DNA from: a virus | Virus record (IMG/VR): IMGVR_UViG_3300042882_001646 | Span: 1-32,383 of that record | Length of the DNA stretch: 32,383 bases | Reading direction: 5' to 3' (one strand) | In this document: in pieces, positions 1 to 32,383 of the stretch | How positions within the stretch are numbered: position 1 is the first letter of the stretch | How the letters are laid out: every line of letters begins with the position of its first letter | The notes under the pieces: model-generated | Seen by the model: the letters and a program-made list of their open reading frames with translations, nothing else | The model's database searches: none | What the model was told of the DNA's origin: nothing | Program-made: the position numbers and the translations under genes

Positions 1-237
1 CCTATCAAAAACATTGTATTTCAAACCAAAAACGAATCGCTTTATAATTTTTGTAAAAACGAATTGCCAAAAATATTTCAATGTAAAGCCATTTTTTTCA
101 AAGAACGAATTCTGATTTATCCGCTTGACTACTTTTTTGAAATATGGCTTAATGCTCCAGAAGATACTTTAACATTAGTTGTACAAGGCACTAACTTTAT
201 TCTCGATGAATCACTAATACCTGAAGAAACCAAATGA
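1..237 (+). CDS. Phage structural protein, C-terminal fragment (cut by window edge)
   Basis: An open frame runs from the first base to a TGA at 235-237 and encodes the last 78 residues of a protein whose start lies outside the window. The fragment ends in EETK and has no motif I recognise. Its stop overlaps the start of the next gene in an ATGA arrangement, the translational coupling typical of phage morphogenesis operons, so a tail or baseplate component is the likely role. That role is inferred from the neighbours only. Confidence 0.7.
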   Translation, partial: PIKNIVFQTKNESLYNFCKNELPKIFQCKAIFFKERILIYPLDYFFEIWLNAPEDTLTLVVQGTNFILDESLIPEETK

Positions 238-2474
238 TAGCTTATTCACCATCACCGCAAAACAATTTAACTTCTCTAAACACACCTGTGTTTCAAAATT
301 GGGGGCCTATTAGTGAAGGCGGACTATCTAACCCATTTGAAACGCATGTTTACTATGCGCCACTTTCCGGTATGCCAGTGCCGTCGGTAAGTGTAGAATT
401 CAAAATACTTGATGTTATCGGAAATCCATTATATGCACAGTATACGGAATTTCGTATGAGTTCTTTTTCAAGCTTTTCCAATCCAACTATTCCATTTATA
501 GAGAATGAATCTATTATTGAAATTGGCTGTCCTGTACAAGGTGGAAGCGTTGAAGCCATCACAAACAATGGATTATCTTATAGTTTTAATCCAACATTTA
601 AAAACCTAGACATCCTTCCGTATGGAGTGCAAAATCTATACATTCAAAGAATAATGCAAGGTAAAACGGCTTCGGGAATGTGGCATAAAATTTCTACATA
701 CGACTACTTTATTTATTTTCACCATCTATCCGACATTTTTTATTACGAACCAAAACAGTTATATTTTCAACACATTCAAGGTTTTACCGCAGAAACCAAA
801 ACATTTACAATTCACGGTAGCACTTGGAAAATAATCGGAAATCCTTTCTTCATTATAGAATCAGCTACCGGTGGCGTAACATCAGCCACTACTACTGAAA
901 CAAATAGCGGTTATACTGGCGAAATGCAAACGCTCACAGGTTCCGGCACTGCTACCATAGAAGTAACGCCAAGCGAATACTATAATACGATTGACCCAAG
1001 CTCCGATGCCATTGTGAGAACATTTGCCGTATTTGTAGGTGGTCCCAGCTTCTTACAAGCTGCAGGTTTAGTTTACAACTTAGTTACTTTATTTAATGGC
1101 AATGTATTGGTGTCTGAACCCGACGAACTAAGATTTAGAGGTGTTTTGGGTTTTGCAGAACCTGCCGCGCAGTATATCTTTTTCAAATCAACTCAACCTT
1201 ATACCATTCAATCCTCGCCCTGGTTAACTACGCAAGTGATTTCTGTTACCATCAACGGATTGATTAGAACTGCTATTAAAGTGGCACCGATAGAAAATTC
1301 TAATTTCAATCTAGGAAGTTACCAAGGATTCGTAACAATTTCCGCTACTGTAAATGGCGTTCCAACTACTGTTTCTACCACAGTTTTTTATGATATTGAA
1401 GATTTTGTAACACTTCCTTTCACGGTAGGAAAAAAAGCATTTACACTAGATCATGATTTTGTAAATTTCTCTACAGTCAATGCCAATACTTACATGCAAT
1501 TTGACATGGAGTGTAAAGTATTTGATTTTTTTAACGGGCCACAATCAACAATTGTGATACCGCAAAAGATAGCGTTATTTCAAGGCAAATCTAGCTTAAA
1601 TGTTGGTAAAACTATTCATCGCATTATGAAGCGATTCTCACAACCTAATAACAATATCGAACAATACAATTTTGCTGCAATAAAATTCAAATGCCAAGAA
1701 AGAAAGTATTCTGACAATAGCCTTGTGCGCGAAGTGCAAACTGATATAATTCAATTTGTAGCCGGTTTGAGTTATAATAACAAAGACATGACTATTCTTG
1801 ATGTGAACTTAAAACCAAATCGCGTTACGGTTAATAGCTACGTTTTTTTAAACATTTGCTTAAAGCTATACACCGGTAGAATTGAAGTGTTACGAAATGG
1901 CATATTTTTCAAATACATCGATTTGCCAATTGCAATCAGTACTGTATTGACTAAAAAGTTAACATTCTCCGAATTTGCTCCTGGAGATGTGATATCTTTT
2001 AGAATCGATGACAATGTTCAGAACCATTCCATCGCAAGTCCGATTACATCTACGAGTATGATTAAGCAATTTAAAATTTATCCATTGGGCGATTACTCCA
2101 ATCAAATTATTTGGGAAAATGAATACCTATTGCAATCAACAATCGATTTTACGGGTGAATATAAAATACAAACCGATATCGAATTCAAATCGCAAAAGCT
2201 TTTCCAACAATTGGTAGAAGTTCTTGAGATACTCGATACCGAAAAAACCGTAAAACTCACCATCAATACTGGTTGGCTTTTAAAATCAGATGTTGATACG
2301 GTCGAGAGCTTAATGCGAACCAGACGTGCTTGGCTTGAGCGTGAGAACGATACAATCAATCTGCGGCCAATTTCAAAAACCATCATTAACGAAGATGTAA
2401 AACGCGAGTTAATCGATTACACTTTAGAATTCGAAATCAACAAAAAATACAATGAAGAAACTTATTGGCTCTAA
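234..2474 (+). CDS. Large tail/baseplate-type structural protein (746 aa)
   Basis: A 746-residue protein of beta-rich composition. Residues from about 170 to 400 read as repeated immunoglobulin-like or BACON-like beta-sandwich modules: short hydrophobic strands alternating with Thr/Ser/Gly-rich turns, and two stretches each starting after a phrase like LYFQHIQGFTAETKT or LRFRGVLGFAEPAA. The C-terminal third is mixed. It overlaps the upstream partial gene by 4 bases and the downstream 604-aa gene by 23 bases, so the three are almost certainly co-translated. No enzyme motif is visible. A distal tail, baseplate or adhesin role is inferred from size, beta composition and position next to the lysogeny region. 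The exact role is unknown. Confidence 0.6.
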   Translation: MIAYSPSPQNNLTSLNTPVFQNWGPISEGGLSNPFETHVYYAPLSGMPVPSVSVEFKILDVIGNPLYAQYTEFRMSSFSSFSNPTIPFIENESIIEIGCPVQGGSVEAITNNGLSYSFNPTFKNLDILPYGVQNLYIQRIMQGKTASGMWHKISTYDYFIYFHHLSDIFYYEPKQLYFQHIQGFTAETKTFTIHGSTWKIIGNPFFIIESATGGVTSATTTETNSGYTGEMQTLTGSGTATIEVTPSEYYNTIDPSSDAIVRTFAVFVGGPSFLQAAGLVYNLVTLFNGNVLVSEPDELRFRGVLGFAEPAAQYIFFKSTQPYTIQSSPWLTTQVISVTINGLIRTAIKVAPIENSNFNLGSYQGFVTISATVNGVPTTVSTTVFYDIEDFVTLPFTVGKKAFTLDHDFVNFSTVNANTYMQFDMECKVFDFFNGPQSTIVIPQKIALFQGKSSLNVGKTIHRIMKRFSQPNNNIEQYNFAAIKFKCQERKYSDNSLVREVQTDIIQFVAGLSYNNKDMTILDVNLKPNRVTVNSYVFLNICLKLYTGRIEVLRNGIFFKYIDLPIAISTVLTKKLTFSEFAPGDVISFRIDDNVQNHSIASPITSTSMIKQFKIYPLGDYSNQIIWENEYLLQSTIDFTGEYKIQTDIEFKSQKLFQQLVEVLEILDTEKTVKLTINTGWLLKSDVDTVESLMRTRRAWLERENDTINLRPISKTIINEDVKRELIDYTLEFEINKKYNEETYWL

Positions 2475-4266
2475 TTGGGAACTCGATTTAACCTTATTCA
2501 ATATTTCAGAAACACAAGAGAATAGTGATTTCACAGACAATCTGTTTACTAAAATTTCTTTACCTTTTGAAATAGATTTGACTAATGATCTAGATATTGC
2601 TTTTGGTTTTATATCATCATACCTAACTTCGCCACAAACGCTTTACAATGTCAAGTACCAGGATGGCGATACCATTGTAGATGCCGTTTTTGAAATACTA
2701 GAAGAGCAAGGCGGGAAACTCCAATGCAATTATGAAGCTGGTATTGATGAGTTTCCTTCGTTCGATAAAAAGCTATCCGAACTTACGTTGCATGATTTCG
2801 ATTTACCAGAAGGAGTTAGCATTTACGACCATGCAGAATCGACTTTGCCATTGACTTACCCAGCTGTCGATTATTGTTTCCCAATGTTGCATGCAGAATT
2901 CATTGATACCAGCGATGAGTTATGGGAGAATTTCGAAAAAATCATAAACAAACGCGTCAACAACGCCTTTATAGAGAATACGATTGATGTAGCTGAATTG
3001 ATTTACTACAATCGAAATTACATGCAACCCCTTCCGTTTTGGTTGTATCTATTAAAAAAAGGAATCGAAGACGGCGGTTATACTTTACACGGTGACATTC
3101 TAACCGACCCAGTTTTATTAAAAAAAGCAATTTTTTCACCAAGAGATTATTATAAATACATTGAGAAAACCTCGGAATTTATTATACAAAAAGGTTCAGA
3201 TTACAATTATCTTATAGATATTATCTCGAATGATCCATTTTGTTTTTATGGAAAAACAATCCCTATTACTAAAAAAGGAAAATACCTTTTACAAGGTAGG
3301 ATTAACCTAGATTATGGTCCTAATAGCCTTCTTGCAGAAAAAGAAGTTTCAATTGTTTTTAACGGCACAGAAATATACTATGAAGACTCATATGTTGGTG
3401 CAATTTATTATATCAATTTGTTTTTAACAGTAAATGCAGATTCAACATTAGCATATGGTGCTAAAACTTTTAATGCAGGGGAAGAATTAGTCATCGATTT
3501 AGAACTGATATGCATGGTAGAATTCGATGCTTCTGGCGACCCGATTCCAAACATTTCAAACTACAATAGAGTAAATCTTAAAAATGCGGTACCAGATATC
3601 AACTTCAGTGATTTTGTAGCAGCTACTCGAAAATGGAGAAACTACAGTTTTGAGCCACGAGGTAAAGAAATTTGGATGAACAAAATTAACAATGCTGTTT
3701 CGTTGGAAAATCCAGTTTCATTAGAACATACAGAAGTAAAAGAACCTGCTAGGAAATTTCAGCAGGGCATGTCTTTTCTACTACAATTTATTGAAGTTGA
3801 TACCAAAGATTATACTTGGAAAAAAGTATTTCATAACATCAATGGAGCTGTAACCGATAACTACAAAACCGATTCAAAAACAAACACTATTGAAATTAAT
3901 GCGATACCGTTACCAATCATCAATAAATCAAACATTACAACAGCTACTGTTTTCGAAAAAGACGAAAGTAAAATCTACGCTGTTTTCTACGAAGGCCTGC
4001 AGAACTCTAAGAATGTTACGACAGACCCCACAGAAATGCTCTTGCCACAAGCGCACTTAGATTGTTGGTATAAATGGATTATTTTCAGAATTATGGCCAT
4101 CAATTTCAAATGGTCATATTTAGCGGATGAAATAGCCTCAGTTGCAGTAAAGATTCGTGATAATGTTTACGCGTATAAAAACATTCATATCGTAAAATCG
4201 ATCATCAAAACGCAAGTCAATCAAAATGTGACAGAAGTTGAAATTGAAACGGAGTCAATCAAATAG
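2452..4266 (+). CDS. Tail/baseplate-type structural protein (604 aa)
   Basis: A 604-residue protein starting at an ATG inside the end of the previous gene. The N-terminal 60 residues (MKKLIGSNWELDLTLFNISE onward, with a TKISLPFEIDLT strand pair) suggest a beta-sandwich attachment domain of the kind seen in tail hub or baseplate proteins. The central part is aromatic-rich, and the C-terminus contains KMKINN/VSLEN-type beta segments. I do not recognise a named family. The stop codon abuts the stop of the leftward repressor gene (convergent, no spacer, no hairpin seen between them), so this gene ends the left late operon in the window. Confidence 0.6.
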   Translation: MKKLIGSNWELDLTLFNISETQENSDFTDNLFTKISLPFEIDLTNDLDIAFGFISSYLTSPQTLYNVKYQDGDTIVDAVFEILEEQGGKLQCNYEAGIDEFPSFDKKLSELTLHDFDLPEGVSIYDHAESTLPLTYPAVDYCFPMLHAEFIDTSDELWENFEKIINKRVNNAFIENTIDVAELIYYNRNYMQPLPFWLYLLKKGIEDGGYTLHGDILTDPVLLKKAIFSPRDYYKYIEKTSEFIIQKGSDYNYLIDIISNDPFCFYGKTIPITKKGKYLLQGRINLDYGPNSLLAEKEVSIVFNGTEIYYEDSYVGAIYYINLFLTVNADSTLAYGAKTFNAGEELVIDLELICMVEFDASGDPIPNISNYNRVNLKNAVPDINFSDFVAATRKWRNYSFEPRGKEIWMNKINNAVSLENPVSLEHTEVKEPARKFQQGMSFLLQFIEVDTKDYTWKKVFHNINGAVTDNYKTDSKTNTIEINAIPLPIINKSNITTATVFEKDESKIYAVFYEGLQNSKNVTTDPTEMLLPQAHLDCWYKWIIFRIMAINFKWSYLADEIASVAVKIRDNVYAYKNIHIVKSIIKTQVNQNVTEVEIETESIK

Positions 4267-4575
4267 CTACTGGCTTGAAATGTTTTTTTTCAATTCAGCG
4301 AGTTTGGTTTCAATTTCTTTTATGATTTCAATATTGTTACTTCCGTAACTAGCGGAAGGTTCTTGCGCTATGTGTATGTTTTCTGTTTTTAAAAAGTAAT
4401 TATAATCAATGTCAAAATACTTTCCCATTGTGATAACCAAAGTGGGAGAAGCTTTTTTTGAGTTCGCTTGCTTTGAAAACAGAGTTTCACTATAACCCTC
4501 CATTTTTCTGCAAATCTCTCTGTTATTGAGGTTGTTATCTTTTTTAAATTTTTTGATTTTATCAGAAAAATCCAT
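4267..4575 (-). CDS. XRE/CI-like phage repressor (HTH, 102 aa)
   Basis: A small DNA-binding protein read leftward. Residues about 5-62 form a five-helix HTH_XRE domain: KIKKFKKDNNLNNREICRKM is helix 1 to the turn, GYSETLFSKQ is the recognition region, and GKYFDIDYNYFL is the closing helix. Residues 75-102 are a short amphipathic coiled-coil tail that could dimerise it. There is no LexA/CI-type S24 peptidase domain, so SOS self-cleavage is not expected from this protein. It is divergent from the early operon at 4686, with a 110-bp control region between them holding two copies of a motif that recurs before the gene at 16122. This is the standard layout of a lysogeny repressor. Repressor identity is inferred; HTH membership is well supported. 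Confidence 0.75.
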   Translation of the reverse strand: MDFSDKIKKFKKDNNLNNREICRKMEGYSETLFSKQANSKKASPTLVITMGKYFDIDYNYFLKTENIHIAQEPSASYGSNNIEIIKEIETKLAELKKNISSQ

Positions 4576-4602
4576 ATTGATTATTTAGATTTAATACAAA
4601 TT

Positions 4603-4666
4603 GCACTTTTTAGGAAAACTTTTTAAGTAAAGTTTCACTTTTCAAACAAACTATTTACTAATATTG
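4603..4666 (+). promoter_or_regulatory. Repressor-early divergent control region with operator-like repeats
   Basis: Two copies of a motif lie between the divergent genes: CACTTTTTAGGAAAACTTT at 4604-4622 and CACTTTTCAAACAAACTAT at 4636-4654. Between them, AAACTTT (4616-4622) and AAAGTTT (4630-4636) form an inverted pair. A TAATATTG at 4659-4666 matches the Bacteroidota -7 box TAnnTTTG at 7 of 8 positions and would drive the gene at 4686. The second motif copy lies immediately upstream of that box, where a bound repressor would block transcription. A third copy lies at 16078-16096. Operator function is inferred from position and repetition. Confidence 0.5.
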
Positions 4667-4685
4667 TAAAAGATTTACCAAACTT

Positions 4686-4958
4686 ATGAAAAAAATACCA
4701 AACAAACTAAAAGACGATGATGTGCAATCGCACATTGATTCTGCAAATGCAATCATAAAACAATGGATGCCTTCTGGTTACGTAGAAAAGGTAAAAGAAA
4801 AACTACCAAAAGGTACCGTAGTATTGGATGCAACTATTCATAACTTAAAATTAAAAAAAGTAAGTCCTTTAAAACACATGCCTGTGTTTAATGTTATGGT
4901 CGAGGTAGCATTAGAGAATAAAGCGGCGCATGAAAAGTTGAAAAAACAAATCGCTTAA
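4686..4958 (+). CDS. Small early phage protein, unknown (90 aa)
   Basis: A 90-residue, Lys-rich basic protein and the first gene rightward of the repressor. It has a predicted helical N-terminus (DVQSHIDSANAIIKQWMP) and then an alternating beta pattern (GTVVLDATIHNLKLKKV, FNVMVEVALEN). No family is recognised. As the first gene of the early operon it occupies the cro/antirepressor slot, but no HTH is evident, so I do not call it Cro. Confidence 0.6.
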   Translation: MKKIPNKLKDDDVQSHIDSANAIIKQWMPSGYVEKVKEKLPKGTVVLDATIHNLKLKKVSPLKHMPVFNVMVEVALENKAAHEKLKKQIA

Positions 4959-4969
4959 AAATCAAAACC

Positions 4970-5527
4970 ATGAACCGAAAACTTTATCCAGGAATGACCG
5001 CAGATAGGTCGTTAGAAATCTTCGCCTATGAAGGTGAACTTAAAGTCATGAAAGAAGGTCAAGTAAAAAACTTCACAGACCTATCTTTTCAAGATATAGC
5101 CAGTATAACAGAAGCTATTGATGCCGACATCAATGTTAAACTAGCATTACACGATATGCATCCAGATTCACAGATGCGTCGTATTGCTCAATTTGCATTC
5201 TGCAGATTATCCGGACTAGATTTTCAACCAGACATTATCGACGGCAAATTACAAGATGGTGAGTACGTTGATTGTCCAAACCGTGGTAGTTGTCCACATG
5301 AAGGAACTTTATGCAAGCTTCCTGTAATTAACAACGAGCGACTCACCATCACCGATGTGCATCTTATGCAGCATTCTTCTAGCGAATTGACCAACGATGT
5401 CATTGCTGAAAAAATGGGAATGGCAATGGGAACACTTCACCAAGCAAAAAAAATCCTCTATAAAAAAATTGGCGTTCAAACTAAACAGCGATGCGCAGTT
5501 GTAGCCAATTTTCTGGGGCTTATTTAA
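4970..5527 (+). CDS. Phage transcriptional regulator with Cys cluster and LuxR-type HTH (185 aa)
   Basis: Residues about 100-115 contain a compact Cys cluster (CPNRGSCPHEGTLCK: C-x5-C-x6-C plus a His), probably a metal site. Residues about 122-185 are a GerE/LuxR-like C-terminal HTH: RLTITDVHLMQHSSSELTND, followed by IAEKMGMAMGTLHQAKKILY as scanning and recognition helices, and a final KIGVQTKQRCAVVANFLG helix. LuxR-type regulators with this tail occur in Bacteroidota phages. It sits 11 bases after the previous gene in the early operon, so it is a candidate activator of the next temporal class. A link to the CATGATACAC late promoters is speculation. Confidence 0.7.
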   Translation: MNRKLYPGMTADRSLEIFAYEGELKVMKEGQVKNFTDLSFQDIASITEAIDADINVKLALHDMHPDSQMRRIAQFAFCRLSGLDFQPDIIDGKLQDGEYVDCPNRGSCPHEGTLCKLPVINNERLTITDVHLMQHSSSELTNDVIAEKMGMAMGTLHQAKKILYKKIGVQTKQRCAVVANFLGLI

Positions 5528-5540
5528 ATCTAAAAAGACT

Positions 5541-6037
5541 ATGCAAAAATTTAATAAAGGGCTATATTCATTGGGCCTCCGGAATCAGGAAAATCGAGAG
5601 TTGCTTTTGCAATAAAAGAGATATTTGAAAGTAATGAATATGCTCTCTTGTCAGGTAGAAGTTTGAGAACAGATCATCCCTTTATTTTTCAAAATTGTTC
5701 TAAAAAAACCAAGTTGCTAATTGTGGATGATTTATCACCAAAAGTTGATTTAAGTTTTTTTATGAATATAGTTTCTGGAAAGGTACTTATCAATAAAAAA
5801 TCAGAATGCCCATTCGAAATTCACATTGAAAAATTAATAATAACTATTGATTCAGATTTTTATGTAAAAGATCTTCCTAAAGACGCTTCATTTTTGAGAC
5901 GGTTTACAATTATTCAATTCCCTTGTAAATCTGCTAAATTAATAATTGATGAAGTAATTGATTGCTTACCTAATAAGCATATAGATAAAGAATTATTGCA
6001 GAAAAAGTTAGCGTTTTTAAATTCCGATTTAACATGA
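5541..6037 (+). pseudogene. Frameshifted small SF3/AAA-like P-loop ATPase
   Basis: The frame carrying a clear Walker A motif (IGPPESGKS, codons about 5570-5596) and a Walker B (KLLIVDD) runs from 5558 to the TGA at 6035-6037, but has no ATG. The only sensible start, ATG at 5541 (MQKFNK), is in another frame and stops after 24 codons. One extra base near GGG at 5559-5561 would join them as MQKFNK..IFIGPPESGKS. The C-terminal half (LLIVDD, FF, INKKSECPFEI, FLRRFTIIQF) aligns motif by motif with the helicase core of the downstream 972-aa protein (ILVDD, FFF, VNPKNGSPFEI, TARRLLITVF), so it is a paralogous mini-ATPase. It could be inactivated, could use a non-ATG start (for example the TTG at 5648, which would lose Walker A), or the indel could be a sequencing error. 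Confidence 0.6.
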
Positions 6038-6138
6038 AAACTAGCGTGCAGACCGATTTAATTATTATAGATGATTGCCAGCATCATATAAATTTAGAAT
6101 TGTTCTTTCTTGAACTTACAAAACATTCAAACAATTAA
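6034..6138 (+). CDS. Short ORF resembling the Walker B segment of the helicase (34 aa)
   Basis: It starts in an ATGA overlap with the previous frame and encodes 34 residues, including TDLIIIDDCQHHINLELFFL. This matches the Walker B region of the 972-aa primase-helicase (TDYILVDDATQHLNFDFFFS) closely. Alone it cannot be an ATPase. It is most likely a residual fragment of a duplicated helicase domain, or a small protein derived from it. Whether it is translated is unknown. Confidence 0.4.
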   Translation: MKTSVQTDLIIIDDCQHHINLELFFLELTKHSNN

Positions 6139-6158
6139 AACCGCCTCAATCCAAATCA

Positions 6159-9077
6159 ATGAGCTACGTAAAAGATACCGACATTTTTGAAGCCACAAAT
6201 GGAGGTTTAGAAATCATACTCGATTATTATCCGAATGCACACGCTGTAGTTACTAAATTGTCAAAGCAGTTTAAAATCAGAGGCAACGAAAAAACCGCTT
6301 CTGCTTCATTAAAACAATTGCCTTCAGGTATTTGGCTTGTGACAGATTTTGGTGGTGATGCAGTTCCTAGAAATGGAATCACCGTTTGCATGATCGAAGA
6401 AAATATATCCTATGCCGAAGCATGTGCGCTACTTGGCGCCAAGTATAGAATTGAAGGTGCTAAAATGCAAGTGCACATGCCTATTATTGAGAAGCGTCCG
6501 TTGAAACCAGAAGAAAAAAAGGGAGATTACTTTTTCGAATATCATAAAAATTTTACTCACGATCAATTGGCCATGCTTGGTCCGCGTGTTAATGAAGTTC
6601 ATTGCAAAGATTACAACTTGAAAAACTGTAAAAGCTTTACGTATTGTAAGGATAATGAAGCTATTGTTACCACAGCGACTGATGATTACCCAATATTTGT
6701 TTTTGATTTTGATGACTGGCAAAAAATTTACCAACCCAATTCATTTGAAAAACAGTTCAGATTTAGATACGCTGGTAAAAAACCTGCGCGCCACATGTGG
6801 GGAATTGATGTTATTAAAAAAGAGTTTGCAAGATTAAAGAAATACCAAGAAGAGCAACAGTTTGAAGATTATGACGAAGAAGACGATTCTAAAAAGAAAA
6901 AGAAATACGACCCTCGTTTAGATAGAATTTTCATTGCTTCTGGTGGTTCTGATGGGATTAATTTACGTTCTTTTGAGCACTACCCTATTTGGTTTAATTC
7001 CGAAAGTGAGCAACTGACATTTGACGATTATAAGCAGCTTAAAATTTACGCGAAGGAAATTATATATCTCGGAGATTTAGACAGCACAGGAATGAAGCAA
7101 GCAGTGAATTTAGGTTTGCAATTTCTTGATATCAAACTCTTATGGCTTCCTGAAAAACTGAAGCTTTATAAAGACAAGCGAGGAAACCCTTGCAAAGATT
7201 TTAAGGATTACGTTGAAAAATTCAACTCTGAAAAAAGCATGGCTTTTATCAACGGATTCAATAAGCTTATTGCTAATGCACTACCGTTGCAGTTTTGGAC
7301 AGAAACATTTAATCCAAGCAATAAAAAAACGACCTATAATTTATCAAATACCAGGTTATATCATTTTCTATCGATGCTTGGTTTTGGCAGATACGAAAGC
7401 GAGACCGCAAAAGATGGCTATATTTTTGTTCGCAAGGAAGGTTCTATCATCAGAATATTATTATCGTACCAAATTGAAAATTTTGTACATGAATTTTTAG
7501 AAGAGCGCGGCATGAATCCGGAGCTTCGTGATTACATCTATAACTCTCCACGTTTAGGTGAAAAAAGCTTGTCAAAATTACCTAATCTGAAAATTGATTT
7601 CACAGATGCAGATAGAAATACACAGTATTTATTTTTCACCAAAAAAGTTTGGAAAATCACTGGCGAAGCTATTGAAGAATACAAACAAGGTGAAGTAGAA
7701 AAATATGTTTGGGAAGATAAAATCATTGATTTTGAAGTCAAAAAACAAGACCCGTATTTCAAAGTATCGCATGACAAAGACGGCGATTTAGATATAGAAA
7801 TTCTAAACAACAATGTTTGGTTCCTAAACTACTTGATTAATACATCAAGAGTTCACTGGCGTAAAGATTTAGAAGATTCCTTCGAAAATAAATCTGCAAA
7901 AGATGCCCAAGAGTATTTTGAAAAAAACAAATTCAATTTGTCTGGGCCTAATTTAGAACCGTCGGAAATACTAGAGCAAAAATTGCATTTAATCAATAAG
8001 ATTTATTCAATAGGTTACTTATTGCACAACTATAAAAATTACGGCAAGCCTTGGGCGGTTTTCGCAATGGATAACAAAGTTTCTGATCTAGGCGAAAGCC
8101 ATGGTGGTTCTGGTAAATCAATTTGTTATGGTCCAGGTATTCATCCAATCAGAAAAAGAAGAGTTTATCTTAAAGGGCGCGACCCAAAGCTAACTCAAAA
8201 TGACTTTATCTACCACGAAGTTTCAGAAGACACCGATTATATTCTTGTAGATGATGCAACGCAGCACTTAAATTTTGATTTCTTCTTTTCTGAAATTACT
8301 GGTTCTTTAAAAGTCAATCCTAAAAATGGTTCGCCTTTCGAAATCGGTTTTGATAAATCGCCAAAGTTTGTTTTCACATCAAATTTTGCTTTGAGAAATG
8401 TTGACCCTTCAACGGCTCGTCGTTTGCTGATCACTGTTTTTTCAGATTACTATCACGGACTTAATGAAGAAGAGTACAAGCAAGTCAGAAAGGTATCTGA
8501 TGACTTCGATGGGAAAAACCTTTTCACTGATTTTGATTTGGAGCAATGGAACTATTACTACAATTTTTGCGCGCAGGCATTGCAGTTTTATTTGTTCTGG
8601 GATGAAAAAATAAACCCACCGATGGACAATGTTACCAAAAGAACACTTCAAGCGGAAATGGGTGAAGCTTTCATGGGTTGGGCAGATGGTTTCTTTGGTT
8701 CTATAGCTGATGATTATCAATTAAAGTATTTGAATCGCGAGTTTTCGAAAGAAGATGCTTTTGATGATTTCGTAAAATCAACGAAAGTAACCAAGTGGAC
8801 CGCCAACAAATTCAAAAAAAGTATAAAAGCTTATTGCAAATTGAATGGTTGGGTAATGAATCCTAAAGAAATGGAGAATGGTTCTGGAAGAATTGTTCGA
8901 ACCTTAAACGGAAAAAGTCAAGAGGTTATTTATATCGATACTACGATTTCTGTTAGCAACGCTAAGATTGAAAAAATAATTCACGACGACGATTCGGTGC
9001 CTTCAATAAACGATATTTCTTTAGATGCAGAAATGATTGAAAAAGAACAAGATGAACATGATGATATGCCTTTTTAA
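6159..9077 (+). CDS. Phage primase-helicase: TOPRIM-like plus SF3/D5-like helicase (972 aa)
   Basis: A large replication protein. Residues 1-95 resemble the N-terminal domain of phage DnaG-type primases but lack a Cys/His zinc knuckle. Residues about 256-340 are TOPRIM-like: FIASGGSDGINL, then GDLDSTG at 305-311 giving the DxD metal pair. The usual TOPRIM glutamate position is Ser261, so primase activity is uncertain. An acidic then Lys-rich linker precedes TOPRIM. The helicase core has Walker A GESHGGSGKS (645-654), Walker B DYILVDD (693-699), a sensor strand KFVFTSN and an arginine pair TARR (752-755). The C-terminal 200 residues are helical, ending in an acidic tail. It probably unwinds the phage origin and primes or loads replication. 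It is the main gene of the early operon. Confidence 0.8.
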   Translation: MSYVKDTDIFEATNGGLEIILDYYPNAHAVVTKLSKQFKIRGNEKTASASLKQLPSGIWLVTDFGGDAVPRNGITVCMIEENISYAEACALLGAKYRIEGAKMQVHMPIIEKRPLKPEEKKGDYFFEYHKNFTHDQLAMLGPRVNEVHCKDYNLKNCKSFTYCKDNEAIVTTATDDYPIFVFDFDDWQKIYQPNSFEKQFRFRYAGKKPARHMWGIDVIKKEFARLKKYQEEQQFEDYDEEDDSKKKKKYDPRLDRIFIASGGSDGINLRSFEHYPIWFNSESEQLTFDDYKQLKIYAKEIIYLGDLDSTGMKQAVNLGLQFLDIKLLWLPEKLKLYKDKRGNPCKDFKDYVEKFNSEKSMAFINGFNKLIANALPLQFWTETFNPSNKKTTYNLSNTRLYHFLSMLGFGRYESETAKDGYIFVRKEGSIIRILLSYQIENFVHEFLEERGMNPELRDYIYNSPRLGEKSLSKLPNLKIDFTDADRNTQYLFFTKKVWKITGEAIEEYKQGEVEKYVWEDKIIDFEVKKQDPYFKVSHDKDGDLDIEILNNNVWFLNYLINTSRVHWRKDLEDSFENKSAKDAQEYFEKNKFNLSGPNLEPSEILEQKLHLINKIYSIGYLLHNYKNYGKPWAVFAMDNKVSDLGESHGGSGKSICYGPGIHPIRKRRVYLKGRDPKLTQNDFIYHEVSEDTDYILVDDATQHLNFDFFFSEITGSLKVNPKNGSPFEIGFDKSPKFVFTSNFALRNVDPSTARRLLITVFSDYYHGLNEEEYKQVRKVSDDFDGKNLFTDFDLEQWNYYYNFCAQALQFYLFWDEKINPPMDNVTKRTLQAEMGEAFMGWADGFFGSIADDYQLKYLNREFSKEDAFDDFVKSTKVTKWTANKFKKSIKAYCKLNGWVMNPKEMENGSGRIVRTLNGKSQEVIYIDTTISVSNAKIEKIIHDDDSVPSINDISLDAEMIEKEQDEHDDMPF

Positions 9078-9079
9078 TT

Positions 9080-9250
9080 ATGTATACGAAACTCGAACTT
9101 TTAGAAATATTCAGCAACCTAAAGACTGAACAGGAATTTAATAAAGCGCTAGATGCTGTGCTTTATTTGATAGAGATTAAAGTCATGGAAAGAACACCTT
9201 TTCTGTATAGACTGACTCAAGAAACGTATCGTAAAATATTAAATCTGTAA
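9080..9250 (+). CDS. Small helical early protein, unknown (56 aa)
   Basis: A 56-residue ORF beginning MYTKLELLEIFSNLK, starting 2 bases after the helicase stop and ending 4 bases before the next gene. It is predicted almost entirely helical and amphipathic, with no Cys and no membrane segment. Tight packing between two co-directional genes supports its being real. No family recognised. Confidence 0.5.
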   Translation: MYTKLELLEIFSNLKTEQEFNKALDAVLYLIEIKVMERTPFLYRLTQETYRKILNL

Positions 9251-9254
9251 CGCT

Positions 9255-9731
9255 ATGCAAACTGAATTAATAAAAGTAAAAGCGACTTTAGTCAGAGCCT
9301 CAAAACTTGATTTGTTTAGCAACGACGAAGTTCCAAAAGTAAATAAAATACTTTTCTATAAAGATCCAACAAAATTAAAGTTTACAGGGCATTACAGAAT
9401 ATACGAAACCGATTCACACAGTACAAACGAGCTGTACCAAGCACTACAATTAGGATGCTTATACGTTTTGACAGCAAAGCATTCGGAAAATGATTTTTGC
9501 TTCAAGCTTATTCTAAGATTGGCAGATGAGTTCGATTTTTTTGACTCTCCAAAATGGATAAAGCGAAATGTAGTTTACTATGAAATTCAAAGCAATAGCA
9601 CTGTCATCGGACCACTAATTATAGATCAGTTTACGAACGCAGACAGAATAAAAAAATTGATTTCAGAAGGTATGCTATATGTACCAGGACAACAAATTTT
9701 CGAACCGTTTAACATTAAAAAAGCTGCTTAA
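9255..9731 (+). CDS. Early-operon protein, unknown (158 aa)
   Basis: A 158-residue soluble protein of mixed alpha/beta composition, with segments such as GHYRIYETDSHSTNELYQAL and NVVYYEIQSNSTVIGPLIID, and no signal peptide or membrane span. It follows the 56-aa gene by 4 bases and is followed 2 bases later by a membrane miniprotein, so it belongs to the early operon. No family or catalytic motif is recognised. Confidence 0.6.
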   Translation: MQTELIKVKATLVRASKLDLFSNDEVPKVNKILFYKDPTKLKFTGHYRIYETDSHSTNELYQALQLGCLYVLTAKHSENDFCFKLILRLADEFDFFDSPKWIKRNVVYYEIQSNSTVIGPLIIDQFTNADRIKKLISEGMLYVPGQQIFEPFNIKKAA

Positions 9732-9733
9732 TC

Positions 9734-9841
9734 ATGAGAATAGAAGATATCATTAAAGAAAAAAGAGTCAGTTTCCTTCTTGGTTTAGCCATCGGAATAA
9801 TACTTGGCGCTGGAGGTTGTTACACACTAATAAATTTATAG
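9734..9841 (+). CDS. Single-pass membrane miniprotein (35 aa)
   Basis: MRIEDIIKEKR is followed by one hydrophobic segment (VSFLLGLAIGIILGAGGCYTL) with two small-residue GxxxG-like steps, i.e. one membrane helix with a positively charged cytoplasmic N-terminus. It fits between its neighbours with gaps of 2 bases on each side. Function unknown; too short for family assignment. Confidence 0.5.
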   Translation: MRIEDIIKEKRVSFLLGLAIGIILGAGGCYTLINL

Positions 9842-9843
9842 CA

Positions 9844-9975
9844 ATGAAACTAATTACACCTGAATTAACGAGATACCAGAAACGGTATTACCTGTGGCTA
9901 GGAATCCTAATCGGGTTCGCTTCGGCAATGTTCTGCTATTTGACAATCGCCTTTTTAGAATTGAAATTTTATTAA
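9844..9975 (+). CDS. Single-pass membrane miniprotein (43 aa)
   Basis: MKLITPELTRYQKRYYLW, then a hydrophobic stretch LGILIGFASAMFCYLTIAFL, giving one membrane helix. Its TAA at 9973-9975 is the last base pair of ordinary operon sequence before the cassette array begins at about 9977. Function unknown. Confidence 0.5.
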   Translation: MKLITPELTRYQKRYYLWLGILIGFASAMFCYLTIAFLELKFY

Positions 9976-9978
9976 AAA

Positions 9979-10055
9979 TCACTTATAAATAAAACCCATG
10001 GAAACAAAACCTGAAGAAAAGAAAAACGAGCAATTAGTGGTAACGCCGGTTATCG
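9979..10055 (+). repeat. attC-like element E0, 3' half only
   Basis: It begins with TCACT followed by an A-rich stretch like that after TCCACT in E3, and ends in CG-GTTATCG at 10047-10055. No matching 5' arm is found upstream, where the 43-aa gene ends at 9975. Its stem segment AATTAGTGGTA is nearly complementary to CTACTACTGAATT in the orphan 5' half at 13779, with one gap and two mismatches. Most of this half is translated as the N-terminus of the 94-aa cassette protein. Confidence 0.55.
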
Positions 10056-10282
10056 GGAGTGCTTCAATTTCTATACCAAAGCACAAACATTTGCAACAGC
10101 TTGTAAATACACAAGTTGACATTAATCGTGCGGTATGGGCTGGCAATTTGATGAAAGTGGAGGATTTGGGCTCATGCACTTCGGAAAGTAATCGCGATCA
10201 GTACGTACAGGATTGTATAAAATCTGCTTTTGATACACTTAAAAAATTAATGATAGGATATCAATTAGATCTCGATTTATAG
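9998..10282 (+). CDS. Cassette 1: unknown protein with element-encoded N-terminus (94 aa)
   Basis: The ATG at 9998 lies inside the half element E0, so residues 1-19 (METKPEEKKNEQLVVTPVIG) are encoded by it. The same phrase KKNEQL-x3-PVIGS starts the ASCH-like cassette protein at 11564, although the rest of the two proteins is unrelated. The remaining 70 residues are mostly helical (KHKHLQQLVNTQVDINRAVW, QDCIKSAFDTLKKLMIGYQL). No family recognised. The TAG stop is followed 6 bases later by element E1. Confidence 0.6.
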   Translation: METKPEEKKNEQLVVTPVIGSASISIPKHKHLQQLVNTQVDINRAVWAGNLMKVEDLGSCTSESNRDQYVQDCIKSAFDTLKKLMIGYQLDLDL

Positions 10283-10288
10283 CATTGC

Positions 10289-10420
10289 CGATAACGTCGG
10301 ACTGCTTTGCGTGGTCGCGGCAAAGCGGAATGAGTTTTCTCCACTAGGAGAAAACGAAATTCGTGAAGAAAGAATTTAATATTAATCAGAATCAGCGATC
10401 ACGCAAAACAGCGGTTATCG
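10289..10420 (+). repeat. attC-like element E1
   Basis: An imperfect palindrome of 132 bp from CGATAAC to GTTATCG. After ATAAC, six bases (GTCGGA) are followed by stem arm CTGCTTTGCGTGGTCGC. The 3' side has GCGATCACGCAAAACAG, then two bases (CG), then GTTAT. The 6-versus-2 base asymmetry is seen in every complete copy. The centre has an extra hairpin, GTTTTCTCC-ACTA-GGAGAAAAC (9-bp perfect stem), with the TCCACT motif 74 bases before GTTAT. Confidence 0.75.
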
Positions 10421-10441
10421 CTTCGGCTTAACTTATTTTTT

Positions 10442-10852
10442 ATGAAAGTATTTAGAGGAGATTGTTTTCAAAACTTTGAGATAAAAAAACACGTTACATC
10501 AAGATATGCTTTACACGCGTTATTTTTTACTACCGATATAGATTTGGCTAGGCTTTATGCAAAACATCGAGCAAAAGAAGACAGAGTTTTTTCTGGCGGA
10601 TTTATTCATCAATTTGAAGTGCCAGATTATCTTTTGGAACATGATTTTAATGGTGAGTTATCTCACGGAAGTAAATTTAGAAATCTCATCTATTCTTTGC
10701 ATCAAAAGGGAATTGGCGGTGCAATTATAAAAAATGTATATGACTATCCGTCGAAAGATTTTTGTGTGTTCAATCGAGCAGATATCATTGTCATTTTTGA
10801 TTTTAATTTAATCAAGAATCAAGAATTGTTCGAAAGTAACGTGCGGTTCTGA
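10442..10852 (+). CDS. Cassette 2: ADP-ribosyltransferase-fold-like protein (136 aa)
   Basis: A 136-residue protein. It opens with MKVFRGDC, resembling the YRG strand of ADP-ribosyltransferases; then HALFFTTDIDLARLYAKHRA, like the usual S/T-strand followed by an A-x-x-YA helix; then a GGFIHQFEVPD strand and a C-terminal KDFCVFNRADIIVIFDF segment like the closing (Y/D)xVVFdp strand. A clear catalytic E-x-E is not seen, so activity is uncertain. Many short proteins of this shape act on nucleotides or as toxins or host-takeover factors. The gene starts 21 bases after E1 and stops 8 bases before E2. Family call is tentative. Confidence 0.45.
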   Translation: MKVFRGDCFQNFEIKKHVTSRYALHALFFTTDIDLARLYAKHRAKEDRVFSGGFIHQFEVPDYLLEHDFNGELSHGSKFRNLIYSLHQKGIGGAIIKNVYDYPSKDFCVFNRADIIVIFDFNLIKNQELFESNVRF

Positions 10853-10860
10853 AAGCTGAG

Positions 10861-10991
10861 CGATAACGTCGGACTTGCAGAAGCGAAGGCGGAACTAATA
10901 GCAGAGTATTCTCCACTTTACGGAGAGCAAAAACAAAAAATAAATATTGTATAACCAACGAGCCAGCCGTCGATTTTGCAAGCGGTTATAG
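10861..10991 (+). repeat. attC-like element E2
   Basis: 131 bp from CGATAAC to GTTATAG. The 5' arm after GTCGGA reads CTTGCAGAAGCGA; the 3' arm TCGATTTTGCAAG is its near reverse complement, followed by CG and GTTAT. The central hairpin is TCTCC-ACTTTAC-GGAGA with TCCACT 73 bases before GTTAT. It separates the ART-like and Acb2-like cassettes. Confidence 0.75.
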
Positions 10992-11047
10992 GCAGTGGCA
11001 ATGATAATTAAAACGGGGGACAGCGCGAACACTGAACATTAATTATT

Positions 11048-11443
11048 ATGGAATCAGGAGTACCAAGAAGACAAAGGCTGGACTTAAATACGCCAGCAGA
11101 ATTAGCTATTTTCATGGCAATTCAAGAAGTCGAAAAAGCGGGAGCAGATCCTAAACTTACCGATGTTGTTATGGCGTTAATAAGCGCTAAAGATAAACTT
11201 TCGGATTATGTCGATTCAAGCGGAGTTGAAGTAGTTGAAAGAGTTCCTACTTTGGGAGAAACTCGCGTAAGAAGTCAATTCAATCCTGGAGCTAGTGATG
11301 TAGTTTCAATAATCAAAGCAAAATCTGCCGAACTTATTGATTTGTGCGAACCACTCAAAGGTAAAGATGCGCGTTTAGCTTCATTGGCTCAAACCAGTTT
11401 TGAAGATGCTGCTATGTGGGCGGTCAAAGCTGCTACAGCGTAA
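11048..11443 (+). CDS. Cassette 3: probable Acb2/Tad1-type hairpin-domain anti-CBASS protein (131 aa)
   Basis: The C-terminal half (residues about 75-131) has the two-helix hairpin pattern of the Acb2/Tad1 family: FNPGASDVVSIIKAKSAELI, then DLCEPL, a short loop GKDARLASLAQTSFEDA, and the diagnostic AAMWAVKAATA ending. Acb2 proteins, including phage T4 Vs.4, form hexamers that sequester cyclic nucleotide signals and so blunt CBASS immunity; Tad1 relatives bind Thoeris signals. The N-terminal 60 residues (a helical segment from TPAELAIFMAIQEVEKAG) are an extra region sometimes found in phage homologues. It starts 56 bases after E2 and is a single-gene cassette. Fold assignment is by motif recognition; which signal it binds is unknown. 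Confidence 0.72.
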   Translation: MESGVPRRQRLDLNTPAELAIFMAIQEVEKAGADPKLTDVVMALISAKDKLSDYVDSSGVEVVERVPTLGETRVRSQFNPGASDVVSIIKAKSAELIDLCEPLKGKDARLASLAQTSFEDAAMWAVKAATA

Positions 11444-11480
11444 AAGGTTTCTGGCGTGGCGGGATTTTTCTCGCCATTGC

Positions 11481-11612
11481 CGATAACGAGTGAGTGCTTT
11501 GCTCATTTGTGAAGCCAGCGAACCGAGTATTTTCCACTAAATAAAAACCTAATACGTGAAACTATGATTACAACTAAGAAAAATGAACAATTGAGCCAAG
11601 CACCGGTTATAG
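11481..11612 (+). repeat. attC-like element E3
   Basis: 132 bp from CGATAAC to GTTATAG. The 5' side is ATAAC, GAGTGA (6 bases), GTGCTTTGCTCAT; the 3' side is TTGAGCCAAGCAC, CG (2 bases), GTTAT. TCCACT lies 73 bases before GTTAT, but the central hairpin is weak here. The last 49 bases are translated as residues 1-16 of the downstream ASCH-like protein. CATTGCCGATAAC just before and within the 5' box is shared with E1. Confidence 0.75.
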
Positions 11613-12277
11613 GAAGCCCGAAATTTATTCCAATTCTATTTTCTACGGAAATGGTAAAAGCTATTCTTTCGGGTAGTAAAACGCAAACTCGGAGAAAACT
11701 AAAAAAGCAACCTGATTTGACAAAACATAGCCATATTTCAAGAGGTGTTGTTTTGGATGGAAAGAATCGTGAAACTTTTATGTTTTGCACAGGTTCTTCC
11801 AATGTGGTTGAAAATATATTTTGTCCTTATGGTCAACCTGGCGATGTTCTTTGGGTTAGGGAAACTTGGAATAAAGCTGATAATTTTCCAACTGATGACA
11901 ATATTTTTTTATACAAAGAGACTCATGTTTCAAAAAAGAGAGTGTCAGCAATAGTTTGGAAATGGAAGCCGTCTATTTTCATGCCTAAAGAAGCTTGCCG
12001 AATTTTCTTAAAAGTGAAATCAGTTCGAGTTGAACGATTGAATGATATTTCACATGAAGATTCTATTGCAGAAGGAATTGAAATAATTCATAATGCAGAA
12101 CCTACAGTAAATGTTTTTCAGCGATATGATTTGAAGGAGAAACTTGGAACAACAAATCCAATTTATTCCTATCAAACACTTTGGCAAAAAATTAATGGAA
12201 AAGATTCTTGGAAAGAAAACCCGTTTGTCTGGGTGATCGATTTCGAAAGAACCGAGCGTCCTACGGGTTTCCTATAA
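11564..12277 (+). CDS. Cassette 4: ASCH/PUA-like phage protein (237 aa)
   Basis: Recognisable as the phage ASCH-like family often annotated as a morphogenetic protein: ILFSTEMVKAILSGSKTQTRR at residues 23-43 is the signature, followed by CPYGQPGDVLWVRETW, WKPSIFMPKEACRIFL, VKSVRVERLNDISHEDSIAEG and a terminal ENPFVWVIDFERTE. The ASCH/PUA-like fold usually binds RNA or modified nucleotides. The start at 11564 lies inside element E3 and gives MITTKKNEQLSQAPVIGS before the domain. The next ATG would delete the first strand, so the element-borne start is likely the real one. The stop TAA lies in the 5' box of E4. Confidence 0.75.
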   Translation: MITTKKNEQLSQAPVIGSPKFIPILFSTEMVKAILSGSKTQTRRKLKKQPDLTKHSHISRGVVLDGKNRETFMFCTGSSNVVENIFCPYGQPGDVLWVRETWNKADNFPTDDNIFLYKETHVSKKRVSAIVWKWKPSIFMPKEACRIFLKVKSVRVERLNDISHEDSIAEGIEIIHNAEPTVNVFQRYDLKEKLGTTNPIYSYQTLWQKINGKDSWKENPFVWVIDFERTERPTGFL

Positions 12278-12403
12278 CGTTTGGTGGCTACACGATGTTG
12301 CCAAAAGTAAGCGAAAACATTTGATTAAACAACCAACAAAACAAGTACAAAAATAACATTAAATAACTCCAGAAGTGGCAATATTGTGTAACCATTGTTA
12401 TCA
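12272..12403 (+). repeat. attC-like element E4
   Basis: 132 bp from CTATAAC to GTTATCA. The 5' side is ATAAC, GTTTGG (6 bases), TGGCTACACGATGTTGCC; the 3' side is GGCAATATTGTGTAACCA, TT (2 bases), GTTAT. The stem sequence differs completely from the other copies, but the geometry and length are the same. It lacks the TCCACT hairpin. The ASCH-like gene's stop codon is embedded in its 5' box. Confidence 0.75.
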
Positions 12404-12426
12404 CTTCGGCTTAATTCACATAAAAA

Positions 12427-12816
12427 ATGGAAATAAAATTTAGAGCATTTCATAAAACAACAGAAAAAATGTATGATGTTTTTTCGTTTTGCGAAAATTA
12501 TGTAAAAATTAAAGGTCACAATGAAACTATTCAAAAACTACCAAGAAATGAATTTGAAGATTTAATGCAGTTATGGAATCCTTCAATTGGATTAGAGTTT
12601 TTTTCTGGGGATTTATTTTTAGCCGAATGTTCTCCAAGTGGTTCAAACATGAAAAAAGAAAGAATTTGCAAGGTTTCATTTGGAGGTAAAGGAATGAGTA
12701 TATCGGTTTGGTATAAAGGAGAATGGTGGGCTTATGGTTCTATGAATTTTACAACTGCTAAAATTATCGGAAATATTTATCAAAATTCAAATTTATTAGA
12801 ACAAAGTTGCTCATAA
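12427..12816 (+). CDS. Cassette 5: YopX-like phage protein (129 aa)
   Basis: Resembles the YopX family of phage proteins: MEIKFRAFHKTTEKMYDVFS at the N-terminus matches the characteristic IKFRaWdk..kkMy opening, and the C-terminus AKIIGNIYQNSNLLEQ matches the vIGNIyEnpeLL ending. The middle is beta-rich with several aromatic residues (WYKGEWWAYGSMNF). YopX proteins are common in phages and mobile elements of Firmicutes and Bacteroidota; their molecular role is not known to me. The gene starts 23 bases after E4 and stops 6 bases before E5. Confidence 0.7.
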   Translation: MEIKFRAFHKTTEKMYDVFSFCENYVKIKGHNETIQKLPRNEFEDLMQLWNPSIGLEFFSGDLFLAECSPSGSNMKKERICKVSFGGKGMSISVWYKGEWWAYGSMNFTTAKIIGNIYQNSNLLEQSCS

Positions 12817-12822
12817 GCTGAG

Positions 12823-12951
12823 TGATAACGTCGGACCGCTACATCGTGGCACGGCTGACGAACCGTGATTTCTCCACTAGGAGAAACGCACAAAGAAAGA
12901 AAAACTAAATATTAACCAACCGCCAGTGCTACGATGTAGTAGCGGTTATCA
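12823..12951 (+). repeat. attC-like element E5
   Basis: 129 bp from TGATAAC to GTTATCA (perfectly complementary ends). The 5' side is GTCGGA then CCGCTACATCGTGGC; the 3' side is GCTACGATGTAGTAG, CG, GTTAT. The central hairpin is TTTCTCC-ACTA-GGAGAAA. It differs from E6 at only about six positions. Confidence 0.75.
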
Positions 12952-12963
12952 AATCGGTTTATT

Positions 12964-13149
12964 ATGCAACACTTAGATTTTATTATTTGGATGACGATAT
13001 TTCCATTAGCAATTTCAATTTCAAGCTACATAGATGCTAAAAAAAACAATCTATTAGAAAGCCCTCTAAAATTTAGTAAAGACATAGAGGGATATACGGG
13101 TATGTTTCTAGTTGCCATTTGGTTTATTGTAGGATGGTGTCTTTTCTAA
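12964..13149 (+). CDS. Cassette 6: two-pass membrane protein (61 aa)
   Basis: Two hydrophobic segments, FIIWMTIFPLAISISSYI near the N-terminus and GMFLVAIWFIVGWCLF at the C-terminus, are joined by a charged loop (DAKKNNLLESPLKFSKDIEG). It is a small inner-membrane protein with both ends probably on the same side. Starts 12 bases after E5 and stops 6 bases before E6. No family recognised; superinfection exclusion is one possible role for a phage-borne membrane miniprotein, but nothing in the sequence proves it. Confidence 0.55.
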   Translation: MQHLDFIIWMTIFPLAISISSYIDAKKNNLLESPLKFSKDIEGYTGMFLVAIWFIVGWCLF

Positions 13150-13155
13150 ACTGTT

Positions 13156-13284
13156 TGATAACGTCGGACTGCTACATCGTGGCACGGCTGACGAACCGCG
13201 ATTTCTTCACTAGGATAAACGCACAAAGAAAGAAAAACTAAATATTAACCAACCGCCAGTGCTACGATGTAGCAGCGGTTATAA
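13156..13284 (+). repeat. attC-like element E6
   Basis: 129 bp from TGATAAC to GTTATAA. The stem is the cleanest of the set: CTGCTACATCG on the 5' side pairs perfectly with CGATGTAGCAG on the 3' side, flanked by GTCGGA and CG respectively. The central hairpin is disrupted (TTCTTC-ACTA-GGATAA). About 95% identical to E5, so the cassette between them is bracketed by a direct repeat. Confidence 0.75.
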
Positions 13285-13296
13285 GCTGTTACAATT

Positions 13297-13761
13297 ATGA
13301 ATAAATACCTGTACAAAAAAATCGAACAAGCTCATGGAGCTTATATTGAAAACCTAATTTTTATTGCAAATGAAGTTTGCCGTGGCAGAACATCTGAAGC
13401 AATGGAAGAATTTGAGAGTTTAGAATTATCTGAAATCTGCAAAGTATTAGGATGGCGTGACGAAAAAGATCTTCACGATATTATGACAACTGAATTAGAA
13501 GAAGGCGGTCTTTCTTCAATGCTTTTACGAAACGACGTTACAGGATTTATTGCTGAATGTCATATGCCGGAATGCGATAACTTTAGATTTCAAAAAGGTA
13601 AAACCCGTCCGACAAGTTGGTCTGTTCATGGTGGAATTTGTGATGTGTTTTGGATTTACGCAGATTCTATTGGTGAACTTGTTGATAAACTCGAAAAGGA
13701 AACTGAAAAACGATTTGTCGAAATGTATGAGAAGTTTCTTTCGGAGCCAGCTGCTAAGTAA
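13297..13761 (+). CDS. Cassette 7: unknown soluble protein (154 aa)
   Basis: A 154-residue acidic protein: a helical N-terminus (YKKIEQAHGAYIENLIFIAN), a middle with an EVCRGRTSEAMEEFESLELS segment, a Cys/His-containing stretch ECHMPECDNFRF, and a C-terminal helix GELVDKLEKETEKRFVEMYE. No family is recognised. It starts 12 bases after E6 and its stop is 4 bases before the orphan 5' half element E7. Confidence 0.6.
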   Translation: MNKYLYKKIEQAHGAYIENLIFIANEVCRGRTSEAMEEFESLELSEICKVLGWRDEKDLHDIMTTELEEGGLSSMLLRNDVTGFIAECHMPECDNFRFQKGKTRPTSWSVHGGICDVFWIYADSIGELVDKLEKETEKRFVEMYEKFLSEPAAK

Positions 13762-13765
13762 TAGC

Positions 13766-13816
13766 TTATAACTGGTGGCTACTACTGAATTAATCAGATA
13801 AACACAAATTAATAAA
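13766..13816 (+). repeat. attC-like element E7, 5' half only
   Basis: TTATAAC at 13766-13772, six bases TGGTGG, then CTACTACTGAATT. The first bases resemble E4 (ATAAC...TGGCTAC). No complementary 3' arm follows; instead the small ORF before the recombinase starts at 13817. The retained length of about 50 bp, added to the about 77 bp of E0, would make one element of the usual 129-132 bp. Confidence 0.5.
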
Positions 13817-13984
13817 ATGCCAAATCAACTGAAAAATATAGTCTTTACAAGAACTTCTCCAGAGATTGGAGAAGTTGAAGGCGATATTTTTTCCACTGAT
13901 GAAAAACAATTTTTAGATTTGTTATCTGATATGATGTTTCAAGGCATCATCACACAAGTTAAAAACAATCATAATGAGAAATAA
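13817..13984 (+). CDS. Small ORF overlapping the recombinase start (55 aa)
   Basis: MPNQLKNIVFTRTSPEIGEV onward, 55 residues, no recognised family. It begins right where the cassette array ends and overlaps the recombinase start at 13974 by 11 bases in another frame, suggesting translational coupling. It may be a small accessory or regulatory protein (an excisionase-like role is possible by position, not shown). Confidence 0.45.
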   Translation: MPNQLKNIVFTRTSPEIGEVEGDIFSTDEKQFLDLLSDMMFQGIITQVKNNHNEK

Positions 13985-15557
13985 AAAAGTTGTTGGTTAT
14001 GCCAGGATAAGTAATGATGAACAATCTCATTTTTCTATTTCCGGACAGATTGAGCAAATAGAGATGTATTGCGAGAAAAACGGTTTTGATCTTGTCAAAA
14101 CATTTGTAGATGAAGGCCAGTCCGCAAAAGATTTTAATCGAAAAAGTTGGAAGGAGCTTGAGCGCTTTCTGACTTTAAATTATAAAGAAATTGATTACTT
14201 AGTGGTTTTTAAGTACGATCGATTCAGTCGAAACGTAATGGAATCATTAAACGTTATCCATCAGCTTGAGGAAAACTACAAAATAAAATTGGTTTCGATT
14301 TCTGAGCCAATCGGCTTGCCTCCGGAAAGCCCATTTTATTTTCAACTCAGAACCACCATGCTTTTGAATGCACATTCCGAAAGATTAGTAATTCGCGACC
14401 GTACCATTTTTGGACAGCGAAAAGCAAGGAATGGAGGTCGTTATTTAGGCATTGCACCTTACGGTTATAAAAATGAAAGGGATAATGAAAAGAAACCGAT
14501 CATTACTATCGACGAAGTAAAAGCCAATATCGTTAGGAAGATATTCGACATGTATCTGGAGAATTATTCCATTGCCGAAATTGAGCGAAAAAGCAAAGAA
14601 ATCGGCTTTACAAAAACAGGAAAGGATAGAATTCAGACTTTACTAAAAAACACAATCTATGTAGGCCTCATAAGAGTGAAAGCGCATTTAGATGAGCCTG
14701 AAAAGTATGTACCAGGTATTCACGTGCCAATAATTGATAAAGATACTTTCTATCGTGTACAGGCAAAGATATCAAAGCCTACTACCCCTATTCGTCGCTA
14801 CAATGACGAAGCTTATTTGAAATCAGCTATTGTCTGTCCAGAATGCTATTTACCATATACAATTTGCCGTTCCAAAGGAAGAAGTAAGCATTACTGGTAT
14901 TACGAGTGCCGGAACCATAGAAAGTCGCTTAACGCAGACAAAGCGCACGATATATTTGATAACATTTTAAAAGAATTGGATTTTTCCGACCAACAGATCA
15001 GTTATCTTGAGCAATCAGTAAAACTGAAGTTGCAGAAGCATTTAGAAGAAAATCAAATTAGAATACCATCACTTTTAAAAGAGAAGCAGGCGTTGGTTCA
15101 GAAAAAAGAAAAGCTCGAAGAGAAATACCTTTCAGGTAAATTTTCAGATAGTTCTTTTTTAAATTGGAATCAAAAACTAGCCGAGGAAATAAATATTTTG
15201 AATACACAGATCAGAACCTGTCAATCTAAAGAAAGTGATTATTGGAATACTTATTTCGCAAGGTTATCAAACCTAAAAAACATTAGTGATGTTTTCCATT
15301 CAGCCGATGCGCAGCTTAAGCAAAATTTTATAGAAAAAGGGTTCGGTAAACAATTATCATATGACGGAAACATTTACCGAACCGCTTTTTTAAGTCCATT
15401 ATTCGTATCTAAAGCCTTGATTTTAAAGAATAAAGGTTTGCTCGAATACAATAAAAAACGGGGGATTTTTACAAATCCCCCGTTAAGGGTGCTTAACGAG
15501 GCACCTACCGAACCAATTATTTCAATTTTAGATTGGCTTGACGCTGCTTCAGCATAG
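13974..15557 (+). CDS. Large serine recombinase (phage integrase, 527 aa)
   Basis: Residues 1-150 are the resolvase/invertase catalytic domain: VVGYARISNDEQSHFSISGQ places the nucleophile at Ser13 with Arg11, and YDRFSRN is the conserved second-site motif. Residues about 165-265 are the recombinase domain (APYGYKNERD, IVRKIFDMYLENYSIAEIER). A zinc ribbon follows (CPECYLPYTIC ... YYECRNH), then a long coiled coil (about 355-425) typical of serine integrases. The product most likely integrates or excises the phage through attP/attB. It lies directly downstream of the cassette array and ends before a strong terminator, with a non-coding inverted-repeat region beyond it that could contain attP. 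Confidence 0.88.
   Translation: MRNKKVVGYARISNDEQSHFSISGQIEQIEMYCEKNGFDLVKTFVDEGQSAKDFNRKSWKELERFLTLNYKEIDYLVVFKYDRFSRNVMESLNVIHQLEENYKIKLVSISEPIGLPPESPFYFQLRTTMLLNAHSERLVIRDRTIFGQRKARNGGRYLGIAPYGYKNERDNEKKPIITIDEVKANIVRKIFDMYLENYSIAEIERKSKEIGFTKTGKDRIQTLLKNTIYVGLIRVKAHLDEPEKYVPGIHVPIIDKDTFYRVQAKISKPTTPIRRYNDEAYLKSAIVCPECYLPYTICRSKGRSKHYWYYECRNHRKSLNADKAHDIFDNILKELDFSDQQISYLEQSVKLKLQKHLEENQIRIPSLLKEKQALVQKKEKLEEKYLSGKFSDSSFLNWNQKLAEEINILNTQIRTCQSKESDYWNTYFARLSNLKNISDVFHSADAQLKQNFIEKGFGKQLSYDGNIYRTAFLSPLFVSKALILKNKGLLEYNKKRGIFTNPPLRVLNEAPTEPIISILDWLDAASA
15457..15484 (-). terminator. Intrinsic terminator hairpin inside the recombinase 3' end, functional on the minus strand
   Basis: AACGGGGGATTT and AAATCCCCCGTT form a perfect 12-bp stem with a 4-base loop (TTAC). 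On the minus strand the hairpin is followed by TTTTTTAT, the layout of a rho-independent terminator; on the plus strand no T-run follows. It lies within the recombinase reading frame and could stop leftward transcription from entering it. Confidence 0.5.
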
Positions 15558-15606
15558 CGATTTCAAATCGCTGAGAATCGCATATATAAAAACTTAATTA
15601 CGTTCT

Positions 15607-15648
15607 GGGCAGATATCCTATTCTCATAGCATATCTGCCCTTTTTTTT
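15607..15648 (+). terminator. Rho-independent terminator after the recombinase
   Basis: GGGCAGATAT ... ATATCTGCCC (10-bp perfect stem, 14-base loop) followed by eight T. It ends the early-cassette-recombinase transcript 50 bases after the recombinase stop. Confidence 0.85.
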
Positions 15649-15650
15649 GA

Positions 15651-16121
15651 CTCCTATCCAAAGCACATCCGACCGCAACATACAGAATTCCGCTTTAGAA
15701 ACTTACGTTTAAAAAGGCGCGGTTTTTCTTACGACATTTTCCCCCACACCCCCTAAAACCAAAAAAGGCACTTTAAAAATGTAATTTTGTAATATATGGT
15801 GAAATGCTTTGCTATCACTAAGATATTTAATTACATTTTTACTTTTATATTGTATAGATAATTACAAAAAAAATGTAATAATAAAAGAGCGTACAAAATT
15901 CAACTTTTCAGGAAGCTTCAAATTACAAATCGACTGTAATTAAAAAATGTCTTATTTTTCAATACTTCGCAGTATGTTTTTAGGGTCAATTACAGAATTA
16001 CATTTTTAAAGTGACTTTTTCGTAAATATTTAATATTTAAAGTTTACTTATAAAGTAAACTTTTTGACTTAAAAATTCACTTTTTAGACAAACTTTCCTA
16101 TCTTCGCTAAAACATTTCAAA
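15651..16121. promoter_or_regulatory. Non-coding inverted-repeat region (candidate attP, origin or control region)
   Basis: No gene fits here. A 25-bp arm at 15769-15793 (from CACTTTAAAAATGTAAT) recurs inverted at 15989-16013 with one mismatch. Between them lie further ATTACA/TGTAAT half sites, including ATTACATTTTTA at 15830-15841, ATTACA-N7-TGTAAT at about 15861-15879 and AATTACA-N7-TGTAATT at about 15920-15940. At 16039-16063 an 11-bp perfect inverted repeat (AAAGTTTACTT, 3-base centre) matches AAACTTT operator half sites. A C-run (15741-15753) lies at the left. Which of attP, replication origin or operator function applies cannot be decided from sequence. Confidence 0.45.
16076..16107 (+). 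promoter_or_regulatory. Promoter/operator before the second structural region
   Basis: CACTTTTTAGACAAACTTT at 16078-16096 is a copy of the motif found twice next to the repressor gene (4604 and 4636). TATCTTCG at 16100-16107 resembles the -7 box TAnnTTTG with one mismatch. TTCAC-to-box spacing (24 bases) is almost the same as at the early promoter (25 bases). The site probably places the gene at 16122 under repressor control. Confidence 0.45.
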
Positions 16122-16949
16122 ATGCCTCAACTGTCTAATAGAGTTAATGATAAGGTTCACATTTGTGGCGTTGAAGTAAGTTTCAATGGTAAAGCCAATC
16201 CTTCTACATTGGCAGACTATCAGCGATTCTATAATAGCATTTTTGAAGATGCCGATTTTCAGAAGGTTTATATAGGATTATCGAGCATATCATTTGTAGA
16301 AGAATCCGTAAATGCTGCGGCTGGAATCTACTATAAGCAAAAGGTGACTTTTAGATTTCCGACTACAGATGCTGAACGTGCAGAGAGATTGGTGCTTTTT
16401 ACAAAAATCAAATTTTTGAAATTAAAATTCACCAATGGCTTAGACCTGGTAATCGGTAGAAATGATTTTGAGCAAAACGCAAAACCTAAAATTGAGATAA
16501 AAACCAATGAGCATCTTGCAGAAGTTGAAGTATCATCTTCAAGCATTTTCCCATCAGGATTTACCCCAAAATTAGATATAACTGGTTCGCCTATGATAAC
16601 TTCATCCAATGAGCATTTAATTCTGGTTCGTCAGTTAGGAACTAATGATCCTGAAATACGAATCATAAACAATCCATCCGGCAAATCATATACTACTTCC
16701 AGAGTTATTGGTGGTAGTTATATGATATCTCCTGATTCGAACTTTGAAGTTAGCGATAAAACATGGCCTACTCGTGAAAACGAGCGCGTTCCTCTAAATT
16801 ATATTGGTACTCACGATGCTTTGTTAGCCGACAGCACATTCGCTTATTGGATTACTCCAGGTTACATTGCTTTACGCACAGGCTCGGGTGGTTTTGACGC
16901 TGTAGACAATGTGCTTACCAATTGGCAACTCCTTAGATTTTTTCTATAA
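16122..16949 (+). CDS. Phage structural/host-interaction protein, unknown (275 aa)
   Basis: A 275-residue beta-rich protein with an N-terminal VNDKVHICGVEVSFNG strand pair and a C-terminal Gly/aromatic-rich part (SYMISPDSNFEVSDKTW, GYIALRTGSGGFDAVD). No signal peptide and no enzyme motif. It is the first gene after the inverted-repeat control region and precedes a propeller-like protein. A tail-fibre or decoration role is plausible from composition and neighbours, but the family is not recognised. Confidence 0.5.
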   Translation: MPQLSNRVNDKVHICGVEVSFNGKANPSTLADYQRFYNSIFEDADFQKVYIGLSSISFVEESVNAAAGIYYKQKVTFRFPTTDAERAERLVLFTKIKFLKLKFTNGLDLVIGRNDFEQNAKPKIEIKTNEHLAEVEVSSSSIFPSGFTPKLDITGSPMITSSNEHLILVRQLGTNDPEIRIINNPSGKSYTTSRVIGGSYMISPDSNFEVSDKTWPTRENERVPLNYIGTHDALLADSTFAYWITPGYIALRTGSGGFDAVDNVLTNWQLLRFFL

Positions 16950-16974
16950 TGTTTAATTTAATAATCATACAATC

Positions 16975-18576
16975 ATGGCAATAACCATAAAAAAAGAAAC
17001 GGCTACCCAATTTTTAGTTGCAGCTGACAACGTTGGAGAAGTTCGCGGCATTGAAAAAATTTGGAGTGTTGGCGATAAAATTTATTTTTTGCAACCCGAT
17101 GGCGAAATCTTCGATGAAAATTATAAAAAGATTTCAGTTTATGATCTAGATGCAGAGGAACCTTCTGAGATAAACTCTTTGGCTGAGTTCCTATCGCTTT
17201 TAAAAACCATTGGTATTGCAAATTTTAAGACGGCTGAAGCGTCAGCCACAAACTCAGGGTCAATTTCAACTGCTAAAATCATAAAACGCTGCCCAGATAA
17301 TGCTTTTAGAAATGCGCATGGAAGCATAACAATTGGAACAACTCAATACTACGGTACAAGAACAAGTCCACCCGAGTTAATCAGATTTCCAAATCCAAAT
17401 GATTTAACTGATTATCAAAAAATAACATTGCCGTCATCAGATTACGGTTCTGTTGAATATTTAGTTTACAACGAAGTTACCGGTAAAATCTATGCTTGTT
17501 TAAGTACTAATAAATTATTAGTAATAAATGATATTGATGATATTTCAGACTATGATATTGTAGATTTAACGATAAGCGGCGGAGTAATAAATGCTGGTTC
17601 TGTAATACTTGTTGACGACAACTACATATATATAGGCACTAACGGCACACCAAACTCAGCTTTCATAAAGCTAGATATTACTGATTATAGTGAAGTTGCA
17701 AACGTTCAATGGATTGGAAGACCCGCTATACATTCTGGAGTATGGAACGCAGATAAAAGCGTTTTAATATTTTGTCAAAATGGGACAGTATGTTACCGAG
17801 CAAAAATAAACCCGACTGATTTAAGTTACACAGAAAAATATGTAGGAGATTCTATTACAGATGATATTGCCTACGTTTCAAATATTTTTGCGTATGATTT
17901 TTTTGACATGGTAATATATCCAGCAGAAAATAGGGTATTAGGGACTAAAGGCTGTTATGTTGAAAATCCAGATACCGAACAAATTTATCAATTAGATTGT
18001 TTGCCGTCTTACGGTATATTTATCGATGATGAAAACTTCTTGATTTACTTTGCTACCATAGAGGGAAGTATTGAAGTTTTTACGTTTCAAAGCATAGTAG
18101 ATTCTGTAAAAGGATATGCCGACCCGAAAACGGCATCGACAGTATATGTTAATACTGATAAAAATAAATTTAACGAGATTACAAAAATCGACGGTAAAGT
18201 TTTCGCTACAATTTGGGAGAACGCCACTTCTTTTGGAGGTGACGGTAAAGGCGCGTTGGTTGAGCTTGATTTAATTAAAATTAAGAATGGTGCTGCTTCA
18301 AAAAGCGAACAAGTTTATAGAACAGACAAATATTTAAAAGTTCAATATGCTGATTCTGTAACCGCTACTTCATTTATCGATATTCAATTTGCCAATGGTG
18401 ATTGGGACAAATTGATATTAAAAAATTACGGAATAAACATTACTCCCAATAATTCAGCTTCGGCAAATGCTATTGACAAATGGTATCCTAGCAATAAAAA
18501 CGATCAATCTTTTCGACTTAATTTCAATGCTCCGGTAACGGCAACTTTAGATTTAACAATTACAATTAATCCTTAA
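16975..18576 (+). CDS. Beta-propeller-like phage protein, probable tail fibre/adhesin (533 aa)
   Basis: Residues about 105-380 show repeated blades of the form xxYxxxxTGKIYACL, NNKLLVIND, DDNYIYIGTN, SVLIFCQNGTVCYRA and DENFLIYFATIEGSIEVFTF, the spacing expected of a beta-propeller. The N-terminal 100 residues are a separate alpha/beta attachment region, and the C-terminal 100 residues (from KIKNGAASKSEQV) look like a small beta domain. Propellers near phage structural genes usually act in receptor binding. It follows the 275-aa gene by 25 bases and precedes lysis genes, so late expression is expected. The assignment is structural inference. Confidence 0.55.
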   Translation: MAITIKKETATQFLVAADNVGEVRGIEKIWSVGDKIYFLQPDGEIFDENYKKISVYDLDAEEPSEINSLAEFLSLLKTIGIANFKTAEASATNSGSISTAKIIKRCPDNAFRNAHGSITIGTTQYYGTRTSPPELIRFPNPNDLTDYQKITLPSSDYGSVEYLVYNEVTGKIYACLSTNKLLVINDIDDISDYDIVDLTISGGVINAGSVILVDDNYIYIGTNGTPNSAFIKLDITDYSEVANVQWIGRPAIHSGVWNADKSVLIFCQNGTVCYRAKINPTDLSYTEKYVGDSITDDIAYVSNIFAYDFFDMVIYPAENRVLGTKGCYVENPDTEQIYQLDCLPSYGIFIDDENFLIYFATIEGSIEVFTFQSIVDSVKGYADPKTASTVYVNTDKNKFNEITKIDGKVFATIWENATSFGGDGKGALVELDLIKIKNGAASKSEQVYRTDKYLKVQYADSVTATSFIDIQFANGDWDKLILKNYGINITPNNSASANAIDKWYPSNKNDQSFRLNFNAPVTATLDLTITINP

Positions 18577-18579
18577 ATC

Positions 18580-18723
18580 ATGACGAGCACCGCCGATCTA
18601 TACATGAATGTTTGCTTATTTGCCGCAGGATTTATGGCGGTGGTCGCGATCGTGATAGGTTTGAATTTGGAATTTGATTTTATAAAAATGTTTAGAAGAA
18701 TAAAGTCTTTAATCAAAAGATAA
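18580..18723 (+). CDS. Single-pass membrane miniprotein (47 aa)
   Basis: MTSTADLYMN is followed by one hydrophobic span VCLFAAGFMAVVAIVIGLNL and a basic tail KMFRRIKSLIKR, i.e. N-out/C-in topology. The stop TAA is directly followed by the ATG of the next gene. Its place ahead of a holin candidate suggests membrane or lysis-related function, but it has no family match I can name. Confidence 0.5.
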   Translation: MTSTADLYMNVCLFAAGFMAVVAIVIGLNLEFDFIKMFRRIKSLIKR

Positions 18724-19263
18724 ATGCAGAATATTCTAGTAGAAATACGTCCTCAACTTATTCCTTTTCTTTTTAAAGAATTTGAAGGGAGTGAGGCGGG
18801 CTATATGAATAAAAAAGTCAAATCGATTCGTTTTTTACCCAGTTCTTCAATTACAAAATATCTGTATAGTCAAATTGATTATCAGAAAAAGCGTGGTAAG
18901 CAAGATGAATTCTTCTTTTTTTTAACGATAGAAGAAAAACAACCACGCGTTTATTCAGGAATTGTTTTTGTTGATGCTAAAGGAATAAAAGAACCATTAA
19001 AGTTGGACGAAAATAAGGTGAAAAATTTCAATAATTTACTTGAGGATATCTTTCGGATTTCCTTTGTAAACTTTATAGACGGTTTTTTGCTAGGCATTCC
19101 AGATGTGACCAAAGCGACCAACACTTTTATTGATAAATATGATTTACTAGAAGTGGGCTTAACTACAGAAAGTCTGCGACTTGTTTATTATCGAGAAAAA
19201 CAAACCAATCTTCTTTCTAGGTTGCAAAATCAGAGTTCTAATCGCGTTGCCAACTATGGTTAA
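18724..19263 (+). CDS. Late-region protein, unknown (179 aa)
   Basis: A 179-residue soluble protein with a basic region KKVKSIRFLPSSSITKYLYS and a hydrophobic patch RISFVNFIDGFLLGIPD. No family is recognised. It starts immediately at the stop of the preceding membrane miniprotein. Its TAA lies in the short palindrome ATGGTTAAAACCAT, which runs directly into the CATGATACAC promoter element. Confidence 0.5.
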   Translation: MQNILVEIRPQLIPFLFKEFEGSEAGYMNKKVKSIRFLPSSSITKYLYSQIDYQKKRGKQDEFFFFLTIEEKQPRVYSGIVFVDAKGIKEPLKLDENKVKNFNNLLEDIFRISFVNFIDGFLLGIPDVTKATNTFIDKYDLLEVGLTTESLRLVYYREKQTNLLSRLQNQSSNRVANYG

Positions 19264-19266
19264 AAC

Positions 19267-19304
19267 CATGATACACTAAAAATTAGCATTGCTTTTTAGA
19301 TTTG
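19267..19304 (+). promoter_or_regulatory. Phage late promoter, copy 1
   Basis: CATGATACAC at 19267-19276, a 20-base spacer, and TAGATTTG at 19297-19304, which is a perfect TAnnTTTG -7 box. The same 10-mer and the same 20-base spacing occur at 21345 and 25408. It would start transcription about 28 bases before the holin candidate ATG at 19338. Confidence 0.7.
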
Positions 19305-19337
19305 AAGTCTATTAGTAATTCTAAAAAATTTTATTGT

Positions 19338-19583
19338 ATGAAAGCAATTAGAAACTGGCTTTTGCCTATCCTTTTAACACTCGGTGGAATTCTTGATTTT
19401 AGTTTTGACCTGATTACGCAATTTGCAGATGTACTGCATATTCCGAGTAGCATTGTCGACTGGATTAGAATTTTTATAGTAATCATCAGTGCTGTCATTT
19501 TGAAGTTGCAAGCGCCTAGCAATGATCCTGTTAAATTACAGGAGTTAGTGGCTCGTGCAAAAAAAATTAAAAAGCCTGAATAA
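19338..19583 (+). CDS. Probable holin (81 aa)
   Basis: Two hydrophobic segments (NWLLPILLTLGGILDFSFDL and SIVDWIRIFIVIISAVILKL) and a short charged C-terminus (LVARAKKIKKPE), a class II holin-like layout. The upstream TTG at 19302 would add 12 residues but overlaps the -7 box, so the ATG at 19338 is preferred. It precedes a spanin-like pair and the endolysin. Holins lack sequence conservation, so the call rests on topology and position. Confidence 0.55.
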   Translation: MKAIRNWLLPILLTLGGILDFSFDLITQFADVLHIPSSIVDWIRIFIVIISAVILKLQAPSNDPVKLQELVARAKKIKKPE

Positions 19584-19596
19584 TAGTAAATTTTAG

Positions 19597-19620
19597 AGCG
19601 CAGTTACGGCTGCGCTTTTT
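19597..19620 (+). terminator. Rho-independent terminator after the holin candidate
   Basis: AGCGCAG-TTACGG-CTGCGCT followed by five T. It lies 14 bases after the holin stop, so part of the transcript starting at 19.3 kb would end here, or it could act as an attenuator before the next gene. Confidence 0.75.
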
Positions 19621-19646
19621 CAGTTATTAATTAGTAAACGCTTTTT

Positions 19647-19943
19647 ATGGACCTAAATCAACTGAAAGAAATTGCAGATTTCTCTCCGCACAAAATCATT
19701 AAGTTATTGTTGTTTTTAAGTCTTTTTTTCAATTATACATTGATGAAGGACAAAGACATTATGCATGTAGAACATCAATCAGAAATTCGTGCTTTAAATA
19801 AAATACACGCCGTTGAGATAAAATTTAAAGACGATAAAATTAACCAGGTGCAAGACGAGAAAATCAATTACATGAAAGAAACAATTTCTGGTCAGATTTA
19901 TCTAGAAAGAGTGGTGGATAGTATCAAAAAATCAAGAAAATGA
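19647..19943 (+). CDS. Spanin-like membrane/coiled-coil protein (98 aa)
   Basis: One N-terminal membrane span (HKIIKLLLFLSLFFNYTLM) followed by a charged helical region (RALNKIHAVEIKFKDDKINQ...) to the end. This is the layout of an inner-membrane spanin (Rz-like). It overlaps the next small exported protein by 4 bases. Assignment from layout only. Confidence 0.45.
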   Translation: MDLNQLKEIADFSPHKIIKLLLFLSLFFNYTLMKDKDIMHVEHQSEIRALNKIHAVEIKFKDDKINQVQDEKINYMKETISGQIYLERVVDSIKKSRK

Positions 19944-20134
19944 AAAAGATTTTACTAATCGCAATACTTTTTCCCACTCTTGGCGTAACCTCAAGAGAAG
20001 AAAAAAAACCTTTACCGATTCCTTTGTCGAATGATCGTCCAACACCGGAACAGATAGAACAATTATTGAAAAACGAGATTAATGTTCGTAATTCAAAATT
20101 GATTTTGAGCATTGAAGAAATCAAAAATGAATAA
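19940..20134 (+). CDS. Small exported protein beside the lysis genes (64 aa)
   Basis: A signal-peptide-like N-terminus MKKILLIAILFPTLGVTS is followed by a short Pro-rich segment and an amphipathic helix (TPEQIEQLLKNEINVRNSK). No Cys in a lipobox position, so it is not a classical outer-membrane spanin. Overlaps the preceding spanin-like gene by 4 bases and precedes the endolysin by 2. Confidence 0.45.
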   Translation: MKKILLIAILFPTLGVTSREEKKPLPIPLSNDRPTPEQIEQLLKNEINVRNSKLILSIEEIKNE

Positions 20135-20136
20135 TT

Positions 20137-20655
20137 ATGAATAATTACAACTACCTCAATTTAGAGCAAGGACCAAAAGTTATTGATGAAGCCATGAAGC
20201 TTTTAGGCACTAAAGAAATTGCTGGCCCAGCTCATTCAAAAGCTATTATGTCTTGGGCGGAAACGCTCGGTATAAAAGATTATAAAAACGATGAAATCCC
20301 GTGGTGTGGGTTGTTAGTAGCCATCGTAGTTCATCGTGCCGGATTTGATGTAGTTAAAGACCCACTTTGGGCTGCAAATTGGGGCAAATTTGGAACTAAA
20401 CAAAAAGTAGCCATGAAAGGTGATATACTCACTTTTAAAAGACCAGGTGGAAATCACGTTGGTTTTTATGTTGGCGAAGATGCAACACACTATCATCTAT
20501 TGGGCGGAAATCAAGCGAACATGGTCAATATCATTAGAATCGATAAATCGAGATTAAAGAATATTCGTCGTTGCCCTTGGAGAATGTCGCAACCTGCAAC
20601 TGTTCGACAAGTATTATTGAGTGAAACAGGATTAATTTCACAAAACGAAGCTTAA
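20137..20655 (+). CDS. Endolysin, TIGR02594-like peptidoglycan hydrolase (172 aa)
   Basis: A TIGR02594/CHAP-type cysteine hydrolase: IPWCGLLVA puts the nucleophile at Cys57, GNHVGFYVGED puts the catalytic His at about 107, and ILTFKRPGG and YHLLGGNQ are the other conserved parts. The N-terminal KVIDEAMKLLGTKEIAG helix is the family start. It cuts peptidoglycan cross-links or peptides; without a signal peptide it depends on the upstream holin to reach the wall. Length is typical. Confidence 0.82.
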   Translation: MNNYNYLNLEQGPKVIDEAMKLLGTKEIAGPAHSKAIMSWAETLGIKDYKNDEIPWCGLLVAIVVHRAGFDVVKDPLWAANWGKFGTKQKVAMKGDILTFKRPGGNHVGFYVGEDATHYHLLGGNQANMVNIIRIDKSRLKNIRRCPWRMSQPATVRQVLLSETGLISQNEA

Positions 20656-20662
20656 AAAAATC

Positions 20663-21349
20663 ATGAGAAGATTCTACAGATTACTCCCCTGGATTCTATT
20701 CATCATTGTTTGTCTATTTTATTACAATTCTTGCCAAAATAAAAAAGGCGCAGCCGAGAATATAGTTCCTATTGTTGTTTCCGAGCAAACGGGAAAGTTT
20801 GATGCAGTCAAGCCAGATCAAAAAATAGTTAGACAAAAACCGGCAGGACAAAATTTGTCCAAAACTTTAGCGTCTGAGGATTTATCATTGTCCGATGAGC
20901 AAATCGCAAAGGATCTTCTTATCGATAAACTATTGTGTCAAAACGATTCCTTATCAAAAGCATTTTCCGAGATTGAAAATGATTCTGCAAAAACAGCGAA
21001 GTACAACCAAGCAAATGCCATCCGTGAGTATAAACACACTTTCGAAGACACAGCGGTAAAAATCAATATTGGTGGTTTGGTGCGTGGCGAAATTCAATCC
21101 ATGTCATGCGATTGGAAAGTAAAGGAACGAACAGTTCCGGCGCAAATCAAAACGTGGCGGATTCTCGGTGGTGTTGAACTAGGTTCTACGCAAGCCTTAG
21201 ATAGATTTGGCGCAAAGGCGAATTTCCGTTATCAATCGGCAAAAGATAATCTTTACAGTATAGGTTTTGACAATACCAAAATGATTTGGGTTGGTTACGA
21301 TATGCCGATTTTTAAGCGTACACGTGTCAAAACCCTACAAAAACCATGA
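20663..21349 (+). CDS. Membrane-anchored spanin/lysis-accessory-like protein (228 aa)
   Basis: An N-terminal membrane anchor (LLPWILFIIVCLFYYNS), an extended charged linker (about 35-80), a coiled coil (DEQIAKDLLIDKLLCQNDSL) and a C-terminal beta-rich part (TWRILGGVELGSTQAL, KMIWVGYDMPIF). Proteins like this sit next to Bacteroidota phage endolysins and may bridge the envelope as spanins. The final TGA overlaps the CATGATACAC element of the next promoter. Confidence 0.5.
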   Translation: MRRFYRLLPWILFIIVCLFYYNSCQNKKGAAENIVPIVVSEQTGKFDAVKPDQKIVRQKPAGQNLSKTLASEDLSLSDEQIAKDLLIDKLLCQNDSLSKAFSEIENDSAKTAKYNQANAIREYKHTFEDTAVKINIGGLVRGEIQSMSCDWKVKERTVPAQIKTWRILGGVELGSTQALDRFGAKANFRYQSAKDNLYSIGFDNTKMIWVGYDMPIFKRTRVKTLQKP

Positions 21350-21382
21350 TACACACAAGGATTAGCGATAATCGCAAATTTG
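21345..21382 (+). promoter_or_regulatory. Phage late promoter, copy 2
   Basis: CATGATACAC at 21345-21354, a 20-base spacer, and CAAATTTG at 21375-21382, a -7 box with one mismatch to TAnnTTTG. The spacer carries a small palindrome GCGATAATCGC (21365-21375). It would start the protease-capsid transcript about 10-12 bases before the ATG at 21399. Confidence 0.7.
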
Positions 21383-21398
21383 TTAAAAATAGGAAAGC

Positions 21399-22289
21399 AT
21401 GAAAATCAATCCGCTTATAAATGATATTTCTCGTGGTGTTTGGGCCATGAGTTTTGAGGGCTTACAAGTTTGGGGCCCATTGGCGCACAAACTACTCAAC
21501 GGAGAAAAGATTGATATGGGTTTGCCACAAGAGGCAGAACCGAAAGCACTGATCAGTTATCGCAATGATTCTGGTAAAAAGATTGAGATGAATTCCGAAG
21601 GACAAGTTCCTCCAGGAACGGTTGCTGTGGTAGATATGATTGGTGCTATTATAAAGTACGGCGATTGGTGTACTTATGGCGCCGATGAAATCGTGTTGGC
21701 TTTGCAAGCTGCAGACGACAATCCGAATGTAGTTGCAACGATTTTAAATATAGATGGCCCAGGTGGTTCCGTTTCTGCCATCGCTCCATTTAAAGCTTTC
21801 GGTTTGACAAAGAAAAAACCAGTAGTTGGTTTATATGATCAGTGTTGCTCCGCACATTTATATAGTATGCTTGTTTGTTGTGATCATGTGATGGCATCTA
21901 ACGACATTTCGGCGGTGATTGGTTCTGTGGGTGTTGTGTTGTCCTGGAGCGACAACAAAAAATATCTTGAAACATTAGGTTACGTATTTCACGAAGTATA
22001 TCCAGAAGAAAGTGCCAACAAAAACGAAGCGTTTCGTTTGGCAATGGAAGGAAAGTATGAGATGATAAAATGTGAAATGCTTTCGCCGATGGCAATCAAT
22101 TTTCAGCAAGCGGTGATGAAAGCGCGTCCGAATTTAGATTTACGGGAACCTGGAGTAATTACCGGAAAAACATTCAATACCGAGAAAGCACTTGGTATTG
22201 GATATGCTGACAGTATGGGCAGTATGCAAGACGCCATTTTCTTGGCTTTGACAATGAGTGAGATGAATTCGCTATATAAAATTAATTAA
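21399..22289 (+). CDS. Prohead protease, S49/SppA-like (296 aa)
   Basis: ClpP/crotonase-fold S49 peptidase: the oxyanion strand ATILNIDGPGGSVSAI, then the nucleophile region LYDQCCSAHLYSML with Ser151, then the family block MASNDISAVIGSVGVVL. The C-terminal third is helical (AFRLAMEGKYEMIKCEM, NFQQAVMKARPNL) and ends in GKTFNTEKALGIGYADSMGS. S49-type proteases process scaffold and capsid in many phages, and the capsid-scaffold fusion lies 19 bases downstream. Confidence 0.82.
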   Translation: MKINPLINDISRGVWAMSFEGLQVWGPLAHKLLNGEKIDMGLPQEAEPKALISYRNDSGKKIEMNSEGQVPPGTVAVVDMIGAIIKYGDWCTYGADEIVLALQAADDNPNVVATILNIDGPGGSVSAIAPFKAFGLTKKKPVVGLYDQCCSAHLYSMLVCCDHVMASNDISAVIGSVGVVLSWSDNKKYLETLGYVFHEVYPEESANKNEAFRLAMEGKYEMIKCEMLSPMAINFQQAVMKARPNLDLREPGVITGKTFNTEKALGIGYADSMGSMQDAIFLALTMSEMNSLYKIN

Positions 22290-22308
22290 CAACTAAATCA
22301 AATTACCT

Positions 22309-24483
22309 ATGAAATTTAATTTTCAAGCTATGCCGAAGACAGTTGCATTTTTAAAAGTCCTTTTTGGATGGGACGAAATGCCTGTTGATGCTGTAAAAAA
22401 AGAGGTGGTTTTTACAGCGGAGCAAGACGCAACGCTAAAAGCCAAATTTGGTGACGATTATGTTACCAAAATGAAAGCTGCTCTCAATAAAGAGGTGGCA
22501 GAGATGCACGATAACAGTTTAGAATTGAAAGCCGTTCAAGACGAACTCGATGCTATGGTTAAACAGTCAGGTTTGACTGCAGAAGAATTAGAAAAGATTG
22601 CTAAAGATGAAAAAGGCGACAAGTCTATGGTTGCTACGATCAAGGCAATTACTGAGAAACAAAAAGAGCATAATGCTTTATTTAAAAGATTGGTTGCAGA
22701 AAACATCGGTGACCAACCAGAAGCAGTAATCGAAATTGGAAAAAACATGAAAGTAAAGCATTCTGACACGCACCTTTTTGCCTCTGGTAAAGATTATGAT
22801 GCTACAGATCGTCCTTGGAACAGAAAAGCGGTTGCTTTAGCTTCCGGAAATGTTCAAGTTGGCGCGACAGATTTTACCGATCAGCCTACCATTCAAAAGT
22901 TGAATGATGACATGAAGCTCTATTATAGAGAAAATCCTACTGAATTAAAGTCGCTTACACGCGATAAGTTTGGTTTACCAGAATTCTGGCCAACGAGAAC
23001 TAAAGTAGATGATTTGGTTGCTGACGGAAGCATCGCTACGGCAGAAGTTTCTCAAACCAGAAAATTGAATTGGTTACCTAAAAACAAGCAAACGATTCAA
23101 GCGGAAGAAGGAAAAATTTTCCCAATTCAGATTGATGCTGAGTTCATCGGATTCAGACTTCAAAAAATGGAAGCATCTTGGTTGAATATGATGAACAAAG
23201 AAGGTTCACAACCTTACAAAGAAAGCTTTGTAAAATTCCTAGTTTCTGAGATTGACAAAAAAGCGCGTATCGAGGATAGAGTTGCTACAATCAAAGGAAT
23301 CTATGTTGAAACTCCAGAAACGGCAACCGAAGCAGGAAGAGCTATCAACAGACAAAACGGATTGTTGTACTTGTTACAGCAAGCACGTGATGTGAAGAAA
23401 AAATACCGTGCTTTCGATAATGGTTTACCTACGACTACAAATATTGTAGATTATATCGATCAGCAAATCAAAGCGCTTCCTCTTGAAGTTAGAGAAGCTC
23501 CGAATTTGGTTTTATATCTTTCTACAGAATGGTTGCAAGCTTACAAACGTAGAAGCGAAACGCTTTTTGGAACCAATACGGACTATACCGGTTATCCTGT
23601 AAATCCGAAAGATTATCCAAACATTCGTTTTGAAAGATTGGTTGACATGGCAGGTTCTGACTTTATGTTCATCACTTTTGATGATAACATCGAGATCTTA
23701 GAAAACGTTCCTGCAGAAAAATCAATGTACAAATTTGAGTACCTATTGAGAAAAATGTACATCTGGGCTGACTATAAAATGGGAGTTCGATTAATTCATA
23801 TTGGTAACACAGTTGAAGCTGGAGATCCGGATGAATTTAAAGTTCAAACAGTTTGGTCGAATACTGCTCCGATTTTCCCAGCAGATACTTATGTGCCTTT
23901 CCACGAAACATCTACTGGTACAGCATTGAAATTGTCATACAATAATGTTTATGTTACTAAAAACAGAACATCTAATGTAGTTTCAATTTCTAACTATGCG
24001 GACTATGCTGGACAAGTAATCAAAATCAAAGGTGATACCGGATTAGCGACTGCCGTTTTGGTAAAACATGATAATGCAAAAATTAAATTGGCAAGCAATG
24101 CCGACTTCGATTTGCAATCAGGCGGAACTTTGAAGTTATTCGTTCCGCAATCGGGAGTTCCTTTTGAGTTGTCAAGAACAACTTTACCAGAAGTAAATAC
24201 AGTTGTAGCTGTAAACTTTACAGGTGGTATTGTTGATGCCAATTTAGGTTCAGAATTTAAAGGAATTCATACCGCTACTACAGCCATTTCTTCGGTAATC
24301 AATGGAGTGCCAGGAAAAACAATCAGAATTTACGGTACAGACGCTGCAAGCCAAAACTTAACGTTGTCTACTACAGGTAATATCAAAATGAACTCTTCCG
24401 CAACATTAGACACTTCAGCAGATTATGTTGAATTGACATTGGTTGATGGAACTTGGACTGAAACGAAACGTGTAATCGCTTAA
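22309..24483 (+). CDS. Scaffold-major capsid fusion protein (724 aa)
   Basis: Residues about 40-140 are a charged helical scaffold-like region (DATLKAKFGDDYVTKMKAAL, KAVQDELDAMVKQSGLTAEE). Residues about 180-510 look like the capsid proper (REAPNLVLYLSTEWLQAYKR, TNTDYTGYPVNPKDYPNIRF, FEYLLRKMYIWADYKMGVRL). Residues about 560-724 are two Thr/Ser-rich beta domains resembling Ig-like decoration. The N-terminal part would be removed by the S49 protease just upstream. No capsid-specific motif is unique, so the call rests on size, domain order and position. Confidence 0.7.
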   Translation: MKFNFQAMPKTVAFLKVLFGWDEMPVDAVKKEVVFTAEQDATLKAKFGDDYVTKMKAALNKEVAEMHDNSLELKAVQDELDAMVKQSGLTAEELEKIAKDEKGDKSMVATIKAITEKQKEHNALFKRLVAENIGDQPEAVIEIGKNMKVKHSDTHLFASGKDYDATDRPWNRKAVALASGNVQVGATDFTDQPTIQKLNDDMKLYYRENPTELKSLTRDKFGLPEFWPTRTKVDDLVADGSIATAEVSQTRKLNWLPKNKQTIQAEEGKIFPIQIDAEFIGFRLQKMEASWLNMMNKEGSQPYKESFVKFLVSEIDKKARIEDRVATIKGIYVETPETATEAGRAINRQNGLLYLLQQARDVKKKYRAFDNGLPTTTNIVDYIDQQIKALPLEVREAPNLVLYLSTEWLQAYKRRSETLFGTNTDYTGYPVNPKDYPNIRFERLVDMAGSDFMFITFDDNIEILENVPAEKSMYKFEYLLRKMYIWADYKMGVRLIHIGNTVEAGDPDEFKVQTVWSNTAPIFPADTYVPFHETSTGTALKLSYNNVYVTKNRTSNVVSISNYADYAGQVIKIKGDTGLATAVLVKHDNAKIKLASNADFDLQSGGTLKLFVPQSGVPFELSRTTLPEVNTVVAVNFTGGIVDANLGSEFKGIHTATTAISSVINGVPGKTIRIYGTDAASQNLTLSTTGNIKMNSSATLDTSADYVELTLVDGTWTETKRVIA

Positions 24484-24510
24484 TTGTTTTAAGCGTAATT
24501 TATATACAAA

Positions 24511-25335
24511 ATGACATATATTAAATCAAATTTAGCAGCACCAACAGGCATTTCTGCTGGTGCTGGTTCTGGTAAAGATCAGGTAACGATTGTTTTGGCA
24601 GATGATGTATCTGTATTTCCTCCTAGAGATGGCGGCGGTGTGAAAATGCTAGGAAACTTTGCGATGAAGCCTGGTGCGAGAATGGTTACTTTATACACGA
24701 CTAAGTCAAAAGGAGAAGCTCCTGTGACTACTGATGGTGATGAAGATTCTATTTCAATCAAGCAAATGTTCAACACACAACATCCGGGCAACCGTTTGGA
24801 AGTAAAAGAGTTTGTTCAGAACTGGTTGGGTAAAAACGTGTATATCTTGCACAAAGCTTGTCAAGATGATTTCTTTGAAGTAATGGGAACGCCATGTGCG
24901 CCATTGCAATTGAAACCAGAGAAAACAGACACGAACGATGCAAGATTCTGGTCGTTGAAATTTGAAGCATTTGCAAAATCTGCTTATGTTCCTGGTCACT
25001 ACGAAGGTGAGTTAGTTCTTGCTGCTCCATACGCTGTATCAGCTGCTACGGATGTTCCGATGTTGAAAGCCAATGGTACGCAGTTTAAATTGCCTGCTAC
25101 GACTTCAGCAACCGCTATTGGTGTTGATGGTATTGACTTTGACCATGGTACATATGTAACTTTAATTGGTTCTGGTGGTACTACAGCTGCTACGGCATCG
25201 CAAGGTGTTGCAGGAGATGCGACTTTAGTTTTAAAATCAGGTACTGCTTGGACCGCGCTGGAAGGTGCTGTACTTCAGTTACAAGTTTTTAAAGCTGGAG
25301 CGACCACTTATTTGTTTGAATTATCGAGAGGGTAA
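24511..25335 (+). CDS. Major tail-tube-like or capsid-decoration protein (274 aa)
   Basis: A 274-residue protein with an SNLAAPTGISAGAGSGKDQV start and a compact middle region (ISIKQMFNTQHPGNRLEVKE, WLGKNVYILHKACQDDFFEV), then a C-terminal beta domain (VTLIGSGGTTAATASQGVAG, AVLQLQVFKAGATTYLFEL). The repetitive beta C-terminus resembles the one in the capsid gene. Abundant structural protein by position and Gly/Ala/Thr richness; tail tube versus capsid stabiliser cannot be decided. Confidence 0.5.
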   Translation: MTYIKSNLAAPTGISAGAGSGKDQVTIVLADDVSVFPPRDGGGVKMLGNFAMKPGARMVTLYTTKSKGEAPVTTDGDEDSISIKQMFNTQHPGNRLEVKEFVQNWLGKNVYILHKACQDDFFEVMGTPCAPLQLKPEKTDTNDARFWSLKFEAFAKSAYVPGHYEGELVLAAPYAVSAATDVPMLKANGTQFKLPATTSATAIGVDGIDFDHGTYVTLIGSGGTTAATASQGVAGDATLVLKSGTAWTALEGAVLQLQVFKAGATTYLFELSRG

Positions 25336-25363
25336 TTTTTTATAATTATTTTTAGATTGGGGG

Positions 25364-25396
25364 AAAAGCCACTGTGTAATGCAGTGGCTTTTTTTA
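25364..25396 (+). terminator. Rho-independent terminator after the capsid operon
   Basis: AAGCCACTG-TGTAATG-CAGTGGCTT followed by a run of T. It lies about 30 bases after the 274-aa gene and just before the third late promoter, so the capsid transcript ends here. Confidence 0.85.
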
Positions 25397-25407
25397 TGTG
25401 TGTCGGT

Positions 25408-25445
25408 CATGATACACATAAAAAAAAAGGTAATTACCAATTTTG
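25408..25445 (+). promoter_or_regulatory. Phage late promoter, copy 3
   Basis: CATGATACAC at 25408-25417, a 20-base spacer, and CAATTTTG at 25438-25445 (-7 box, one mismatch). The palindrome GTAATTAC occurs at 25430-25437 and 25452-25459, 22 bases apart and straddling the -7 box, a possible operator pair. It would drive the gene at 25491. Confidence 0.7.
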
Positions 25446-25490
25446 ACTATCGTAATTACTAAAAAAGAAAAGAACTAAAAAATAAAAGAT

Positions 25491-26507
25491 ATGTCACACG
25501 ATAAAAAAGTCATTGTACTCGCGTTTTTGCAAAACTTACCAGAAAGCAAACACGAACAGTTTAACGCCGCATACGAATTGTATAAGCAGTCCGAAGGTAA
25601 AAATTTAGGCACAGAACGCAGTTTGAATAGAATTGGTTTTACCGAAACCGGTTTGCAAAACATGTTATATGATTTGCAGCAGATGTACCACATTACTGAT
25701 TTGGAGATTGCAGATAAACCCGCAGTGATGTCTGTTGTAGAAGATGATCAAGAAGTTGACTATGATGCAATGACCAAAGGTGAGTTAGTTGTTCTTGCAA
25801 AAGGACTAGGGTTAGAATTAAAACCTAGTTTGGGAAAACCAAAAATGATTGAAGCTATCACAACGCTTTTGAATACTAAAGTTGAAGAAACTCCTGCAGC
25901 AACAGTTTCTACTGATGCAGAAATTTCAGAAACTCTTGCTGGAAAAGTCATTGACTTTACAGAAGCACAAGATGCCACTGCCGAAAAATTTGTAGGAGAA
26001 TCAGAGATCACGCCAATTCGTGAAGAGTTTGGTTTTTTGAATAATGATGATTGCCCAGAAGTGTTTTATATTGTTGTAGGAAGAAAGATTTCTACTTACA
26101 GAAAATGGCAAGCATCTCAGCAAGAATTAGCTGCCATCCAAGGTGGTGATAAAACAGCGACTGAGGACGAAGTAAAAGAGCTCGCGATTGTCGCAGAAGC
26201 AAACTATAGAGAAAACCAAGCGTTGTATAATGAATTGAATCATTATGCTGCTACTGGCGAAATTTTAGGCAAACATTCTTTGTTTCGTGAAATTGTTGCT
26301 AAAAAAGAGGTAGATACTATGACAACGGCAGATCTTGCTAAGTATCGTAATTCATCAGCAAAATATTTTTCAGACAAGAAAAAGTTATTGATTACCCATG
26401 CCAATAATGCGGGAAAACTTGCTGAGATTAATCAGCAAATAGAAGAGAGAAAGTATAAACTTTCGCTTGTTGACGCAAAATTGGGTATAAATGACGCAGC
26501 AAAATAA
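25491..26507 (+). CDS. Phage protein with SAP/HeH-like motif (338 aa)
   Basis: Residues about 92-127 (AMTKGELVVLAKGLGLELKP, then GKPKMIEAITTLLNT) are a typical helix-extension-helix/SAP motif, which usually binds nucleic acid. The N-terminal 75 residues are helical. Residues about 195-338 are long helices rich in Glu/Lys (QELAAIQGG, EANYRENQALYNELNHYAAT). It is the first gene of the third late operon and precedes a PLD-fold protein and the terminase genes, so a head-completion or packaging role is plausible. Overlaps the next start by 17 bases. Confidence 0.55.
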   Translation: MSHDKKVIVLAFLQNLPESKHEQFNAAYELYKQSEGKNLGTERSLNRIGFTETGLQNMLYDLQQMYHITDLEIADKPAVMSVVEDDQEVDYDAMTKGELVVLAKGLGLELKPSLGKPKMIEAITTLLNTKVEETPAATVSTDAEISETLAGKVIDFTEAQDATAEKFVGESEITPIREEFGFLNNDDCPEVFYIVVGRKISTYRKWQASQQELAAIQGGDKTATEDEVKELAIVAEANYRENQALYNELNHYAATGEILGKHSLFREIVAKKEVDTMTTADLAKYRNSSAKYFSDKKKLLITHANNAGKLAEINQQIEERKYKLSLVDAKLGINDAAK

Positions 26508-27090
26508 ATTTTTCAGTCCGTTTAGCAAGAAAGAAGAAATAAAGGAAGAGAAGCCGTCCTCGTTGTTTGTGTCAAAATATGTGAATGGTCATTATCAGAA
26601 GATATCGTCTTTAGAAAATGATTTGATGCGTGTTCCAACACCAGAGGAGTTTTTCTTCCTTCAATCTGATACAGCATTTAATGCTTTTACGTTCATCCCG
26701 TTTATTGCCAAAGCACATCCAATAAAAGAACTGCACGCATCCACATACAGCATCAGCCGCAAAGTAATTGAGGCGTTGGTAGAAATGCACGACAAAGGAA
26801 TGATTGAGCAGGTGACACTGTTAATTTCCGATAGCATGATCAAGCGCAATCCGGTTACGATTGACAACTTGATGAGTGTGTGTGCTTCGCGGCCGAATTT
26901 TAAAGCATTGTTTGCTTGGTCTCACGCAAAAGTTTGTTTGCTGAGAACACATGATTTTTATTTTGTGATTGAAGGTTCTGGGAACTGGTCAGAAAATGCG
27001 CACTACGAGCAGTATGTTTTTGGTAATAGCAAAGGACTGTATGATTTTAGAATGGAATTGTTTACGAATAGTAATTTAAAGAAGTACTGA
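26491..27090 (+). CDS. PLD-fold protein with one HKD-like motif (199 aa)
   Basis: The C-terminal half has a phospholipase D/nuclease-type motif: SHAKV (His145-x-Lys147), an Asp at about 155 and EGSGNWSENA (about 161-170) with Glu following in HYEQYVF. The spacing between Lys and Asp is longer than the usual x4. The N-terminal 40 residues are charged and low complexity. Single-motif PLD proteins typically dimerise; known members include nucleases. In this operon it lies between the SAP-like and terminase genes, so DNA processing during packaging is possible. Confidence 0.6.
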   Translation: MTQQNKFFSPFSKKEEIKEEKPSSLFVSKYVNGHYQKISSLENDLMRVPTPEEFFFLQSDTAFNAFTFIPFIAKAHPIKELHASTYSISRKVIEALVEMHDKGMIEQVTLLISDSMIKRNPVTIDNLMSVCASRPNFKALFAWSHAKVCLLRTHDFYFVIEGSGNWSENAHYEQYVFGNSKGLYDFRMELFTNSNLKKY

Positions 27091-27091
27091 G

Positions 27092-27457
27092 ATGAAAAAT
27101 GTTTTGTTGCTCTTATGGGCTCTTTTTTTAGTTATCGAATTATTGCTGATTTTTCTTATTGGAGCATTAGCTCTGCCTCTTTGTTTAATATTAACAAACA
27201 CTTTTATTGAGGAGAAAATGGTTTGGTGGTTTGCTAGTTATCAGGAACGTTGGAATAAATGGAAAAATACAAAACCATCATTTACCCATGGTTTTAAAAT
27301 CGTTATCGGATTTCTATTTATAATTTTATCTGTTCTTTTTGGATCGTCTTTAAACTATGAAACCCCAAATTTAGAATTTAAAGTTTTCGTTTGCTTTTTG
27401 GCTTTTCTGCAGGGAATTTTTATCCTAATACAATTCAATGATAAGTCTGCCACTTAA
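27092..27457 (+). CDS. Multi-pass membrane protein, unknown (121 aa)
   Basis: Hydrophobic spans at about residues 3-35 (LLLLWALFLVIELLLIFLIG...), 68-85 (FKIVIGFLFIILSVLFG) and 97-115 (FKVFVCFLAFLQGIFILIQF). It starts 1 base after the PLD gene stop and overlaps the next gene. No family recognised; membrane proteins in a terminase operon are unusual, so it may have a superinfection or lysis-timing role. Confidence 0.5.
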   Translation: MKNVLLLLWALFLVIELLLIFLIGALALPLCLILTNTFIEEKMVWWFASYQERWNKWKNTKPSFTHGFKIVIGFLFIILSVLFGSSLNYETPNLEFKVFVCFLAFLQGIFILIQFNDKSAT

Positions 27458-27770
27458 ATTTTCCGAAGAAGAATTTACCAAAATCATGGATTTGGCGGCT
27501 TGCAATTTTGCTCCAGAGCGAATTGCGGTGCAACTTGGTGTGGATAAGAAAGATTTTCTCAGGCTATTCTTCGATAAAACATCAGAAGTTCGTGAAGCTT
27601 ATGATGCCGGAAAAGACAAAGCTACTTTTAATGTGATTAATGCGCAGCGAGAACTCGCTGAAAAAGGAAATATTACTGCAGCACAAATTTTCCTCAAGGA
27701 AAGCAAAGAACTTGAAGTAATCAATATTAGAAATCAATGCCTATTTGGAGATGACGATCAACGATATTAG
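27438..27770 (+). CDS. Small terminase-like HTH protein (110 aa)
   Basis: Residues about 8-50 form a helix-turn-helix (FSEEEFTKIMDLAACNF, PERIAVQLGVDKKDFLRLFF), followed by a helix KTSEVREAYDAGKDKATFNV and a C-terminal helix. DNA-binding miniproteins in this position are frequently small terminase subunits, or a homeodomain-like relative. It overlaps both neighbours, and TerL follows one gene later. Confidence 0.5.
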   Translation: MISLPLKFSEEEFTKIMDLAACNFAPERIAVQLGVDKKDFLRLFFDKTSEVREAYDAGKDKATFNVINAQRELAEKGNITAAQIFLKESKELEVINIRNQCLFGDDDQRY

Positions 27771-28380
27771 CCTACAGGATATTTACGACTTTATGGAGCG
27801 CGGGAACCCCGAGAACGCTCCGGAGCATATCGTTGCTTACTTAAATTTATTGGATGCCGCTCGCGGGATGATGTTGCGTATTGATAAGTTTAGCAATGAT
27901 GAAATGATTATCAAGCATTTTATTTTGGTTGTCGGACTTTCTCGCTATAAAGCAAGGCAGATTATAGACGAAGCGAGAGAGTATTTTTACTGTGATTCAA
28001 AAGTAAGTAAAGCAGCGTGGCGTAACATTTATGGCGAAAAAGCGGAAAAAGCTTTGAATTTCGCTATGCTAACCATGAAAGATGCCAAAGACGCCATTGC
28101 AGTCATTAAAGCAATCAAAGAACTCATCGATATTCGAGGGGTAAATGAGCCCGACAAAGACGAGCTTCCTGATGAGTTATTTCAGAAACAAATTGTTGTT
28201 TATACTACCGATACGCGTCAGTTGGGCTTGCCGTATATGGATAGAAATAGAATTAAGGAACTTATCGATAAAAAAATACCAGGACTGAACGAAAAAGAGC
28301 GCGAAATGATTTATCGTGAAGCAGATATTTTACCATTTAAAGCATTTCTAGATGAGTCGGAAAACGCACGTAAAGTTTGA
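27745..28380 (+). CDS. Phage packaging-region protein, candidate small terminase (211 aa)
   Basis: A 211-residue, mostly helical protein (DIYDFMERGNPENAPEHIVA, KFSNDEMIIKHFILVVGLSR, AKQIIDEAREYFYC-type helices, then KEREMIYREADILPF). No catalytic motif. It overlaps the upstream HTH gene by 26 bases and the large terminase by 29, so these three are co-translated. It is an alternative candidate for the small terminase subunit. Confidence 0.5.
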   Translation: MEMTINDISLQDIYDFMERGNPENAPEHIVAYLNLLDAARGMMLRIDKFSNDEMIIKHFILVVGLSRYKARQIIDEAREYFYCDSKVSKAAWRNIYGEKAEKALNFAMLTMKDAKDAIAVIKAIKELIDIRGVNEPDKDELPDELFQKQIVVYTTDTRQLGLPYMDRNRIKELIDKKIPGLNEKEREMIYREADILPFKAFLDESENARKV

Positions 28381-30055
28381 TGATAATGATATAGACTATC
28401 GTTTTGCTTCTAAAGTCAAAATGCTAGTCGATTTGATTGCGCCCAAGGATCTCTATTTGGTTGCAGGTCGTGCCACTGCGAAAACTTCTGATATCATAGC
28501 AGAGCGTTCTCGCCATATTATGTGGGATATGCCTCGCAGTTATCAGATGTTTGTTTCTGACACCTATATCAATGCGCTAACGAATGTCGTTCCGGCATTG
28601 ATTGAAGGTTGGCAGCGAAAAGGTTGGCGTGAGGGAATTCATTTTGTGACCGATAAGCGGCCGCCGTCGCATTTTGCTTTGCCTTATAAACCGCCGTTGC
28701 ATTATAAACACACGATTTCTATTTATAACGGTTGCTTTATGAATTTGGGAAGTCTAGATCAGCCATCGGGATTGGCGGGTTCTTCTTATCAGCATCGTTA
28801 CGGCGATGAAGCTCGTTTGCTGAAGAAAAAGAAACTAGACCGTTCTACTCCAGCACTTCGTGGAGAATATGCTGCATTTGGACATTCGGTGTATTATATG
28901 GGCAATACCTTTACGACCGATATGCCAAATATTTTACTCAGCGATGACGATTGGATCTTGAGTATGGAAAAGGAAATGGACCAGGAGCAAATTGAACTGG
29001 CTTTGCATGCTGCATTAAAATTGAATGAAGTCAAGCAAGAGTTTTTGAATGCCAAGCAATCTGGCGATTTTTCCCAACGGGCAAGATTAGAACGATCGAT
29101 GAAAGAGTGGACGTATATCTGGACAAAAATCAGAAAAGACTCGACTTTCTTTTATGCCGTTTCTTCGTTGGTCAATTTGGATATTTTGACCGATGGATAT
29201 TTCAAAGCGAATTTGAAAGCTTTGGGGCCAGAAGAATTTAAGTCGGCGATTTTGTCGTTTCGCATTGCCGTAAACCAGGGCGAGAAATTTTATAGCAATT
29301 TGGGCGACCATCATTTTTATGATGACGGTTCATTTAAGGAATACTACGACCAATTTAGTATCATGGATAGCGTTGATGATACCAGTTTGGCGCTTCGGTA
29401 TATAGATCACAATTCACGGTTAGAAGCAGGAATTGATTTTGGAGATATGTGCAGCATGATTAGCGGTCAACGTCGTGGTAACATTCTGTATGGACTGAAA
29501 GAATTTTATACTTTGGCTCCGGAAAATGAAGTGCAGTTGGGTGCAAAGTTTCGTGATTTTTATAAGCATCACAAAACAAAATATTTAGAATTGTATTATG
29601 ATAGAAGCGGAAATGCCAATTCTAAAACAAAACGCGATTGGGCATCGGCAATCAAAAAGGCAATTGAGTTTTTGCCTGATGGCACTTCATCTGGATGGAT
29701 TGTAGAGCTGAAGTCAGTCGGACAAGGAACTATATACCAAGAGGAAGAATTTAACTTTGCAAAAGCTATGATGGCGGGTAATGTTCCTGGACTGCCAGTG
29801 TTGAAACTTGACCGTTATAAATGCAAAAATCTAAAATCTTCTTTAGAGCTCACAAAGATTTTAGTAAAAACAGACAAGCATGGTTCTCGTACCATTCACA
29901 AAAATAAATCTAGTGAATCTTTACCTTTGCCTTCACGTCCGATGTTCTCGACAAATTTCTCTGATGCTTTTAAATACTGGATTTACCGTCCTGAATTTGT
30001 CAGTTTGGTAAATACGGAAAGTCAATATAGAGGAATGGATCCTACGGTGCATTAA
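28352..30055 (+). CDS. Terminase large subunit (567 aa)
   Basis: An ATPase-nuclease packaging motor. Walker A-like GRATAKTS (residues 39-46) and Walker B RYGDEARLL (Asp152-Glu153) form the ATPase. The nuclease half starts at LEAGIDFGDM (Asp362) with a second acidic site in ELYYDRSGNA (about 416). Length and domain order are normal. It cleaves and pumps phage DNA into the prohead. No portal gene follows in the window; instead a small zinc protein and a leftward operon come next. Confidence 0.85.
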   Translation: MSRKTHVKFDDNDIDYRFASKVKMLVDLIAPKDLYLVAGRATAKTSDIIAERSRHIMWDMPRSYQMFVSDTYINALTNVVPALIEGWQRKGWREGIHFVTDKRPPSHFALPYKPPLHYKHTISIYNGCFMNLGSLDQPSGLAGSSYQHRYGDEARLLKKKKLDRSTPALRGEYAAFGHSVYYMGNTFTTDMPNILLSDDDWILSMEKEMDQEQIELALHAALKLNEVKQEFLNAKQSGDFSQRARLERSMKEWTYIWTKIRKDSTFFYAVSSLVNLDILTDGYFKANLKALGPEEFKSAILSFRIAVNQGEKFYSNLGDHHFYDDGSFKEYYDQFSIMDSVDDTSLALRYIDHNSRLEAGIDFGDMCSMISGQRRGNILYGLKEFYTLAPENEVQLGAKFRDFYKHHKTKYLELYYDRSGNANSKTKRDWASAIKKAIEFLPDGTSSGWIVELKSVGQGTIYQEEEFNFAKAMMAGNVPGLPVLKLDRYKCKNLKSSLELTKILVKTDKHGSRTIHKNKSSESLPLPSRPMFSTNFSDAFKYWIYRPEFVSLVNTESQYRGMDPTVH

Positions 30056-30063
30056 AAAATTTG

Positions 30064-30071
30064 TATATTTG
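30064..30071 (+). promoter_or_regulatory. -7 promoter box TATATTTG before the zinc miniprotein
   Basis: A perfect TAnnTTTG lies 5 bases before the ATG at 30076. If it works in the usual way, transcription would start about at the ATG, giving a leaderless or nearly leaderless mRNA. No good -33 box is seen upstream. Confidence 0.3.
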
Positions 30072-30075
30072 GAGT

Positions 30076-30237
30076 ATGGATAAAACGTGTTCACATAAAG
30101 TGTTTATTGAAATCAAAGGCGGAATGCAATGTATTACTTGTGGTTTTGTAAAGAAGATTTTATATCAAACTACTCATGTAGATTCCTATGGAATTACAAT
30201 ACAGTTTACTTCAAACGAACAAAAAACGGCTAATTAG
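30076..30237 (+). CDS. Zinc-ribbon-like miniprotein (53 aa)
   Basis: MDKTCSHKVF then GGMQCITCGFVKKI: a C-x-H plus C-x2-C arrangement able to bind one zinc ion. The rest is a short beta segment ending in SNEQKTAN. It lies 20 bases after the terminase stop. Its TAG lies inside the shared bidirectional terminator, and its end overlaps the end of the convergent methylase gene by 8 bases. Function unknown. Confidence 0.55.
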   Translation: MDKTCSHKVFIEIKGGMQCITCGFVKKILYQTTHVDSYGITIQFTSNEQKTAN

Positions 30238-30246
30238 CCGTTTTTT
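30221..30246. terminator. Bidirectional terminator between the late region and the leftward operon
   Basis: AAAAAACGGCTAATTAGCCGTTTTTT-type palindrome (arms AAAAAACGGCTAA and its complement). A stem of G+C core CGGCTAATTAGCCG flanked by A-run and T-run terminates transcripts from both sides. Confidence 0.75.
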
Positions 30247-30901
30247 CGCTTTTATAGTATAAAATGCACTTTGTGTTGTGTTTCCAAAATTCGTAGTTCA
30301 CGGCTAAGGAAAAGTAGCTTGGTTCGTTTCCTAGAGCATCTTTGCAGTGCACTTCTGCTCTAATTTCGTGAAAGCATAGGTTTATGGCTGTCATTTTACA
30401 GCAAATCGGGTCGATATCATGAGCAACGTAGTAATTTCCTTTTACTTTATGGTTGGCGGCTAGAATCATTCGACCACTGCCAGAACAGGGTTCGCTAATA
30501 TTCTTTCCCCAATCATCGCCGATTATCATTTGCGCCATCATATCGCAAAGACAAGCTGGCGTAAAAAATTGCCCTAGTGCGGATTTTTTGTACTTTCCGG
30601 AAAGGATTTCATAATAAGTGCCTAAAGGATCAATCCATTGATTGTTATCTTGAGCGCTTTGATAAATCATCATTAGTTCTGCGAGCATTTTCGCAAACAG
30701 ATTTAACTCGTCTTTGGTGTATTTCGCTATTGTTTCGAAATACCGATTTTCTTCGGTTTCGTGGGCCATACAGCACACGACAACCGTTAGAAAATCATCG
30801 AAGACGCGCGCCATATCGTGGCGGTACTCGAAATGAGTAAAAAAGGAGTTGAACTGCTTCAACTCCTTTGGGATGTCTATACTATTTTTCACGTGGCTCA
30901 A
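30230..30901 (-). CDS. N6-adenine methylase-like protein without the NPPY motif (223 aa)
   Basis: Residues about 105-165 are HsdM-like: YYEILSGKYKKSALGQFFTP (the Q-F-F-T-P region), then the SAM-binding motif I SEPCSGSGRMILAANH, and the acidic end of strand 2 VAHDIDPICCKMTAINLC. The catalytic motif IV (D/N)PP(Y/F) is not present; in its place the chain reads KDALGNEPSYFSLAVN and ends at 223. The N-terminal 90 residues are helical. Such short proteins occur in Bacteroidota mobile elements. It may be a SAM-binding protein without base methylation, or a truncated methylase. It is the last gene of the leftward operon. Confidence 0.6.
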   Translation of the reverse strand: MSHVKNSIDIPKELKQFNSFFTHFEYRHDMARVFDDFLTVVVCCMAHETEENRYFETIAKYTKDELNLFAKMLAELMMIYQSAQDNNQWIDPLGTYYEILSGKYKKSALGQFFTPACLCDMMAQMIIGDDWGKNISEPCSGSGRMILAANHKVKGNYYVAHDIDPICCKMTAINLCFHEIRAEVHCKDALGNEPSYFSLAVNYEFWKHNTKCILYYKSEKTAN

Positions 30902-31253
30902 CTTGTGCGTTAGAAAATAAGTAGCACAAAGGGAAAAATTTGTCTTCGTCTTCTTCGGTTGGCTTTTGTTCTGGTTGTGCTTTTTGATGGTCTTTGGGTT
31001 TTCCCCAAACTAAGAATGATTTTGAACCTTTTTTCACTTTAAAACCTTTGGCGCTCCATTGGTGTAGGGTGTGAAATTCTTTATTTTCTGCATCGGTGTA
31101 CATTTCGATAAGAAATTCATTTACAGTTTTTTCTTCTGTGCCCATTGAGATAGCTAATTTTGCTACTTTGGAAAGCGCTTTTAGTTCATCTCTGCGCTCT
31201 CTGTGTCGGATTTGGTTTTCTGTTGGTTGTGTGGTTGTTTCTGTTGTTGTCAT
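30882..31253 (-). CDS. ArdC-like single-strand-binding-domain protein (123 aa)
   Basis: The middle part FHTLHQWSAKGFKVKKGSKSFLVWGKP resembles the N-terminal domain of ArdC antirestriction proteins (the T..QW...G..V+KG pattern). N-terminal and C-terminal flanks are Thr- and Glu-rich and probably disordered. It overlaps the SymE-like gene upstream by 4 bases and the methylase downstream by 20, so translation is coupled. No metalloprotease domain, so ArdC activity is not expected. Family match is moderate. Confidence 0.5.
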   Translation of the reverse strand: MTTTETTTQPTENQIRHRERRDELKALSKVAKLAISMGTEEKTVNEFLIEMYTDAENKEFHTLHQWSAKGFKVKKGSKSFLVWGKPKDHQKAQPEQKPTEEDEDKFFPLCYLFSNAQVEPREK

Positions 31254-31444
31254 GGCTTGTATTTATTAATGATTAATTGATTTTCTTTTACTGTAATTGT
31301 AACTTTTTCGCCAATTTCAAAACCTGCTTTTTGCATCCAGTCGCCTGAAATAGTAAGTTTTGGTTTTACGATTGGGTTTTTAAATTTGAATCTTTTGAAT
31401 TGAGAGGAAATTGTAATTGTTCGGACTTTAAAAAACGTATTCAT
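31250..31444 (-). CDS. SymE-like SpoVT/AbrB-fold protein (64 aa)
   Basis: VKPKLTISGDWMQKAGFEIG followed by EKVTITVKENQLIINKYK matches the SymE-like consensus (P-x-L-x-I-x-G-x-W-L-x-x-A-G-F-x-x-G). SymE proteins are AbrB-fold toxins or nucleic-acid binders of type I-like modules; members in Bacteroidota mobile elements are common. No antisense RNA could be demonstrated here. It overlaps both neighbouring genes of the leftward operon. Confidence 0.65.
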   Translation of the reverse strand: MNTFFKVRTITISSQFKRFKFKNPIVKPKLTISGDWMQKAGFEIGEKVTITVKENQLIINKYKP

Positions 31445-31649
31445 CGAAGTCAGATTTAGAGTTGTTTTCTGTGATGAATAGTTCTGCGATTGCTTGTGCT
31501 TTGTTCCAGGCGTTGGAGGCTTGATTTTTAAAATAATTGTAGTCGTTCCAATTGAAAAGAAAAGAGAATCCTTTTTCAGTTAAGATAGTTTGTACTTGGT
31601 CGGAAAGTTTAAAAGATGTATTTTTGGCGTGTAAATTTGTTCGTTTCAT
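31428..31649 (-). CDS. Small unknown protein, leftward operon (73 aa)
   Basis: MKRTNLHAKNTSFKLSDQVQ onward; a helical basic protein with an aromatic stretch (FSFLFNWNDYNYFKNQA). No recognised family. First gene after the internal terminator at 31677; its end overlaps the SymE-like gene by 17 bases. The 20 bases before its start (AAATTATACACGCCATG) resemble those before the 138-aa gene. Confidence 0.5.
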   Translation of the reverse strand: MKRTNLHAKNTSFKLSDQVQTILTEKGFSFLFNWNDYNYFKNQASNAWNKAQAIAELFITENNSKSDFDEYVF

Positions 31650-31676
31650 GGCGTGTATAATTTATAAGTGATTAAA

Positions 31677-31706
31677 AAAAGCCCTACCCTCGACAGTAGG
31701 GCTTTT
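31677..31706 (-). terminator. Terminator/attenuator inside the leftward operon
   Basis: AAAAGCCCTAC-CCTCGACA-GTAGGGCTTTT. On the minus strand it is followed by a T-run of seven, so it terminates the 138-aa gene transcript before the next genes; on the plus strand a shorter T-rich stretch follows, making it partly bidirectional. Confidence 0.75.
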
Positions 31707-31715
31707 CTTTTGGTT

Positions 31716-32132
31716 TTAGATTTCGAAAGTCAAGACTTCGTTTTCTGCTTCATTCAATAAAATTGAAAGTTCATTTTGTGCTGCTTCAATTAGCTTTTTA
31801 ATCACATTAGAATTTTGAACTTCAAATTTGAATCCTTGTTGATTGTGAAAAGTAATCATTGCGTTGGTTTTGTCGTTCCCTGCTTCAAAGGTTTTCAAGT
31901 CGTTGCTTTTTTCTTTGAGCGTTGCGAAACGTTTTGATAATGCTTCAAAATGTTTCATTCTCTCAATTCTTCCCTCTGCGGTTTTGATTGGTTCGGGTTT
32001 GAATTTTTCAATCATTGCAGAAGTTTCTGCTTTCAAATCTTTTTCGGTAGGTTTTACCTCGTTTGGTGTTTGCATCGGAATTACTTTTTTGTCCTCTGCT
32101 TTTGCTTTTGGCTCTGCGATTTTTGTGTTCAT
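31716..32132 (-). CDS. Unknown coiled protein, leftward operon (138 aa)
   Basis: A Lys/Glu-rich, mostly helical protein (MIEKFKPEPIKTAEGRIERM, HFEALSKRFATLKEKSNDLK) ending in a helix VIKKLIEAAQNELSILLNEA. N-terminal 40 residues are low complexity. No membrane segment and no family recognised. Expressed from a leftward promoter near 32160-32200. Confidence 0.5.
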   Translation of the reverse strand: MNTKIAEPKAKAEDKKVIPMQTPNEVKPTEKDLKAETSAMIEKFKPEPIKTAEGRIERMKHFEALSKRFATLKEKSNDLKTFEAGNDKTNAMITFHNQQGFKFEVQNSNVIKKLIEAAQNELSILLNEAENEVLTFEI

Positions 32133-32159
32133 GGTGTATATAATTTATTGATTTCTAAT

Positions 32160-32215
32160 ACTTAAAGATACGAACCTTCGCATTAATACGAAAGTAAAAA
32201 GGTAAAAAAAATTAG
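32160..32215 (-). promoter_or_regulatory. Leftward promoter region with palindrome
   Basis: On the minus strand TATCTTTA (about 32164-32171) is close to the -7 box TAnnTTTG. About 18 bases upstream lies a TTTCG motif within the imperfect palindrome CTTTCGTATTAATGCGAAG (32175-32193), which could bind a regulator. Box assignment is tentative. Confidence 0.35.
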
Positions 32216-32383
32216 TTTTTTATAAGAAAAACATTAATTTAAAATGTATCTAAATAAGCAGAATTACATATAAAAAAAATAGAATTTAGAGCGTATAAAA
32301 AAATAAAAAAAACTTAAATAGTTAAAAAACAACAAAATAAGCCTCTTTAAAAAGGCTTGTTTTGTGTTTGTCTTAACTAAAAT
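32216..32383. other. AT-rich non-coding right edge
   Basis: No gene fits. The only structure seen is the hairpin AAGCCTCTTTAAAAAGGCTT at 32341-32360 with T/A-rich flanks, a possible terminator of a gene beyond the window. Confidence 0.4.

Follow-up and report, generated by a model that had tools for sequence, protein, structure and literature searches.

The DNA considered here (the window, 32,383 nucleotides of one viral record) carries an XRE-like repressor gene at the head of the region, an early operon that includes the gene at 4970, and, further downstream, a putative lysis region and the genes for capsid formation and packaging (Table 1). Based on the homology of its protease, capsid, terminase and tail genes to those of the Flavobacterium phages laban6-1 and 6H and the Cellulophaga phage Ingeline, the window phage is evidently Duneviridae-like. 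These three phages served as reference relatives and were compared together with about 25 IMG/VR phages and with ~90 loci encoding a related S49 protease gathered from viral and bacterial collections; the records in the comparison are mostly metagenomic. Of the reference phages, laban6-1 undergoes spontaneous induction in LMO6 (PMC7077304). The window lacks the conserved portal-side and tape-measure genes, and the record is therefore evidently incomplete.

Table 1. Coordinates of the genes and sequence features discussed in the text
Feature	Positions	Strand	Basis or context
XRE-like repressor, homologue of laban6-1 gp057	4267..4575	-	phrog_21356; tblastn to 6H/23T/laban6-1
Direct repeat D6, 76% over 41 nt	4612..4652 and 16054-16094	+ (4612..4652)	before early operon (incl. 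4970) and gene 16122
Candidate late activator, 185 aa	4970..5527	+	phrog_10300 E 3e-44; homologue of laban6-1 gp054
Putative late-promoter element copy 1, CATGATACAC	19267..19276	+	orthologous element after g18724 homologue in L121-L127, L130
-7-type box TAGATTTG, promoter 1 (lysis region)	19297..19304	+	sequence, relatives
Putative late-promoter element copy 2, CATGATACAC	21345..21354	+	orthologous element 5' of S49 protease, most relatives
-7-type box CAAATTTG, promoter 2 (protease-capsid)	21375..21382	+	sequence, relatives
S49-type prohead protease, first gene of promoter-2 unit	21399..22289	+	PF01343 E 4e-7
Capsid-region protein, phrog_21862, laban6-1 gp037 homologue	22309..24483	+	64% identity to laban6-1
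Intrinsic-terminator hairpin AGCCACTG..CAGTGGCT + T run	25367..25395	+	just 5' of promoter 3; layout common to relatives
Putative late-promoter element copy 3, CATGATACAC	25408..25417	+	orthologous element between g24511 and g25491 in relatives
Palindrome GGTAATTACC touching -7 box, GTAATTAC copy downstream	25429..25459	+	packaging promoter only
-7-type box CAATTTTG, promoter 3 (packaging)	25438..25445	+	sequence, relatives
Large terminase by synteny, laban6-1 gp029 position	28352..30055	+	tblastn to relatives

Three exact copies of the 10-mer CATGATACAC are present in the window, all on the + strand, with no fourth copy on either strand, and at each of the three exactly 20 nt separate the 10-mer from a box of the YAnnTTTG type. 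These observations, from which the sequence-only reading of this DNA had started, were reproduced in full by exact search, as was its statement that the copies lie between genes or at gene edges: copy 1 begins 4 nt past a stop codon, copy 2 shares bases with the stop codon (TGA) of the gene at 20663-21349, and copy 3 is downstream of the terminator hairpin. That such a 10-mer would be expected far less than once also proved correct, in that the base composition predicts (by arithmetic) ~0.06 exact copies per window against the three observed. Among 300 windows simulated with an order-3 Markov model, none contained any 10-mer with at least three occurrences at one shared gap of 15-23 nt before YAnnTTTG; the real + strand has one such 10-mer, which is CATGATACAC, and the reverse strand has none. 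With up to two mismatches allowed, CATGATACAC has 18 matches in the window against 23 expected, which places the additional matches at the level of chance. The proposal that the copies precede separate late units (lysis, protease-capsid and packaging) agrees with the synteny to laban6-1, the lysis unit being assigned by position only.

The relatives carry CATGTTACA, CATGTCACA, CGTGTCACA and similar elements, followed by a -7-type box, at the orthologous places, which are after the g18724 homologue, before the protease, and between the homologues of g24511 and g25491. The elements have a core of TG[TA][CT]ACA, or are of the types TGTCTTAAA or TGTCCTTTT, and full genomes contain additional copies 5' of the portal-side operon and the tape-measure gene, up to five per genome. 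Phages 6H and Ingeline were not picked up by an initial strict scan because their boxes belong to other types (TGTCTTAAA, TGTCCTTTT); read directly from their promoters, the 6H-type element is CATGTCTTAAA and the Ingeline-type element is TGTCCTTTT. A search of viral contigs for the exact 10-mer plus box disclosed no relative that uses exact CATGATACAC. As a motif to be sought in related phages, which is how it had been put forward, the element was thus recovered in its fixed spacing and its promoter class, but not as the exact 10-mer, and exact CATGATACAC is apparently the window phage's own variant of a wider class. The matches to the exact 10-mer at 19-21 nt that did turn up in viral contigs (117 stretches) were rejected as chance, because there is a single match per stretch, a gap of 20 nt is not favoured (gaps of 19, 20 and 21 nt occur 35, 9 and 17 times), and window homologues are almost lacking among them (two remote terminase matches only). 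In our estimation it is very likely that the three sites of the window are late promoters of one class.

To judge from its sequence, the promoter class is one that extends to the Helgolandviridae phage Leef, which has four ATGTCCTTTT elements, before its protease, packaging, portal and tail units. In three cases the element is directly 3' of a terminator-like hairpin; the -7 boxes of Leef are less regular. A divergent homologue of the regulator described below is also encoded by Leef. As a separate observation, a phage whose host is recorded, perhaps wrongly, as Microcystis (L347, MZ447863) has the same regulator type and late promoters of the TGTCCTTTT type that are otherwise seen in Bacteroidota phages.

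The spacing between element and box was counted in 28 phages by scanning gaps of 12 to 30 nt from each phage's own 7-mer to a strict nAnnTT[TC]G box. Of 50 boxes found, 47 are at 21 nt, two at 20 nt and one at 19 nt, with none at any other gap; since the 28 phages are related these cases are not independent trials, and the set was built with knowledge of the motif types, a problem from which the host and reversed-pattern controls are free. Antisense copies of the own 7-mer have two scattered boxes, neither of them at 19-21 nt. When promoters were counted over five element types, 95 had the type proper to the phage that carries them and 10 had a different one. The pattern TGTYACA-N21-nAnnTTYG has 26 matches in 13 phage records, on a single strand in each, and its reversed form has none; in seven host genomes (~28 Mb) there are 22 matches to the pattern and 19 to the control, that is, no excess. 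The repeated box is absent from FCV-1 (in which no regulator match was found either), B40-8 and 50 kb of crAss001, each with at most single chance matches.

The aligned sites read YCA-TGT[CT]ACA-nC, followed by unconserved bases and then the box, for which the consensus is nAnnTT[TC]G in 68 sites and TAnnnTTG in 24, and the distance from the box to the first ATG 3' of it is often 14-18 nt. These promoters resemble the Bacteroidota sigmaA promoter (-33 TTTG, -7 TAnnTTTG) in the -7 box, including its A/T/T/G positions and a predicted start ~5 nt after it, and in the approximate distance to the upstream element. They differ from it in that no TTTG is conserved around -33, a position occupied instead by TG[TA][CT]ACA or TGTC.., in keeping with the earlier suggestion that the 10-mer takes the place of the -33 element; the phage-specific element is 7-9 bp long and stands at a nearly invariant 21-nt spacing. 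The -7 box of Bacteroidota has been positioned at -12 to -5 (PMC9723704, PMC6847099), and the element would therefore cover about -40 to -34. In F. johnsoniae the -33 element is weak (PMC6847099).

The gene at 4970, a Cys-cluster/LuxR-type regulator that had been named among the candidates for a reader of the 10-mer, now appears to be the best of them. Its product has a C-terminal HTH of the GerE/LuxR type (aa 125-179) and a Cys-rich N-terminal part in which C102, C108 and C115 are invariant or nearly so. The GerE score of the window protein is below the cut-off (16.8 bits), as are those of other homologues tested, with the homologues of Ingeline and G012 above it. A profile search matched the DNA-binding domains of ComA (4e-4), NarL (4e-3) and also VraR. 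The AlphaFold model (pLDDT 90) was aligned by Foldseek with DosR/NarL DNA-binding domains over ~60 residues, with probability 1.0 and rmsd 1.1-1.7 A, at an E value of only 0.015, and the N-terminal part matched no solved fold. Among signal and DNA-binding domains GerE alone is matched, and no autoinducer-binding domain of Pfam was found even with E values as high as 10 admitted. On this modelled fold the GerE HTH is a plausible reader of the element, against which it might be said that a single element of 7-9 bp is short for a GerE-type dimer.

When the laban6-1 proteins were searched in 12 compared genomes, the regulator was the sole recognised DNA-binding family present in all 12; the other families so distributed, once the incompleteness of the window is taken into account, comprise g18724/gp042 and the genes for structural proteins and packaging. 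Further protease-bearing records yielded the regulator in 24 of 30 and in 11 of 18 cases, counts to be read in the knowledge that the bacterial genomes among these records also contain unrelated LuxR proteins. Two more records, G053 and G054, have GerE matches near their ends. No GerE protein was detected in G048, G056 and G059 (46-52 kb), in which sites of the TGTCCTTT type are present and the reader may have been replaced or have diverged strongly, nor was the regulator found in G061, a 6H-like record that is possibly incomplete. Elsewhere, gp13 of crAss001 (L350 6772-7155), near the packaging genes, is annotated as a VpsT-like (LuxR-fold) regulator.

A maximum-likelihood tree separates the regulators of TGTCCTTTT phages from those of TGTYACA, TGTCTTA and TGATACA phages (support 100/100), so that the two clades of the regulator track the two main box classes. 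One exception is G030, which has a regulator within the TGTCCTTTT group and the element TATCACA. A second apparent exception, the viral contig G063 (71.6 kb; L341-L344), seemed to pair a window-type regulator with TGTCCTTTT and was ruled out as such, the contig being two tandem phages, each with its own terminase, regulator and box type: an Ingeline-type regulator with TGTCCTTTT boxes, and a window-type regulator with CATGTCTTAAA boxes. The tandem arrangement could be an assembly join; if truly assembled, it would place two circuits in one host, an argument against a host factor. The recognition helix begins with GSFHL in five of five TGTTACA phages (G002, G011, G013, G036, G069). A recognition code in which GSFHL denotes TGTTACA and other residues denote TGTCACA fitted 22 phages and was broken by the TGTCACA phage G068, which also has GSFHL. 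Co-variation of regulator and box at the level of residues is weak and at most suggestive, there being few independent events behind it and too few independent pairs for a phylogenetic pair test.

Binding of the box by the 4970 protein, activation of transcription there and the timing of this during infection are what we infer. After induction, the early operon (4686 onward) would yield the GerE/LuxR-fold protein, which would occupy the element, some 40 to 34 nt before the start (about -40 to -34), and recruit or stabilise the host sigmaA RNA polymerase at the host-type -7 box (-12 to -5) of late promoters that have no good -33 element. The lysis, protease-capsid and packaging operons would be switched on together in this manner, and the portal and tape-measure operons of full-length relatives would obey the same rule. 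Regulator and box would have changed jointly across lineages (TGATACA, TGTCACA, TGTTACA, TGTCTTAAA, TGTCCTTTT), so that the late promoters of each phage might answer to its own regulator. A phage activator acting at -40 to -34 with the host sigmaA polymerase at the late operons is, in our judgement, the best and a likely explanation of the sites, and with similar assurance we take the 4970 protein to be that activator.

Other readers of the element can be envisaged. Another phage protein, either the g18724/gp042 product or one of the XRE family, might read the box and the LuxR-type protein might do something else; g18724/gp042 is likewise present in 12 of 12 genomes, just 5' of promoter 1, and the three box-bearing phages with no detectable GerE protein speak against the 4970 protein as reader. 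However, g18724 has no DNA-binding match, the XRE family was not found in two of the 12 genomes, and the regulator clades follow the box classes, all of which make this reading unlikely. If the LuxR-type gene encoded a quorum-sensing receptor by which host density decided between lysis and lysogeny, its link to the box being a coincidence, this would accord with its family name and with the LuxR-type receptors carried by other phages (PMC8776804). We consider this improbable for a protein in which GerE is the only domain matched and the N-terminal part resembles no solved fold, and which is present in all 12 compared box-bearing genomes.

The sequence-only reading had left the choice between a phage activator and an alternative sigma factor, and of the two the activator is favoured by the fixed spacing, the agreement of boxes within a phage, the host and negative controls, and the phyletic pattern. 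A phage-encoded sigma factor recognising both parts of the promoter would explain the location of the element at the usual -35 position; Sigma70_r2 was matched in none of 33 phage records (10 of 14 controls were positive), which makes such a factor unlikely, and with the -7 part retaining the host sigmaA form we give it only a very slight chance. Scarcely more credible is a host transcription factor or host alternative sigma factor, even though the -7 box is host-like and host ECF factors exist, given that the pattern is not in excess in the seven host genomes, that the box type is uniform in each phage but varies from one phage to another, even where both types are on one contig, and that the element is not among the six sigma motifs described for F. 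psychrophilum (PMC9723704). That the 10-mer recurs by chance, or serves some other purpose such as packaging or recombination, might be suspected from the presence of only three copies in the window, one of them before the packaging genes, but this can be practically dismissed in view of the simulations and of the dozens of relatives in which sites before operons keep a constant distance to the -7 box.

A repeated box before several late operons, at a fixed spacing to a host core element, is what characterises activator-dependent late promoters of phages, and the promoters described here show this arrangement; that they require a phage-encoded activator is suggested by the phyletic pattern and by co-variation. 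In T4 middle promoters a MotA box at -30 accompanies the host -10 sequence, and the likeness to the promoters described here lies in the retention of a host -10-type box and the presumed replacement of the -35 contact by an activator box at fixed spacing. The differences from the MotA system are a GerE-type HTH with a Cys-rich N-terminal part, the late operons, the Bacteroidota polymerase, and the fact that no AsiA-like partner was identified. The late promoters of P2, P4 and 186 depend on the activators Ogr, Delta and B, Ogr being a zinc-finger protein with boxes near -55; there, as is proposed for the present phages, a small phage activator switches several late operons through a repeated box, whereas the box described here is near -37 and its likely reader is GerE-like. 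Proteins of the GerE/NarL/ComA type have the C-terminal HTH fold in common with the 4970 protein, which differs from them in being phage-borne, in an N-terminal part without a match to receiver or autoinducer domains, and in its presumed use of a single short site. The LuxR-type quorum-sensing receptors of phages (PMC8776804 and studies cited therein) also place a LuxR-type HTH in temperate phages, but the 4970 protein is without a matched autoinducer-binding domain and is linked to late promoters.

In the literature searched, outside of which most subscription journals lie, no late promoters are described for phages of flavobacteria or Bacteroides or for Duneviridae, and late-gene switching in the temperate phages of Bacteroidota appears there to be undescribed. 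LuxR genes in Duneviridae, Helgolandviridae and Forsetiviridae have been read as quorum-sensing genes (PMC8776804), an interpretation of the same gene that is called into question here. We think it rather likely that a late-promoter class is shared by temperate phages of Bacteroidota from at least two families (Duneviridae and Helgolandviridae), with a GerE-fold activator bearing a Cys-rich sensor or partner domain, with co-diversification of box and reader, and with separate circuits for phages that share a host. If this is true, the published reading of these LuxR genes as quorum-sensing genes is wrong. The precise promoter consensus should allow operons to be annotated in many phages, the 4970 protein is a testable candidate activator, and the natural regulator-box pairs provide a set for studying the evolution of DNA specificity.

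The window contains further sequences of possible regulatory or mobile character. The palindrome at the packaging promoter is kept as GTAATTAC or, in another lineage, GCAATTGC in many relatives, often with a second copy ~21 bp downstream, and is likely to be a second operator confined to that promoter. The direct repeat D6 is possibly the operator of the repressor encoded at 4267, in which case the regulator at 4970 would come under repressor control. Between 10281 and 13305 there are small ORFs, and 3' of several of them lies an element of 120-170 nt whose ends are palindromic (GATAACGTCGGAC ... GCGGTTAT). Two copies of the element are 94% identical over 136 nt, and two of four have a folding z of ~-4 (single-strand). 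In its organization this region resembles a gene-cassette array with attC-like sites, located inside a phage and just before a serine integrase.
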